Assembly: GCF_004323635.1 (NCBI RefSeq)
Contig: NZ_CP036515.1
Location: forward strand, 3,783,501 to 3,847,500
Length of the DNA: 64,000 bases
Direction: 5' to 3'
Origin: Lichenihabitans psoromatis
GTDB lineage: Bacteria > Pseudomonadota > Alphaproteobacteria > Rhizobiales > Beijerinckiaceae
The notes under the pieces are model-generated. The model made no database searches, was not told where the DNA came from, and saw nothing but the letters and a program-made list of their open reading frames with translations. Of the stretch, positions 1 to 64,000 are shown piece after piece. The stretch's first letter is position 1. Every line of letters starts with the position of its first letter. A program made the translations under genes and the position numbers.

Positions 1-220
1 GAACATAGGTCTTCATCCCGAAACGGTGGCGGCCAAACGGGAGCCCAAGATCAGGACCCACCCGTTGCGCTTCAGGTAGGAAATCCCGGGCCATTGATCC
101 ACCCCTGAGATGGCCACGACCGCAGACCATCATTACGACATCAAATCCACTATCGTCCCGGCCTGGTTCCGCGGGTCGATCCCGGGTGTCGAATGCGCCA
201 TCGGCGCCGCTTCGGAGTTG

Positions 221-1471
221 ATGTTGCTTCTAGACAATAAACGCACGCCCCACGCGCCAGTGTTCCGCATCAGGCCGCGCCGCTCGACGACAGTCATCGC
301 GTCGCTCTTGCTGATCGCGCTTGCGGTCTCGTCCGAGTCGCTTGGGGCGTCGGCACAAGACCTCGATTGCAACCGCCTTCAGGCCGCCATCAACGCAAGC
401 CGGCAAAATGCCGACGACGCCGGGCGTGGCACCTTCGACAGGGCGGCGCAACGGCAACGTTACGAGATCGAGCGCACCCGCAATTATGCGGCCTCGATCG
501 GGTGCGACAACCAGCAGCGCGGGTTCTTCGACGATGGCCCGCCTCCGCAATGCGACGCCATCAATGCTCAGATCGAGCGCATGCAGGGCAATCTGTCACG
601 CATCACGCAGAGCGGGCGTGACGCTCACCCCTCCGACGAGGAAGACGGTCAACGGGCCGCTCTCGTGGCGCGCTACAACGCCTCGTGCTCGACAAGCGGC
701 AACCCGGCCGATCTCGCCCAGCAGCATGACTCGGGGTTCTACGGCAACGAGGGCCACAACCCCGCAGATCTGCAATCGACCTCGGTGAATCCTGATGATC
801 TCTCGGGTCTTCCGCTCGGAGGCGACAGCTCCGAGGTCACGCAGCAGAGAAGTGCCGGCAAGGCGATCTGCGTCCGAACCTGCGATGGCGGCTTTTTCCC
901 GCTGACCGCAAGCGCCTCGCAGGACCAACTCAGCAGCCTCGATGAACTTTGCAAGGCGTCCTGCCCTAATGCCGAGGCCAAGCTCTATACGACCGGTTCA
1001 AGCGACAATCTCGCATCGGCCACGGGACTCGACGGAACGCCTTACACGTCGCTTCCCTCCGCTTTCAAATTCGAGAAGACTTTCGATCCCACCTGCAGTT
1101 GCAAGCCGCCCAAGCAAAGCTGGGTGGAGGCGCTGGCTAATGCGGAACGGCTTCTCGGCAATGACCATCACGGTGACGTGACGGTGACGCCGCAGATGTC
1201 CGATCAGATGTCAAAAGCGGCCCCTGCCCCGCAACCCAAAGGCAAGGCGGCACGCAAGCAGAAACGCGAGGCGGCCGCCACGACCGACGATACGAAAGTC
1301 GTCATCGAGGGCCAGCGCGCCTCGCAAGCTCCGACGGCCACCAACGCCTCCGCCGGCATTGCAGCGAGCCCGACGCAAGCCGCCAAGGTGTTCAAGGAAG
1401 GCGACGGCGCGACCCGGACCGAGAAGGGGCCCGACGGCGTTATGCGGAATGTGCGGATAATCTCGCCGTAG
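221..1471 (+). CDS. Exported DUF2865 domain protein
   Basis: An exported protein of unknown function, about 416 residues from this start. A hydrophobic signal-like stretch ([16 protein letters not shown]) follows an arginine-rich segment and ends near ASAQD, so export is likely. The middle holds the DUF2865 hallmark [13 protein letters not shown], followed by a second cysteine pair in [13 protein letters not shown] and by CSCKPP; these cysteines could form disulfides in the periplasm. The C-terminal third is rich in Ala, Lys and Thr and looks disordered. An in-frame ATG at 110 would add 37 residues ahead of the signal; I prefer 221, which has GGAG just upstream, but this is unsettled. The last 32 bases overlap the convergent gltX end. 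Family membership is clear, the role is not known. Confidence 0.85.
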
Positions 1472-2798
1472 CGCGGGCCCGGCCGATCAGCGGCAGCAGG
1501 GCCGCTAGTTCGGGGCCGGTCTCTCGCCCGGTCAGCGCAAGACGGAGCGGATGAAACAAGGCTTTGCCCTTGCGTCCGCTGCTGGCTTTGAGCGCGGTCG
1601 TCCACGCCGGCCATGTGGTGTTATCCCACGGTTCCGCCGGGAGCGCGTCCCGCGCTTGCGCCAGAAAGACGGCGTCCTCGATGACCGGCTCGATCGAACC
1701 GGTCGCGACCGACCACCAGAGGTCGACATCGTCGAAGCGCTCGAGATTGCCGCGGACGGTGTCCCAAAAGGCTTCGGAGACATCGCCCGTGATCCCGCGA
1801 TCGGCCAAACGCAACGCGACATCAGCGATCGGCATGGCATGCAGGGTCTTGGCCGACAGAGCCCAGAGTTCGGCCTCGTCGAACCGGGCTGGCGCGCGTG
1901 ATAAATGCGCGAGATCGACCAGATCCTGCAACTGCTCGAGGCTCTGGACGGGCTGCACTGACGTCGCCGAGCCCGTCAACACCGCCATGCTGGCAATCGC
2001 GAGTGCTTCGACGCCGGCTTCGCGCAGGCCGGTGAGCGACAGAGCGCCGGACCGTTTCGACAAACCTTCGCCTTGCTGGTTCATCAGAAGGTTGTGGTGG
2101 CCGAACGCCGGAACATCGCCGCCAAGTGCCCGGAAGACCTGGATCTGCACGGCCGTATTGGTGACGTGATCCTCGCCTCGAATCACATGCGTAATCCCGA
2201 GGTCGATATCATCGACGACTGAGGGCAAGGTATACAGATAGGTACCGTCTTCACGCATCAGCACAGGGTCGGACAAGGACGCGCTATCGATGTGGCTCTC
2301 ACCGCGCACGAGGTCGGTCCAGGTTTCGGTACCGGGCTCGAGCAGGAAGCGCCAGTGCGGCGTGCGGCCCTCGGCTTCCAGCGCCTGTCGATCGGCTTCG
2401 GTCAGGTTGAGGGCTGCCCGATCGTAAACGGGCGGCAAACCCCTTGCCTGCATCCGCTTGCGCCGTCGATCGAGTTCGTCGGCCGTCTCATAGCAGGGAT
2501 AGAGCCGGCCGAGGGCCTTGAGCTTCTCGGACGCAGCAACATAGAGGGCCACCCGGTCCGATTGCCGGACTTTCAGCGATGGAAGGGCGCCCAGCCACGC
2601 AAGATCGACCTCGATCGAATCGGCATATTCGGCGCGCGACCGCTCGACGTCCGTATCGTCGAAGCGGAGGATGAACTGCCCCCCTGCCGCTTTGGCAAAG
2701 AGATAGTTCAACATCGCGGTCCGGGCATTGCCTATATGGATGCGTCCCGTCGGGGACGGTGCGAAGCGGACGATAGGAGGCGTGGAGGAATGGCTCAT
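1440..2798 (-). CDS. gltX: Glutamyl-tRNA synthetase
   Basis: Class I aminoacyl-tRNA synthetase that charges tRNA-Glu with glutamate in the cytoplasm. The Rossmann catalytic core starts at once with [18 protein letters not shown], which carries the HIGH-type signature, and the KMSKS-type loop reads GLSKRSG in the middle of the protein. At 452 residues it is slightly short for the family. An in-frame TTG at 2816 would add six residues; the ATG at 2798 gives the conserved N-terminus. Many alphaproteobacteria have two GltX paralogues, one able to misacylate tRNA-Gln for the amidotransferase route; which type this is cannot be decided from the window. It lies 78 bases downstream of lolD on the same strand and its end overlaps the DUF2865 gene convergently. 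Confidence 0.95.
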
Positions 2799-2876
2799 CG
2801 GATCTTCTTGCCGCAAGCCACCATCAGGCGCAACGCGACCGTTCAGCGATCAAACGCCTGAGCATCGTCCTCAAAG

Positions 2877-3560
2877 CTACGGCATCTCGACGATGATGCC
2901 GTCCCGCAAAGTGACGCGCCGATCCATACGGTTAGCGAGATCCATATTGTGGGTCGCGATCAAGGCCGCGAGGCCGGTCGCCTTGACCAGACCGGTCAGG
3001 GTCGAAAACACGTGCTCGGCGGTTTTCGGATCGAGGTTGCCGGTCGGCTCGTCGGCTAGCAGGATGCCCGGCGCATTGGCGACCGCCCGCGCGATGGCGA
3101 CACGCTGCTGCTCGCCGCCAGAGAGTTCCGCAGGTCGATGCGTCAGGCGTTCTGCAAGCCCGAGATAAGCCAGGAGTTCGGTCGAGCGCGCCACCGCCTT
3201 CGACCGGGCCAAGCCTCGAATGAGTTGCGGCAGCATGACGTTTTCAAGCGCGCTGAACTCGGCCAGGAGATGATGAGCCTGATAGACAAAGCCGATCCGG
3301 GTGCGGCGTAAGGCGGTGCGGGCCGAATCGGCCATGAAAGCGGTCCGGTCGTCGCCGACAAAAACCTCGCCACCATCCGGCTTTTCGAGCAGTCCGGCCA
3401 CATGCAACAGCGTCGATTTGCCAGCGCCCGAGGGAGCCACGAGCGCGACGGATTGGCCGGGCCAGAGCGAAAGATCGGCGCCTCGCAGAATGTCGAGCGT
3501 CGACTGGCCCTGGACGTAGCGGCGGTCGACCTTGGCGAGCGTGAGGGAAGGATGTGCCAT
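2877..3560 (-). CDS. lolD: Lipoprotein-releasing ABC transporter ATP-binding protein LolD
   Basis: ATPase of the LolCDE-type complex that extracts outer-membrane lipoproteins from the inner membrane. The 227-residue protein has all ABC motifs: Walker [10 protein letters not shown] at about residues 42-50, Q-loop glutamine at 94, signature LSGGEQQR at 146-153 and Walker B ILLADEP at 166-172, followed by the H-loop ATHN. The reading frame is open for 62 more codons upstream, but that stretch lies inside the permease gene in another frame and is not LolD-like. The ATG at 3560 overlaps the stop of the permease gene by one base (TGATG), so translational coupling is likely. The strongly conserved LolD pattern and the neighbouring LolC/E permease make the assignment firm. 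Confidence 0.95.
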
Positions 3561-4861
3561 CACTCGTACCGCAACGCCTCGACCGGATCGAGCGTCGCGG
3601 CTCGCCAGGACGGATAGAGGGTCGCGAGAATCGACAGCAAGATCGTCATGACCACGACCGCGATCACGTCGCCCGGTTCGACCCGCGAGGGAAGATGCGA
3701 CAGGAAATAGAGTTCGGAGGGAAACAGGTTCGAGTGGAACGCCCAATTCAAGAAGGTGCGAATGCCCTCGATATTGCGCGCCACCAACACGCCGAGCACG
3801 AGTCCCGCAAAAGTGCCGGCGACCCCGATCGCCGTTCCGGTGATGAGGAAGATGCGAAGAATCGCGCCGCGTGTCGCGCCCATGGTGCGGAGGATGGCGA
3901 TATCCGGGCTTTTGTCCTTCACCAGCATGATGAGGCCCGAGATGATGTTGAGCGCCGCGACGAGCACGATGAGCGCCAGGATGATGAACATGACATTGCG
4001 CTCGACGTTCAACGCATCGAAGAACGTCTTATTGCGCTGACGCCAGTCGGTCATGATCATCGGTCGGCCGACGACAGCATCGAGCTTGGCCCGCACCTCA
4101 TCCATGTGGTCGGGATCGTCCACAAAGGCTTCGATGACGGTCGCCTCGCCATCCTTGCCGAAGAAAGCCTGAGCTTCTGTGAGTGGCATGTAGACGAAGC
4201 TCGAATCGAACTCCGACATGCCGATCTGGAAGATCGCGGTGATCGGATAGCTCTTGATCCGAGGTGCGACCCCGAACGGGGTCTGCGGTCCCTTCGCGGT
4301 CAGCACCGAGATCGTATCGCCGATCCGCAACGCCAACGACTCGGCCAGCCGTTGGCCGATTGCAACGCCGCCGGTCGCGTCGAAATTATCCAACGTCCCG
4401 AGCGTGATGTGCCCCGCGATCCCGGGCAGACGCTTGATGTCGGCTTCCTTGATGCCGCGGATCAGCGCGCCGGCCTGATTATACGGCGACGACACGGCCG
4501 CCGCGCCTTCGATCATCGGGATGACCAGTTTGACGCCCGGCACTTTCGCCAAGCGCTCGTCGACCGCGTCGTAATCGGTCAGCGGCGTCTCGACCCCTTG
4601 CAGGAACACATGCCCGTTGATGCCGACGATCTTGTCGAGCAACTCGTGCCGAAACCCGTTCATGACCGACATGACGACGATGAGGGTCGCGACCCCGACG
4701 CCGATCCCGAGGAACGAGAAGCCCGCGATCTCCGACACGAAGGCCTTGGATCGACGGCCCCGCAAGTAGCGGAGCGCAACCAGCCATTCGAACACCGAAA
4801 AGGGTTTCGAGCCAGCTTCCGACGGAGCGGCCCGCGTCGCGACAGCCACGGCATCTGTCAT
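3560..4861 (-). CDS. lolC: Lipoprotein-releasing system permease, LolC/LolE family
   Basis: Inner-membrane permease of the lipoprotein-releasing transporter, 433 residues. The layout is typical of the MacB/FtsX-like family: a first membrane helix near residues 45-70 ([19 protein letters not shown]), a large periplasmic domain, then three membrane helices in the C-terminal part around [19 protein letters not shown] and onward. It overlaps proS by ATGA (4858-4861) and lolD by one base, so proS-lolC-lolD is one transcription unit. Only one permease gene is present here; the complex may be a homodimer of this subunit with LolD, or a partner may lie elsewhere. LolC and LolE cannot be told apart from sequence alone. 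Confidence 0.92.
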
Positions 4862-6201
4862 TGTGCGACGCGATCCTTCTTGGCTTTCAACCGGGCGACC
4901 GCCTCATCGAGGGTCACAAGATCTCGCGTCCCGCTGCGGCGATTCTTCAATTCGACCTTGCCTTCGGCGAGGCTCTTCGGCCCAACGATGATCTGCTCGG
5001 GCAGGCCGATCAAGTCCATGGCGGCGAATTTCGCACCGGGCCGTTCGTCGCGGTCATCGTATAAGATGTCGAAGCCGAGCGCCGACAATCGGCGGTCGAG
5101 ATCGTGACAGGCCGCATCCGTCGCTGCGTCGCCGACCTTCAGATTGGCGATCCCGACATCGAAGGGAGCGACGGCATCCGGCCAGATAATGCCATTGTCA
5201 TCATGGCTCGCCTCGATCAAGGCTGCGACGAGCCGAGAAGGACCAATGCCGTAAGACCCCATGTGGACCGGCGTCTCTTTGCCATCCGGCCCGGCGACAG
5301 TCGCCTTCATGGCTTTCGAATATTTCGTGCCGAAATAGAAGATATGTCCGACCTCGATGCCGCGCGCCGAGACTTTGGCGTCCTCGGGCAAGGCGTCGTA
5401 GGCCGCAACATCGTGCTTCTCGGACGTCGCCGCATAAAGTGACGTCCACTTATCGACGATGCCCTGCAGTTCGGCCGCGTCATCGAAATCGACGCTCGCG
5501 GGCGGCGGCGTGAACGACAGATAGTCCTTGTGACAGAAAACTTCGCTCTCGCCGGTCGACGCCAAGATGATGAATTCATGGCTGAGGTCGCCGCCGATTG
5601 GTCCCGTGTCGGCCATCATCGGAATGGCGGTGACGCCGAGCCGTGCGAAGGTCCGCAGATAGGCCGTGAACATCTTGTTGTAGGAATGCCGCGCGCCGTC
5701 CGCATCGAGGTCGAACGAATAGGCATCCTTCATCAGGAACTCGCGCGAGCGCATCACGCCGAAACGCGGCCGCACCTCGTCCCGAAACTTGAGTTGGATG
5801 TGATAGAGGTTGAGCGGCAAGTCCTTGTAGGATCGCACGGAACCGCGGAAGATCTCCGTCACCATCTCTTCGTTGGTGGGACCGTAGAGCATGTCCCGCT
5901 CGTGCCGATCGGTAATGCGGAGCATCTCCTTACCGTAATCGTCGTAGCGACCCGACTCACGCCACAGATCGGCCGATTGAATCGTCGGCATCATGATCTC
6001 GATGGCGCCCGAGCGGTCTTGCTCTTCACGGATGATCGCATTGATCTTCGATAACACCCGGAGGCCAAGCGGCAGCCAGGCGTAGATACCGGCGGCCTCC
6101 TGCCGGATCATACCGGCCCGCAGCATCAAGCGATGCGAAACGATCTCCGCCTCTTTTGGATTCTCACGAAGCAGAGGCAGAAAATACCGGCTCAGGCGCA
6201 T
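4858..6201 (-). CDS. proS: Prolyl-tRNA synthetase, short alphaproteobacterial type
   Basis: Class II synthetase that charges tRNA-Pro. At 447 residues it is much shorter than the roughly 570-residue E. coli enzyme and lacks the large editing insertion between motifs 2 and 3, as is usual in alphaproteobacteria. Motif 2 is seen in [18 protein letters not shown] and motif 3 in [14 protein letters not shown]; the C-terminal anticodon-binding domain contains [17 protein letters not shown]. The ATG at 6201 ([11 protein letters not shown]) matches the conserved start of the family; the frame is open 20 codons further up. Editing of Ala-tRNA-Pro would have to come from a separate protein that is not in this window. 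First gene of the proS-lolC-lolD unit. Confidence 0.95.
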
Positions 6202-6523
6202 GCACATTCTCGATCGGCGGCGCCGCGATGGCACCGAATTCAGGGGCGGAGCGCCAAACAACCGTAAGCACAGTCAAAACACAAGCCACGGTGACGGTTT
6301 ACCTGCGTCGACCAAAGCTCAGGATGACAGCAGGCGTGATCGACACCTTTATCGGATGCCAAGCGGGTCGTTAAGATTTTATGAATCCACGCACGATCGA
6401 TCGTCAAGTTTTTCTGCTCGCAGATCGCATGAAGCTTAACTTTGCATTCAGCCTGAAACCGCTATGACTTGCCCAACTTCAGCGCAGGCTTAACCCCGAA
6501 CCGGCGCAAATTCAGGCAATACA
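6202..6523. other. 322-base intergenic region between divergent proS and DUF1127 gene
   Basis: No convincing gene or structured RNA is visible. The right half is noticeably more AT-rich than its surroundings and should hold the promoter of the DUF1127 gene, while the left half should hold that of proS. A TTGACT hexamer on the minus strand lies upstream of proS but I find no good -10 partner, so I make no promoter call. Confidence 0.5.
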
Positions 6524-6736
6524 ATGCTCCAGTCCGCAATCTTCTCCGACCTTCATGCCGCCGACCTCGACACCGGTCGCAATAGTCTTTCGAAGCTCTT
6601 TCAGGTGAGGAGCCGAAAGAATAGTTTTTCTCGCCTCGCCCACTGGGGCCGCACGCTGTTCTCGCGTGACGATCTCGCCGGGCTCAACGGTCATTTGCTG
6701 CGTGACATCGGCCTCTCGGACCACGCGGTCGATTGA
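6524..6736 (+). CDS. Small DUF1127 domain protein
   Basis: A 70-residue protein with the C-terminal DUF1127 pattern: arginine-rich helix (FSRLAHWGRTLFSRDDL) followed by LNGHLLRDIGLSD. Small DUF1127 proteins are common in alphaproteobacteria; longer relatives have been linked to phosphate or carbon metabolism and RNA turnover, but no role can be assigned to this copy. It is monocistronic, lies alone on the plus strand between the divergent proS and the convergent tgt, and follows an AT-rich upstream region. The ribosome-binding site is weak. A GC-rich imperfect hairpin lies just after the stop. Confidence 0.8.
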   Translation: MLQSAIFSDLHAADLDTGRNSLSKLFQVRSRKNSFSRLAHWGRTLFSRDDLAGLNGHLLRDIGLSDHAVD

Positions 6737-6745
6737 CGATCGTCC

Positions 6746-6765
6746 GGCGGCGCTCAGGCGTCGCC
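6746..6765 (+). terminator. Possible terminator hairpin between DUF1127 gene and tgt
   Basis: GGCGGCGC and GCGTCGCC can pair as 8 bp with one G-U wobble and a 4-base loop, between the two convergent genes. There is no clear T-run, and part of the stem lies in the last codons of tgt. Weak call. Confidence 0.35.
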
Positions 6766-7875
6766 GCGTTCCCAGTCGGCTTTCGTCTCGGCTGCGAAAT
6801 CAGCGAAGCGGTCGAGACGGATCGCCTCCCGCATACCGCCCATAAGCGCCTGATAATACGCGAGATTGTTCCACGTCAGCAGCATCATGCCGAGGATCTC
6901 GCCGGATTTCACGAGATGGTGCAGATAGGCGCGCGAATAGGTGCGGGTCGCCTCGCAGGGTGATGCCTCGTCGAGCGGACGCGGGTCATCCGCGTGTTTC
7001 GCATTCCGCAAATTCACCTTCCCGAAGCGGGTATAGGCGAGCCCGTGCCGCCCTGCCCTCGTCGGCATGACGCAATCGAACATATCGATCCCGCGGCGCA
7101 CCGACTCGAGAAGATCATCTGGCGTACCGACGCCCATGAGGTAGCGCGGTTTGTAGGTCGGGAGATGCGGCGCGACCGTCTCGATCATGGCCAGCATCAC
7201 GTCCTGCGGCTCACCGACAGCGAGGCCGCCGACCGCATACCCTGGAAAGTCCATTCCGGCCAAAGCCGTCGCGCTCTCAATTCGGAGATCGGGGACGTCG
7301 CCGCCCTGCACGATGGCAAAGATCGCGCGCCCCGGCTTGCCGCCGAACGCCTTGCGGGAGCGCTCGGCCCAGCGCAGCGACAGCAGCATGGCCCGCTCGA
7401 TATCCTCCCGCGACGCCGGCAGCCGCACGCATTCATCCAGCTGCATCTGAATGTCGGACCCGAGCAGATCCTGGATCTCCATCGAGCGCTCCGGCGTCAG
7501 CACGTGTCTGCTGCCATCGAGATGGGATTGGAACGTCACGCCATGTTCGTCGAGCTTCCGCAGCTTGGCCAGCGACATGACCTGGAAGCCGCCCGAATCG
7601 GTGAGGATCGGATGCGGCCAGTTCATCATCGTGTGGAGGCCGCCGAGGGAGGCGACCCGCTCCGCCCCGGGCCGCAGCATCAGGTGATAGGTGTTGCCGA
7701 GCACGATATCGGCCCCGAGGTCGCGGACCTGCCCAGGATACATCGCCTTGACGGTCCCGGCCGTCCCGACCGGCATGAAAGCCGGCGTGCGGATGCTGCC
7801 GCGCGGCGTAGCGATCTCGCCAAGACGAGCCTCGCCTGAGGTCGCTTTGAGCGTGAACGTGAAGCTGTCGCTCAT
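6754..7875 (-). CDS. tgt: tRNA-guanine transglycosylase (queuine tRNA-ribosyltransferase)
   Basis: Swaps the wobble guanine of GUN anticodons for preQ1 in queuosine synthesis. The 373-residue protein has the TIM-barrel hallmarks: [10 protein letters not shown] near residue 92 (catalytic Asp 93), the substrate loop VGGLAVGEP near 215, and [10 protein letters not shown] near 264-273 with the nucleophile aspartate. The odd part is the zinc site. Zymomonas Tgt has the pattern CxCxxC before WSRAYIHH, while here the aligned stretch reads [16 protein letters not shown] (residues 305-320), so only one of the three cysteines (C307) remains. The gene overlaps queA by ATGA (7872-7875), and both form the end of a five-gene minus-strand operon. 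Confidence 0.95.
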
Positions 7876-8972
7876 GCCGTGCCCTCGTCTAGGCTCGCAT
7901 CGGCGCGGAACAGCAGGCTGGCATCGCCGTAGGAGTAGAAGCGATATCCCGCCTCGATCGCGTGACGGTAGGCGTCGTGCATGGTCGAAAGGCCCGAAAA
8001 AGCGGCGACCAGCATAAACAGGGTCGACCGTGGGAGGTGAAAATTGGTCATCAACACATCGACGGCGCGAAACCGATAGCCCGGTGTGATGAAAATCGAG
8101 GTGTCGCCCGAAAAAGGCTGGATGGTTCCAGCCTCGTCTGTGGCGGTCTCGAGGATCCGGAGCGATGTCGTGCCAACCGATACTATTCGCCGTCCCTCGG
8201 CATGGGCGGCGTTCAAAGCCTTTGCGGTCTCAACATCGATCTCGCCCCACTCGGCATGCATATGATGATCGAGCGTGTCGTCCACCTTCACGGGCAGAAA
8301 CGTTCCGGCGCCGACATGCAGGGTGACGCGATGAACCGCAATGTCACGCGCCATGAGCGCCGCGATGAGGTTGGGGGTGAAGTGGAGACCGGCCGTCGGG
8401 GCCGCCACGGCGCCAGGATCGCTCGCGAACATGGTCTGATAGCTATCGCGATCGGTCGCGTCCTGCGGCCGCTTGGCCGCGATATATGGGGGCAGCGGCA
8501 TCGACCCGACCGCCTCGATCGCTGCATCGAGGGCCGCGCCACTAACCGCGAAGCGCAGCAAAACCTCGCCACCCTCCTGCTTGTCGATCACGTCGGCGAC
8601 GAGCGCCTCGCCCTGCCCGCCATCGGCCATAAAGGTGACCTGCTCGCCGATCGCCAGCTTCTTGGCTGGACGGACGAAAGCGCGCCACAGGTCCAAGCCC
8701 TCGCGTTTGTGGAGCGTGGCATCGATATGGGCGACCGCGTCACCCCGTCGTCGCTGTCCTGACAGGCGCGCCGGAATAACCTTTGTGTCGTTGACGACGA
8801 GAACGTCGCCGGCGCGGAGCAGATCCGGAAGATCGAACACACGCCGATCGTCGAACGAGGGGGCGTGTTCACGCGGCTCGACAACGAGCAACCGCGCTGC
8901 ATCGCGCGGTTGACTCGGGTGCAGCGCGATCGACTCGGCCGGGAGGTCGAAGTCGAACGCTTCGATACGCAT
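7872..8972 (-). CDS. queA: S-adenosylmethionine:tRNA ribosyltransferase-isomerase
   Basis: Converts preQ1 in tRNA to epoxyqueuosine by moving the ribosyl part of SAM, the step after Tgt. At 366 residues it is near the usual length. Recognisable segments are the N-terminal [40 protein letters not shown] in the middle and [19 protein letters not shown] near the C-terminus. It sits directly upstream of tgt with a 4-base overlap, and 30 bases after the cytosolic cyclophilin gene, so the two queuosine enzymes are probably made together. Confidence 0.96.
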
Positions 8973-9002
8973 GGAACGTGGTCCGCTCTTAGCTCGGGTC
9001 GC

Positions 9003-9458
9003 TTACGAAACGCGAGCGGTCGTGATCCGGTCCGGATCGCGAACGGGCTCGCCGCGCTTCAGCTTGTCGACATTTTCCATGCCGGACGTGACTTCGCCCC
9101 ATACCGTATATTGCTTGTCGAGGAAGCCGGCATCACCGAAGCAGATGAAGAACTGTGAATTCGCCGAATTCGGACTCTGGGCGCGCGCCATCGAGCAGGT
9201 GCCGCGCACGTGCTTCTCGTTGTTGAATTCGGCCGGCAGGTTGGGATAGCTCGACCCACCCGTTCCGGTCCCGTGCGGGCAACCGGTCTGAGCCATGAAG
9301 CCATCGAGGACACGATGGAACGCGACATTGTCGTAGAAATGCTCGTTGGCGAGTTGCGTGATCCGCTCGACATGCTTCGGCGCGAGATCGGGACGCAGCT
9401 TGATGACGACGGGGCCTTGCGTCGTCTCCAACGTCAGGGTCGTGTTCTGTTCGCTCAT
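9003..9458 (-). CDS. Cyclophilin-type peptidyl-prolyl isomerase, cytosolic
   Basis: Cyclophilin of 151 residues without a signal peptide, thus probably cytoplasmic (PpiB-like). The active-site block FHRVLDGFMAQTG and the later NSANSQFFI segment are present, as is the short GTGTGG loop typical of bacterial cyclophilins. The start at 9458 has AAGGA eight bases upstream; an ATG two codons earlier (9464) overlaps the stop of the preceding gene as ATGA, but its spacing to the Shine-Dalgarno is too short. It is a clear paralogue of the exported cyclophilin at 10072-10623, with the same core motifs, and the two are separated by one gene. Confidence 0.92.
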   Translation of the reverse strand: MSEQNTTLTLETTQGPVVIKLRPDLAPKHVERITQLANEHFYDNVAFHRVLDGFMAQTGCPHGTGTGGSSYPNLPAEFNNEKHVRGTCSMARAQSPNSANSQFFICFGDAGFLDKQYTVWGEVTSGMENVDKLKRGEPVRDPDRITTARVS

Positions 9459-9460
9459 GG

Positions 9461-10063
9461 TCATTGTCCTTGCTGTACGAAACTGATTGCGAAAATCTGC
9501 CCGGCGATCGCATTGCCGAGCGAGGGTGAAATATGCAGCGGCGCGCAATGCGAAAGCGCCGAAAGCAGCGACGATTTCAGGTCCGATCCCGTGCTGCGAC
9601 CGGAAGGTGGCGCTGCCGCGATCAACCGCGGAATACCATTGACCGATCCGTCGCGTTTGAAACTGACCCGCAACGTGATTTGACCCCATCGACTGTCTTG
9701 TGCCGATGGCGCGACCCAACATGCTCCCAAGGCCGACGCGACGTCGACATAGCGGTTGAGCGTGGTCGGAGCAGCGGCCAGCTTCGAATGTCCGTCCGGC
9801 CCGACAGGCACCGTCAGCACGAAACCCTGCGGGAGCGGCGGGTTGTCCGAAGCAGGCCGGCCATCATCCCATTGGAACGGGATATTCTCATAAGGACGAC
9901 CGGGGAACAGGAGATCAGGATCGCCGTAACCATCGTCGTTTGGAACGTCGATACAATCGACGCACCGGCGATACCGGGCGGTGGCCTCAGGCGGCGCGCA
10001 TAAGCCAAGCGTTACGGCAAAGCCGACAACGCCGCCGAGAAGCCATTGACCCGATGTCGCCAA
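9461..10063 (-). CDS. Exported hypothetical protein between two cyclophilins
   Basis: A 200-residue protein I cannot assign to a known function. The N-terminus (WLLGGVVGFAVTLGLCAPPEATA) is a signal peptide, so it is exported. Four cysteines are spread through the mature part (CVDC near the start, one in ALGACW, one in SHCAPLH). The C-terminal half has the feel of a TonB/TolA C-terminal fold: LRVSFKRDGSVNG, then AALSHCAPL-type and FAISFV segments, but this is inference only. The only start that opens this frame is a TTG at 10063 with GAGG just upstream. It lies 8 bases after the exported cyclophilin and 2 bases before the cytosolic one, so the three are cotranscribed. Confidence 0.75.
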   Translation of the reverse strand: MATSGQWLLGGVVGFAVTLGLCAPPEATARYRRCVDCIDVPNDDGYGDPDLLFPGRPYENIPFQWDDGRPASDNPPLPQGFVLTVPVGPDGHSKLAAAPTTLNRYVDVASALGACWVAPSAQDSRWGQITLRVSFKRDGSVNGIPRLIAAAPPSGRSTGSDLKSSLLSALSHCAPLHISPSLGNAIAGQIFAISFVQQGQ

Positions 10064-10071
10064 TCATCGCC

Positions 10072-10623
10072 TCACTTGGTGTCGGATGCCAGCCGCATCG
10101 TCACGATTTTGTCGGGCGCATCGACCGCACCGTTGTTGTCGCTCGATCCCTTCTTGATCTTGTCGACGACGTCCATGCCGGCCGTCACCTCGCCGAACAC
10201 AGTATATTTGCCGTTGAGGAAAGGCGCGTCAGCCAAGCAGATGAAGAACTGCGAATTCGCCGAATCCGGGCTCTGCGATCGCGCCATGCCAAGAGTGCCG
10301 CGCTTGAACGGGGTGGCGTTGAATTCGGCCTTCAAGTCGGGAAGCTTCGAACCGCCTGTTCCGGTTCCGGTCGGGTCACCCGTCTGGGCCATAAAGCCAT
10401 CGATCACGCGATGGAACACAATCCCGTCGTAGAAATGTTGAGACGTCAACTTCTTGATCTGCGCGACATGCTTGGGTGCGAGATCTGGCCGCAGCTCGAT
10501 GGTGATCCGGCCATCTTTGGTGTCGAGATAGACCGTGTTGGCATCTGCCGCAAAAGCGGTTCCGCTTGCGACCGCAAGCACGAACGGAATGGCGAGCATC
10601 AGATCGCGGCGTCTGAGTGTCAT
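10072..10623 (-). CDS. Cyclophilin-type peptidyl-prolyl isomerase, periplasmic
   Basis: A 183-residue cyclophilin with an N-terminal signal peptide (LMLAIPFVLAVASGTAFAA), so it acts on proline bonds of proteins in the periplasm (PpiA-like). Core motifs are FHRVIDGFMAQTG and NSANSQFFI. The start has a strong GAGGAGA ribosome-binding site. First gene of the apparent operon that continues with the exported hypothetical, the cytosolic cyclophilin, queA and tgt. Upstream, 10624-10874 holds no gene that I can support and should contain the operon promoter. Confidence 0.92.
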   Translation of the reverse strand: MTLRRRDLMLAIPFVLAVASGTAFAADANTVYLDTKDGRITIELRPDLAPKHVAQIKKLTSQHFYDGIVFHRVIDGFMAQTGDPTGTGTGGSKLPDLKAEFNATPFKRGTLGMARSQSPDSANSQFFICLADAPFLNGKYTVFGEVTAGMDVVDKIKKGSSDNNGAVDAPDKIVTMRLASDTK

Positions 10624-10853
10624 GACGTCTCCTCGAATTCAGAGCTGCCGTTCACGCTTGGCTGAGAGGCACAATGCGAAAAGACGGCAACATTGGTATG
10701 AGCGGGACACGACGTCCCAAGGCGGCCTCTGCTTACCACCGCAGGATGTGGTGGCAAGCCTCGCGACCCACAAGGCTCGACTGGACGTGCGACGCTGCCT
10801 ATCGACAACAACTCGCCCAACCCTTCTGCACTGTCCGGCTGTCCTGAACGCCA

Positions 10854-10876
10854 GACACGCTGCCGGAGGACGTGTC
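10854..10876 (-). terminator. Weak hairpin at the end of cimA
   Basis: GACACG and CGTGTC form a 6-bp stem with an 11-base loop directly at the cimA stop. There is no U-tract, so a terminator role is only possible. Confidence 0.3.
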
Positions 10877-12473
10877 AAACGGCGCCGGAGATCAACAGCT
10901 TGTAGGTTACGCTGTCGACCAAGGCCTGAAATGACGCATCGATGATGTTGGCCGAGACCCCCACCGTGGTCCAACGCAAGCCGTCCCGATCGCCGCATTC
11001 GATCAGAACACGCGTCACCGCATCCGAGCCGCCCTGGAAGATGCGAACGCGATAGTCCAGCAGCTTCAGGTCGGCGATGTAGCGTTGATACTTGCCGAGA
11101 TCCTTGCGGAACGCGAGATCGAGCGCGTTGACCGGGCCATTGCCTTCGGCGGCCGAAATCAGCGACTCGCCGTCGACCGAGACCTTCACGATGGCCTCCG
11201 ACACGGTGACGTGTCGCCCCGCGGCGTCGAAGCGCCGCTCGACGTTCACACTGAACCGTTCCACATCGAAATAATGTGGAACGTCCCCCAGCACGCGACG
11301 GGCCAACAGCAGAAACGAGGCGTCGGCCCCTTCATAGGCATAGCCAAGCGCTTCTTTCTCCTTCACCTCGTCGAGCAGGCGCTGGAGGCGCGGATCGTCG
11401 CGATTGACCGCGATTCCGAGCCGCTCCAGTTCCGCAAGGATGTTCGATCGCCCACCCTGGACCGAAACCAGAACCTTGCGGCTGTTGCCGACGCTCGCGG
11501 GGACGATATGCTCGTAGGTGCGCGGGTCTTTCGCGACCGCCGAGGCGTGAATGCCGGCCTTTGTCGCGAAAGCACTGGACCCGACATAGGGCGCGTGGAC
11601 GTCGGGCGCGCGGTTCAGAAGTTCGTCGAACGCATGCGACAGCTTGGTGAGACCCGCCAATTTGTCGACCGTGACGCCGATCGTGAAGCGGTCGGCATAG
11701 TCGGGCTTCTGCAGCAGCGTCGGGATCAGCGACACGAGATTGGCATTGCCGCACCGCTCGCCAATGCCGTTCAGCGTTCCCTGAATTTGCCTGACGCCGG
11801 CCCGAACCGCCGCGAGCGAATTGGCCACCGCATGTTCGGTATCGTTATGCGTGTGGATGCCAAGGTGGCTTCCAGGAATCTCTCTCGCGACCTCGGCCAC
11901 GATCGCCTCGATCTCGTTCGGCAAGCTGCCGCCATTGGTGTCGCATAGCACGATCCAGCGCGCACCAGCCTCGAAAGCCGCCTTGGCACAGGATAGTGCA
12001 TAGGTCGGGTTGGCTTTGTAGCCATCGAAAAAATGCTCGCAATCCAGCATTGCTTCGCGACCCCGTGCCACGACAGCCTGGATCGACTCGACGATCCCCT
12101 CGAGGTTCTCGTCCAGCGTCGCGCCCAGCGCGACCCTCACCTGATAGTCCCACGCTTTGGCCACGAACACGACGGCATCGCAATCGGCTTCGAGCAGGGC
12201 CGCGAGGCCCGGATCGTTCGAGGCCGACCGACCAGGCCGCTTGGTCATTCCGAACGCGGCGAAGCGAGCCTTGAGGTCCGGCTTAATGGCGAACAACGCC
12301 GTATCGAGCGGATTGGCACCGGGGTACCCCCCCTCGATATAGTCGATGCCAAGCTCGTCGAGCAGGTGTGCCACACGACGCTTGTCGGCGAGCGAGAAAT
12401 CGACGCCGGTGGTCTGCGCCCCATCCCGCAACGTCGTATCGAAGAGAAAGAGCCGCTCCCGATTCACGGTCAC
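10875..12473 (-). CDS. cimA: (R)-citramalate synthase
   Basis: Condenses pyruvate and acetyl-CoA to citramalate, the threonine-independent entry to 2-oxobutyrate and isoleucine. The HMGL-like TIM barrel starts with LFDTTLRDGAQ and contains IHTHNDTEHAVANS (metal-binding HTH) and GERCGNANL; the C-terminal part is a LeuA-type dimerisation and regulatory domain (EAIVKVSVDGE onward), so feedback control by isoleucine is plausible. The family of 2-isopropylmalate synthases is related, but the order LRDGAQTTGVDFSLADK with the long barrel fits the CimA branch. The GTG at 12473 overlaps the stop of the GNAT gene as GTGA; an alternative GTG lies two codons later. Length 532 residues. Confidence 0.9.
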   Translation of the reverse strand: MTVNRERLFLFDTTLRDGAQTTGVDFSLADKRRVAHLLDELGIDYIEGGYPGANPLDTALFAIKPDLKARFAAFGMTKRPGRSASNDPGLAALLEADCDAVVFVAKAWDYQVRVALGATLDENLEGIVESIQAVVARGREAMLDCEHFFDGYKANPTYALSCAKAAFEAGARWIVLCDTNGGSLPNEIEAIVAEVAREIPGSHLGIHTHNDTEHAVANSLAAVRAGVRQIQGTLNGIGERCGNANLVSLIPTLLQKPDYADRFTIGVTVDKLAGLTKLSHAFDELLNRAPDVHAPYVGSSAFATKAGIHASAVAKDPRTYEHIVPASVGNSRKVLVSVQGGRSNILAELERLGIAVNRDDPRLQRLLDEVKEKEALGYAYEGADASFLLLARRVLGDVPHYFDVERFSVNVERRFDAAGRHVTVSEAIVKVSVDGESLISAAEGNGPVNALDLAFRKDLGKYQRYIADLKLLDYRVRIFQGGSDAVTRVLIECGDRDGLRWTTVGVSANIIDASFQALVDSVTYKLLISGAV

Positions 12474-12988
12474 GACGCTTCGTCGGCGGGCTTGTTCAGG
12501 CCGGCTGCGACGAGATCGAATTCCATCGTCGTATTGCCCAACCACTCACCGCCGACCGACACCATGTTGCGGACCATCGGCACGAAGCCGCGCACCATGA
12601 AAAAGTCTCGCGCCGTATCGCTGGCATCGACGATCAGTTTGGCGGTTCCACGCCCGGCCGCGATCCGCTGCAAGGCGTCGCAGAGCATCGTCGCAACGCC
12701 CTGACGGGCGAGATCCGGCGCGACATAGAGCATACCGATCTTGTCTTTGCCCTCGAGCACCGCAAAGCCGACCGGCTCGCCGGCGAGGCTGGCCACGAGA
12801 GTCAGGCCCCCGGTCAGCCGCTTGGCAAAGTCCGGCGTGTCGGCCAAGGCCGCCCAGGCCTCCCGCTGATCGTCGCTGTAATCTTCTTCGGTCAGGGTCT
12901 CGACGCTGGCTTGGAAGATTGAGGCCAGCATCGGCCCGTCGGTCGGCAGCATCGGCCGCAGGGTTGCGCCGCTCATGCGGTCAGCCAT
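12470..12988 (-). CDS. GNAT family N-acetyltransferase
   Basis: A 172-residue acetyltransferase with the acetyl-CoA binding motif in MLYVAPDLARQGVATMLCDAL (R-Q-G-V-A of motif A) and a preceding LVASLAGEPVGFAVLEG strand. The substrate cannot be told. The ATG at 12988 shares one base with the cysS stop (TGATG) and its own stop overlaps the cimA start, so cysS, this gene and cimA are translationally coupled. The frame is open ten codons further up but that part lies within cysS. Confidence 0.88.
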   Translation of the reverse strand: MADRMSGATLRPMLPTDGPMLASIFQASVETLTEEDYSDDQREAWAALADTPDFAKRLTGGLTLVASLAGEPVGFAVLEGKDKIGMLYVAPDLARQGVATMLCDALQRIAAGRGTAKLIVDASDTARDFFMVRGFVPMVRNMVSVGGEWLGNTTMEFDLVAAGLNKPADEAS

Positions 12989-14373
12989 CAGACGGAACTC
13001 CTTGTGGCGGCATCCCAAGTGGTGGTGCCGTCCTTGTTGTCCTTCAAGGCGACGCCGAGCGCCAGCAGCACGTCGCGCAAGCGATCGGACTCGGCCCAGT
13101 CGCGGGCGGCACGCGCCGCAAGGCGCTGCTCGATCAAGGTTTGCACCTCGGCGGCATCGACCGACAAACCATCGCGACGGCGCGCGGCCCAGGCGGCTGG
13201 CGTGTCCTGCAACAGGCCGAGCACGCGAGCCACGCCAATCCCCGTCATCGGATCGTCGCCGAATAACCGATGCAGATCCCCCAGCATCGCGGGCGTGTTC
13301 ACATCATCGAGAAGCGGCGCCAAAGCCCCGTCGAGCGAGCGACCCACGCTCTCGTCTCGTATCGGCTGGTCGGCCGCGATCGCGTACCAGCGATCGAGCG
13401 TCTTCTCGGCTTCCTCAAGGGCCTGCACGGTCCAGTCGATCGGCTTTTGATAGTGGGTCCGCAGCATGGCAAGGCGTAAGACCTCGCCGGGCCACGACCG
13501 GCCGCCGAACGTTTTGGTGGTGAGCAGATCGTGGATCGTGATGAAGTTGCCCAGCGACTTGGACATCTTCTCTCCCTCGACTTGCAAGAAGCCGTTGTGC
13601 ATCCAGAAGTTCGCCATGGTGGCGTGTCCGAAGGCGCATCGTGTCTGCGCCACCTCGTTCTCGTGATGCGGGAAGATGAGGTCGATGCCGCCGCCATGGA
13701 TGTCGAACACTTCGCCGAGATGTTTCCAACTCATGGCCGAGCATTCGATATGCCATCCGGGGCGGCCGCGTCCCCACGGGCTGTCCCATCCGGGCGCTGC
13801 CGGAGCGGCCGGTTTCCACAGCACGAAATCGCCGTCGTTGCGCTTATATGGAGCCACTTCGACGCGGGCGCCCGCGATCAACTCGTCGAGCGGTCGGCGC
13901 GAGAGCTGGCCGTAATCGGGCATCGAGGGCGTATCGAACAGCACATGACCGTCCGCCGCATAGGCATGGCCGGACGCGATCAGCCGTTCGATGATGGCGA
14001 GCATCTCGGCGATATGCTGCGTGGCGCGGGGCTCGACGGTCGGGACCAAGCAGCCGATCGAGGCAGCGTCCTCCTGGAAACCGCGTGCCGTGGTCTCGGT
14101 CAATTCACCGATCGTGATGCCGCGCTCGGCCGCGCGTGCGTTGATCTTGTCATCGACGTCAGTGATGTTCCGCACGTAGCGAACGTGGTCGACCCCGTAG
14201 AGATGCCGCAACAGGCGATAGACGACATCGAAGACGATCAGCGGGCGGGCGTTGCCGATATGCGCGCGATCGTAGACCGTCGGCCCGCACACATAGAGGC
14301 GCACATCGTCAGCATCGATCGGCGCAAAGTCTTCCTTGCGCCGCGTCAGGCCGTTGTAGAGGCGCAAAACCAT
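12988..14373 (-). CDS. cysS: Cysteinyl-tRNA synthetase
   Basis: Charges tRNA-Cys. The 461-residue protein has the CysRS zinc site (C29 in [10 protein letters not shown], further ligands in ECSAMS and PHHENE), the HIGH-type motif HIGN at about 38-41, and the KMSKS loop [10 protein letters not shown]. The C-terminal helical and anticodon domains are complete ([14 protein letters not shown]). First gene of the cysS-GNAT-cimA unit; 208 bases separate its start from the end of the next feature, and no gene is seen there. Confidence 0.97.
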
Positions 14374-14559
14374 CGCGTTGTCCCGGCGTGGAGCTTGGCC
14401 GAAGCGCGATCAAGTCATGATGATGGACAAGACAGGTCGCGGGCCAGCGAATGTGCTAGCCAATCCTTGCAAACATGCAGGTCTCGACGTCGAAGCTGTC
14501 CATAGGTGGTGACTAGGCCAAGCAGCCCTGCCGCGTCAACGGCCAAGCACGCGACGCCT

Positions 14560-14580
14560 CATTGGTTGCCCAAACCAATG
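14560..14580 (-). terminator. Hairpin directly after the small hypothetical gene
   Basis: CATTGGTT and AACCAATG form a perfect 8-bp stem with a 5-base loop, starting two bases after the stop codon of the gene at 14582-14932. No U-tract follows, so the strength as an intrinsic terminator is uncertain. Confidence 0.5.
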
Positions 14581-14581
14581 T

Positions 14582-14932
14582 TCAGGCTGACGCGTAGCTG
14601 TCGGATGCATCGCAGGCGGCCGAAGGCTTGGTCGGTCTTGGAATGCGAGCCCCGCTGCGTGGCTCGGGAATACGACGCTCGAGGATCACCTGAAGACCAT
14701 GCAGCAGCGGGAAATCCTGCCCCCGCAAGGCATCGACAAGGTCGCGCCAATCCCGTTCGCCTGCTCGACGAGCGAAGCTGCGGACATGACTTGCTGTCAA
14801 AGCGCCGACACCGACGCCTGCATGCACAGCCTCGGCTTCGATTTCGGCCGCGAATGAGCCGCCGATGGACGCCACCGCAGCCTCGGCAACGCCTTCGTTG
14901 GCGCATGAGTGCAAAAGATCAGACACCAGCAT
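14582..14932 (-). CDS. Small hypothetical protein
   Basis: A 116-residue protein that I cannot tie to a function. It starts with LVSDLLHSCANEGVAEAAVA and contains SHVRSFARRAGERDWRDL and FPLLHGLQVILERRI, with a good mix of helical residues, then a basic proline-containing tail. I recall similar short conserved hypotheticals in related bacteria, but could not check. Support for it being real: a GGGGAGG ribosome-binding site six bases before the ATG at 14932, a hairpin just after the stop, and normal codon use. A TTG one codon upstream is a less likely start. It stands alone between cysS and hydA. Confidence 0.7.
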   Translation of the reverse strand: MLVSDLLHSCANEGVAEAAVASIGGSFAAEIEAEAVHAGVGVGALTASHVRSFARRAGERDWRDLVDALRGQDFPLLHGLQVILERRIPEPRSGARIPRPTKPSAACDASDSYASA

Positions 14933-15064
14933 CAAGACCTCCCCGTCGACCGATGGGATCCATGACTTCGAGACACCCGCCCCCGCGGTTTTGCCGCCAG
15001 CGACGTCTCCAGCCCGGTCTGCTGCCTAGAAACCCATCGAGCCCTAATAATGGCGCGTCGACCG

Positions 15065-15078
15065 ATATGGTGCCATAT
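15065..15078. repeat. Short palindrome in an AT-rich patch
   Basis: ATATGG-TG-CCATAT is a perfect inverted repeat within an AT-rich stretch (to about 15091) upstream of the small hypothetical gene and downstream of hydA. It could be an operator or part of a promoter; nothing proves either. Confidence 0.3.
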
Positions 15079-15141
15079 ATTTATTTATCTTGACTGTTAC
15101 TTTGTCGACGCAACCAAGCGGCCTGCAGCGCGTTTCTGCCC

Positions 15142-16569
15142 TCAACGTTTGACGGGCTGAGGCGCATGGTCGGCCTTGGCGGTCCGCATCGCGACGTTGA
15201 CGGGACTGAAGGGCTGGCGCGCGATAAAGCGCCCGCGTCCTGCATCGGCCGTCACCACGCCATTCTCGTAGACGATCTGACCGCGCGAGAGAGTGATGCG
15301 CGGAAGTCCCTTGCACGCAAACCCCTCGAAGACGTTGTAATCGATCGCTGAAAACTGTTTTGCTGCGGTGATGGTCTTCGTGGCTTCAGGGTCCCAGATG
15401 ACCAGATCGGCGTCGGCACCGGGCTCGATCGCCCCCTTCTTTGGATAGATGTTCAGGATCTTGGCAATGTTGGTCGAGGTGACGGCCACGAACTCGTTCA
15501 TGGTCAGCCGTCCGGTCACAACCCCATGGGTCCAAAGCAGCGGCATGCGATCCTCCAAGCCGCCGGTCCCATTCGGGATCTTCGTGAAATCATCCTTACC
15601 GAAGCGTTTCTGCTCGGTCATGAAAGCGCAGTGATCGGTGGCGACCACTTGTAGCGAGCCGGCCCGGAGACCGTTCCACAGATCGTCCTGGTGCGACTTG
15701 TCGCGAAACGGCGGCGACATCACCCGCCGGGCCGCGTGATCCCAATCAGCGTTTTGATACTCGCCATCGTCGAGCAAAAGATGCTGGATCAGCGGTTCGC
15801 CATAAACGCGCTGGCCGAGGCTACGGGCCCGCCGAATGGCTTCATGGGCTGGAATGCACGACGTATGCACGATGTAGAGCGGCACACCCGCCTGATCGGC
15901 CAACATGATGGCGCGATTGGCGGCCTCGCCTTCGACCTCCGGCGGCCTCGAATAGGAATGCGCCTCCGGGCCGGTGATGCCGGCGTCGAGATAATGCTTT
16001 TGCAGCGCGGCGACGACCTCGCCATTCTCGGCGTGAACGAGGGGCAGCGCGCCCAGTTCGGCGCAACGCTGGAAGGACGCGAACATCTCGCCGTCGTCCA
16101 CCATCAAGGCGCCTTTGTAGGCCATGAAATATTTGAACGTGGTGACGCCGCGCTCGACGACCTTGGCCATGTCGGCGCTAACTTGCGGCGTCCAATACGG
16201 GATGGCCATGTGGAACGAATAATCGGCACAGGCCCGCGTGCCGCGTCGGTCCCAATCGGCCAACGCCTCCATCAAAGGCTGACCATGGTTGGGGATGCAG
16301 AAATCCACCACCATCGTCGTGCCGCCCGACAACGCGGCTTTGGTGCCGATCTCGTAATCGTCCGTCGTGGTGGTTCCCATGAACGGCATTTCGAGATGCG
16401 TATGCGGGTCGATCCCGCCCGGCATCACGAAACAACCGGTCGCGTCGATCGTGGTTTCGCCCGTGAGATCGAGACCGATGGCCGCGATCGTCTCACCCTC
16501 GATCAGGATATCGGCCTTCACGGTGCGATCGGCCGTCACAAGGGTCCCGTTCTTGATCACCACCGACAT
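15142..16569 (-). CDS. hydA: Dihydropyrimidinase
   Basis: Cyclic amidohydrolase that opens dihydrouracil or dihydrothymine to the N-carbamoyl beta-amino acid, the second step of reductive pyrimidine breakdown. The 475-residue protein shows the metal ligands DPHTHLE near the N-terminus, the lysine to be carbamylated in FKYFMAYKG, HAENGEV, HTSC and ATDHC, as in D-hydantoinases and dihydropyrimidinases. The ATG at 16569 is preceded by GGAGGAG. It follows the amidase gene by 70 bases, on the same strand, and both lie divergent from a RutR-like regulator; this supports pyrimidine over hydantoin as substrate. The first-step dihydropyrimidine dehydrogenase is not in the window. Confidence 0.93.
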   Translation of the reverse strand: MSVVIKNGTLVTADRTVKADILIEGETIAAIGLDLTGETTIDATGCFVMPGGIDPHTHLEMPFMGTTTTDDYEIGTKAALSGGTTMVVDFCIPNHGQPLMEALADWDRRGTRACADYSFHMAIPYWTPQVSADMAKVVERGVTTFKYFMAYKGALMVDDGEMFASFQRCAELGALPLVHAENGEVVAALQKHYLDAGITGPEAHSYSRPPEVEGEAANRAIMLADQAGVPLYIVHTSCIPAHEAIRRARSLGQRVYGEPLIQHLLLDDGEYQNADWDHAARRVMSPPFRDKSHQDDLWNGLRAGSLQVVATDHCAFMTEQKRFGKDDFTKIPNGTGGLEDRMPLLWTHGVVTGRLTMNEFVAVTSTNIAKILNIYPKKGAIEPGADADLVIWDPEATKTITAAKQFSAIDYNVFEGFACKGLPRITLSRGQIVYENGVVTADAGRGRFIARQPFSPVNVAMRTAKADHAPQPVKR

Positions 16570-16639
16570 CTCGACCACTCCTCCGTCTTGTCGTCTTCGT
16601 TTTGTCGTCGTCCGACACCTGAAACCAAAGTCGCCGCGC

Positions 16640-17884
16640 TCAGGCGACGATTTCAGCCTTTTCCAACACGGCATGCATCAGCACCTGCGCGCCCGCGCTG
16701 GCCCATTCCGGCTTGATATTCTCGGCCTCGTTATGGCTGATCCCATCGACGCAAGGCGTGAAGATCATCGAGGTCGGCGCGACGCGCGCGAGATAGCAGG
16801 CGTCATGACCAGCGCCCGACACGATGTCGCGATGGCTATAGCCATAAGCCTCGGCTCCGCGCCGCACAGCCGCGATACAGGTTTCATCGAAGGGAACCGG
16901 AGCATAGGAGAACACGCATTTCAGGTCAGCTTCGAGACCGCTCTCGGCGACGATGCGGGCGACACCCTCGCGCAGCGCCGCATCCATCAGATCGAGTTCA
17001 GCGTCTTGCGGGTGGCGAAATTCGCAGGTCATGAAAACCGAGCCTGGGATGACGTTCCGCGATCCAGGATAGGGCGTCAGCATGCCGACCGTCGAGACCG
17101 CCAGCGGCGGGTGTGCAAGTCCGATCGCGTTGACCAGACCGACGATGCGGGCTGCCCCAACCAGAGCGTCGCGCCGGCGCGCCATTGGGGTCGAGCCGGC
17201 GTGGCTCTCGAAGCCCGTCAGGTTGATTTCGTACCAGCGCTGGCCCTGCCCGTGCGTCACAACCCCGATATCGATCGCCTCGTCTTCGAGGATCGGCCCC
17301 TGTTCGATATGGAGCTCGAAAAAGGCATGGACCGGCTTGCCGACCGGCTCGCTGCCCTTGAAGCCGATCCGCTCGAGTTCATCGCCGAATGTCAGGCCGT
17401 CGCGATCGGTCAGGCTGTAAGCATGCTCCTGCGTGTAGGCGCCCGCAAACACGCCCGACGCGATCATGGCAGGCGCGTAACGCGAGCCTTCCTCATTAGT
17501 CCAATTGGCAATCTCGACCGGGTGGCGCGTCTTCACCTTCATGTCGTTCATCGAGCGCATGACCTCGAGAGCCCCGAGCACGCCGAGCACGCCGTCGAAC
17601 TTACCCCCGGTCGGCTGCGTGTCGAGATGGCTTCCCATCAACACGGGCGGCAGGCTTTGGTCCTCGCCGGCTCGCCGCGCAAACATGTTGCCCATCTGGT
17701 CGACCGTGACCGTCAGACCTGCCGCTTCGCACCACGTCGTGAACAAGTGGCGCGATTGCTTGTCGAGGTCGGTCAGGGTCAAGCGATTGCACCCGCCTTT
17801 CGGGGTTCCGCCGATCTTGCCCATCTCCATGAGGCTGTCCCATAGCCGAACGGGATCGACGCGAAGATTGGAGAGATCGGACAT
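16640..17884 (-). CDS. Zn-dependent N-carbamoyl amidohydrolase (beta-ureidopropionase type)
   Basis: M20-family amidase of 414 residues that probably hydrolyses N-carbamoyl-beta-alanine, the product of dihydropyrimidinase. Metal ligands are recognisable in MGSHLDTQPTGGKFDGVLG, WTNEEGSRYAPAM, ELHIEQGPILE and near the end VDGISHNEAE; SGAGHDAC is also typical of the hydantoinase/carbamoylase family. Relatives act on allantoate or L-carbamoyl amino acids, so the exact substrate is inferred from the hydA neighbour. Upstream lies a 121-base divergent region with a palindromic operator and a candidate promoter TTGACC-N17-CTAGCC. Confidence 0.9.
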   Translation of the reverse strand: MSDLSNLRVDPVRLWDSLMEMGKIGGTPKGGCNRLTLTDLDKQSRHLFTTWCEAAGLTVTVDQMGNMFARRAGEDQSLPPVLMGSHLDTQPTGGKFDGVLGVLGALEVMRSMNDMKVKTRHPVEIANWTNEEGSRYAPAMIASGVFAGAYTQEHAYSLTDRDGLTFGDELERIGFKGSEPVGKPVHAFFELHIEQGPILEDEAIDIGVVTHGQGQRWYEINLTGFESHAGSTPMARRRDALVGAARIVGLVNAIGLAHPPLAVSTVGMLTPYPGSRNVIPGSVFMTCEFRHPQDAELDLMDAALREGVARIVAESGLEADLKCVFSYAPVPFDETCIAAVRRGAEAYGYSHRDIVSGAGHDACYLARVAPTSMIFTPCVDGISHNEAENIKPEWASAGAQVLMHAVLEKAEIVA

Positions 17885-17933
17885 GCTGGCTTCGAGGCTC
17901 CATGGATCCGGTTTGCGGTCGGACTTTGCCGGA

Positions 17934-17962
17934 GGCTAGTCTAAGTTCGACCAGACGGTCAA
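17934..17962 (-). promoter_or_regulatory. Candidate promoter of the amidase-hydA operon
   Basis: On the minus strand, TTGACC (17957-17962) and CTAGCC (17934-17939) are separated by 17 bases, upstream of the amidase start at 17884. The -35 lies inside the palindromic operator, which would explain repression. The -10 is poor by E. coli standards. Confidence 0.45.
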
Positions 17963-17965
17963 ACT
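17944..17965. promoter_or_regulatory. RutR-type operator
   Basis: A 22-base inverted repeat in the divergent region: arms AGTT-C-GACC and GGTC-A-AACT pair at eight of nine positions around a 4-base centre. Its core at 17947-17962, TCGACCAGACGGTCAA, matches 12 of 14 defined positions of the E. coli RutR box TTGACCA-NN-TGGTCAA, with one mismatch per half. It lies 40 bases before the regulator start and overlaps the candidate -35 of the amidase promoter, so it could control both directions. Confidence 0.75.
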
Positions 17966-18005
17966 GTCCCGTAAACTCAGATCGAAAAGCCGATATGCTG
18001 ATTTC

Positions 18006-18647
18006 ATGAGCGAAATTCATTCTTTGATGCGAAAAAAGTCGTCAGGTCGAGCCGAAACCGAGGCGCTTCTTCTGGCGGCTGCGGAATCAGTCTTTGCGGA
18101 ACAGGGGTTCGGGGGTGCCACCACGGCTGCGATCGCCAAACGCGCGGGTCTGCCGAAATCCAACCTCCACTATTATTTTCCAACCAAGGAAGCGCTGTAT
18201 CGCGCCGTGCTGGCCAACGTGCTCGAAGCCTGGCTTGCAGCGGCGGCATCGTTCGATCGCGCGGCGAGCGCCGAACAAGCCCTGACCGCCTATATCGAGG
18301 CCAAAATGGATCTCGCCCGGCAGTTTCCGCTCGCCTCCCGCATCTTCGCCAGCGAGATCATGCGTGGCGCACCGCTGGTACAGGACTTCCTCGAGACAAC
18401 CCTGAAGGCATGGCTGGCGCAGCGCGAGCCGATCATCGATGGCTGGATCGCGGCCGGTCAACTCCGCCCCCTCTCGGCCAAGACGCTGATCTATATGATC
18501 TGGGCGACGACGCAGCACTATGCCGATTTTGCCCATCAGATCAAAACGCTGAACGGCGGGCACGATCTCTCGACACGCGAGTTCGACGCCGCCAAGCGGC
18601 AGGTCGTCGAGACGATTCTCGGCGGCATCCTGATCGAGCGTCCGTGA
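18006..18647 (+). CDS. rutR: TetR-family regulator, RutR-like
   Basis: A 213-residue TetR-family repressor. The N-terminal helix-turn-helix runs through GATTAAIAKRAGLPKSNLHYYFPTKEALY; the C-terminal half resembles RutR in IFASEIMRGAPLV and MIWATTQHYADFAHQI, a segment strongly conserved in RutR. E. coli RutR binds uracil and thymine and controls pyrimidine genes. The divergent dihydropyrimidinase and carbamoyl amidase genes, and a RutR-like box between them, fit the same role here. The start at 18006 is the first in-frame ATG; a later ATG (residue 8) exists. Confidence 0.85.
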   Translation: MSEIHSLMRKKSSGRAETEALLLAAAESVFAEQGFGGATTAAIAKRAGLPKSNLHYYFPTKEALYRAVLANVLEAWLAAAASFDRAASAEQALTAYIEAKMDLARQFPLASRIFASEIMRGAPLVQDFLETTLKAWLAQREPIIDGWIAAGQLRPLSAKTLIYMIWATTQHYADFAHQIKTLNGGHDLSTREFDAAKRQVVETILGGILIERP

Positions 18648-18703
18648 CTTAAAGCCATCCCCATGCCACAAGGCAGCCTCGTCTCGGGGACAGGACCGCA
18701 GCC

Positions 18704-18910
18704 ATGAAACTCAGCTCGCGCAATCAGTTAAAGGGCAAAATCGTCGAGGTCGTTAAAGGCCAGACGACCGCCCATGTCCGCCTCGACGTCAATGGGACGA
18801 TCGTGACCGCATCGATCACCAACGAAGCGGTCGATGATCTCGGCCTGAAAGCCGGCATGGATGCCTATGCGGTGGTGAAATCCTCCGACGTCATGTTTGC
18901 GATCGATTGA
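18704..18910 (+). CDS. Molbindin (Mop/TOBE domain protein)
   Basis: A 68-residue single-TOBE protein that binds molybdate in the cytoplasm as a ring-shaped oligomer. The start MKLSSRNQLKGKIVEVVKG and the ITNEAVDDLGLKAG and AVVKSSDVM segments are the standard Mop pattern. It could serve molybdenum storage or homeostasis; no molybdate transporter is nearby, though moaC and moeA appear at the other end of the window. Its TGA stop overlaps the ATG of the next gene by one base. Confidence 0.92.
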   Translation: MKLSSRNQLKGKIVEVVKGQTTAHVRLDVNGTIVTASITNEAVDDLGLKAGMDAYAVVKSSDVMFAID

Positions 18911-19422
18911 TGCAAATCCGCTTCCTCGGTCTTGCGGCCCTATCGCTGCTGGCAACGTCGACAAGCGCTTTCGCACAAGGCTCTGACGCTTGCACGTCTT
19001 TCAAATGGCCGATTACACGCGAGCAAAAGGCCTTTGCGGCCTCTCCGCTGAAGGCCATTCCGCAGGGCGCCAACGGGCCGGGGTTGTCCGAAGCCGCAGC
19101 CGTTCAACTCGTGCCACAAGCCGGGGTCACCTATCCGGTTCCGCCGGCGCGCGCGGCGAAAGCGAACCCGGCCTATGGAGCCGTGCTGACCATGCCACCG
19201 ATCATCGCGGCGGGGATTTATCAGGCGACACTGTCTGACGAAGCCTGGATCGATCTCGTTCAGGACGGCGCCAAGCTGCGGTTCGACTCGTTTTCGGGAA
19301 AAGCCGGCTGCCCGGGCGTCCGCAAGAGCGTTCGCTTCAAGCTCGCTCCTGGTCCGGTGACTGTGGAGATCAGCGATTCAGCGAAGTCAACCGTCAATCT
19401 CATCCTGTTGCCGGCTGAGTAA
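18910..19422 (+). CDS. Exported hypothetical protein downstream of molbindin
   Basis: A 170-residue protein with a clear signal peptide (FLGLAALSLLATSTSAFAQ) and two cysteines that could pair (ACTSFKW and KAGCPG). The mature part looks beta-rich (AGIYQATLSDEAWIDLVQDG). Related proteins sometimes carry the label homogentisate 1,2-dioxygenase, as I recall; this one is far too short and lacks that enzyme's features, so I would not use that name. It is coupled to the molbindin by a one-base overlap (TGATG), and a terminator hairpin follows. Confidence 0.78.
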   Translation: MQIRFLGLAALSLLATSTSAFAQGSDACTSFKWPITREQKAFAASPLKAIPQGANGPGLSEAAAVQLVPQAGVTYPVPPARAAKANPAYGAVLTMPPIIAAGIYQATLSDEAWIDLVQDGAKLRFDSFSGKAGCPGVRKSVRFKLAPGPVTVEISDSAKSTVNLILLPAE

Positions 19423-19455
19423 GTCGGCGGCCCGAGCCCGCCTGCACACGGAACA

Positions 19456-19478
19456 GGCCTGAGACGATCGCTCAGGCC
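19456..19478 (+). terminator. Terminator after the exported protein gene
   Basis: GGCCTGAG and CTCAGGCC form a perfect 8-bp stem with a 7-base loop, followed on the plus strand by a T-rich stretch (GCTTTCTTCTC). It overlaps the last codons of the convergent mfd gene. Confidence 0.65.
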
Positions 19479-22400
19479 GCTTTCTTCTCGGCAATCCCGA
19501 CCAGCGCACGCAGGATCACGCGCGTGCCTTCCAGTCGATCGTCGGGCGTATCGAAGTCGCGCATGAACGCGACGCGCATGTCCGGCCGCACCTTGGCGCG
19601 CGGGCCTTCCTTCTGCACGAAGCGCACAAGCCCGGCCGGATCCACAAATGAATTGTCGCGGAAGCCGATGACGACGCCCTTCGGGCCGGCATCCACTTTC
19701 TCGACATGGGCACGACGGCACAACGCCTTTACTTGCATCAATTTCAGCAGCTGTCGCACCTCGTCCGGCTGCGGGCCGAAACGGTCGATGAGTTCGGCCC
19801 CGAAATTCTCGATGTCTTCATCCGTATCCAAGGCCGACAAGCGACGATACAGACTCATGCGGAGCGTGAGATCCGGAACGTAAACCTCTGGAATCGTGAC
19901 CGGAACGCCAACCGTAATCGATGGCGACCAGGCTTCTTCCGCGATATCTTCCGTGGCGCCGGCTTGAAGCGCATCGATCGCGTCGCGCAGCATCTGCTGG
20001 TAAAGCTCGAATCCGACTTCCTTGATGTGCCCCGATTGCTCGTCGCCCACGAGATTGCCGGCGCCGCGAATATCGAGATCGTGGCTCGCAAGTTCGAAGC
20101 CCGCGCCGAGCGTGTCGAGCGATTGCAGAACCTTCAGGCGCTTTTCGGCCTGCGTCGTCAGCGGCTTGTTGGTCGGATAGGTGAACAGCGCATAGGCGCG
20201 CGTTTTCGATCGACCAACGCGGCCGCGCAGCTGATATAGCGCCGCGAGCCCGAACATGTCGGCCCGGTTGACGATCAGTGTATTGGCCTGCGGAATGTCG
20301 AGGCCGGATTCGACGATCGCGGTGGCCAGCAGCACGTCATATTGACCCTCGTAGAAAGCCGTCATCTTGGCCTCCAGCTCGGTCGCGGCCATCTGGCCAT
20401 GCGCCATGACGAATTTCACCTCCGGCACGCTCTGCCGCAGGAAGGCGGACGCCTCCTCCAGATCCTCGATACGCGGGCACACGAAGAAGGACTGTCCCCC
20501 GCGATAGCGCTCACGGAGCAGCGCCTCGCGCACCATCAATTCGTCGAATGGCGTGATCGTGGTCCTGACCGCGAGACGATCGACCGGCGGCGTCGCAATG
20601 ATGGAGAGATCGCGGACGCCTGTCATGGCAAGTTGCAGCGTGCGCGGAATCGGCGTCGCCGACAGCGTCAACACATGCACTTCGGCGCGCATGTCCTTCA
20701 GCCGCTCCTTGTGGGTCACGCCGAAATGCTGCTCCTCGTCGATGATGACGAGGCCAAGATCTCGGAACGACACCGTCTTGCCGAGCAGCGCGTGAGTGCC
20801 CACCACGATATCGATCGTGCCATCCGCAACCCCGGCCTTGGTCTGCTTGAGTTCGGCCGCCGTCACCATGCGGGACATCTGAGCGACCCGGAGCGGCAGA
20901 CCGGCGAAACGCTGCGAAAACGTCTTGAAATGCTGGCGCGCCAGAAGCGTCGTCGGCACGACGACCGCGACCTGCCCGCCGTTGATGGCGGCCGTGAAGG
21001 CGGCCCTCAGCGCCACCTCGGTCTTGCCGAAGCCGACGTCGCCGCAGATCAACCGATCCATCGGGTGTCCGGAGCCGAGATCGTCCAGGACCGCGTCGAT
21101 GCTGGAGGCTTGATCCTCGGTCTCGTCATAGGGGAACCGTGCGCAGAATTCGTCGTAGAGGCCGTCGGGCGGCAGCATCTTCGGTGCCACCCGCACCGCC
21201 CGCTCGGCCGCGATCTTGATGAGCGCATGCGCGATCTCGCGGATGCGGTTCTTCATCTTGGCCTTGCGGGTCTGCCAGCCTGCGCCGCCCAACCGATCAA
21301 GCGCCGCGTCATTATCCTCGTTGCCGTAACGCGACAGCAGTTCGAGGTTCTCGACCGGCAGGAAGAGTTTGTCGCCGGCCGCATAATGCAATTCGAGGCA
21401 GTCGTGCGGCGCGCCGCCGACCGCGATGGTCTGCAGGCCCACGAAACGGCCGATGCCGTGGTCGACATGGACCACGAGATCGCCGGCCGATAGCGCCGAG
21501 ACGTCCTGCAGGAAATCCTGCGCGCGGCGGGATTTCTTGCGGTTGCGGATCAGCCGATCGCCGAGAATGTCTTGTTCGCTGACGACCACGAGACTGCCGG
21601 CCTCAAAGCCTTGTTCGAGACCGACGACCGCGAAGGCCACGCTGGCTTTGGGCAGACCCAACGCCTGACTGAGCGAGGACACCGGCTCAGTCTTCTTCAG
21701 GCCATGCTCGGCCAGCACCGTCCGCAGCCGTTCACGCGAGCCGTCGCTAAGCCCGGCCATAATGATGGTCTTGTCGTCGGCCTGAAGCGCGCGCACATGC
21801 GCCAACGCCGCATCGAAGACGTTGGCGCTCTCGTCGGCCCGCTCCGGCGCGAAATTCCTGCCAGCCCGTCCGCCGCAATCGATCGTCGGGGTCTTGGCAT
21901 CGTCCGGCGCGTCGAACGGCGTCACGCGCAAAACGGGAACATCGGCGAGGCGCTTCTTCCACTCCGGCTCGGACAAGTAGAGCGCATCGGCCGGCAACGG
22001 CTTGTAGATGGTCGCCATCGGCTTGCTTTGAGCCGAGTCCCGCGCCCCGTGGTGATCGATGATGATCTTGAACCGTTCGCTCGCGGCATCCTCGGCGAGC
22101 GGGTCGAGCAGCACAGGGCAGCCGTCGACGTAATCCAGCAGCGTATCCATGCTGTCGTAGAAGAGCGGAAGCCAATGCTCCATGCCCTGGTGGCGGCGCC
22201 CCTCGCTGACAGCCTCGTAGAGCTGGTCGCCCCGTGTCTGCGCGCCAAAGGCCGTGACATAGGCTTGGCGGAACCGCCGCATCGAATCGGTGGTGAGTTG
22301 CACTTCGCTCATCGGAACGAGATCGAGAGCCCGCAATTGCCCGGTCGAGCGCTGCGTTTCCGGATCGAAGGAGCGGATCGATTCCAGCGTATGGCCGAAG

Positions 22401-23044
22401 AAGTCGAGCCGCACCGGTTGCGTCATGCCAGGCGCGAAGAGGTCGAGAATGCCGCCCCGCACCGCATATTCGCCCGTATCATGCACCGTTCCCGACCGCA
22501 GGAAACCATTGGTCTCGAGCCACGCCACGAGGTCGTCGGTCGCGACCGAATTGCCCGGTGCCGCCGAAAAGCTCTCGGCCGCCACCGACTTGCGGGGCGG
22601 CACACGCTGGAGCAAGGCGCTGATGGTGGTCGACAGAATACGCGGCCGCTCCGGGGCGGATTTTGTTCGCGACAGCCGCGACAGGACGGTCATGCGACGC
22701 GCTTCGATCGCGCTTTGCGGCGAGACACGATCGTAGGGCTGGCAGTCCCAGGCGGGAAAATCGAGAATCTCGACATCGGGCGCCGCAAAGGCCAACGCCT
22801 CGCGAAACGCCAGTGCCCGCTGCCCTTCACGCGCCACGTGCATCAGCACGACCGGGCGCTCCTTGCCGCCCCGCGCGAGCGCCCGAATGAGGTCGGCGGC
22901 CACAAAGGCATCGAACCCGTCGGGAACGTGCGACAGCATGACGTCACCGCCTTTGTCGATCTGCTTGATGATCCGCGCGACATCGAGAAGCGAGGACGGC
23001 GCAGCCGCGTTTGGGCGCGTCGCCAACCGTGTGGCATTAGCCAT
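19472..23044 (-). CDS. mfd: Transcription-repair coupling factor
   Basis: Large DNA translocase (1190 residues) that pushes stalled RNA polymerase off damaged DNA and recruits UvrA. The N-terminal UvrB-homology part (FPAWDCQPYDRVSP), the RNA polymerase interaction domain (SAGDLVVHVDHGIGRFVGL) and the two RecA-like helicase domains are all present; Walker A is GDVGFGKTEVAL, motif II DEEQHFG, motif VI QLRGRVGRS; the C-terminal TRCF domain is complete. The ATG at 23044 lies within the last codons of sdhE (8-base overlap); another ATG at 23065 has no ribosome-binding site. Confidence 0.97.
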   Translation of the reverse strand: MANATRLATRPNAAAPSSLLDVARIIKQIDKGGDVMLSHVPDGFDAFVAADLIRALARGGKERPVVLMHVAREGQRALAFREALAFAAPDVEILDFPAWDCQPYDRVSPQSAIEARRMTVLSRLSRTKSAPERPRILSTTISALLQRVPPRKSVAAESFSAAPGNSVATDDLVAWLETNGFLRSGTVHDTGEYAVRGGILDLFAPGMTQPVRLDFFGHTLESIRSFDPETQRSTGQLRALDLVPMSEVQLTTDSMRRFRQAYVTAFGAQTRGDQLYEAVSEGRRHQGMEHWLPLFYDSMDTLLDYVDGCPVLLDPLAEDAASERFKIIIDHHGARDSAQSKPMATIYKPLPADALYLSEPEWKKRLADVPVLRVTPFDAPDDAKTPTIDCGGRAGRNFAPERADESANVFDAALAHVRALQADDKTIIMAGLSDGSRERLRTVLAEHGLKKTEPVSSLSQALGLPKASVAFAVVGLEQGFEAGSLVVVSEQDILGDRLIRNRKKSRRAQDFLQDVSALSAGDLVVHVDHGIGRFVGLQTIAVGGAPHDCLELHYAAGDKLFLPVENLELLSRYGNEDNDAALDRLGGAGWQTRKAKMKNRIREIAHALIKIAAERAVRVAPKMLPPDGLYDEFCARFPYDETEDQASSIDAVLDDLGSGHPMDRLICGDVGFGKTEVALRAAFTAAINGGQVAVVVPTTLLARQHFKTFSQRFAGLPLRVAQMSRMVTAAELKQTKAGVADGTIDIVVGTHALLGKTVSFRDLGLVIIDEEQHFGVTHKERLKDMRAEVHVLTLSATPIPRTLQLAMTGVRDLSIIATPPVDRLAVRTTITPFDELMVREALLRERYRGGQSFFVCPRIEDLEEASAFLRQSVPEVKFVMAHGQMAATELEAKMTAFYEGQYDVLLATAIVESGLDIPQANTLIVNRADMFGLAALYQLRGRVGRSKTRAYALFTYPTNKPLTTQAEKRLKVLQSLDTLGAGFELASHDLDIRGAGNLVGDEQSGHIKEVGFELYQQMLRDAIDALQAGATEDIAEEAWSPSITVGVPVTIPEVYVPDLTLRMSLYRRLSALDTDEDIENFGAELIDRFGPQPDEVRQLLKLMQVKALCRRAHVEKVDAGPKGVVIGFRDNSFVDPAGLVRFVQKEGPRAKVRPDMRVAFMRDFDTPDDRLEGTRVILRALVGIAEKKAA

Positions 23045-23333
23045 GGATTGGACCTGTAGAGACATGAAAGGCGCGAATGCGGTGCAACAGCGCGGTGTCG
23101 TAATTGCCGGGTGTCTCGACCGATCCCGTGATCCAATGAAAGATTTCGCCGTCCGGCGCATCCATCAACGCTTCGAAGGTATCGATTTCCTCGAGCGATA
23201 GCGTCGCCGCATGGGCATCGGCGAACCGACCCATGATGAGATCCATTTCAAGCGTCCCGCGATGCCAAGCCCGAAAAACGAGGCGCCGCCGCCGAACGCT
23301 CTCATCGGCGTCCGTCGGGTCCAAAGCCGACAT
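23037..23333 (-). CDS. sdhE: Succinate dehydrogenase assembly factor SdhE
   Basis: A 98-residue flavinylation factor that helps attach FAD to SdhA. The signature RGTLE lies at residues 25-29 (FRAWHRGTLEMDLIMGRFAD), and FEALMDAPDGEIFHWITG is the usual second helix block. The ATG at 23333 has AAGGA at good spacing; an ATG two codons up (23339) is too close to it. Its end overlaps mfd, so the two are cotranscribed. It is divergent from recG with about 108 bases between starts. Confidence 0.93.
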   Translation of the reverse strand: MSALDPTDADESVRRRRLVFRAWHRGTLEMDLIMGRFADAHAATLSLEEIDTFEALMDAPDGEIFHWITGSVETPGNYDTALLHRIRAFHVSTGPIHG

Positions 23334-23441
23334 GTCCATATTCCTTCGTGCCACGACGGTTGAGCGTCGCCCGTAGGGCGTATATAGCCGAAAGGGTCCG
23401 GGTTGCCAGCGGGCGTTCCCACGGGACAACGACCTCGGTGC

Positions 23442-25544
23442 ATGCGACCAGCTGATCTCAACCCTTTGTTTGCCGCCGCGTCGGCTCTGCGTGGCATCGG
23501 ACCGAAGACCGGCGCGCTGCTCGACAGACTGCTGGGACGCAAGGGCCAGCCCGCCCGCGTGATCGATCTGCTGCTGCATCTGCCGCACGCGACGATCGAC
23601 CGGCGTGCCCGACCCAAGATTCGGGATGCAGCGCGGGACGCGGTCGTCGTGATCGAAGGCCGTGTCACGGCCCATCACCCTCCAGGCAATACGCGCGGGA
23701 GAGCGCCGTATAAGGTGCTGATCGAGGACGATACCGGCGACGTGACGCTGGTGTTCTTCCTGAACAATTTCGCCTGGGTCGAAAAAGCATTGCCGATCGG
23801 CACGACCCGCTGGGTCTCCGGCAAGCTCGAATCCTGGGACGGTCACCTGCAGATGGTGCATCCCGATCGGGTGATGGACGAGGAAGGTCTGAAGGCGCTT
23901 CCGGCGGTGGAACCCATCTATGGCCTGACCGACGGTCTTTATCCGCGCATCCTCACGAAAGCCGTCGAGGCGGCGGTCGGCCGCATGCCGGATCTGCCCG
24001 AATGGTTGGAGCCCAATCGCGCTATTCTCCTGGGCTGGCCGAGCTTTGCCGATGCGCTGCTGGCGGTGCATTACCCGACCTCACCATCGGTGCTCGACCC
24101 GCAGTCGCAGCCGATGCAGCGGCTCGCCTATGACGAATTGCTGGCGAGCCAATTCGCGCTGGCAACCGTGCGCGGGCGCATGCGCGACAACAACGGCCGC
24201 CCGACGATCGGCACGGGGGTCGCGTCCGATCGCATCCTGGCTGCGCTGCCGTTCCGCCTGACCGCCGGCCAAGAGGAGGCTCTCGCCGAGATCCGCGCCG
24301 ACATGGCGGGGCCCAAGCGGATGCTCCGCCTGCTGCAGGGCGATGTGGGATCTGGCAAGACGATCGTAGCACTGTTGGCGATGGCGACCGCGATCGAGGC
24401 CGGACATCAGACTGCGCTGATGGTCCCGACCGAAATCTTGGCACGGCAGCATTTCGAGCGGTTGACGACCCTCGGGGCTCATGCCGGAATCACGGTGGCG
24501 CTGCTGACGGGACGCGACAAGGCTTCCGAGCGGGCCAAAACGCTCGAAGGCCTGGCGAATGGCGCCATCGCGCTCGTGATCGGCACGCATGCGCTGTTTC
24601 AGGACAGCGTGGTGTTTCAGGATCTCGGCCTGATCGTCGTGGACGAGCAGCATCGGTTCGGGGTCGCTCAGCGGCTTGCCCTCACCGAAAAGGGTCGCTC
24701 CGCCGACATGCTCCTGATGACCGCGACGCCCATTCCGCGCACGCTCGTCATGACGGTGTTCGGCGACATGGATGTTTCGGCCGTGCGGGAAAAGCCGGCC
24801 GGCCGGCAACCGATCGAGACCCGCGCCGCCCCGATCGAACGGTTGAGCGAGGTCGTGACCGCCATGCAGCGCTCGATCGAGGAGGGCGCGCGCGTCTATT
24901 GGGTCTGTCCGCTCGTGACCGAAAGCGAGGAGGTCGATCTCGTGGCGGCCGAGGAGCGCTTCGAGACGCTGTGTCAGGTTTTCGGCGACAAGGTGAGGCT
25001 GGTCCATGGTCAGATGAAACCGGCCGAGCGGGATGCAGCCGTGGCAGACTTCGCCAGCGGCGAGGCCCGTATTTTGGTCGCCACGACCGTCATCGAGGTC
25101 GGCATCGACGTGCCCGAAGCTTCGATCATGGTGATCGAACATGCCGAGCGGTTCGGTCTGGCTCAATTGCATCAGCTTCGGGGGCGTGTCGGGCGCGGGC
25201 AGGCGCGATCCTCCTGTCTGCTGCTTTACAAAGCGCCGCTCGGTGAAACGTCGGGCGCCCGGATCATGACGATGCGCGAAACGGAGGACGGCTTCCGCAT
25301 CGCCGAGGAAGATCTGCGATTGCGCGGCGAAGGGGAGTTGATCGGCACCCGTCAATCCGGCCTGCCCTCCTTCCGGGTCGCCAACCTTGACCATCACGCC
25401 AAGCTGCTGACCGAGGCGCGGCAGGATGCGGCCGATCTCTATGCGACCGACCCAAGCTTGAAAACGCCGCGCGGCGAAGCGATGCGACGTTTGCTCTATC
25501 TGTTCGAGCGTGACGCGGCCGTGCGATTGATCGAAGCCGGATAA
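23442..25544 (+). CDS. recG: ATP-dependent DNA helicase RecG
   Basis: Branch-migration helicase (700 residues) that remodels stalled forks and Holliday junctions. The N-terminal wedge domain carries the OB-fold (EGRVTAHH, YKVLIEDDTGDVTLVFF); the helicase core has Walker A GDVGSGKTIVALL, motif II DEQHRFGV, TATPIPRTL and QLRGRVGRG. The ATG at 23442 gives the usual N-terminus MRPADLNPLFAAASALRGIG; the frame is open 13 codons further up. It ends 10 bases from the convergent ATPase gene. Confidence 0.96.
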   Translation: MRPADLNPLFAAASALRGIGPKTGALLDRLLGRKGQPARVIDLLLHLPHATIDRRARPKIRDAARDAVVVIEGRVTAHHPPGNTRGRAPYKVLIEDDTGDVTLVFFLNNFAWVEKALPIGTTRWVSGKLESWDGHLQMVHPDRVMDEEGLKALPAVEPIYGLTDGLYPRILTKAVEAAVGRMPDLPEWLEPNRAILLGWPSFADALLAVHYPTSPSVLDPQSQPMQRLAYDELLASQFALATVRGRMRDNNGRPTIGTGVASDRILAALPFRLTAGQEEALAEIRADMAGPKRMLRLLQGDVGSGKTIVALLAMATAIEAGHQTALMVPTEILARQHFERLTTLGAHAGITVALLTGRDKASERAKTLEGLANGAIALVIGTHALFQDSVVFQDLGLIVVDEQHRFGVAQRLALTEKGRSADMLLMTATPIPRTLVMTVFGDMDVSAVREKPAGRQPIETRAAPIERLSEVVTAMQRSIEEGARVYWVCPLVTESEEVDLVAAEERFETLCQVFGDKVRLVHGQMKPAERDAAVADFASGEARILVATTVIEVGIDVPEASIMVIEHAERFGLAQLHQLRGRVGRGQARSSCLLLYKAPLGETSGARIMTMRETEDGFRIAEEDLRLRGEGELIGTRQSGLPSFRVANLDHHAKLLTEARQDAADLYATDPSLKTPRGEAMRRLLYLFERDAAVRLIEAG

Positions 25545-25554
25545 AGTCGCTGGA

Positions 25555-27078
25555 TCATTCGGCCGCGTCGCGTTCCACCTGCGGCATGGCTGGCCCGTTG
25601 CTGTCGCCCGGGCGGGTCTCCCAACCGAGGTCGGGGAGCACGGCGGATCGTTGGCCACTCATGTCGGTCCGCATGACGACGAGATCGCGCTTTTCGAGGT
25701 GACCGATGCGGCTTCGCGCCCGGCCTGCCGAATGATGGCCGCAGCGGCGCGAGATTTCGAGATCCGAGGGGCAAGCGTCGCCCAGCAAAGCAGCGCCGGC
25801 GAGGATCAGAAACGACGCCTGTAGATCGTCTGGGATCTGTCTCGCCACAGCGATCGCCCGGCTCCACTCGCTGAGGTCCACAGCCGTCGGATCGACCCCG
25901 GCCCGCGCGACGTTCAGATGCAGCTTGAACTCGGGCAGCGGCATCGGGCCGCCGCCGATCTTCTTGATGCGGCACCGAACGACGAAATCTTGATACAGCA
26001 CCGCCTCTGGGCGGAACGAAGCGTCGGGATCGCCCAGGATGTCGTAGGCGATCACCCGGCAGGCCTGCTCGCGCTCCTCGGTCGAGAGGGCAAGCGACGC
26101 TTCATCCTCGACAGGTTCAGGCGGCCGGTCGCGGACGATCTGTTCCAGGATCTGGTTCATCGAGGGCGGAGGCGGAGCCGACACGCGGCGTTCGGCCACC
26201 GCGCGGCCGGGTTCGGTCCGCACGGGCGCCAGAATAAGGTCGCGCGCGTCCTCGGTGCTCTGACCGGGCAATGGCGTCAGCAGCGGCGTCCCGGCCCGTG
26301 CCTGCGTTTCGACGGACCCGACGCGGATCGACAGCGGGCGACGCGACAGGGCCGGGCCGAGCGCCACGAAATGGCCGCGCTGCAATTCCCGAAAGACCTC
26401 AGCCTGCCTCCGCTCGAGCCCGAGCAGATCGGCGGCGCGCGCCATGTCGATATCGAGAAAGGTGCGTCCCATCAGAAAGTTCGTGGCTTCAGCCGCGACG
26501 TTCTTGGCGAGCTTGGCGAGCCGCTGCGTCGCGATTACCCCGGCCAGCCCGCGTTTGCGGCCGCGGCACATGAGATTGGTCATCGCGCCTAGGGACGCCT
26601 TTCGAGCATCCTCCGCCACGTCGCCCGAAACTGCCGGCGCGAATAATTGCGCCTCGTCGACCACGACCAGCATCGGAAACCAATAGTCCCGCTCGGCATC
26701 GAACAACGCGTTGAGAAACACGGCGGCGGCCCGCATCTGGTTCTCGGCATCGAGGCTCTCGAGGTTCAGCACGGCGGAGACGCGATGCTGACGCACCCGC
26801 GCCGCAATACATTCGAGGTCGGAGACGCTGCGGTTGCCGTCCACAACCACATGGCCGAACCGGTCTGCGAGGCCGACGAAATCACCCTCGGGATCGACGA
26901 TCAGCTGCTGCACATGCGGCGCGCTTTGTTCGAGCAACCGCCGCAGAAGGTGAGACTTGCCCGACCCAGAATTACCCTGGACCAACAGACGGGTCGCCAG
27001 AAGCTCCTCGAGATCGAGCGTCGCGGGGCCGCCTGCGCCCTGCCCCGATGTCATGCCGAGATCGATGTCGATCCTCAT
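25555..27078 (-). CDS. HerA-like ATPase (DUF87 type)
   Basis: A 507-residue P-loop ATPase of the HerA/FtsK superfamily. Walker A is GNSGSGKS at 35-42; Walker B is LVVVDEAQ at 137-144; the ATQRLAKLAKNVAAEATNFLMGRTF segment is typical of DUF87 proteins. The C-terminal third (EFKLHLNVARAGVDPTAVDLSEW onward) is not a known domain to me and may bind nucleic acid, with a helix-turn-helix-like stretch ISRRCGHHSAGRARSRIGHLE. HerA usually works with the nuclease NurA or in defence systems; neither is seen here, and it lies instead behind envelope genes. Function unknown. Confidence 0.85.
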   Translation of the reverse strand: MRIDIDLGMTSGQGAGGPATLDLEELLATRLLVQGNSGSGKSHLLRRLLEQSAPHVQQLIVDPEGDFVGLADRFGHVVVDGNRSVSDLECIAARVRQHRVSAVLNLESLDAENQMRAAAVFLNALFDAERDYWFPMLVVVDEAQLFAPAVSGDVAEDARKASLGAMTNLMCRGRKRGLAGVIATQRLAKLAKNVAAEATNFLMGRTFLDIDMARAADLLGLERRQAEVFRELQRGHFVALGPALSRRPLSIRVGSVETQARAGTPLLTPLPGQSTEDARDLILAPVRTEPGRAVAERRVSAPPPPSMNQILEQIVRDRPPEPVEDEASLALSTEEREQACRVIAYDILGDPDASFRPEAVLYQDFVVRCRIKKIGGGPMPLPEFKLHLNVARAGVDPTAVDLSEWSRAIAVARQIPDDLQASFLILAGAALLGDACPSDLEISRRCGHHSAGRARSRIGHLEKRDLVVMRTDMSGQRSAVLPDLGWETRPGDSNGPAMPQVERDAAE

Positions 27079-27230
27079 GGCCGGGTTTCCCCATCAGGGC
27101 GCAAGGTCAACGGCAGGTCGATGGTTGGGTCGCTGGTCCGCACGACCGCAGGGTTAACCGCACCGCTTGCGCCACGCTAGCGCCGGCATAGCCGAACGCT
27201 CCGCTATCCACGGATTTCACAGTCGCCATC

Positions 27231-27998
27231 TCAGGATGCGCGTGGCGGCACGGTGCAGACGCCCGCCGCTGCAGCCCCGAACATGTAGCGCCCGTTGCAG
27301 ACCCCGACTTGCGGCGGTGTCTTGGTGGCCTCGAAGAGGTCGCTCCCGGTCTTCAGATTGAGCCAGAAGGGCAGGTTCGGGTCGGTGGCGTGGCGTTGCA
27401 GGTTCGCGGCCGTCATGTGGAACGGATAGGCCTGGATCTGGAACTCCATTTGGCCACCGGCAAACGCCTCATAGGCGAGGCCGTAGATTTCCTCGATCTG
27501 CTCGTTGGTCATCGCGTAGCAGCCGACCGATCGGCAGCCGCCATGCACCATCAGCGAGTCGCCCGTGCGGCCGAGCGACTGATCGAAGGCGTTGGGATAG
27601 CCGATGTTGAACGACAAATATTCGCGCGACTTGGGGTTCATCTGCCCCGGCGCGACGGCATAGAAACCCTCCGGCGCCTGATGATCGCCTTCCTGCTTCT
27701 TCGGGCCGAGCACGCCGGAGTAGCGGCAGACCTCATAGGATTTCAGCGGACGATACCGCCCCGAGCGGTCCTGCTTCCAGACCTCCAGAACTTTCTCTTC
27801 CTTGAAAATGCGGACCAGGATCGGGGCGCGGCGATCCATGTTTAGCTGATTCATGGTCTCGAGTGTCGCGGGCGAAACTGTGCCGGTGCGGACGGTTTCG
27901 AGTTGCCCGGCGCAGCCGGCCAAAGCCAAAAACACCAGCAGCGCCGCCAGAAGCTTGGCTGGACCGCGCCGGTGCGGCAGCGGAATTGGAAAACTCAT
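27231..27998 (-). CDS. L,D-transpeptidase (YkuD) lipoprotein
   Basis: A 255-residue exported protein with a lipobox LALAGC (Cys29), so it is probably anchored in a membrane. The catalytic YkuD motif is HGGCRSVGC at 152-160, with C160 as nucleophile, and the domain resembles the YafK/ErfK group. Such enzymes make or cut 3-3 cross-links or attach proteins to peptidoglycan. The ATG at 27998 is preferred over an earlier start. The C-terminal 50 residues carry two more cysteines (VGVCNGRY and GVCTV). It stands 150 bases upstream of the ATPase gene and downstream of the glycosyltransferase gene. Confidence 0.9.
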   Translation of the reverse strand: MSFPIPLPHRRGPAKLLAALLVFLALAGCAGQLETVRTGTVSPATLETMNQLNMDRRAPILVRIFKEEKVLEVWKQDRSGRYRPLKSYEVCRYSGVLGPKKQEGDHQAPEGFYAVAPGQMNPKSREYLSFNIGYPNAFDQSLGRTGDSLMVHGGCRSVGCYAMTNEQIEEIYGLAYEAFAGGQMEFQIQAYPFHMTAANLQRHATDPNLPFWLNLKTGSDLFEATKTPPQVGVCNGRYMFGAAAAGVCTVPPRAS

Positions 27999-28154
27999 AC
28001 GCTTACAACCCGTATTTCGGCGCGCCATCGCGTCGCGACAGGCCCCGCTTTCGTTTCTTTCGATCGGCCTAAGCGCCGATCACGGACACATCGTGGCGGG
28101 TAAACCCGAACTCTGTCTTAAAAGCCGACCGAATAGGATCAGAGATAAGAAACC

Positions 28155-29042
28155 CTAAAGCTCGGCGGCCCGCTCGGGCGTGACGCGACCACGGAGAATG
28201 TCGGCAAGCCCGACGAGATTGCCGCGCAGCCGCCCTGCCCGGTCGATCCAGGGTTCCGGCGCCAAGGATTTCAGCGCGTTGGCCACAATGTTCTTAGTCA
28301 TAAGCTTGGCTGCAAAGCCGCTCGGCACAGTGCCTTTGCGGGCCAGATAGATGGGGTTGACGATCTGCGAATAGCCGAGCCGCTTGCCGGAGACGCGGCC
28401 GGGCTTGTGACCGAGGTGAATGCCCCACAAGTCCTCGGCTCGCGCCACCATGCCGCGCTGTGCCGCAAGCGCGCCGAAATCGGCATCTTCCAGCCAGCCA
28501 TAGAGCGGCAGACGTTCATCGAACCGCAGCCCCGCGATCGCGCTGGCGCGGAAGGCCATGTTGCAGCCATAGGGGCCGATACCGTCCTGCAGCGCGCTCG
28601 TTTCGAGCGTCGATCCGTCACGTTTCGCCAGCATCGCAAGGCCGGCCTCCGGCGTGATGCCGGCCGACTTGATGCCATCGGCCAGCACCGCGCCGGTCAG
28701 CACCACGAGAGTGGGATGGGACGCAAAGGCCGCCAAGACGCGCTCGACCCAAAACCGGGATGGGAGAAAGTCGTCGTCGAAAAAAATCAGGAGATCGACG
28801 CCGGCCGCCGTCGCCATAGCCCGGTTGCGTTGCCGGGTCAGACCCGCCGGTCCGAACGTCACCGTCACGCCGGACGCGAGATCGAGACCGACGACGTCAG
28901 CCTCCTCGGTTGCGGCGACGACGATGCGATCCGGCACGCGGGTTTGCGCGGCGACCAGCGCCAGGACCGTCTTGAGGATGGCCGGGCGTCCCCGCGTCGC
29001 GATCAGAACCGCGACGGTGTGCGGCAGCGGCGCGTCGATCAT
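28155..29042 (-). CDS. Family 2 glycosyltransferase
   Basis: A 295-residue GT-A glycosyltransferase. It starts with VAVLIATRGRP and has the nucleotide-sugar DxD-type site FFDDDFLP at 88-94 and a later LPLYGWLEDADFGALA acceptor-side motif. The sugar is unknown. It overlaps the flippase gene by ATGA (29039-29042), so a glycan made by this enzyme may be moved by that flippase. The frame is open upstream through the flippase gene, but only the part from this ATG is glycosyltransferase-like. Confidence 0.9.
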   Translation of the reverse strand: MIDAPLPHTVAVLIATRGRPAILKTVLALVAAQTRVPDRIVVAATEEADVVGLDLASGVTVTFGPAGLTRQRNRAMATAAGVDLLIFFDDDFLPSRFWVERVLAAFASHPTLVVLTGAVLADGIKSAGITPEAGLAMLAKRDGSTLETSALQDGIGPYGCNMAFRASAIAGLRFDERLPLYGWLEDADFGALAAQRGMVARAEDLWGIHLGHKPGRVSGKRLGYSQIVNPIYLARKGTVPSGFAAKLMTKNIVANALKSLAPEPWIDRAGRLRGNLVGLADILRGRVTPERAAEL

Positions 29043-30493
29043 GCGGTCGGCCCAACTTGCGGCTTTGAGCGTGCGCGAAACACCCACCGTATCATGAGGT
29101 GTGACAGATCGCGGAAGCCGGCCACGTCGGCGAGGTAGAGGGTGAGAAGATAGATCGACGTGCCACCGATCATGGCAGCCGCAAGTGCGACAACGGGCTC
29201 GCCGATCGATCGGGTTGGCCAGATCACCACCGCCGCGAGCGCTGCCGCGAGCCCGATGGCGGCAAGATCCCGCAAAGGCGGCCGGCAGGAGGGATGCCGC
29301 AACGCGAAGATGGCGGCGAGCACGAAGCCAACCAGCAGGCTGACGGCATGCACGATCGCATAGGAGAGAACGCCGCTGTGAGGCGACAGGAGCGCAAGGC
29401 CGCCGAGGTCGACCGCGAGCGCCGCCGCAGCCGCGACGACGACGAGCCGGGTCTGCCCCTCGATTTGAAAGACCGGGTTGAGAGCGAAATTGACCAGGCA
29501 AAACGCCAGGATACCCGGGGTTAAAACGAGGCTCACGGGGCCGAAGTCGGCGCGGAAGCGGGGCGGCACGACAAGCACCTCGAACGCCGGCATAGCCATC
29601 ACATAGCCGACCGCGAGCAGCACGAGAACGGCGGTCACGATCAGCATGTTGCGGACGATCTGCTCATGCGCGGCGGCTCGCCCGTCGGTCGCATCGCGCC
29701 GCACGACGAGTTGAAACAGATAGACGTCGAGCGCCGCCCCCACCGCGAGCAGAAGGCGGATGCTCATATCGGTTGCGAGCGACAACTGGCCCGCATCGGC
29801 GAACCCCAAATGCGCGGCGGCCGCGCCGCGGTTCACCAACACGATGACCTGATAGATCACGTTGGCGGTCACGATCGGAAAGCCATAATGCGCGAAAGCC
29901 ACGACCCTCGATCGTGTGGCGCCCCGCAAGCCGACGCCGTGATCCAACAGGATTGATCGTGCCGGGAGGATCGCTAGAGCGCCGCTGAGCGCTAGCGCCG
30001 CCATTACGGCTGCGGCATTTTTAAACCAGAAGGCGGCCCCGATCATCAGCCCGAAGGACGCCACGTTCTTGGTGACGACCAGCACGGAATAGGTCCGGTC
30101 GAGAAACCGCGCGCGGGCCAGCGCCGCCGTATAATCGAACCGCGTGTTGCAGATGGCCGCCGCGACCGTGGCGGCCAGCATGGCGGCCGATAAACCGATG
30201 TCGACCTGAAGAGCGATCACTAAGGCGGCAGCGACCAGCAGCGCGAAGCCGAGGCCCGCATACGCGACTTCGAGGCTCGCCCGAAGCTCGGGGTCGGCGG
30301 CGCGGGCCGCCTCCGTGTAAAAGCGCGTCGCCGACAAGCGGAGCCAATCGAACGCCGCCGTGCCGATCACGATCGCGACCATCGCGGCCACGGCGAAGCG
30401 TCCGTATTGCTCGGGGCCGAGGACCGCAGCCACCGCCAGCCCGAGCAGGAAGTTCAGGCCGGCGTTCAGCATGAAGGTCAGGACGATGATCAA
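29039..30493 (-). CDS. Oligosaccharide flippase family membrane protein
   Basis: A 484-residue polytopic membrane protein, with about a dozen hydrophobic helices spread over its whole length. The start (AGLNFLLGLAVAAVLGPEQYGRFAV) is the Wzx/MATE-like polysaccharide-transport pattern. It probably moves lipid-linked sugars across the inner membrane. The only usable start is a TTG at 30493 with GAGG upstream; the N-terminus is a little shorter than usual. It follows glmS by 77 bases and is coupled to the glycosyltransferase gene. Confidence 0.85.
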   Translation of the reverse strand: MIIVLTFMLNAGLNFLLGLAVAAVLGPEQYGRFAVAAMVAIVIGTAAFDWLRLSATRFYTEAARAADPELRASLEVAYAGLGFALLVAAALVIALQVDIGLSAAMLAATVAAAICNTRFDYTAALARARFLDRTYSVLVVTKNVASFGLMIGAAFWFKNAAAVMAALALSGALAILPARSILLDHGVGLRGATRSRVVAFAHYGFPIVTANVIYQVIVLVNRGAAAAHLGFADAGQLSLATDMSIRLLLAVGAALDVYLFQLVVRRDATDGRAAAHEQIVRNMLIVTAVLVLLAVGYVMAMPAFEVLVVPPRFRADFGPVSLVLTPGILAFCLVNFALNPVFQIEGQTRLVVVAAAAALAVDLGGLALLSPHSGVLSYAIVHAVSLLVGFVLAAIFALRHPSCRPPLRDLAAIGLAAALAAVVIWPTRSIGEPVVALAAAMIGGTSIYLLTLYLADVAGFRDLSHLMIRWVFRARSKPQVGPTA

Positions 30494-30570
30494 AGGGCCG
30501 CCTCGAAGGAACGCGATCCTGAGTTTATCGGTCGAGGCGTGAAGCCGACGTTACACCAGCCGCGCGCCGG

Positions 30571-32397
30571 CTATTCGACCGTGACGGATTTGGCGAGGTT
30601 GCGGGGCTGATCGGCATCCTTCCCCATGAAGACGGCGGTATGATAGGCAATCAGCTGCACCGGCACCGCGTAGACGATCGGTGTGAACGTCGCATCCATG
30701 GCCGGCATTGCGATGGCGGCCTCGACCGCCACCGAAGCGGCGCGCGTCGCCTCGCGATCGCCGATCAGAATAATCCGTCCGCCCCGTGCCGCGACCTCCT
30801 GCATGTTCGAGACGGTCTTCTCGAAGACCGGATCCGGCGGGGCGATCACGATGACCGGCATCGTCTCATCGATCAGCGCGATGGGGCCGTGTTTCAACTC
30901 GCCCGCCGCATAGCCCTCGGCGTGGATGTAGGAGAGTTCCTTGAGCTTCAGCGCGCCTTCGAGCGCCAGCGGGTAGCTGGTGCCACGGCCAACATAGAGC
31001 ACATCCCTGGCGCGGGACAGATCGCGCGCGATGGCCTCGATCTGCGGCTCGCATTTCATCGTTTCGGCGATCAGCCCGGGCACGGCGATCAAAGCGTTGA
31101 CCAAGCGGCGCTCCTCCGCCCGATCGAGCGTGCCGCGCGCCTTGCCGATCGCCAGAGCCAGGCAGGCCAGCACGGCGAGCTGGCACGTGAATGCCTTGGT
31201 GGACGCCACGCCGATCTCGGGACCCGCCAGCGTTTGCGCCACCACGTCGCTCTCACGCGCCATGCTCGATGTCGCGACATTAACGACGCCGATGATCCGC
31301 TGGCCGTTCTGCTTGGCGTAGCGGAGCGAGGCGAGCGTGTCGGCGGTTTCGCCCGATTGCGACACGACGATCATGACGCCGCGCGGCGGGAGAGGTGCCT
31401 CGCGATACCGGAACTCGGACGCGACATCGATATCGACCGACACGCGCGCGATCCGCTCGAACCAGTATTTCGCGACCAGACCGGCCATATAGGCGGTGCC
31501 GCAAGCCGAGATGGTGATGCGTTCGACGCTGCCGAGATCGAATGGAAGCTCGAACGGCAGGTTGACCGACGCGTCCGACATATCGAGGTAATGGGCCAGC
31601 GTGCGGCCGACGACCTCGGCTTGCTCGTGGATCTCCTTCGCCATGAAGTGCCGATAGTTGCCCTTGTCGATCAGAAAGGCGCTGGCGAGGCTTCTCTGGC
31701 GCTGGCGGACCACGCGCGCGCCGGACACGTCCCAAAACGTCGCCGACATATGAGACAGCACGACGCAGTCGCCCTCCTCGAGATAGGCCACCTCCTCGGT
31801 GAAGGGTGCGAGTGCCAAAGCGTCGGAGCCGAGATACATCTCGCCGTCGCCATATCCGACCGCCAGAGGAGCGCCCTGCCGCGCGCCGATCAGCAGATCG
31901 GCCTCGCCGTTGAACAGGAACGCGAGCGCGAACGCGCCCTTGAGGCGCGGCAGAGCCGCAAGGACGGCATCGGTCGGTTGAAGACCACCATCCATCAGGT
32001 CCGTCACGAGATGGGCCACCACCTCGCTGTCGGTCTCGGTTGCGAAGACGTGGCCTTTGGCCGACAATTCGGCGCGAAGTTCGCGGAAATTCTCGATGAT
32101 GCCGTTATGAACGACGGCGAGCCGGTCGCTAGCATGTGGATGCGCGTTGGTCTCAGTCGGCCGGCCATGGGTCGCCCAGCGTGTATGGCCAATGCCGATC
32201 GCGCCGCGTAACGGCGCTTCGGACAGGCGCAGTTCGAGGTTCTTCAACTTGCCCTGCGCCCGGCGGCGCGTCAGCACACCATCCTCCAGCGTCGCGATCC
32301 CGGCCGAATCGTAGCCGCGATATTCGAGCCGCTTCAACGCGTCGACGAGTTGCGGAGCGACCGGACCCGTTCCGAGAATTCCGACGATGCCGCACAT
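30571..32397 (-). CDS. glmS: Glucosamine-fructose-6-phosphate aminotransferase
   Basis: Makes glucosamine-6-phosphate from fructose-6-phosphate and glutamine, the start of UDP-GlcNAc supply. The 608-residue protein starts with MCGIVGILG, where Cys2 becomes the N-terminal nucleophile of the glutaminase domain; the two SIS domains carry SACGTAYMAGLVAKYW, SQSGETADTLASL and STKAFTCQ, and end in the conserved KSVTVE. The frame is open upstream but Cys2 fixes this start. It lies 79 bases downstream of glmU. I see no glmS ribozyme in that gap, nor would one be expected in this group. Confidence 0.97.
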   Translation of the reverse strand: MCGIVGILGTGPVAPQLVDALKRLEYRGYDSAGIATLEDGVLTRRRAQGKLKNLELRLSEAPLRGAIGIGHTRWATHGRPTETNAHPHASDRLAVVHNGIIENFRELRAELSAKGHVFATETDSEVVAHLVTDLMDGGLQPTDAVLAALPRLKGAFALAFLFNGEADLLIGARQGAPLAVGYGDGEMYLGSDALALAPFTEEVAYLEEGDCVVLSHMSATFWDVSGARVVRQRQRSLASAFLIDKGNYRHFMAKEIHEQAEVVGRTLAHYLDMSDASVNLPFELPFDLGSVERITISACGTAYMAGLVAKYWFERIARVSVDIDVASEFRYREAPLPPRGVMIVVSQSGETADTLASLRYAKQNGQRIIGVVNVATSSMARESDVVAQTLAGPEIGVASTKAFTCQLAVLACLALAIGKARGTLDRAEERRLVNALIAVPGLIAETMKCEPQIEAIARDLSRARDVLYVGRGTSYPLALEGALKLKELSYIHAEGYAAGELKHGPIALIDETMPVIVIAPPDPVFEKTVSNMQEVAARGGRIILIGDREATRAASVAVEAAIAMPAMDATFTPIVYAVPVQLIAYHTAVFMGKDADQPRNLAKSVTVE

Positions 32398-32476
32398 CTG
32401 AGACCCACTCCACTGCTCTCGCGGCCGAAGCCCGCGGCTCAAGCCTTCATACAAGTCCGCTGCGCTTGATGAACCC

Positions 32477-33868
32477 TTAAGGTCTTGGCTTCGCTTTACG
32501 GGCTTTTTGCTCAGCCCGAAACGTTTCGGCCCATCCGGCTTTGGCGATCTGCCGACCGCGTCCGATCGCCAGAGCATCGGGCGCGACATCGTCGGTAATG
32601 ACCGACCCGGAGCCGATAAAGGCTCCCTCGCCGATCGTAACAGGCGCCACCAATGCGGAGTTGGACCCGACGAATGCCCCTGCGCCGATGATCGTCCGCG
32701 CCTTGTTGAAGCCATCGTAATTGCAGGTGATGGTTCCGGCGCCGATATTGGCCCCGGACCCGACCGTGGCGTCCCCGATATAGCTCAAGTGGCTGACCTT
32801 CGCGCCACGCTCGATCTCAGCATTTTTGATCTCGACGAAATTGCCGACCTTGGCGTTCTCGCCGATCGCCGCGCCCGGTCGCAGGCGGGCATAGGGACCC
32901 ACGGAGGCGCCGGACGCGATCGTGGCGCCCTCAAGGTAGGAGAAGGCATGGATGGCGGCGCCGTCGCCCACCGACACACCGGGTCCGAACCAGCATTGCG
33001 GCTCAACCACGACATCCCGGCCGAGGACGGTGTCGTACGACAGAAAGACGGTATCGGGCGCAACCAGCGTCGCGCCGCCCCGCATGGCCGCCTCACGCAG
33101 CCGCGCCTGCATCGAGCGCTCGGCCGCCGCCAGTTGCACCCGATCGTTGACGCCCTGCACTTCCGCTTCGTCCGTGATCGTCACGGCGCAGTGTCGCCCC
33201 TCTGCCACCGCCGCTTCCACGGCGTCGGTCAGGTAGAATTCGCCCTGTGCATTGTCGCAACCGATGCTGCTGAGCAGTCGGACCGCGATCGTTCCGTCGA
33301 GCGCCATAAGCCCGGAATTACACAGATCGATGGCGCGTTCGGCCGGCGTCGCATCCTTCTGCTCTCGAATGGCCGTCAGCGATCCGTCCGCTGATTGGAC
33401 GAGACGCCCATAGCCGGTCGGGTCGGCGGCCTTGAAGCCCAAGGTGGCCACGGCGCTGCCATCGGCAAGGGCGGCGCGAAGTCGGCCAAGAGTGTCGGGC
33501 CGGATCAACGGAACGTCGGCATAGAGCACGACCAGATCATCGAAATCGACGCCGATGGCGTCACGCGCGCTCAGAACCGCATGGGCGGTTCCGCGTCGCT
33601 CGTGCTGGAGCACGATCGTGGCGTCCGGTGCGATCGCGCGGATCTCTTGAATCACCGCGTCGCGGCCGGGCGCCACCACGACCGCGATATGATCGGCGCC
33701 CATGGCTTGAGCGGCTGCGACGACGTGAGACAGCATCGAACGGCCCGCGATGCCATGCAGCGCCTTCGGCTTTGCCGATTTCATGCGGGTGCCTTCGCCT
33801 GCAGCGAGGATGACCGCGATGCAGCGCCTTTCGGTCTGACCAACTTGGCTTATGACACCCTCCCTCAC
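32477..33868 (-). CDS. glmU: Bifunctional GlmU (GlcN-1-P acetyltransferase / GlcNAc-1-P uridyltransferase)
   Basis: Makes UDP-GlcNAc in two steps. The N-terminal uridyltransferase has LAAGEGTRMK at residues 21-30; the C-terminal left-handed beta-helix has hexapeptide repeats (for example VGNFVEIKNAEI and VGSGANIGAGTITCNYDG). The only standard start is a GTG at 33868 without a good ribosome-binding site. An SD-like AGGGAGG sits just inside the frame (33859-33865), five bases before an in-frame ATA, so the real start may be a few codons down; this does not change the product much. A hairpin lies 14 bases upstream of the GTG. First gene of the glmU-glmS-flippase block. Confidence 0.95.
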   Translation of the reverse strand: MREGVISQVGQTERRCIAVILAAGEGTRMKSAKPKALHGIAGRSMLSHVVAAAQAMGADHIAVVVAPGRDAVIQEIRAIAPDATIVLQHERRGTAHAVLSARDAIGVDFDDLVVLYADVPLIRPDTLGRLRAALADGSAVATLGFKAADPTGYGRLVQSADGSLTAIREQKDATPAERAIDLCNSGLMALDGTIAVRLLSSIGCDNAQGEFYLTDAVEAAVAEGRHCAVTITDEAEVQGVNDRVQLAAAERSMQARLREAAMRGGATLVAPDTVFLSYDTVLGRDVVVEPQCWFGPGVSVGDGAAIHAFSYLEGATIASGASVGPYARLRPGAAIGENAKVGNFVEIKNAEIERGAKVSHLSYIGDATVGSGANIGAGTITCNYDGFNKARTIIGAGAFVGSNSALVAPVTIGEGAFIGSGSVITDDVAPDALAIGRGRQIAKAGWAETFRAEQKARKAKPRP

Positions 33869-33882
33869 CCGCGATGACGTGC

Positions 33883-33908
33883 CGAGTGTGCGCTTGCGAA
33901 CACACTCG
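33883..33908. promoter_or_regulatory. Hairpin in the glmU leader
   Basis: CGAGTGTG (33883-33890) and CACACTCG (33901-33908) pair perfectly over 8 bp with a 10-base loop, 14 bases before the glmU GTG. It may influence glmU translation or be an operator; no T-run follows in either direction. Confidence 0.4.
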
Positions 33909-34063
33909 CGATCCTACGGTTCGAACCCTCGCCGATCCGTCGCAATAACGGTTCAAAAACGCCTCGCTGCCGCAATAAATTCGGTTATAGAGTGCCTTGG
34001 CCGGTCCGCAAATTCGGGGTCTCGGCTCCCCGAAGCACCAGTGACGAAGCGCCAGTCTCATTG

Positions 34064-35626
34064 ATGATCATACGTCGAGATGTTCTGAAATTGGCCGCGT
34101 TGAGCATCGGTGCGACAGCATCGGGTGCCCTCGCTCAGTCGACACAGCCCACGCCTCCGGCCACGACGGCCGGCAGTTCGACGGCGTCATCCGCCCCAAT
34201 CCCGAATTTCGACGCCGCTTCGATCGTTGATCGGGCGCGCGACCTCGCCAAGAAACCTTTTGTGGCTCTCGATACGGATCTTCCGGCGCCATTCGCCAAG
34301 CTGCCGTACGAGAAATATGTCGCGATCCGGCCCCAGCCCGGATCTGCGACGTGGGCCGGCGATAACGTTGGTTTCGCGCTCGAACCGCTGCATCGCGGCT
34401 TCCTTTTCTCGGCACCGATGGAGATCAATGTCGTCGAGAACGGCAAAGCGCGACGGCTGGGTTATGACCCGTCGCGTTTCGACTTCGGTGGCTTGCAGGT
34501 TCCAAGCACTATCCCGGATATCGGCTTTTCCGGTTTCCGCGTGCTGCAGCCGATGGGGCCGGACGGTTTTCACGAAGTCGCGATCTTTCAAGGCGCGAGT
34601 TTCTTCCGAGCGATCGCGCGAGGACAGAACTTCGGTGTGACGGCCCGCGCGCTATCGATCCGCACCGCAGATCCTAAGGGGGAGGAATTCCCAATGGTTC
34701 GGGCGGTCTGGATCGAACGCCCGACGCTGGCCAATAACGCGCTCGTGCTGCATGCCCTGGTCGATAGCGAAAGCATGACGGGCGCCTATCGCTTCACGCT
34801 GCGGCCGGGCGACATCACCATCATCGACACCGAATGCACCTTGTTCACCCGCGCGATCGTGGACGGTGTCGGGCTCGGCACCATGGCGGGGATGTCGTTC
34901 TTCGGCCCAGCCAACCGACGCAACCGCGACGATCTGCGCGAGGGCGTCTACGAGACCGGCGGCCTGCAGATCCACAACACCAACGGCGAATGGCTGTGGC
35001 GGCCGGTGTCCAATCGCGAGACGCTGCAAATTTCGTCCTTCATCAACAATAGCCCGCGCGGTTTCGGCATGTTGCAGCGCGAACGACGGTTCGCGCAGTT
35101 TCAGGACGACGATCAGCATTGGGAGCTTCGCCCTTCGCTGTGGATCGAGCCACTGAGCGATTGGGGCGAAGGCAACGTCGTGCTGGTGGAAATCCCGTCC
35201 GACGCCGAGATCAACGAGAACATCGTATGCTTCTGGCGGCCAAAGGCGCCGTTGCAGGCCAACACCGAAATGGCGCTCTCCTATCGGCAATCCTGGTGTT
35301 GGACGCCGGTCGAGCGGCCGCCCCTCGCGATCGTGACGGAGACTCGCCAGGGTAAAGGCGCGTCGGGCAAACGTCGGCGCTTCTTGGTCGAATTCACGGG
35401 CGACATCTTCGCCGACGCGAAACAGGTCGCGGATCTGAAACCCGCGCTATCGAGTTCGGTGGGGACGATCGCCTTGCTGCGGACGTTCGTGTCGCAGCCT
35501 AACAAAACCTATCGCCTGCTGTTCGAACTCGACCCCGCAAGCGAAAATCTGTCCGAGTTGCGGTTGGCGCTCGAAAACAACGGCAAACCTGTGAGTGAGA
35601 CTTGGCTTTACAGATGGACAGCGTAG
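34064..35626 (+). CDS. opgG: Periplasmic glucan biosynthesis protein OpgG/OpgD
   Basis: Periplasmic protein needed for osmoregulated glucan synthesis, 520 residues. The N-terminus has a twin-arginine-like signal, IRRDVLKLAALSIGATASG, ending near ALAQS, which is a feature of OpgD rather than OpgG; the protein body matches the shared MdoG family (RPQPGSATWAGDNVGFALEP, FQGASFFRA, GEFYWRL-type region seen here as GEWLWRPVSNRETLQ). The ATG at 34064 is chosen because it directly precedes the signal. It overlaps opgH by 13 bases, so it is the OpgH partner whatever its precise branch. Confidence 0.9.
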   Translation: MIIRRDVLKLAALSIGATASGALAQSTQPTPPATTAGSSTASSAPIPNFDAASIVDRARDLAKKPFVALDTDLPAPFAKLPYEKYVAIRPQPGSATWAGDNVGFALEPLHRGFLFSAPMEINVVENGKARRLGYDPSRFDFGGLQVPSTIPDIGFSGFRVLQPMGPDGFHEVAIFQGASFFRAIARGQNFGVTARALSIRTADPKGEEFPMVRAVWIERPTLANNALVLHALVDSESMTGAYRFTLRPGDITIIDTECTLFTRAIVDGVGLGTMAGMSFFGPANRRNRDDLREGVYETGGLQIHNTNGEWLWRPVSNRETLQISSFINNSPRGFGMLQRERRFAQFQDDDQHWELRPSLWIEPLSDWGEGNVVLVEIPSDAEINENIVCFWRPKAPLQANTEMALSYRQSWCWTPVERPPLAIVTETRQGKGASGKRRRFLVEFTGDIFADAKQVADLKPALSSSVGTIALLRTFVSQPNKTYRLLFELDPASENLSELRLALENNGKPVSETWLYRWTA

Positions 35627-37806
35627 CAGGCGAAGACCAAGCCACAGCGGAACCGGCCGAGCGAAGCCGGCGCATGCAGCCGTCGATGCCCGCCGAGCAG
35701 CCGCTTGCCATGCCGGTTCAGTCTCTGTCCCGCTTCGACAAATCGACCCGTCGGTCCTGGCAGGAGGCGCGCAATCGCACGATTCCATGGTTGTCGCGTC
35801 TGGTCGTGTTCGGCGGCGGCCTTGCGATCACGGCCTATGGCACATGGCAAATGTACCGGGTGGTCGATGTCGGCGGCGTTACCCTGCTCGAATGGGTTTT
35901 GCTGGTCCTGTTCGTGGCAAATTTCTCCTGGATCGCGTTGTCGTTCGCGAGTTCGGTCGTCGGTTTCGTCTGGCTGCTGTTCTTCGCGCCGAAAGCCCCC
36001 GACTTGCCGTCGTCGTTGTCGGCCCAGACCGCCATCGTCATGCCGATCTACAATGAGGCAACCGCGCGGGTGTTCGGCGCGCTTCAGGCGATCTGCGAGG
36101 ATGTGGCCCGCACCGGAGTTGGCCAGCATTTCGATTATTTTCTGCTCTCCGACACCACCGATCCGGATGTGTGGATCGCGGAGGAGCGGGCCTATGTGGC
36201 GCTGCGGGAACGGCTCCGCGGCAAAGGCCGGGTTTTCTATCGCCATCGATCGAAGAATACGAGCCGCAAGGCCGGCAATATCGCGGATTTCGTCACCCGC
36301 TGGGGAGGCGCTTACGAGCATATGGTCGTGCTGGATGCCGATAGCCTGATGACGGCACATTCGATCGTCAGCTTGGCATCGGCTATGGAAGCCGATCAGG
36401 ATGCCGGCATCATTCAGACGCTGCCGCTCATCATCAACCGCAACACGCTGTTCGCTCGCCTCCAGCAATTCGCGGCTCGCGTCTATGGCCCGGTCATCGC
36501 GGCCGGCTTGGCCGTGTGGATGGGGCGCGACGGCAATTACTGGGGCCACAATGCTATCATCCGAACGGCAGCCTTCGCGGCGCATTGCGGGCTGCCCGAT
36601 CTGCGCGGACGGCCCCCGTTCGGCGGCCACATCCTCAGCCATGATTTTGTCGAGGCGGCGCTGATCCGCCGTGCCGGCTACGGCGTGACGATGCTGCCGG
36701 TGCTCGGCGGCAGCTTTGAGGAAAGCCCCCCCTCACTAATCGATGTCGGCATTCGCGACAGGCGCTGGTGCCAGGGAAATCTGCAGCATATCCGTGTGAT
36801 GTTCGCTCGCGGTTTCCACCTTGCGTCTCGGCAGCATTTCGCCAACGGCATCATGGGCTACATGGCCTCACCGCTGTGGATGGCGCAATTGCTGGTCGGT
36901 ATCGTTCTGGTGCTGCAATCGACATACATCCGGCCAGAATATTTCACACAGGATTTCTCGCTGTTTCCGGCTTGGCCGCGTTTCGACGCGCAACGCGCCC
37001 TCGACCTCTTCGCGATCACGATGGGGTTCCTTCTGGCGCCGAAACTCTTCGGCCTCATCATCGCGATCGTCCAGACGCCCATTCGCCGGGCCAGCGGTGG
37101 CGCCATCCGGTTGATCCTATCGGCACTCCTAGAGGTCATCATGTCGGCCCTGCTGGCGCCGATCATGATGCTGGTACAATCCGGCTCCGTCATGCAGATC
37201 CTGTTCGGGCGGGATACGGGTTGGAGTCCGCAGCGGCGCGACGACGGCTCGATTCCCATGCGCGACATCGTGCGCCGTCACCGTTCACATGTCGTGCTCG
37301 GTGCCGCGACCCTGGCGGCCGGTCTTCTGATTTCGCCGTCGCTCGTCGCTTGGATGTCGCCAACGGTCGCCGGACTGCTACTCGCGATCATACTGTCCTG
37401 GGCCAGCGGACAATTGTCGATCGGCCTCTTTCTCAAGCGTCTCGGCCTGCTGATGACGCCAGAGGAAACGTCTGTTCCGCCCATCGCGCAGCGTGCGAAT
37501 GCTTTGGCTCTCGATCTCGCCCGCACCGGCTACGACGACGCGGATGGCCTGCTCGCCATCTACGACGACCCGTCGTTTCGTGACATTCACGAGGCCTTCT
37601 TGCCGGTTGTCCCGTCGCGCAAACGTGGCGATGTCGATATCGAGCGCGCCATGGCGGCCGCCAAGCTGACCGAGGCCGCGACGATCGACGAGGCTTGCTC
37701 CTGGCTTAAGCGGAAGGAACGTACAGCCGTCCTAACGGACCGCGCCTTGATCGACATGATGGTGCGGTTGGGCGGTCAGCGCGAGCAAGCCCTAACGAGC
37801 GACTGA
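35614..37806 (+). CDS. opgH: Glucans biosynthesis glucosyltransferase OpgH
   Basis: Inner-membrane family 2 glucosyltransferase (730 residues) that makes the glucan backbone and passes it to the periplasm. The catalytic domain starts at TAIVMPIYNE; the key aspartates are in LSDTTD, VVLDADSLM and LSHDFVEAA, followed by the processive-type DRRWCQGN. It has membrane helices before the catalytic domain (two, near LVVFGGGLAITAYG and LLEWVLLVLFVANFSW) and several after it. The ATG at 35614 lies within the last codons of opgG. Convergent with lipA, 25 bases away. Confidence 0.95.
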   Translation: MDSVAGEDQATAEPAERSRRMQPSMPAEQPLAMPVQSLSRFDKSTRRSWQEARNRTIPWLSRLVVFGGGLAITAYGTWQMYRVVDVGGVTLLEWVLLVLFVANFSWIALSFASSVVGFVWLLFFAPKAPDLPSSLSAQTAIVMPIYNEATARVFGALQAICEDVARTGVGQHFDYFLLSDTTDPDVWIAEERAYVALRERLRGKGRVFYRHRSKNTSRKAGNIADFVTRWGGAYEHMVVLDADSLMTAHSIVSLASAMEADQDAGIIQTLPLIINRNTLFARLQQFAARVYGPVIAAGLAVWMGRDGNYWGHNAIIRTAAFAAHCGLPDLRGRPPFGGHILSHDFVEAALIRRAGYGVTMLPVLGGSFEESPPSLIDVGIRDRRWCQGNLQHIRVMFARGFHLASRQHFANGIMGYMASPLWMAQLLVGIVLVLQSTYIRPEYFTQDFSLFPAWPRFDAQRALDLFAITMGFLLAPKLFGLIIAIVQTPIRRASGGAIRLILSALLEVIMSALLAPIMMLVQSGSVMQILFGRDTGWSPQRRDDGSIPMRDIVRRHRSHVVLGAATLAAGLLISPSLVAWMSPTVAGLLLAIILSWASGQLSIGLFLKRLGLLMTPEETSVPPIAQRANALALDLARTGYDDADGLLAIYDDPSFRDIHEAFLPVVPSRKRGDVDIERAMAAAKLTEAATIDEACSWLKRKERTAVLTDRALIDMMVRLGGQREQALTSD

Positions 37807-37831
37807 CCGAGACTCGGCTTGGCGGAGCTCG

Positions 37832-38815
37832 TCAGGTCGCCGAGGGTCCGATTGCCTTCGCGCGAGCCAGACGCAGACGAGCGAAGTCTTCGCCCGCATG
37901 ATGCGACGACCGTGTCAGCGGCGACGCCGAGACGAGCAGAAACCCTTTGGCGGTGGCAATGCTGGCATAGGCTTTAAACTCATCCGGCGTCACAAACGAC
38001 ATCACGGGATGATGCTTTTTGGTTGGTTGAAGATATTGGCCAATCGTCAGGAAGTCGACATCGGCGGACCGAAGGTCGTCCATCAGTTGCAAGACCTCGT
38101 TCCGCTGCTCGCCCAGCCCCACCATGATGCCGGATTTCGTGAAGATGGAAGCGTCGAGCTCCTTGACCTTCTGCAACAGCCGGATCGAGTGGAAGTAACG
38201 CGCGCCGGGCCGGACGCTCAGGTAATGCGACGGCACGGTCTCGAGATTGTGATTGAACACGTCCGGTTTGGCCGCCACGACGGTCTCGATCGCGCCAGGC
38301 TTGCGGAGGAAGTCGGGCGTGAGGATCTCGATCGTCGTGGTCGGTGCCGCCACGCGAATGGCCGCGATCACGGCTGCGAAATGCGCGGCCCCGCCATCGG
38401 CGAGATCGTCACGGTCGACCGAGGTGATCACCACATGCCCGAGACCAAGCTTGGCGACCGCATCGCCGATCTTGGCGGGTTCATCCGCATCGAGAGCGCC
38501 GGGTAGGCCGGTCTTCACGTTGCAGAACGCGCAGGCCCGGGTGCAGGTGTCCCCCATGATCATGAAGGTCGCGTGCTTCTTTTCCCAGCACTCGCCGATG
38601 TTCGGGCAGCCCGCCTCCTCGCAGACCGTCACCAGACCATGTTGACGGACGATCCGGTTGGTTTCGGCATAAGCCGGCGATCCGGGCGCTTTGACACGGA
38701 TCCAATCAGGCTTCCGCAGCACCGGTTGATCGGGCCGATGCGCTTTCTCGGGATGGCGCGCGCTCTCCGTCTTTGAGCGCGCATCCTTGCCGAGGAGATC
38801 GAGAACCAAAACCAT
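37832..38815 (-). CDS. lipA: Lipoyl synthase
   Basis: Radical SAM enzyme that inserts two sulfurs into octanoyl-protein to make lipoate. At 327 residues the two iron-sulfur sites are complete: C65, C70 and C76 ([15 protein letters not shown]) for the auxiliary cluster, and C91, C95 and C98 ([10 protein letters not shown]) for the SAM cluster. The C-terminal region with [14 protein letters not shown] is the usual ending. It is downstream of the PDH genes and the two GlsB-like genes on the same strand. Its product serves the lipoyl domains of PdhB and PdhC. Confidence 0.97.
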
Positions 38816-38958
38816 GGGGCGTTCGATGCTTCTTGCTTGCGGGCCGCTGGGATCGACAGCTTAGCCCATCATTTGGGTTGCAACACTATCTCGTGCCGCA
38901 TGGCCGATATAAGCCCCGGGCGACACGCCGCAAGCTTACCGCATCCATAGCGCTTCTG

Positions 38959-39240
38959 TCAGACTTGCGCAGGATGAAGCGCGCGCCACACGATGAGGAG
39001 GATAACCGAGCCGGCTAAGGCCGCGACGAAGTAGTCGATCGATCCGACCAGGCCGAAGTTCAACACACGGGCCAGATTGGAGCCGATGTAGGAGCCCGCG
39101 ATGCCGATGAGGATATTGGTGAACAGCCAGTGACGTGAGCCGACGATCATCCCGGCGATCCAGCCGGCTAGGCCGCCAAGAATGATCAACGACAGAAACC
39201 CGATGCCCGGCGTTCCCATCACGGCAAGCGGTTGATCCAT
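38959..39240 (-). CDS. GlsB/YeaQ/YmgE family membrane protein
   Basis: A 93-residue membrane protein of the transglycosylase-associated family: LIILGGLAGWIAGMIVG, then ILIGIAGSYIGSNLARVL, then a third helix VAALAGSVILLIVW. Such proteins are linked to stress response in other bacteria; the role is not known. GGAGGGG precedes the ATG at good spacing. It is the second of two tandem family members with only moderate similarity to each other. Confidence 0.85.
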   Translation of the reverse strand: MDQPLAVMGTPGIGFLSLIILGGLAGWIAGMIVGSRHWLFTNILIGIAGSYIGSNLARVLNFGLVGSIDYFVAALAGSVILLIVWRALHPAQV

Positions 39241-39324
39241 TGTTCCCCTCCAACAACACGCCGCTGCGGAACGTCCGCGCGGCCTAAGCTCGCCTAGCTG
39301 AAGAGCACGACGGGGGTTTGACCG

Positions 39325-39576
39325 TCAGGCCACGATCCGGGCGATCGCGACCACAACCACCGCGCCGATCGTCGAAATCACGATATCGGCAATCAGCGGA
39401 TTATGGATCGGGAGGGGAACGCCGAAGCCATGTACGATCAAGCTTCCCACAAAAGCACCGATCAAGCCCGTGACGAGATCGCGGATCAAGCCTCCGCCAC
39501 CCATGATGAGGCTGGCAAGCCAGCCAGCCACAAGGCCGACGAACAGGACGGTGATCAGGCTATGGGCTTCGAACAT
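39325..39576 (-). CDS. GlsB/YeaQ/YmgE family membrane protein
   Basis: An 83-residue relative of the neighbouring gene, with three hydrophobic helices and the conserved glycine pattern: VGLVAGWLASLIMGGGG, LVTGLIGAFVGSLIV, and DIVISTIGAVVVVAIARI. It follows lpdA by about 140 bases and precedes its paralogue by 84. Confidence 0.85.
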   Translation of the reverse strand: MFEAHSLITVLFVGLVAGWLASLIMGGGGLIRDLVTGLIGAFVGSLIVHGFGVPLPIHNPLIADIVISTIGAVVVVAIARIVA

Positions 39577-39674
39577 CTTCAGCTTCCGGAAATCGCGACA
39601 CGATGACCGTGCGGCAAGGTTGAGCGGCTTCTATAGGCGAACTCGCTCGACATAAAAATACGAGTGGTGGTGGC

Positions 39675-39703
39675 GGGATCGAAAGGCCCGATGACCCGAT
39701 CCC
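39675..39703 (-). terminator. Possible terminator after lpdA
   Basis: GGGATCG and CGATCCC form a 7-bp stem with a 15-base loop, 15 bases past the lpdA stop. There is no clean U-run, so the call is weak. Confidence 0.35.
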
Positions 39704-39717
39704 TGCCGACACGGCTC

Positions 39718-41160
39718 TTACGTGTGGATGACACGCCCGTAGGCGTCCAGAACGCTCTCGTGCATGGTTTCCGACAAGGTCGGATGCGGGAACACCGCAT
39801 TGATGAGGTCCTCCTCCGTCGTCTCGAGGTTCATCGCGACCACAAAACCCTGGATCAGTTCGGTGACTTCAGCCCCGACCATATGGGCCCCCAGCAACTG
39901 CCCCGTCTTGGCGTCGAAGATCGTCTTGACCATCCCCTCGGGCTCGCCGAGAGCGATCGCCTTGCCGTTACCGACGAACGGGAAACGTCCCACCTTTAAG
40001 TCGAAACCGGCCTCCTTTGCCTTGGCTTCGGTCAACCCGACGGAGGCAATCTGCGGCAGGCAGTAGGTGCAACCCGGGATCATGGCGCGATCGAGCGCAT
40101 GCGTGTGCATGCCCTTGATGGTCTCGACGCAGATCACACCCTCGTGCTCGGCCTTGTGGGCCAACATGGGCGCACCCACGACATCGCCGATCGCATAGAT
40201 GCCATCGACACCCGTGCGGCCGAAGCCGTCGGTCGCGATGATGCCGCGGTCGATCGTTACGCCAAGCGCCTCGAGCCCGAGATTTTCGCTGTTGCCGACC
40301 ACGCCGACCGCCGAGATCATCCGATCGGCCGTGATGGTCAGCGTGCCACCCTTCCCGTCGTCGATCGTTGCCGTGATGTCGTTTTCACCCTTCTTGACCC
40401 CGGTCACCTTGGCGCCGGTCATGATCTTGATCCCGGCTTTCTCGAACCGCTTCCGCGCGAAAGCGGCGATTTCCGCATCTTCGACAGGGAGGATCTGCGG
40501 CAACACTTCGACGACCGTAACCTCGGCCCCCATCGTGCGGTAAAAATAAGCGAATTCGATGCCGATCGCGCCAGACCCCATGACCAGAAGGGACTTCGGC
40601 ATAGCCTGCGGCACCATCGCCTCGAAATAGGTCTGGATCAGCTTGCCGTCGGGCTCGATGCCGGGCAAGGCGCGCGGCCGCGCCCCCGTTGCCACAATAA
40701 TGTGCTTGGCCTGATAGGTGCCGGGCCCTTTGGCACCCTTGGGCGCCGGCACGGGCGGTTTTCCCATGGCCGACTTCGTGGCCGGCACGACCGCGATCTC
40801 GCCAACCTTGGTGATTTTGGCTTCACCCCAGATCACGTCGATCTTGTTCTTCTTCATCAAGAAGCCGATGCCGTTGACGAGTTGCTGCGACACGCCCCGC
40901 GAGCGCCCGACCACCTTGCCCAGATCGAAGCCAATGCCGCTGGCGCTCAGGCCGTAGGCCTCCGCATGGGTCATGTTGTGGTAGATTTCAGCCGAGCGAA
41001 GAAGCGCCTTGGTTGGAATACAACCCCAGTTCAGGCAGATGCCGCCAAGATGCTCGCGGTCCACCACGGCCGTCTTGAAGCCGAGCTGTGCGGCCCGAAT
41101 GGCGGCCACATAGCCGCCGGGTCCAGCGCCGATCACGATGATGTCGTAGGTGTCAGCCAT
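39718..41160 (-). CDS. lpdA: Dihydrolipoyl dehydrogenase (E3)
   Basis: Flavoenzyme that re-oxidises the lipoyl arm of pyruvate dehydrogenase. The 480-residue protein starts with the FAD motif IIVIGAGPGGYVAAIRAAQLG, has the redox pair in GGICLNWGCIPTKALLRS, a second NAD(H) GxGxxG segment (VMGSGAIGIEFAYFYR) and the catalytic His-Glu in HPTLSETMHE near the C-terminus. It lacks the N-terminal lipoyl domain seen on some E3s. It follows pdhC by 78 bases in the PDH operon. Confidence 0.97.
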   Translation of the reverse strand: MADTYDIIVIGAGPGGYVAAIRAAQLGFKTAVVDREHLGGICLNWGCIPTKALLRSAEIYHNMTHAEAYGLSASGIGFDLGKVVGRSRGVSQQLVNGIGFLMKKNKIDVIWGEAKITKVGEIAVVPATKSAMGKPPVPAPKGAKGPGTYQAKHIIVATGARPRALPGIEPDGKLIQTYFEAMVPQAMPKSLLVMGSGAIGIEFAYFYRTMGAEVTVVEVLPQILPVEDAEIAAFARKRFEKAGIKIMTGAKVTGVKKGENDITATIDDGKGGTLTITADRMISAVGVVGNSENLGLEALGVTIDRGIIATDGFGRTGVDGIYAIGDVVGAPMLAHKAEHEGVICVETIKGMHTHALDRAMIPGCTYCLPQIASVGLTEAKAKEAGFDLKVGRFPFVGNGKAIALGEPEGMVKTIFDAKTGQLLGAHMVGAEVTELIQGFVVAMNLETTEEDLINAVFPHPTLSETMHESVLDAYGRVIHT

Positions 41161-41238
41161 GGGAGAGAACTCAATTCAATCGCGTTGAGACGGAACATGG
41201 GGTCCTGCACGGCGGCGTTGCAGACCGTGCAATGCAGG

Positions 41239-42648
41239 TCAGACCAGCATTCCCATCGGGTTCTCGATCAAGGTTCGGAAGGCCGAGATCAATTCAGCCC
41301 CAAGCGCGCCATCGACCGCCCTGTGGTCGGTCGACAGCGTTACGGTCATGACGGTCGCGACAGCGGGCGCGCCATTCTTGGCCACGACGCGCTTCTCCCC
41401 GGCGCCGACTGCCAGGATCGAGGCATGAGGCGGATTGACGATCGCGGCAAAATTCTTGATGCCGAACATGCCGAGATTAGACACCGCGGAGGTGCCGCCC
41501 TGATACTCCTCGGGCTTCAGCTTGCGGTTACGCGCCCGCGCGGCATAATCCTTCATCTCGTTCGAGATCGTCGACAGCGTCTTGGTCTCGGCGGCACGAA
41601 TCACGGGCGTGATCAAGCCGCCAGGGATCGAAACCGCGACGCCGATATCCGCGGTCTTGTGCTTCAGCATCGCGGCTTCGGTCCAAGTCACGTTGGCTTC
41701 AGGCACGCGGATCAAGGCGAGCGCCAGCGCCTTGATCACAAAGTCGTTGACTGAAACCTTGTAGGCGGGCTTGCCATGCTTATCCTTCTGAGCGGCCGCA
41801 TTGATCTGCTCGCGCAGCGCCATCAGCGCATCGAGATCGCAGTCGACCGACAGATAGAAATGCGGGATTGTCGTTTTGGCCTCGACCAGACGACGCGCGA
41901 TGGTTTTCCGCATCGAATCGTGCGGCAGCTCCTCGAACGAGCCGGCCGGATACATTTTCTTGATGGTCTCGTCCGAGGCGGCGGCAGGCTTCGGCCCCGG
42001 CGCTTGAACGGGAGCCGGCGCCGCGGCTGTTGCCTGCGGGGCCACGACCGGGCGCGGCGACGCGAGCGCGGCTTTCACGTCCCGCTCGACAATCCGACCA
42101 TGCGGGCCCGACCCGTTCACTTGGGACAAATCGAGATTGCCATCCTTGGCGATTCGTCGGGCGAGCGGCGAGGCGAAAATTTGCGCGCCTAAATCGACGG
42201 CGTCACGGGCCGCAGTTTCCTCACCTTTGGAGGCCATGGGAACATTCGCAGGCTCACGCTCGCCGCGCAGACCCTGCGGCGCGGAGATTGCGGCACCCTG
42301 CTCGACGGTCGCAGGCTCGGCCTTCGTTTCAGGCGCAGCTTCGGGTGCCGCCTTGGCAGCAGGAGCGGCGTCGATCGACTGGCTCGCGATGGTCTTCACA
42401 TCCTCGCCTTCGGCCGCGATGACCCCAATGACGGCGTTGACATCGACGTCCGCCGTGCCTTCCGGCACCACGATCTTGGCGAGCGTGCCTTCGTCGACCG
42501 CCTCGACCTCCATGGTGGCCTTGTCGGTTTCGATTTCGGCGATCACGTCACCGGATTTAATCGTATCGCCTTCCTTCTTGAGCCACTTCGACAGATTTCC
42601 CTTCTCCATGGTCGGAGACAGGGCCGGCATCAGAATGTTGGTGGGCAT
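41239..42648 (-). CDS. pdhC: Pyruvate dehydrogenase E2 (dihydrolipoyl acetyltransferase)
   Basis: Core acetyltransferase of the PDH complex, 469 residues. Domain order: one lipoyl domain with the modified lysine in [15 protein letters not shown], an Ala/Pro-rich linker, the peripheral-subunit binding domain (ASPLARRIAKDGNLDLSQV), a second linker, and the catalytic domain with STDHRAVDGALGAELI (catalytic His and Asp). The single lipoyl domain is offset by the extra one on PdhB. Directly downstream of pdhB, 55 bases. Confidence 0.97.
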   Translation of the reverse strand: MPTNILMPALSPTMEKGNLSKWLKKEGDTIKSGDVIAEIETDKATMEVEAVDEGTLAKIVVPEGTADVDVNAVIGVIAAEGEDVKTIASQSIDAAPAAKAAPEAAPETKAEPATVEQGAAISAPQGLRGEREPANVPMASKGEETAARDAVDLGAQIFASPLARRIAKDGNLDLSQVNGSGPHGRIVERDVKAALASPRPVVAPQATAAAPAPVQAPGPKPAAASDETIKKMYPAGSFEELPHDSMRKTIARRLVEAKTTIPHFYLSVDCDLDALMALREQINAAAQKDKHGKPAYKVSVNDFVIKALALALIRVPEANVTWTEAAMLKHKTADIGVAVSIPGGLITPVIRAAETKTLSTISNEMKDYAARARNRKLKPEEYQGGTSAVSNLGMFGIKNFAAIVNPPHASILAVGAGEKRVVAKNGAPAVATVMTVTLSTDHRAVDGALGAELISAFRTLIENPMGMLV

Positions 42649-42703
42649 ATGCGCCTCGACGAAATCAAATCAGAGCAGGATCGACAAACCGAACCACGCG
42701 GCG

Positions 42704-44161
42704 TCAGCGGTAGGTCACGGCCTTTGCGGCTTGCACCACTTCGGCAATGCTGGGCAAAGCCAGTCTCTCGAGGTTAGCGGCATAAGGCATCGGAACATCC
42801 TTGCCGGATACGCGCATGACGGGTGCGTCCAAATAGTCGAACGCGCCTTCCATGACGCGCGCGCTGATCTCGGCGCCAACGCCCGATTGTGCCCAGCCTT
42901 CTTCGACCGTCACGCAGCGGCCCGTCTTTTTGACGGACGCCAGAATCGTCGCCGTATCCATCGGGCGGATCGTGCGGAGATCGATGACCTCCGCTTCGAT
43001 ACCGTCTTTGGCGAGTTCGTCAGCTGCCTTCAAGGCGTAGCTCATGCCGATCGACCACGACACGATGGTGACATGTTTACCCTTGCGGGCGACACGCGCC
43101 TTACCGATCGGCACGGTGAAGTCCTCGAGATCCGGCACGTCGAACGACTGCCCGTACAGGATCTCATTTTCCAAAAACACGATCGGGTTAGGGTCGCGGA
43201 TCGCGCTCTTTAGCAACCCCTTCGCGTCTGCGGCCGAATAGGGTGCGACGACCTTGAGCCCCGGCACGCTCGAATACCAAGCGGTAAAATCCTGGCTATG
43301 CTGTGCCCCGACGCGCGCGGCAGCTCCATTGGGACCGCGGAACACGATGGGTGACCCCATTTGCCCACCCGACATATACAGCGTCTTGGCGGCCGAATTG
43401 ATGATCTGGTCGATCGCCTGCATGGCGAAATTGAACGTCATGAACTCGATGATGGGGCGCAGCCCCGCCATTGCGGCGCCGACGCCGATCCCCGCAAAGC
43501 CATGTTCCGTGATCGGTGTATCGACGACGCGCTTGGCGCCAAATTCCTGCAACAGTCCCTGGGTCACCTTATAGGCGCCCTGATATTCGGCGACCTCTTC
43601 ACCCATGATGAACACATTGCCGTCGCGCCGCATTTCTTCGGCCATCGCGTCACGCAGGGCTTCACGCACCGTGATCTGGACGAATTTGGTGCCCTCCGGC
43701 ACCTCGGGCGCCTCATCGGCCGCGCCACCATCCATGGCGTGATCGGCGGTATGAGCAGCGCCGTTCAGCTTAGACGTCGCGAGAGCCCGTTCATCCGACT
43801 TCGCTGCAACATCCGGCTTCTCGGATGCAGGCACGTTGCCGTTGGCCGCACCACCGCCCTGATCCGTCGACTCGGTCGGCGCCTTGACGGTCGCCGTCGG
43901 CATCGCATCCGCCGCCTCGCCTTCAGCGACGATCACCCCGATCGGGGTGTTGACCGCCACATTCTCGGTCCCCTCATCGATCAAGATGGCGCTGAGCGTC
44001 CCCTCATCGACGGCCTCGACTTCCATCGTGGCTTTGTCGGTTTCGATCTCGGCCAGGATATCGCCGGACTTCACCTTGTCGCCGACCTTCTTGACCCATT
44101 TGGCCAGCTTGCCCTGCTCCATCGTGGGCGACAGCGCCGGCATCAACACATTCGTTGCCAT
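42704..44161 (-). CDS. pdhB: Pyruvate dehydrogenase E1 beta with fused lipoyl domain
   Basis: Beta subunit of E1 (485 residues). Residues 1 to about 80 form a full lipoyl domain ([15 protein letters not shown] with the lysine to be lipoylated), then an Ala/Thr-rich linker to about 140, then the standard E1-beta fold ([50 protein letters not shown]). A lipoyl domain on E1-beta is a known alphaproteobacterial trait. Its first 12 residues closely match the PdhC start, so one was probably copied from the other. It lies 23 bases after pdhA. Confidence 0.97.
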
Positions 44162-44184
44162 CAGTGCTTCCTATAGGCCGTGCG

Positions 44185-45216
44185 TCAGAGAAGAATGTCG
44201 GTCCAAAGTTCGGACGCGTCGGGCTCGGGGTCGTGCTGGGCGAAATCCGAAGCCTCATTGACGATCGCGCGCACCTTGGCGTCGATCTCCTTGAGTTCAT
44301 CTTCCTTGACGCCGTGCTGGTCGATCAAACGCTGGCGAACCTGCTCGATCGGGTCCTGCTCGTCGCGCATCTTCTGCACTTCCTCGCGCGACCGATACTT
44401 GGCCGGATCGGACATCGAATGGCCGCGATAGCGGTAGGTCTCCATTTCGAGGATCATCGGACCATTGCCAGAGCGGCACCACTCCAGCGCCCGCTCACCC
44501 GCTGCCTTGACGGCCCGAACGTCCATCCCATCCACTTTGTCGCCAGGGATATTGAACGACACGCCGCGACGGGAAAAATCAGTCTGCGCCGACGAGCGGG
44601 CGACAGAGGTGCCCATCGCATAACGGTTGTTTTCGATCACATAGACGATCGGCAGCTTCCACAGCTCAGCCATGTTGAAGCTCTCGTAAACCTGCCCTTG
44701 GTTGGCGGCGCCATCCCCGAAATAAGCCATGGTGACGGACCCATCGCCCCGATAGGCGTTGGCAAAGGCGAGGCCGGTCCCCAGCGACACCTGCGCCCCG
44801 ACGATACCGTGGCCGCCGTAGAAATGCTTTTCCTTGGAGAACATATGCATCGAGCCGCCCTTGCCGCGGGAATATCCTCCGCGCCGACCGGTCAGCTCCG
44901 CCATCACACCCTTCGGATCCATGTCGCAGGCCAGCATATGACCATGGTCGCGATAGCCGGTGATGACTTTATCGTTTTCCTTGGATGCCATCTTCATGCC
45001 GACCACAATCGCTTCCTGGCCAATGTAGAGATGGCAGAAGCCGCCGATCATCCCCATGCCGTAGAGCTGGCCTGCCTTCTCTTCGAAGCGGCGGATCATC
45101 AGCATCTTGTCGTAGGCCGCCAGCTCCTCGTCCTTCGTAAAGACGGCGAGGTTCGACGACGGGGCGGGTTTGGACGCGTTGACCTCTGGACGAGGCGATT
45201 GTGCGGCGAGGGACAT
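44185..45216 (-). CDS. pdhA: Pyruvate dehydrogenase E1 alpha
   Basis: Alpha subunit of E1 (343 residues); with PdhB it decarboxylates pyruvate using thiamine diphosphate. The ThDP motif is GDGAANQGQVYESFNMAELWKL, ending in VIENN; the phospho-loop-like region YRYRGHSMSDPAKYRS is the usual E1-alpha block. First gene of pdhA-pdhB-pdhC-lpdA. About 100 bases upstream is a palindrome that may be an operator. Confidence 0.97.
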   Translation of the reverse strand: MSLAAQSPRPEVNASKPAPSSNLAVFTKDEELAAYDKMLMIRRFEEKAGQLYGMGMIGGFCHLYIGQEAIVVGMKMASKENDKVITGYRDHGHMLACDMDPKGVMAELTGRRGGYSRGKGGSMHMFSKEKHFYGGHGIVGAQVSLGTGLAFANAYRGDGSVTMAYFGDGAANQGQVYESFNMAELWKLPIVYVIENNRYAMGTSVARSSAQTDFSRRGVSFNIPGDKVDGMDVRAVKAAGERALEWCRSGNGPMILEMETYRYRGHSMSDPAKYRSREEVQKMRDEQDPIEQVRQRLIDQHGVKEDELKEIDAKVRAIVNEASDFAQHDPEPDASELWTDILL

Positions 45217-45317
45217 GAACGATCCTTGCGAACCATCGGCCTGGGCAGACCGGGCCTCTATAAACTCGCAGGGAAACTAGCGGAGCATTCGGCCAAAAGC
45301 GAGGGGCGCCACGCCGC

Positions 45318-45330
45318 ATTCGGGCCGAAT
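45318..45330. promoter_or_regulatory. Palindrome upstream of pdhA
   Basis: ATTCGG-G-CCGAAT is a perfect inverted repeat about 100 bases before pdhA. A second partial copy (GCATTCGGCC) lies at 45285-45294, so the region has repeated ATTCGG elements. On the minus strand the palindrome abuts a TTGTTT-N16-TTATTC pair. It could be a regulator site for the PDH operon; the protein is unknown. Confidence 0.4.
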
Positions 45331-45421
45331 AAGCCTTTGATTTTGCGAAAACAAAGCGACTTTGCCCATGCCGCACTGCACCATAGCGCTGCGCGCAGAT
45401 CAGGTCTGTTGTAGACGCGGG

Positions 45422-45748
45422 TCAGGGTTTTGCGGAGACTTTCGAAAACACAACAAGATCACGGGGATCGACGAAATCGAGCTTTAATCGCGCTTGCTCT
45501 TCCAAGAGGTCACGATCGACTGCCTCCGAACGCATAAGTGTTATGCGATGCTCCCAGAGCGTTCGCTCGGTCTTCAACTGTGTCAGATTATCTCGCAATG
45601 CAGCAATCTGGACTTTGTATTCCGCCTTTGTTTTCAAGCCACGCTCGCCATTCACGGCCGTATAGATGAAATACGATGCTGCGACGCCAGAGAGAGCGTA
45701 GAGCAGAACGGGATAGAGAATGGCGCGGAGACGCGTGCGAACGACCAT
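45422..45748 (-). CDS. FtsB/DivIC-type septum formation initiator
   Basis: A 108-residue bitopic membrane protein: one helix near residues 10-28 (AILYPVLLYALSGVAASYFIY), then a periplasmic coiled coil (KTKAEYKVQIAALRDNLTQLKTERT cut here into its heptads) and a short C-terminal part with LLEEQARLKLDFVDPRDLVVF, typical of FtsB. It should join FtsL and FtsQ in the divisome. The ATG at 45748 fits the family; the frame is open further upstream. It sits between eno and pdhA, a gene order common in alphaproteobacteria. Confidence 0.88.
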   Translation of the reverse strand: MVVRTRLRAILYPVLLYALSGVAASYFIYTAVNGERGLKTKAEYKVQIAALRDNLTQLKTERTLWEHRITLMRSEAVDRDLLEEQARLKLDFVDPRDLVVFSKVSAKP

Positions 45749-45830
45749 GATTTGAGCCTGCGCCAGCATGGTTGAAAAAGCTTTAATCCGCCTGCGAGTC
45801 GCACCAGCTACGTCTCCCTGAAACGCAGAA

Positions 45831-45852
45831 GGGCGAGCCCTATGGCCCGCCC
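45831..45852 (-). terminator. Terminator of eno
   Basis: On the minus strand GGGCGGGCC and GGCUCGCCC form a 9-bp stem with one G-U wobble and a 4-base loop, 27 bases past the eno stop, followed by UUCUGCGUUUC. Confidence 0.6.
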
Positions 45853-45878
45853 TCTCACGATGGTCTGTTGTGGTCCGT

Positions 45879-47261
<1,383 letters not shown>

Positions 47262-47281
47262 TTATCTGATGCGAGTTCGCC

Positions 47282-48142
47282 ATGCCGACCCCCTCCGCTC
47301 CCTCATCGCCTTTCGTCACCACGGCCTGGCTGGCCGAGCACCTCGACGACCCGACCGTCATCGTCGTCGATGGATCCTGGTATCTGCCGACCCTGAACAG
47401 GAACCCGCGCGCTGAATATAATGCGGCGCATATTCCTGGCGCCGTCTTCTTCGACGTCGATGCGATCGCGGACCATTCGACCGGCCTGCCCCACATGCTG
47501 CCGACCCTCGAGATGTTCACGGCTGCGGTCAGCGCTCTCGGGATTTCCGATCAGCACCACATCGTCGTGTATGACGGATCGGGTCTCTTCTCGGCGCCGC
47601 GCGTGCGTTGGACGTTCAGGACCTTCGGGGCTAAGGCTGTCTCGCTTCTCGAGGGCGGCCTGCCGCAATGGAAAGCGGAGAACCGTCCCCTCGTTGCGGG
47701 AGAAAGCAGCCCGAAACCCGCCGCCACCTTCAATGCCGTGCTCGATCCGAAGGCTGTCGCGACCTTGGCGGATGTCCGCGCCGCACTCGACGATGGCTCG
47801 GCTCTCGTGGTCGACGCACGCCCGGGCGAGCGCTTCCGGGCCGAAGTGAGCGAGCCGCGCCCCGGCCTGCGATCCGGCCACATGCCAGGCAGCAGCAATC
47901 TCCCGTTCGACAAACTGGTCGTGAATGGCCGGCTTCAGACTCCCGAGGTGCTGCAGGATCTCTTCGACGAGACCGGCGTCGAACCGTCCGAACCGGTCAT
48001 CGCTACGTGCGGATCGGGCCTGTCGGCCGCGATCGTCGCCTTGGCGCTCGAATCGGCAGGCCACGACGGGGCGCGTATCTACGACGCCTCCTGGGCCGAA
48101 TGGGGAGCACGAGACGACTTACCGGTGCTGACCGGCCGCTAA
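47282..48142 (+). CDS. sseA: 3-mercaptopyruvate sulfurtransferase, rhodanese family
   Basis: A 286-residue protein with two rhodanese domains. The C-terminal active site is CGSGLSA with the catalytic cysteine at about residue 243; CGSG(V/L)(S/T)A is the mark of mercaptopyruvate rather than thiosulfate specificity. It moves sulfur from 3-mercaptopyruvate to acceptors in the cytoplasm. Alone on the plus strand between eno and a convergent gene 9 bases away. Confidence 0.92.
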   Translation: MPTPSAPSSPFVTTAWLAEHLDDPTVIVVDGSWYLPTLNRNPRAEYNAAHIPGAVFFDVDAIADHSTGLPHMLPTLEMFTAAVSALGISDQHHIVVYDGSGLFSAPRVRWTFRTFGAKAVSLLEGGLPQWKAENRPLVAGESSPKPAATFNAVLDPKAVATLADVRAALDDGSALVVDARPGERFRAEVSEPRPGLRSGHMPGSSNLPFDKLVVNGRLQTPEVLQDLFDETGVEPSEPVIATCGSGLSAAIVALALESAGHDGARIYDASWAEWGARDDLPVLTGR

Positions 48143-48151
48143 GCGGAGCAC

Positions 48152-49024
48152 TCAGAGAGCGTTGCGTCGGCTGGCTCGCCACATGATCCACTGCCGCTTC
48201 CAGCGCGGGAGCAGCAGAGGCTCGGTGAAGGGGTCCCGTCCCTTGCGCTCGCTGAGGCGTAGGGTCGGCTCGACCAGACTGGTCAGCAGGTAAGCCGGCA
48301 ATGCGGCCGGCTCTATTGTCGATGCTTGATTCCGCAGGGCGTCAAGATGCAGTCGTGCGATGCCCCGCATGTCGGCAAGCATCTGCTCAATCTGCTTGGT
48401 CGCGTGACCGGCTTCGATGTCGGCGGGCTTGAGCTTATGACGCGCCAAAAGATCAGCCGGCAAATAAACCGGCGTGCGGTGCCGCGAAAGGTCGGCGAGT
48501 TGCCCGATGACGCTGAGCGCCACGCCGGCATGGGAGGCGGCCCCGATGCCACCCGGCTCCTGCTTCCCGGTCAAGATGATGGCCAACACCTGGATCGGCC
48601 CCGCCGCCGTCTGCTCGCAATAATTCTCCCAATCGTGCAGCGTCGACATGGGATCGTCGTAGAGATCGAAGCGATGCGCCTCGATCAGGTCAGTCAGCAC
48701 CTCGCGCGGAAGGCGACAAGTCTGAATTGTATCGAGCAATGCGGCCGCGACCGGATGCGACGCGACATCGCCCCGGGCTTCGCCCTCGATCGCGTCGCGC
48801 CACCATTGCAGCCGCAATTCCCCAGCCAATGGTTCCGTGACGCGTTCGCGCACCTGCGCGATCTCGAGCAGGAATGCCCGGACGGCATAAAGATGCGGAC
48901 GCTTCGCAGCCGGTGCGAACAGCATCGCAAGCCAGAAGTCGCGATCGCCCGCTCGGACATGGGCTTCGCAATGGACATAATGTTCAGCAAGCGAGGCCGC
49001 GGCTGATGGCGGAATGTGGCTCAT
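48152..49024 (-). CDS. Squalene/phytoene synthase-family protein, NDUFAF6-like
   Basis: A 290-residue all-helical protein of the squalene/phytoene synthase superfamily. The usual first aspartate-rich motif (DDxxD) is not there: the aligned helix reads LYAVRAFLLEIAQVRERV, and the second motif is only partly kept (IGQLADLSRHRTPVYLP). That pattern and ELRLQWWRDAIEG fit the NDUFAF6-like branch, assembly factors for respiratory complex I in mitochondria, rather than a terpene synthase. It overlaps the Mth938-like (NDUFAF3-like) gene by ATGA, and follows secF. A direct role in complex I assembly here is inference. Confidence 0.82.
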   Translation of the reverse strand: MSHIPPSAAASLAEHYVHCEAHVRAGDRDFWLAMLFAPAAKRPHLYAVRAFLLEIAQVRERVTEPLAGELRLQWWRDAIEGEARGDVASHPVAAALLDTIQTCRLPREVLTDLIEAHRFDLYDDPMSTLHDWENYCEQTAAGPIQVLAIILTGKQEPGGIGAASHAGVALSVIGQLADLSRHRTPVYLPADLLARHKLKPADIEAGHATKQIEQMLADMRGIARLHLDALRNQASTIEPAALPAYLLTSLVEPTLRLSERKGRDPFTEPLLLPRWKRQWIMWRASRRNAL

Positions 49025-49407
49025 GCGACGGCCAGAAGCGCGGCCGCGACCAAACGCCCTTCGCCGATGAGAATATTATACGTCCGCGCCGCAGCGCCGG
49101 TCGACATCGGGTCGGATCGGATGCCGGCTTGTTTCAGCCGTTGGCGCAAGGCGTCCGGCAGCGGAACAAGATCGGTCCCGGTTCCGACAAGCAAAAGTTC
49201 AATGCTGCCCTTCGGCGCGTCGAAGAGCGGTCCGAGCGTTCCGGGCAAGATATCGGCCGGGCTGTCGGCGGTCCACGCGTAGATTCCCGACGACATCACG
49301 ATGATCGAGCCCTTGTGGGACATGCTGGCAAAGCGGAAACCGCCGTTGCCGTAAGCCTCGATCAGATGATTGCCGGGGACGAAGCCATCGTGAAGTTCGC
49401 CAGCCAT
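49021..49407 (-). CDS. Mth938-like domain protein, NDUFAF3-like
   Basis: A 128-residue DUF498/Mth938-like protein, single domain: GGFRFASMSHKGSIIVMSSGIYAW then IELLLVGTGTDLVPLP and AARTYNILIGEGRLVAAALL. Human NDUFAF3 is of this family and works in complex I assembly; the bacterial role is not established. It lies 39 bases after secF and overlaps the next gene, a homologue of another complex I assembly factor. Confidence 0.88.
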   Translation of the reverse strand: MAGELHDGFVPGNHLIEAYGNGGFRFASMSHKGSIIVMSSGIYAWTADSPADILPGTLGPLFDAPKGSIELLLVGTGTDLVPLPDALRQRLKQAGIRSDPMSTGAAARTYNILIGEGRLVAAALLAVA

Positions 49408-49446
49408 TGTGCCTCGGTCCTCAGAGCACGATCGAGCCAGGATCGA

Positions 49447-50406
49447 TCAGGCGGTGGCCTTCGTGGTCTGCACGGGTTTCTGTTTCGGCTCGTTAACCGG
49501 AGCATCCCGCGTTTCGTTGCGAACGCCAAGATAGATCAGAATCGGCGAGCAGATGAAGATCGACGAATAGGTCCCGACGAAAATGCCCCACATCATCGCG
49601 AGCGAGAAGGACTTGATGACTTCACCGCCGAAGAACACCAGCGCCAACAAGGCCAGGAACACGGTCGTGGCCGTCATGATGGTCCGCGGCAGCACAGCGT
49701 TGATCGACATGTCGATCATGTCGGCCGTCGAGATCCGCTTATATTTCTTCATGACTTCCCGGATGCGGTCGAGCACCACCACGGCTTCGTTCAACGAGTA
49801 GCCGACGATCGTCAGAATCGCGGCGATCGACGTCGTGTTGAACTCGAGATGCGTGACCGAGAAGAAGCCGACCGTCAGCAACAGATCGTGCATCGTCGCG
49901 ATGACGGCGCCGACCGCAAATTGCCACTCGAACCGGAACGCCAGATAGACCAGGACGGCGAAGATCGAGACGACGACGCCGAGCGTCCCCGATTGGACCA
50001 ATTCGCCCGAGACCCTCGGTCCGACGACCTCGACGCGTCGAAACTCGTAGCCATCGCCGATCGCGCTCTTGAGTTTGGCGACGGCGGCTTGTTGAGCCGG
50101 ATCGCCGCCGGGTTGGAGGCCGACCCGCAGCGTGACGTCGGACGGCTGGCCAAAGCCCTGCACTTCGAGGTGACCAAGGCCAAGATTGTCGCCGACACGG
50201 CGCAACGTCGAGAGATCCGCCGTACCGGATTTCGCACGAAGTTCGAGCAACGTGCCACCCGCGAAATCGATGCCGAAGTTCACCCCGACCATGATGAACA
50301 TCACGACCGACACGATCGACATGAAAGCCGAGAACGGATAGCTCCAGCGCCGGAAGCGCATGAACCCGAATTTGGTGTTCTCGGGGGCCAGACGAAGAAG
50401 TTTCAT
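49447..50406 (-). CDS. secF: Protein translocase subunit SecF
   Basis: Inner-membrane partner of SecD (319 residues) that uses proton flow to help complete protein export. It has six membrane helices, the first one at YPFSAFMSIVSVVMFIMVG, a periplasmic domain starting with FGIDFAGGTLLELR, and the conserved GYSLNEAVVVLDRIRE in the membrane domain. Separated from secD by 72 bases. Confidence 0.97.
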   Translation of the reverse strand: MKLLRLAPENTKFGFMRFRRWSYPFSAFMSIVSVVMFIMVGVNFGIDFAGGTLLELRAKSGTADLSTLRRVGDNLGLGHLEVQGFGQPSDVTLRVGLQPGGDPAQQAAVAKLKSAIGDGYEFRRVEVVGPRVSGELVQSGTLGVVVSIFAVLVYLAFRFEWQFAVGAVIATMHDLLLTVGFFSVTHLEFNTTSIAAILTIVGYSLNEAVVVLDRIREVMKKYKRISTADMIDMSINAVLPRTIMTATTVFLALLALVFFGGEVIKSFSLAMMWGIFVGTYSSIFICSPILIYLGVRNETRDAPVNEPKQKPVQTTKATA

Positions 50407-50478
50407 ACGGTGGATTGTCCTAAGCGCCGATCGATCGAAGCCACCGGCCAGGATCGACAGAACGACAAGTGAAGCGCG

Positions 50479-52074
50479 TCAGATCGGCAGTTTGGTCGGT
50501 CGCTTGGCCCGATACCAGAGCGCAATCATCATGCGGGTCATGGTGACGGCTGTCACGATCGAGGTCAGAATCCCCAGCCCGAGCGAAACCGCGAAGCCCC
50601 GCACCGGACCTGACCCGAAGAGATACAGGATCAGGGCCGCCACGAACATCGTGACGTTCGAATCGACGATGGTTGCGAAAGCCCGCTTGAAGCCTGAGTC
50701 CAGCGACGAGATGATCGAGCGCCCGGCGTGATTTTCTTCCCTGATCCGCTCGTAGATCAGCACGTTGGCATCCACCGCGAGGCCGATCGTCAGCACGATC
50801 CCCGCGATACCCGGCAACGTGAGGGTGGCGCCGAGCAACACCATGGCGGCGAAAATCAGCAAGATATGAACCGCCAAGGCAATATCGGCGAAGATGCCAA
50901 AAATACCGTAGGTCGTGATCATGTAGGTGAGGACGAGAGCGGCCGCGACATAGAAAGCGGTCTTTCCGGCGTTGATCGAGTCCTGCCCGAGGCCAGGACC
51001 GACGGTGCGTTCCTCAACGACCGTCAGCTTCGCCGGCAGCGCGCCGGCGCGAAGCAGCACCGCAAGGTTGTTGGCCTCTTCGACCGTGAAGCCGCCGGAA
51101 ATCTGGCCCGAGCCGCCGGGAATCGCGCCACGGATCACCGGAGCCGAGACGACCTTGCCGTCGAGCACGATGGCGAACCGCTTGCCGACATTTTCGGAGG
51201 TGACCTGACCGAATTGTTGCCCACCGCGCAGATTGAAGCGGAAATTGACGACAGGCTGCCCGGTCTGCTGCTCGAAGCCGGGGGACGCATCGGTGAGATC
51301 CTCGCCCTGAACCATGATCTGACGCTGCACCGGCGTCGTCCCGGGACTATCGGACTTGTAGTTCGGCAGGTCCTCGATATCGGCCGGGTTGGCGCCGGGG
51401 TCGGCGACGAGGCGAAACTCGAGCTTCGCGGTCGTCCCGAGGATATCCTTCAGGCGCTGCGTGTCCTGCAGGCCCGGAACTTCGACTAGAATTCTGTCGT
51501 CGCCGACCCGCTGGATGTTCGGCTCGGTCGTGCCGAGGGCATCGACGCGACGTCTCAGAACTTCGATCGACTGATCGACCGCACGCCGGACCCGGTCGTT
51601 GATCCCTGCGTCCGAGAGGGTCAGTTGGATCAGTCCATCACTGCCCTGGTTGATCGTGAAGCTGGAGACGGCGCCCGTCAGGCTCGCACCGATCGGAGCG
51701 GCCAACGCCTGAAGCTTGGGCAACAACTTGTCGCGCTCGGCTGCGTCCGGCACGCGCAACTGCACCCCACGGCTCTGCATACCGACGCCGCCGGTGAGAC
51801 GAACATTCTGCTCGCGCAGCAGCCGCCGCACATCGTCGCGCAGGTTTTCGACCTGCGTCTTGGTCACGGCATTCGCGTCGACTTCGAGAAGCACATGCGC
51901 GCCGCCCTGAAGATCGAGCCCCAGCACGATCGCGCGCGCCGGCAACCAGGACGGGCTATGTTTGAGAACGTCTTCGCGCAGATCGGGCGGAAGCAAGCTC
52001 GGGATCACCAGAAGGATGGCGATCAATGTCCCTGCGAGGATCGACAAGATCTTCCAGGTGGCAAAACGCATCAT
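50479..52074 (-). CDS. secD: Protein translocase subunit SecD
   Basis: SecD (531 residues) with an N-terminal membrane helix, the conserved GLDLQGGAHVLLEVD, a large periplasmic domain, and five further helices with GIAGIVLTIGLAVDANVLIYERIREE. Works with SecF and YajC at the SecYEG channel. Two consecutive ATG codons (52074 and 52071) could start it. Confidence 0.97.
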   Translation of the reverse strand: MMRFATWKILSILAGTLIAILLVIPSLLPPDLREDVLKHSPSWLPARAIVLGLDLQGGAHVLLEVDANAVTKTQVENLRDDVRRLLREQNVRLTGGVGMQSRGVQLRVPDAAERDKLLPKLQALAAPIGASLTGAVSSFTINQGSDGLIQLTLSDAGINDRVRRAVDQSIEVLRRRVDALGTTEPNIQRVGDDRILVEVPGLQDTQRLKDILGTTAKLEFRLVADPGANPADIEDLPNYKSDSPGTTPVQRQIMVQGEDLTDASPGFEQQTGQPVVNFRFNLRGGQQFGQVTSENVGKRFAIVLDGKVVSAPVIRGAIPGGSGQISGGFTVEEANNLAVLLRAGALPAKLTVVEERTVGPGLGQDSINAGKTAFYVAAALVLTYMITTYGIFGIFADIALAVHILLIFAAMVLLGATLTLPGIAGIVLTIGLAVDANVLIYERIREENHAGRSIISSLDSGFKRAFATIVDSNVTMFVAALILYLFGSGPVRGFAVSLGLGILTSIVTAVTMTRMMIALWYRAKRPTKLPI

Positions 52075-52141
52075 GGGCTTGCTTCAACACTCTTGAGGCG
52101 CGTGCCTTTGGCTCAGGCCACGCGACGAAACGAAGGAGCGG

Positions 52142-52486
52142 TCAGGCCTTGACCGGGACGTCCTTGACGGGCTCGCCCTTGGCGCGCACCTCGGAAATCA
52201 TCGTCCGCAACAGGCGAACCCGCACGTTGACGGCAATCTCGAGTTCGATCTCGGCCGGCTCGGTCGCCTTGGTGACCTTGCCGATGAGGCCGCCCGTCGT
52301 GACGACGGTGTCGCCGCGGCGCACGTTGCTGACGAGATCGCGGTGATCCTTAGCGCGCTTTTGCTGAGGGCGGAGGATCAGAAAATACATGATGACGAGG
52401 ATGACCGCGAAGGGGGCCATCTGAAGAACGAGGTCCATTCCGCCACCGGACATGCCGGGCGTTTGTGCAAATGCGGGCGTAAACAA
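52142..52486 (-). CDS. yajC: Preprotein translocase accessory subunit YajC
   Basis: A 114-residue single-span membrane protein: APFAVILVIMYFLILRPQQKRAKDH is the standard YajC helix and basic flank, followed by VRRGDTVVTTGGLIGKV. The TTG at 52486 gives the usual start FTPAFAQTPG; an ATG eleven codons later is possible. First gene of yajC-secD-secF. The gap up to the reductase gene (52487-52623) shows nothing clear. Confidence 0.93.
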   Translation of the reverse strand: MFTPAFAQTPGMSGGGMDLVLQMAPFAVILVIMYFLILRPQQKRAKDHRDLVSNVRRGDTVVTTGGLIGKVTKATEPAEIELEIAVNVRVRLLRTMISEVRAKGEPVKDVPVKA

Positions 52487-52623
52487 AGCGGGCAGACTCC
52501 AAAGCTCGGCCGGGATGTGCCCGGGTGGTGCGAGCGGCGCGGACTATACAAGCCGCCAATGCGATTGCAATGGCGGCTTGGAACCGACCGACCGCTTGGA
52601 TCAGCCGCGCCGGTTTGACGGTT

Positions 52624-53607
52624 TCATTCGAATCCGGCGACCGCATGAGGCGTGTAAGCAGCCTCCAATTTGGCGACCTCCTCGGTCGATAAGTCGATCG
52701 CCAGCGCCGCCACGGCATCGTCGAGGTGATGTGGCTTCGAGGCGCCGATAATTGGAGCGGTTACGCCCGGCTGCGCCAACAGCCAGGCAAGGGCTACCTG
52801 CGCCTGCGGTACGCCGCGCGCAGCCGCGACCTCGGCTGTGGCGGCCACGACGGCTTTGTCGGAGGCGTCGCTCGCATAAAGCGTCTTGCCGAACTCGTCC
52901 GTCTCGGCCCGCTTGGTGGTTGGCTGGTCCTCCCACGGGCGGGTCAGCTTGCCGCGAGCCAGCGGGCTCCAGGGAATGACGCCGATGCCTTCCTCAATGC
53001 AGAGGCCCATCATCTCGCGCTCCTCCTCTCGATAGATGAGATTGTAGTGGTTCTGCATCGAGACGAAGCGTGTCCAACCATGCAGGTCGGCGAGGTAAAG
53101 CGCTTTGGCGAACTGCCACGCATGCATCGACGAGGCACCGATATAGAGTGCCTTTCCGGCCTTCACGACATCGTGCAGCGCCTCCAGCGTTTCTTCGATC
53201 GGCGTGTGCGGATCGAACCGGTGGATCTGGTAGAGGTCGACGAAGTCGGTGCCGAGCCGCTTAAGGCTTGCGTCGATTTCGGCCATGATGGCCTTGCGCG
53301 ATAGCCCGCGCCCGTTGGCGTCCTTCCGCATCGGGCCGTTGACCTTGGTGGCCAGCACGATCTCGTGGCGCGGCACATAGTCGAGCAGCGCTTTCCCGAC
53401 GATCTCCTCGCTCGACCCGGCCGAATAGACGTTCGCTGTATCGAAAAACGTGATCCCGGCGTCGAGCGCCCGCTTGAGAAAGGGCCGGCTCTCTGCTTCG
53501 GGCAACGTCCAGGGATGCGGGCCGCGATCCGGCTCGCCATAGGTCATGCAGCCGAGACAAAGCCGCGACACTTGGAGACCGGTGCCGCCGAGGTTCAAGT
53601 AATGCAT
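52624..53607 (-). CDS. Aldo/keto reductase
   Basis: A 327-residue NADPH-dependent aldo/keto reductase. The catalytic tetrad is readable: D56, Y61 (DTANVYSAG), K88 (LATKVN) and H129 (LYQIHRFD). The C-terminal NADPH-binding part has GASKPHHLDDAV. It looks most like the YajO/potassium-channel-beta group; the substrate is unknown. AAGAGGTGG precedes the ATG. Divergent from ppiD. Confidence 0.92.
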   Translation of the reverse strand: MHYLNLGGTGLQVSRLCLGCMTYGEPDRGPHPWTLPEAESRPFLKRALDAGITFFDTANVYSAGSSEEIVGKALLDYVPRHEIVLATKVNGPMRKDANGRGLSRKAIMAEIDASLKRLGTDFVDLYQIHRFDPHTPIEETLEALHDVVKAGKALYIGASSMHAWQFAKALYLADLHGWTRFVSMQNHYNLIYREEEREMMGLCIEEGIGVIPWSPLARGKLTRPWEDQPTTKRAETDEFGKTLYASDASDKAVVAATAEVAAARGVPQAQVALAWLLAQPGVTAPIIGASKPHHLDDAVAALAIDLSTEEVAKLEAAYTPHAVAGFE

Positions 53608-53699
53608 TGCTGATCCACCTCTTGAAAAGGGATATGGCGCAAGACTTGGCCCAGGCCGGCAACCCCGACAAGTCCCCGTCGCCGCACCATCGCTTCGCG

Positions 53700-53728
53700 T
53701 TGCGCGGGCGGGACACGCTCCCTATAGT
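53700..53728 (+). promoter_or_regulatory. Candidate sigma-70 promoter of ppiD-trpE
   Basis: TTGCGC (53700-53705) and TATAGT (53723-53728) are 17 bases apart, about 75 bases before the ppiD start, in the divergent region with the reductase gene. A GGCCCG-GAG-CGGGCC hairpin follows in the leader (53739-53753). Confidence 0.5.
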
Positions 53729-53802
53729 GCGCCGCGCCGGCCCGGAGCGGGCCACTTGGCCCAGGCGCCATTCCATCGATGATCCGTTGAACGAGACCAC
53801 AT

Positions 53803-55704
53803 ATGCTTGAGAGCCTGCGCGCCATCCAGAACACGACGGCGGGCAAAGCCGTCGTCGCGGTCATCATGGGCCTGATCATGGTGAGCTTCGTGATCTGGGG
53901 AATCGGCCCTGTATTTACTGGCTTTAACGCCAACCAGATCGCCAGCGTGGGAACCGCCAGTGTCACGGTGGAGGCCTTCCGCCAAGCATATCAGAACGAG
54001 TTGCAGCAATTGCAGCAGCGCGCCCGGCGGCAGATCACCAACGCCCAGGCGCATCAATATGGCATCGATACGCAGGTGCTCTCGCGCCTCGTGTCGGAAG
54101 CCGTGCTGGATAATCAGACCTCGACCATGGGCCTGTCGATCTCGGACGATCAGATCGCCAAGGCGATTGTCTCCGACCCGACCTTCAAGGGCGCCAGCGG
54201 ACAGTTCGACCGCAATCAGTTCAACGCCATTCTTCGCGACAATGACATGACCGAGCAGATGTTCGTGCGCGAGCAGCGCAACGTCTACCTGCGGCAGGAG
54301 CTCGTTCAAGGTCTCGTCGGAAGCATCAAGACCCCCGTCGCGGCGGTCGAAACGCTGCACCGTTTCGATGCCGAAACGCGCAGCATCGACTCGATCGTGC
54401 TGCCGAGTTCGGTGGCGGGAACGATCCCGCAGCCCGACGACGCCACGCTGAAAAAGTTCTTCGACGACCGCGCCCAAACATTCCGGGCCCCGGAATATCG
54501 CAAGCTCGTCCTGCTGCCGCTGACGCCGACGGCTCTGGCCAAGCCAGACGACGTGTCGGATGCCGATGTCGCCAAGCTCTATGACAGCGTCAAGGATGCT
54601 CGATACGGCACGCCCGAATATCGGACGTTGCGCCAAATCGTATTCCCGTCCGAGGCGGAGGCGGTCGCGGCCGCCCAGGCCATCAAGTCCGGCAAGAGCT
54701 TTGCCGATATCGCGACCGAGCGGAAGCTCAGCGACAAAGATCTCGATCTCGGCCGCGTCACCAAAGCCAGTCTGTTCGACAAGGCCGTGGCGGATGCGGC
54801 TTTTGCCTTGCCGCTCAACGGGGTCAGCGATCCGATCAAGAATGCCTTCGGGGCCGCGATCGTCGAGGTCACGGCTATCGATCCGGCCACGGTTCGTCCG
54901 CTCGCCGAGGTCGCGCCCGCGCTGCGCGGCGAGATCGCGGCCAGCCGCGCGGCCGAAAACATTCGCGCCCTGCACGACAAGGTCGAGGACGCGCGCGCGT
55001 CGGGCCAGAGCCTCGTCGATGCCGCCAAGGCCGCCGGGCTGTCGGCTCGCACGACGGAGCCCGTCGACGCTTCCGGACGCGACAAGGACGGTAAGCCGAT
55101 CGCCGATATTCCCGATGTCGCCGCCGTCCTGAAAGCCGCCTTCGCGTCCGACGTCGGCGTCGACAATGATGTCGTCCGGACACCGGACGGCGGCCAGATC
55201 TTTTACGAGGTGGCGGCGATCGAGCCCGCCCGCGCGCAGAGCCTCGACGAGGTCAAGACGAAGGTCGAGGCTGCATGGCGTCGCGACGAGACCGCAAAAG
55301 CGCTCAGCGCCAAGGCCGAAGCGCTGGTTAAGGAGATCGACGGCGGCACCTCGATCGAGGCCGTGGCCAAGACCCTCGGCCTTCCGGTGCAACATGTCGC
55401 CGACGTGCGCCGCCAAGGTGGCACCGGCCTCGATGCCAGCACGGTCGCACAGGTGTTCAATGAGCCGGTCGGTCAGGCCGCCTCGGCGGCTGGCGGAGGC
55501 GACACACGCATCGTGTTCAAGATTCTTGGGAGCGTCGTGCCCCCGCTCGACGCGGAGTCGCCACAGACCAAGCAGATGGACGCGCAGTACCAATCCTGGC
55601 TCGCCGAGGACATGCTTGCCTCCTATCTCACCCAAGTGCAGGGCAAGATTGGCGTCCGAATCAATCCGACGGCCTATCGCGCCGCGATCGGCAGCGACTC
55701 ATGA
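53803..55704 (+). CDS. ppiD: Membrane-anchored periplasmic folding factor PpiD
   Basis: A 633-residue PpiD/SurA-type protein. One membrane helix at 18-36 (AVVAVIMGLIMVSFVIWGIGP) anchors it, followed by a SurA-N-like helical domain, a parvulin domain around residues 250-360 (YRTLRQIVFPSEAEAVAAAQAI, FADIATERKLSDKDLDLG), and a C-terminal helical part. It helps fold proteins leaving the Sec channel. Its stop overlaps trpE by ATGA, so the chaperone and the tryptophan enzyme share a transcript. Confidence 0.92.
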   Translation: MLESLRAIQNTTAGKAVVAVIMGLIMVSFVIWGIGPVFTGFNANQIASVGTASVTVEAFRQAYQNELQQLQQRARRQITNAQAHQYGIDTQVLSRLVSEAVLDNQTSTMGLSISDDQIAKAIVSDPTFKGASGQFDRNQFNAILRDNDMTEQMFVREQRNVYLRQELVQGLVGSIKTPVAAVETLHRFDAETRSIDSIVLPSSVAGTIPQPDDATLKKFFDDRAQTFRAPEYRKLVLLPLTPTALAKPDDVSDADVAKLYDSVKDARYGTPEYRTLRQIVFPSEAEAVAAAQAIKSGKSFADIATERKLSDKDLDLGRVTKASLFDKAVADAAFALPLNGVSDPIKNAFGAAIVEVTAIDPATVRPLAEVAPALRGEIAASRAAENIRALHDKVEDARASGQSLVDAAKAAGLSARTTEPVDASGRDKDGKPIADIPDVAAVLKAAFASDVGVDNDVVRTPDGGQIFYEVAAIEPARAQSLDEVKTKVEAAWRRDETAKALSAKAEALVKEIDGGTSIEAVAKTLGLPVQHVADVRRQGGTGLDASTVAQVFNEPVGQAASAAGGGDTRIVFKILGSVVPPLDAESPQTKQMDAQYQSWLAEDMLASYLTQVQGKIGVRINPTAYRAAIGSDS

Positions 55705-57221
55705 CGACGACGCAAGCGTTCGACGCTTTCTCGACGGATTATGACGCGGGCCGGCCGACGCTAATCCGGTCCGTGCTGGTCGCCGATCTCGAGACGCCGG
55801 TCTCGGCTTTCCTGAAGCTGTCGCAGGGGCGCGAGGGGAACATTTTCCTGCTCGAATCGGTCGAAGGCGGCATGACACGCGGCCGTTATTCGATGATCGG
55901 GCTCGACCCCGACGTCATCTGGCGCTGCACGGGTGAAAGCTCCGAAATCGACCGTGACGCTCTGTCGGGCAACGGCCATTATCAGCCCTGCCCCGGCAAG
56001 CCGCTCGCGGCATTGCGGGCGTTGTTGGTCGAATCGGGCATCCCGCATGTCGAGGGCCTACCCCCGATGGCGGCGGGGGTGTTCGGCTATCTCGGCTACG
56101 ACATGGTGCGCCACATGGAGCGGCTTGCCCCGGCCAAGCCCGACCCGATCGGCGTGCCCGACGCCATCATGATCCGGCCCACCGTCATGGTGGTGTTCGA
56201 CGCGGTGAAGGACGAGATCTCCGTCGTGACCCCCGTGCGCCCGAGGCCGGGTGTGTCGGCCGCGACCGCCCATGCCTCAGCCATCGACCGGCTCGACGCG
56301 ATCGTGGCGATCCTGGAAGGTCCGCTCGCGGTCGTGGCGCAGCCGGTCGATCCGCTTGTCGAGGCGAGCGAGCCGGTCTCGAACACGGGCACCGCGGCGT
56401 TTCTCGACATGGTCGCGACCGCGAAGGACTACATCGTTGCGGGCGACGTGTTCCAAGTCGTCCTCAGCCAGCGCTATTCCGCGCCTTTCGCGCTTCCGCC
56501 GTTCTCGCTCTATCGGGCGCTGCGCCGTGTCAATCCGGCGCCGTTCCTGTCCTACCTCGATTTTGGCGGCTTCCAGATCTGCTGCTCAAGCCCCGAAATT
56601 CTGGTCCGGGTTCGCGACGGCGACGTCACGATCCGACCGATCGCTGGGACCCGGCGGCGCGGTGAGACGGCCGAGCAGGATCGTGCTTTGGAGGCAGAAC
56701 TCTTGGCCGACCCGAAAGAGCGTTCCGAACATCTGATGTTGCTCGATCTTGGGCGCAACGATGTGGGACGTGTCTCCGAGATCGGGAGCGTCACTGTCAC
56801 CGAAAGCTTCGGCATCGAACGCTACAGCCATGTGATGCATATCGTCTCCAACGTCGTGGGCCGGCTTGGTGAGCGGTTCGACAATATCGACGCGCTCGCC
56901 GCAGGCTTCCCGGCCGGTACCGTCTCGGGTGCTCCCAAGGTGCGCGCGATGGAGATCATCGACGAACTCGAGCTGGAAAAGCGCGGCATCTATGGTGGCT
57001 GCATCGGCTATTTCGGCGCCGGCGGTGAGATGGATACGTGCATCGTCCTGCGCACCAGCGTCATCAAGGATGGCGTCATGCACGTGCAGGCCGGCGCCGG
57101 CATCGTCTACGACTCGGACCCCGCGTCCGAAGATGCCGAATGCGCCAACAAGGCCCGCGCCCTCGTGCGCGCCGCTGAGGAAGCCGTCCGGTTCGCGACC
57201 TCGGCCAAACGGGGGCAGTGA
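55701..57221 (+). CDS. trpE: Anthranilate synthase component I
   Basis: Makes anthranilate from chorismate with the TrpG glutaminase (506 residues). The chorismate-binding domain has IAGTRRRGETAEQDRALEAEL, HLMLLDLGRNDVGRV, AGTVSGAPKVRAMEIIDELE and YGGCIGYFG. The tryptophan-binding LLES element is present in FLLESVEGG near residue 50, so feedback inhibition is likely. It is in an operon with ppiD, away from trpG by two genes; no leader peptide is seen before it. Confidence 0.97.
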   Translation: MTTTQAFDAFSTDYDAGRPTLIRSVLVADLETPVSAFLKLSQGREGNIFLLESVEGGMTRGRYSMIGLDPDVIWRCTGESSEIDRDALSGNGHYQPCPGKPLAALRALLVESGIPHVEGLPPMAAGVFGYLGYDMVRHMERLAPAKPDPIGVPDAIMIRPTVMVVFDAVKDEISVVTPVRPRPGVSAATAHASAIDRLDAIVAILEGPLAVVAQPVDPLVEASEPVSNTGTAAFLDMVATAKDYIVAGDVFQVVLSQRYSAPFALPPFSLYRALRRVNPAPFLSYLDFGGFQICCSSPEILVRVRDGDVTIRPIAGTRRRGETAEQDRALEAELLADPKERSEHLMLLDLGRNDVGRVSEIGSVTVTESFGIERYSHVMHIVSNVVGRLGERFDNIDALAAGFPAGTVSGAPKVRAMEIIDELELEKRGIYGGCIGYFGAGGEMDTCIVLRTSVIKDGVMHVQAGAGIVYDSDPASEDAECANKARALVRAAEEAVRFATSAKRGQ

Positions 57222-57399
57222 GTCGCAACCCTTCTCGAACCGAAAGCGACTGCTGCGGTTCATTCACCGTGCCGACCGAATGCGGAACCTCAACCGAACA
57301 GATGAGGGACCTTAAGCGTTACAGCAGGGTATGAACCGTCAAGACCACAGTGAACGCGGTGCGGCACAGAGTGGGTTCGGTTCTGTGAAAGAGGTTTCG

Positions 57400-58014
57400 G
57401 TGAACACTCAAGCAAAATGGGGCATCGCGCTCGCTGTCCTGGTCGGCGTCGCCGACGTCGGCCTGTCTGCCGCGCAAGCGCAGGACACGACCCACCATTC
57501 CGCCCGGCATCGCCGGACTGCAACAATTACCGACGTGTCGGATGGTGATCGGCCGCTGACCATCAACCCACGCCGCCGCCACAGCTTCGGCAATCTCGGC
57601 CAAGCCAATAATGGACCTGTGGTTCAGGTCGGGCCAAATGAGATCTACGCGCCAGGCGGCTTCAAGCTGCCGGGCCGTCCGCTCAACTTCCAGGAGCGGC
57701 AGGAAGTCCGGAAAGAGGCCCGCAACCAGTTCATCCGACGCGCGACGAGCGGGATCTATGGCTACGGAATCGATGGGCTCGGCGGCTTCGGCTTTGATAA
57801 CGACTCGGAGGTCGGGTATGACAATCCGAACTACGGCGGCTCCTTCAACACCTACACGGGCTATAATGGCGTGCCGTCCAACCTTGCGTTCGGACCAAGC
57901 TATGCCTTCCGCTACGTGACCGATCACGACCCGGAAGACGACGATACCGAGCGCGGCCATCCGCCTGCAGCGCCGGGCTCGGAGCCCTCGAACCCGTTCG
58001 ACATCGACAACTGA
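57400..58014 (+). CDS. Exported hypothetical protein
   Basis: A 204-residue exported protein with no domain I recognise. The signal peptide (WGIALAVLVGVADVGLSAAQAQ) starts directly after a GTG at 57400 that has AGAGG at good spacing; an ATG at 57331 would add 23 residues before the signal and is less likely. The middle is rich in Asn, Gly and Tyr (GIYGYGIDGLGGFGFDND, PNYGGSFNTYTGYNG), the end is acidic. It lies between trpE and the convergent panB and shares a strong terminator with panB. Confidence 0.7.
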   Translation: MNTQAKWGIALAVLVGVADVGLSAAQAQDTTHHSARHRRTATITDVSDGDRPLTINPRRRHSFGNLGQANNGPVVQVGPNEIYAPGGFKLPGRPLNFQERQEVRKEARNQFIRRATSGIYGYGIDGLGGFGFDNDSEVGYDNPNYGGSFNTYTGYNGVPSNLAFGPSYAFRYVTDHDPEDDDTERGHPPAAPGSEPSNPFDIDN

Positions 58015-58023
58015 CGTCAACTC

Positions 58024-58051
58024 CTGACGCGAGCCGAGTGGCTTGCGTCAG
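58024..58051. terminator. Bidirectional terminator between exported protein gene and panB
   Basis: CTGACGCGAGCC and GGCTTGCGTCAG pair over 12 bp with one G-U wobble and a 4-base loop, exactly between the two convergent genes; CTTTAT follows on the plus strand. It is the strongest hairpin I see in the window. Confidence 0.75.
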
Positions 58052-58053
58052 CT

Positions 58054-58872
58054 TTATGCCTGGGTGAACGTCTGCTCGTCACCTGGGAAGGCGCGTGAGC
58101 GCACATCCGCCGCATAGGCCGCCACTGCCGCATCGATGGTCTCGCCCGTTTCCGCATAGCGTTTGACGAATTTCGGCGTGAAATCGGCAAACATACCGAC
58201 GAGATCATCCGTCACCAGGATCTGGCCATCGCAGGCGACTGACGCCCCAATGCCTATGGTCGGAATGCTCACCTTTTGTGTGATGGTCCGCGCCAGAGGC
58301 TCAACCGTCCCCTCGATCACGACCGCGAACGCGCCGGCCTGCTGTACCGCAAGAGCGTCGTCGAGAAGCTTACGGCCTTCCTGCTCGCCCCTGCCCTGCA
58401 CCCGGAACCCGCCCAGCGTATTCACCGATTGGGGCATGAGGCCGATATGCGCCATGACCGGGATGCCGCGCTGGACCAGGAATGCGATCGTTGCGCCCAT
58501 TTCCGCGCCGCCTTCGAGCTTCACGGCGGAGCAGCCGCTTTCGGCCATGATCCGGGCCGCGCTTCGAAACGCTTGCTCGGGCGACGCCCCATAGCTGCCG
58601 AACGGCAGATCGACCACGACACAGGCGCGCTCCGTTCCGCGCATCACCGCAAGCCCATGATTGATCATCATGTCGAGCGTGACGCCCAGCGTCGTCGGCA
58701 TGCCGTAGAGCACCATTCCGAGCGAGTCACCGACGAGGATCAGGTCGCAATGGGTATCGAGAAGGCGAGCGATCGGCGTCGAATAAGCCGTCAGCGCCAC
58801 GATCGGCGTCGCCCCTTTTCGCTCGCCGATCTGACGTGGGCTGATCCGCTTTGATCGGGTTGGAGCGCTCAC
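58054..58872 (-). CDS. panB: Ketopantoate hydroxymethyltransferase
   Basis: First committed step of pantothenate synthesis: adds a hydroxymethyl group from methylene-THF to 2-oxoisovalerate. The 272-residue protein has [26 protein letters not shown] (metal-binding Asp), [17 protein letters not shown] and IGIGAS. The GTG at 58872 overlaps the stop of the previous gene as GTGA. PanC is not in the window. Confidence 0.96.
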
Positions 58873-59180
58873 GCCTGCTCTCCTTGCGACGCGGGTCGCA
58901 GCAACTGGTCGCGGATCGCGGCTGCCTCTTCTGCAAGCGGGCCGCGATCGATCGGCTTGTCGGCGCGGGCATACCAATAAGCCGCATTGCTGGCATCACC
59001 CTCTCGCCGGTGAAGGTAGGCATGAACCCATGCGGCCGCAGGGCTTTCGTCATCGGCGACGCAGCGATGCGCCGCGTCCCAATCGCCTTTCCGGTCCCAC
59101 CACAAGGCCAGCAGCGGAGCCGTCAATCCGTGCGGCGGGCGATCGGACGCCAGCGTGGTTTCGAATTCCGGACCTGTCAT
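58869..59180 (-). CDS. Small hypothetical protein coupled to panB
   Basis: A 103-residue protein with no function I can assign. The body contains [36 protein letters not shown] and [12 protein letters not shown], a helix pattern like a short TPR/Sel1 repeat. The ATG at 59180 has GGAGG five bases upstream (inside an earlier in-frame ATG at 59192). It overlaps panB by four bases, so both are made together. Confidence 0.78.
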
Positions 59181-59260
59181 GACGTCCTCCACTCCATGAT
59201 CGTCTTGTGTCCCGGTGGCCCGGCGACCGCAAGATGACGGTCGGCATCCTGCGGTGTCGC

Positions 59261-59289
59261 TTGACCTCCGCGTGCCGGCGTTTCACTTA
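59261..59289 (+). promoter_or_regulatory. Candidate promoter of trpGDC
   Basis: TTGACC (59261-59266) is followed after 17 bases by CACTTA (59284-59289), about 30 bases before the trpG start. The -10 is weak. It would make trpGDC independent of the ppiD-trpE transcript. Confidence 0.35.
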
Positions 59290-59319
59290 ACGTGTTATTC
59301 TCTGGTTCGGACATGTCCG

Positions 59320-59925
59320 GTGCAAAACGTCACGCTTATCGACAATTACGACAGCTTCACCTGGAACCTGTTCCACTACCTCGGTGGGCTCGGTGCGACC
59401 GTGACGGTATGGCGCAACGACGAGGTCGGTGTCGCGGACGTGATGAATGGCAAGCCGGACGCCATCGTCCTGTCGCCCGGCCCCTGCTCGCCGCGCGAAG
59501 CGGGGGTCTGCATCGATCTGATCAAGGAAGCGGGCGCCACCACGCCCATTCTCGGCGTGTGTCTCGGCCATCAGGCGATCGGTGATGCCTATGGGGCCGC
59601 TGTCACGCGTGCCGCCTCGCCGATGCATGGGAAAGTCTCCGACATCCATCACACGGGTCGGACGATCTTCCGGGGCATCAACGGTCCGTTCCGTGCCACG
59701 CGATATCACTCGCTGATCGTCGATCGTGACACGCTGCCGGGCGACTTGAGCGTGACGGCCGAGACTGGCGACGGGGTCATCATGGGCCTGTCGCATCGGG
59801 ACCATCCAGTGCACGGCGTACAGTTTCATCCCGAGAGTTTCCATTCCGAGCACGGGCACCTCATCTTGAAAAACTTCCTGGATCTCGCGGTCGGCTGGAA
59901 CCGCCAAAGCCAGGCCGGGCGGTAG
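59320..59925 (+). CDS. trpG: Anthranilate synthase component II (glutamine amidotransferase)
   Basis: Class I glutamine amidotransferase (201 residues) that feeds ammonia to TrpE, and possibly to PabB. The start LIDNYDSFTWNL, the nucleophile in GVCLGHQ (C81) and the His-Glu pair in QFHPES are present. The GTG at 59320 is the only start that fits the family N-terminus. The ribosome-binding site is weak. trpD begins three bases after the stop. Confidence 0.95.
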   Translation: MQNVTLIDNYDSFTWNLFHYLGGLGATVTVWRNDEVGVADVMNGKPDAIVLSPGPCSPREAGVCIDLIKEAGATTPILGVCLGHQAIGDAYGAAVTRAASPMHGKVSDIHHTGRTIFRGINGPFRATRYHSLIVDRDTLPGDLSVTAETGDGVIMGLSHRDHPVHGVQFHPESFHSEHGHLILKNFLDLAVGWNRQSQAGR

Positions 59926-59928
59926 GGC

Positions 59929-60948
59929 ATGGATCAGTTCAAGCCCCTACTTGGCAAGGTCGCGACGGGAGCGACCTTGACGCGCCCCGAAGCCGAAACG
60001 GCTTTCAACGATATGCTCTCGGGCGAGGTCACGCCGGCGCAGATCGGCGCCTTCCTGATGGCGCTCCGCGTCCGAGGCGAGACGGTCGATGAGATCACGG
60101 GCGCCGTCACGGCCATGCGATCCAAGATGCTGGCCGTGTCGGCGCCCGACAATGCCGTCGACGTCGTCGGCACCGGCGGCGACGGAGCGGGCACCTATAA
60201 CGTCTCGACGCTGGCAGCCCTGATCGTGGCAGGTTGCGGCGTTCCGGTCGCCAAACACGGTAATCGCGCCGCGTCGTCGCGTTCTGGCTCCAGCGACGTG
60301 CTGACGGCGCTCGGCGTCAAAATCGGCATCTCGGCCGCGTTGGTGTCGCGTTGTATCAACGAGGCGGGCGTCGGTTTCATGATGGCGCAAACGCATCATG
60401 CCGCGATGCGCCATGTGGGCGCGGCGAGGTCCGAACTTGGCACTCGCACCATCTTCAACCTGCTCGGCCCGCTCTCGAACCCCGCCGGCGTGAAACGTCA
60501 GTTGCTCGGCGTGTTTTCCGCCGCGTGGTTGGAGCCGCTCGCCGACGTCTTGCAGCGCCTCGGCAGTGACCGACTTTGGGTCGTGCATGGGTGGGACGGG
60601 CTTGACGAATTGACGACGACGGGGCCGAGCACGGTCGTCGAACTCATCGATGGGGCGTTCCGTCGCTTTACCGTGATGCCTGAGGAAGCGGGTCTGAGCC
60701 GCGCCACGACGGCGGATCTTCGCGGCGGCGACCCGGCCCATAATGCAGCCGCTCTGCGGGGCGTTCTCGATGGTGCGCGCAACCCCTATCGCGACATCGC
60801 GGTGTTGAACGCGGCCGCGACCTTGGTGGTGGCCGGTAAAGCCGCAACTTTGATGTCCGGCGCGGCCTTGGCCACCCAGGCTCTCGAGAGCGGCGCGGCC
60901 CGCGCGCGCCTCGACAGTTTGGTGACCCTCTCCAACAGCCCGATCTAG
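59929..60948 (+). CDS. trpD: Anthranilate phosphoribosyltransferase
   Basis: Transfers phosphoribose to anthranilate (339 residues). The PRPP site [27 protein letters not shown], and [14 protein letters not shown] are all readable. It sits between trpG and trpC; its stop codon is part of the TAGGA that appears to serve as the ribosome-binding site for trpC. Confidence 0.97.
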
Positions 60949-60958
60949 GATCACGATC

Positions 60959-61765
60959 ATCACCGATATTCTCCGTAAAATTGAAGCCTACAAGCGCGAC
61001 GAGATTGCGGCCGCCAAAGCCGCCGTTACGTTGGGCGAGCTCGAGCGCCGGATCGCCGAAGGGGACGCGCCGCGCGGTTTCGTTGCGGCGATCCGCGCCA
61101 AGCTGAAGCAGGGCCGCACGGCCCTTATCGCCGAGATCAAGAAGGCGAGCCCGTCCAAGGGGCTGATCCGCGCCGACTTCGACCCGCCCGCGCTGGCTCA
61201 CGCCTATGCGGCCGGCGGTGCGGCCTGCCTCTCGGTTCTGACGGACGCCCCGTCCTTCTCCGGACACCCTGATTTCGTCAGGGCTGCACGATCGGCAGTG
61301 GCGTTGCCGGTGCTCCGCAAGGATTTCATGTTCGAGCCCTATCAGGTCGCGGAAGCGCGGGCCTGGGGCGCGGATTGCATTCTGATCATCCTCGCGGCGG
61401 TGTCCGATCAGGTCGCGGCAGACCTGACCGCGGCCGCCCACCATTATGGAATGGATGTGCTGGCGGAGGTTCATGATGAGGCGGAACTCGACCGCGCTCT
61501 GCGGCTGGACGCGACGCTGATTGGCGTCAACAACCGCAATCTCCGCACCTTTGAGGTGTCGCTCGCGGTTGCCGAGCGGCTCGCGCCGCATATCCCGGAT
61601 GATCGGATCGCGGTGGGCGAGAGCGGCATCTTCTCGGTCGCGGACCGCCAACGCTTAGCGGTGGTGGGGATCAACACGCTGCTGGTCGGCGAAGCCCTGA
61701 TGCGGCAAGACGATGTCGAGGCTGCCACCAAGGTTTTGCTGGCCGATCTTGCGGAGGCCACATGA
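60959..61765 (+). CDS. trpC: Indole-3-glycerol phosphate synthase, probable ATC start
   Basis: Closes the indole ring to form indole-glycerol phosphate. The barrel has [52 protein letters not shown] and GESGIFS. The conserved N-terminal helix [20 protein letters not shown] is present in frame, but between the upstream in-frame stop (60923) and a TTG at 61031 there is no ATG, GTG, TTG or CTG. The codon at the usual methionine position is ATC (60959), with AGGA eight bases before it (60947-60950). So either the gene uses ATC (268 residues), or it starts at TTG 61031 and lacks 24 residues, or the base call is wrong. The stop overlaps moaC (ATGA). Confidence 0.88.
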
Positions 61766-62250
61766 GCACCCTGACCCATATCGAGGCGAGCGGCGATGCT
61801 CGCATGGTCGATGTCTCCGACAAGGCGCAGACATCGAGGGTCGGCGTTGCGGAAGGCCTCGTCCTCATGCTGCCTGAGACGCTCGATCTCGTGCTCAGCG
61901 GTGACGCCAAAAAGGGTGACGTTCTGGGGACCGCTCGGATCGCCGGCATCATGGCGGCCAAGAAGACGCACGACCTTATTCCGCTCTGTCATCCTCTGCC
62001 GATCACATCCGTAAAGGTCGTGCTCACGCCTGATCGGGCCCTGCCGGGCATCCGCGTCGTCGCGACCGTCAAGGTCACGGGCCAGACCGGCGTCGAAATG
62101 GAAGCCCTGACGGCTGTCAGCGTCGCCTGCCTCACGGTCTACGACATGGTGAAGGCGGCCGATCGCGCCATGCGGATCGAGGGGATCCGCCTGCTCGAAA
62201 AGTCGGGCGGGAAATCCGGCCATTATCGCGCCGGGACCGACGCCCCATGA
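61762..62250 (+). CDS. moaC: Cyclic pyranopterin monophosphate synthase MoaC
   Basis: Second step of molybdenum cofactor synthesis (162 residues). The signature [15 protein letters not shown] and the [13 protein letters not shown] segment are present, with lysine and aspartate catalytic residues in the last of these. Overlaps trpC before it and moeA after it by four bases each (ATGA). The trpC-moaC-moeA-lexA order is common in alphaproteobacteria. Confidence 0.97.
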
Positions 62251-63479
62251 CGGCCGATGCGATGCTCAGCGTCGCCGACGCCCTCGCGGCGATTTTGTCG
62301 ACCGCCCCCCAAGCCCTTCCCGAAGAAGATGTCGCATTGGCCTCGGCGCGTGGGCGCACGCTGCGACGCGATCTCCTGGCGCTCAGAACGCAGCCGCCGC
62401 TCCCGGTTTCGGCCATGGATGGCTATGCGGTTCGGGCCGCCGATCTCGCGCGTGCGCCTGTGGATCTCCGCGTGATCGGAACCAGCCAAGCCGGCCGAGC
62501 CTTCGACGGCGCGGTCCAGGCCGGGGAAGCGGTGCGGATCTTCACCGGCGCTCCCGTGCCGGACGGTGCCGATACGGTGCTGATGCAGGAAAACGCGAGC
62601 CTCCAAGGCGCAACCATGCGTGCCCTCCAGGCGGAACAGATCGGCCGCCACGTTCGGGCCGCGGGCCTCGATTTCAGCGAAGGGGATGTCGGTCTTCGGG
62701 CCGGTCGGCGCCTTGGCGCTGCGGAACTCGCCTTGGCGGCCGCCATGAATCACGCAAGCCTGCCTGTGGCTCGCCGTCCACGCGTCGCGATCTTGGCGAC
62801 CGGTGACGAACTGGTGTCGCCCGGGATGGTGCCCGGCCCCTCGCAGATCGTCGCGTCCAATTCCTTTGCGCTCGCTGCCATCGTCGAGCAAGCCGGTGGA
62901 TTGCCGATCGATCTCGGTATCGCGGGTGATAATTTCGAAGCCTTGAGTCGCGGCATTCGCGCCGCGAGCGACCAGCAGGCCGACCTTCTGATCACACTCG
63001 GAGGCGCCTCCGTCGGTGACCTCGATCTCGTGCAGAGCGCGCTGGTCCGGGAGGGGCTAGAGCTCGGCTTCTGGCGGGTCGCGATGCGGCCCGGCAAACC
63101 GCTGATGCACGGTAAACTCGGCGCCATGCGGGTCCTCGGCCTTCCCGGCAACCCCGTCTCGTCGATCGTTTGCGGCATCCTCTTTGTGCGACCGCTCATC
63201 CGCGCGCTCTGCGGGGACCCCGATGCGGCCGCCTCCATCGCCGAGCCGGCCCGTCTCGCGGTCGATCTGCCGGCCAACGACCGGCGCCAAGACTATGTTC
63301 GCGCAACCCTCGCGCTCCGCGCCGATGATCTGCCGCTTGCTCATCCTGCAACACTGCAGGATTCATCGATGCTCAAAGTACTGGCGGGCGCACAATGCCT
63401 GATCGTTCGTGAGCCGCATGCGCCCGCCGCTCGGGCCGGCGATCGTTGCATGATCATCCGGCACGATCGCTACCTCTAG
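62247..63479 (+). CDS. moeA: Molybdopterin molybdenumtransferase MoeA
   Basis: Inserts molybdate into adenylylated molybdopterin (410 residues). Seen are [38 protein letters not shown] and [12 protein letters not shown], plus [12 protein letters not shown] and [10 protein letters not shown] of the MPT-binding domain. Coupled to moaC; lexA follows after 150 bases with its own SOS box. Confidence 0.97.
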
Positions 63480-63530
63480 CAACCCACGTGCAGGGCGTTG
63501 CGGCAGGTGGTTTGCGAGCGGGCCAAGCAT

Positions 63531-63545
63531 GAACGCAGCAAGAAC
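63531..63545 (+). promoter_or_regulatory. SOS box (LexA operator)
   Basis: GAAC-N7-GAAC, a perfect match to the alphaproteobacterial LexA site, 84 bases before the lexA start. It implies that LexA represses its own gene. Confidence 0.8.
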
Positions 63546-63629
63546 ATTCGTGCAATTGTTCTCTTTTTGTTTTACCGTCTGGCGACGAATCGTAAGGCTC
63601 TGACGGGCCATCGCGGCCGAGGGTGACGA

Positions 63630-64000
63630 ATGCTGACGAGCAAACAGAACGAACTTCTCCGCTTCATCCACGAACGGCTGAAGGAGCAGGGCGTGCCGCC
63701 CTCCTTTGACGAGATGAAGGAAGCCCTGGATTTGCGATCCAAGTCCGGCATCCATCGCTTGATCATGGCGCTCGAGGAACGCGGGTTCATCCGTCGTCTG
63801 CCAAACAGGGCTCGCGCCATCGAAGTGTTGAAGCTTTCGGACTCGTCGACCCCCACCGAGACAAAGCCATCGAAGTTCTCGCCGAGTGTGATCGAGGGAA
63901 CGCTGGGGCGCCTGCGCCCGCGTGGATCGCACGGATCCAACCACGAAGACGTCATGGCCGTGTCGGTGCCGATGATGGGGCGTATCGCGGCCGGCACCCC
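63630..64000 (+). CDS. lexA: SOS repressor LexA (3' end cut by the window)
   Basis: Repressor of the SOS response and self-cleaving protease. The first 123 residues are in the window: the winged helix-turn-helix domain ([43 protein letters not shown]) and a long linker. The self-cleavage site is A121-G122 in GRIAAGTP. The catalytic Ser and Lys lie beyond the window end. The linker is longer than in E. coli, as usual in alphaproteobacteria. An SOS box lies upstream. Confidence 0.95.

Follow-up and report, generated by a model that had tools for sequence, protein, structure and literature searches.

A probable AUC start codon in trpC, shared with the closest relative in the genus

As a start codon, AUC should support initiation only very poorly, and the AUU that opens pcnB in E. 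coli is another near-cognate start. Experiments have characterised very few of the non-canonical starts in bacteria (PMC5472188). Those described in the same source include infC, which encodes IF3 and starts with ATT in E. coli and with ATC in Streptomyces, and Streptomyces sigR, whose GTC start was tested experimentally and is repressed by IF3; the sigR start is GTC in 32 of 34 species and GTT in the other two (PMC5472188). Out of 61,358 AUG starts in an ancestral reconstruction, 363 were replaced by GUG, 113 by UUG, two by CUG and one by AUU, and the passage with these figures lists no change to AUC (PMC5622118). Titles and listings of the open-licence literature yielded no report of a trpC gene with an ATC start, and the passages checked in PMC11497404 and PMC5576327 contain nothing on AUC codons.

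The window, i.e. the whole stretch of 64,000 nucleotides analysed here, comes from a genome searched as 4.84 Mb in three contigs, assigned to Hyphomicrobiales by the names attached to related TrpC proteins, and carries the gene order trpE, trpG, trpD, trpC, moaC and a moeA-like gene around the site of interest. The trpD gene (anthranilate phosphoribosyltransferase, 59929..60948, + strand; TIGR01245, 380.9 bits at a cut-off of 199.05) ends with TAG at 60946-60948, and 10 bases separate this stop from the ATC codon at 60959 discussed below. Read from that codon, trpC (indole-3-glycerol phosphate synthase, 60959..61765, + strand) encodes 268 residues, and its NF001370 score of 432.1 bits exceeds the cut-off of 348. 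Residues 2-263 align to profile positions 2-263 of 266, which places the protein in the family. The next gene of the run, moaC (61762..62250, + strand; NF006870, 239.1 bits, cut-off 162), overlaps the trpC stop with its ATG in the form ATGA, and the moeA-like gene scores below the cut-offs of its models. A single PF00218 (TrpC) match was found in the genome; trpF and trpA are present elsewhere, with a frame between them that we take to be TrpB-like from a sequence motif. The longest ORF call for trpG begins about 35 codons too early (window 59215-59329). An odd start for this gene was considered and rejected: GTG 59320, three codons upstream of GTC 59329, matches the relatives, so the trpG start is ordinary. 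Among the proteins retrieved, P0090 (436 aa, from a JGI contig) is a TrpC-MoaC fusion that combines PF00218 and PF01967 in one chain.

An in-frame TGA at 60923 closes the trpC frame upstream, and from 60926 on it is open. The sequence confirms what an earlier note on this DNA had claimed, namely that ATG, GTG, TTG and CTG are all absent from the trpC frame between this TGA and TTG 61031. The codons upstream of ATC 60959 are CCC TCT CCA ACA GCC CGA TCT AGG ATC ACG ATC, and those that follow it are ACC GAT ATT CTC (TDIL). Around the conserved N-terminus of TrpC a canonical codon is thus lacking, with none upstream in frame and none before codon 25. The ATC (60959..60961, + strand) does occupy the usual methionine position, as the note had it, since it aligns with ATG, GTG or TTG in 169 of 188 trpC starts. 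A Shine-Dalgarno sequence, AGGA (60947..60950, + strand), lies 8 bases ahead of it and overlaps the trpD stop, in line with the earlier coordinates; its predicted duplex with the anti-Shine-Dalgarno sequence amounts to -4.0 kcal/mol, and a near-cognate codon is thereby combined with a ribosome-binding sequence. The 16S 3' end reads ...GGATCACCTCCTTTCT in all three copies, a normal tail, and folding around the start is weak, with z values of +1.10 and +1.42. The program-made ORF list gives TrpC 244 instead of 268 residues because its first canonical codon is TTG 61031, codon 25. The database entry for the window's own TrpC (P0001) has 268 residues and starts MTDILRK, so an annotation from the ATC presumably exists already.

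On the strength of these sequence features, together with the ATC of the closest genome and the coding conservation of codons 2-22 described below, we consider it probable that trpC is translated from a genuine AUC start at 60959, which is what the note had proposed. Further near-cognate codons stand directly upstream in frame, ATC 60950, ACG 60953 and ATC 60956, and initiation could in principle fall on any or several of them. The spacing from AGGA shrinks to 5 bases for ATC 60956 and to 2 for ACG 60953, and ATC 60950 overlaps the AGGA itself. Moreover, the relatives start at the 60959 column. For both reasons ATC 60959 is favoured over its neighbours, and a start at the latter appears very unlikely.

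Among the other genomes searched, the best TrpC match is L003 (74% identical), which lies in G004, a genome from the same genus; it carries ATC at exactly the codon aligned to 60959. Its junction consists of the trpD stop TGA, then tcggagaaacaacgcc, then ATC GTC GAC ATC, with a Shine-Dalgarno sequence of its own, GGAGA, ahead of the ATC (-6.6 kcal/mol). As the spacer between trpD stop and ATC measures 10 bases in the window and 16 bases in L003, the shared ATC does not stem from a copied stretch. This comparison bears directly on the suggestion that a sequencing or assembly error had turned a canonical start into ATC. A change of one base would restore such a start, and the 169 relatives counted above have one. 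Still, the same codon recurs with a different flank in the separate assembly of the closest genome, and the site contains no homopolymer; a single-base error is quite unlikely as L003 has ATC too. Inheritance of a genuine, weak start, not a sequencing mistake, is the probable reason for the shared AUC.

The case of L003 is less clear-cut in one respect. An in-frame GTG is located 26 codons upstream, within trpD, and the absence of a canonical start holds for L003 only with this GTG set aside. In the database, its TrpC is P0015 (290 aa), which begins at this GTG; gene callers may have passed over the ATC because they do not accept it, and such an entry suggests that starts of this kind could escape them. 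The other four available members of the genus have canonical starts, ATG in G005 and GTG in G001, G002 and G003. Conservation of ATC in the aligned trpC starts of close relatives, the check that the earlier note had asked for, was accordingly found in the closest genome and not in the other four, i.e. in one of five other genus members, or two of six when the window is counted.

The junctions also bear on a +1 ribosomal frameshift near the trpD stop, which would yield a TrpD-TrpC fusion and do away with the need for a start codon. The trpC frame is indeed +1 relative to trpD and open from 60926 on, and the phase is identical in L003. Against this, no known slippery sequence was recognised at the trpD stop, stops and flanks differ between the window and L003, and by eye the phase varies among the relatives. 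We regard such a frameshift as highly improbable.

Comparison with L003 further addresses whether the region ahead of TTG 61031 is coding. Codons 2-22 (60962..61024, + strand) cover the N-terminal helix region of TrpC, and 13 of them differ between window and L003, 11 synonymously; third positions account for 12 of the 16 base differences. Two residue changes were observed where 9.0 were expected, and none out of 20,000 random placements gave a number as low. Across all 188 loci, which align here without gaps, TrpC positions 5, 8 and 12 never vary. At the level of sequence comparison, this shows codons 2-22 to have been constrained as protein since the two species parted, which speaks to the past and not to present-day translation. 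The N-terminal part of the window's TrpC aligns with the indole-3-glycerol phosphate synthase (IGPS) structure 3tsm from residue 2. The latter is a Brucella enzyme, and helix alpha0 forms the lid of the active site; in two IGPS enzymes, Km increases greatly once this helix is removed (PMC7681013).

These data were used to weigh a start at TTG (61031..61033, + strand), which would give a TrpC of 244 residues without the N-terminal helix, the 24-residue shorter protein that the note had offered as an alternative. It is the first in-frame ATG, GTG or TTG, codon 25 is TTG in L003 as well, and in L003 the 20 bases ahead of it pair with the anti-Shine-Dalgarno sequence at -6.4 kcal/mol, close to the value for those before the ATC. 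The truncated protein also stays above the NF001370 cut-off (399.1 vs 348 bits). In the window, conversely, no pairing precedes the TTG (+0.6 kcal/mol), and a start here would delete the alpha0 region, loss of which strongly raises Km in the two enzymes mentioned (PMC7681013). TTG occupies the codon-25 column in 9 of 188 trpC genes, window and L003 included. As 11 of the 13 changed codons are synonymous, initiation at TTG 61031 is disfavoured; it was rejected as main start and is judged unlikely. That trpC has simply lost its start and is decaying would explain why a canonical codon is missing, albeit the 268-codon frame is intact, can be matched along its length to the family model and to IGPS enzymes of solved structure, and shows coding constraint. 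Moreover, it is the single TrpC match in a genome that has trpF and trpA, and a second species, represented by L003, is in the same state. Decay of the gene thus strikes us as far-fetched.

The distribution of trpC starts was surveyed across 397 genomes of the family, in 385 of which TrpC was found. The start codon was determined for 197 loci, comprising that of the window, match loci (80 of 540 kept in one listing) and 60 short stretches, and removal of duplicates left 189, of which 188 were evaluable; the surveyed loci are mostly best matches and not a random draw. At the start column, 128 loci have ATG, 31 GTG, 10 TTG, two ATC and 17 another codon. In all 17 of the last group a canonical codon occurs upstream, at a distance of 1-21 codons, and the window is the sole row of 188 with no canonical codon at the column or upstream in frame. 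Seven loci (L057, L064, L079, L180, L182, L184 and L196), from three named Methylobacterium and four unnamed similar genomes, have no start at the usual trpC column, and their nearest upstream canonical codon is a TTG 14-21 codons away. This pattern hints that these Methylobacterium-type genes encode proteins extended at the N-terminus or begin at an unusual codon.

A search of the protein database, in which 8000 candidates were scored and the best 120 listed, placed 13 proteins above P0015. These (P0002-P0014, 75-79% identical) all have M at the start column, as read from the proteins only and among the 120 listed. In a tree of 66 TrpC rows, both ATC rows fall inside a clade of eight rows (support 97/88) that also holds P0002, P0004, P0005, P0007, P0008 and P0009. 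A single change to ATC was obtained in 23% of 200 bootstrap trees, and the drawn tree has two changes; one origin with a later return and two separate origins are both possible. Given the canonical starts of four genus members and the M-starting P0002-P0014, AUC has not become fixed within this clade.

A second putative near-cognate start was seen in infC, the classic example of such a gene. At the expected start column, ATT is present in all six genomes of the genus (loci L199, L198, L203, L202, L201 and L200). It precedes CGN CGN CCN ATG and has a GAGGAG/GGAGGA-type Shine-Dalgarno sequence upstream in each of the six; the in-frame ATG four codons downstream is likewise common to all, and in three of the six no in-frame canonical codon occurs upstream within the locus. 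Because infC has ATT in all six genomes, a near-cognate start, presumably controlled by IF3, is probably native to the lineage.

For trpC, ribosomes that end trpD at UAG 60946-60948 may reinitiate on AUC 60959; alternatively, the AGGA that overlaps the trpD stop could recruit 30S subunits to the AUC. AUC would be decoded by the ordinary initiator tRNA despite a mismatch at the third position, like AUU in infC, and the product would be the full-length TrpC of 268 residues with fMet first. Reinitiation declines with intercistronic distance, is aided by a Shine-Dalgarno sequence and is lowered by extra IF3 (PMC2268962), and the 10-base gap between trpD and trpC is compatible with it. We infer both actual use of the AUC and a contribution of reinitiation. 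By analogy with infC and sigR, and from the type of codon, the output of trpC may be expected to be low and restrained by IF3. A bolder extension, which we consider doubtful, is that selection keeps the AUC and that, with the ATT of infC, it puts tryptophan synthesis in this clade under IF3. Scarcity of the factor would then raise both, and TrpC would be the translationally set limiting step of the trpG-trpD-trpC-moaC-moeA run.

An unusual initiator tRNA that reads AUC was considered as well, although the search is uninformative because the genome sequence partly consists of N. Two patterns of the initiator tRNA arms had no match in this partly masked sequence; with one letter changed, a single match appeared on contig C2, where ARAGORN calls no tRNA. 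The initiator was not recognisable among the 49 tRNA matches when these were read with ARAGORN, which is equally uninformative given the N positions; these include two CAT tRNAs that we take to be elongator Met and Ile2. The same genome has a tRNA-like gene (L263/L268) that ARAGORN could not type and reads with a four-base anticodon (tccg), and that scores 52.6 bits with Rfam. No Rfam element exceeded its gathering score in the window, and a sub-threshold hit inside trpD (18.9 bits vs 82) was judged to be chance.

What is surprising here is that two species carry AUC at this position of a single-copy biosynthetic gene; the case is weakened by the upstream GTG of L003 and by the canonical starts of the other four genus members. 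The pair of species offers a natural test of AUC initiation behind a terminating ribosome. Compared with known systems, trpC resembles infC in combining a third-position-mismatch near-cognate start with a Shine-Dalgarno sequence. However, the product of infC is the fidelity factor, so that a feedback loop is closed, whereas trpC is a gene of a metabolic operon with no known feedback on IF3. With sigR it shares a rare non-canonical start codon seen in more than one species and a place in a multi-gene run, and both starts lie outside the ATG, GTG and TTG assumed by start prediction. Codon and pathway differ, and the sigR start has experimental proof and extends over 32 of 34 species, whereas the ATC of trpC, a start predicted from sequence, occurs in two of six genus members. 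Like pcnB, trpC is a housekeeping gene with a near-cognate start, albeit another gene with another codon. The trpC gene of this genome probably joins the known class of natural near-cognate starts.
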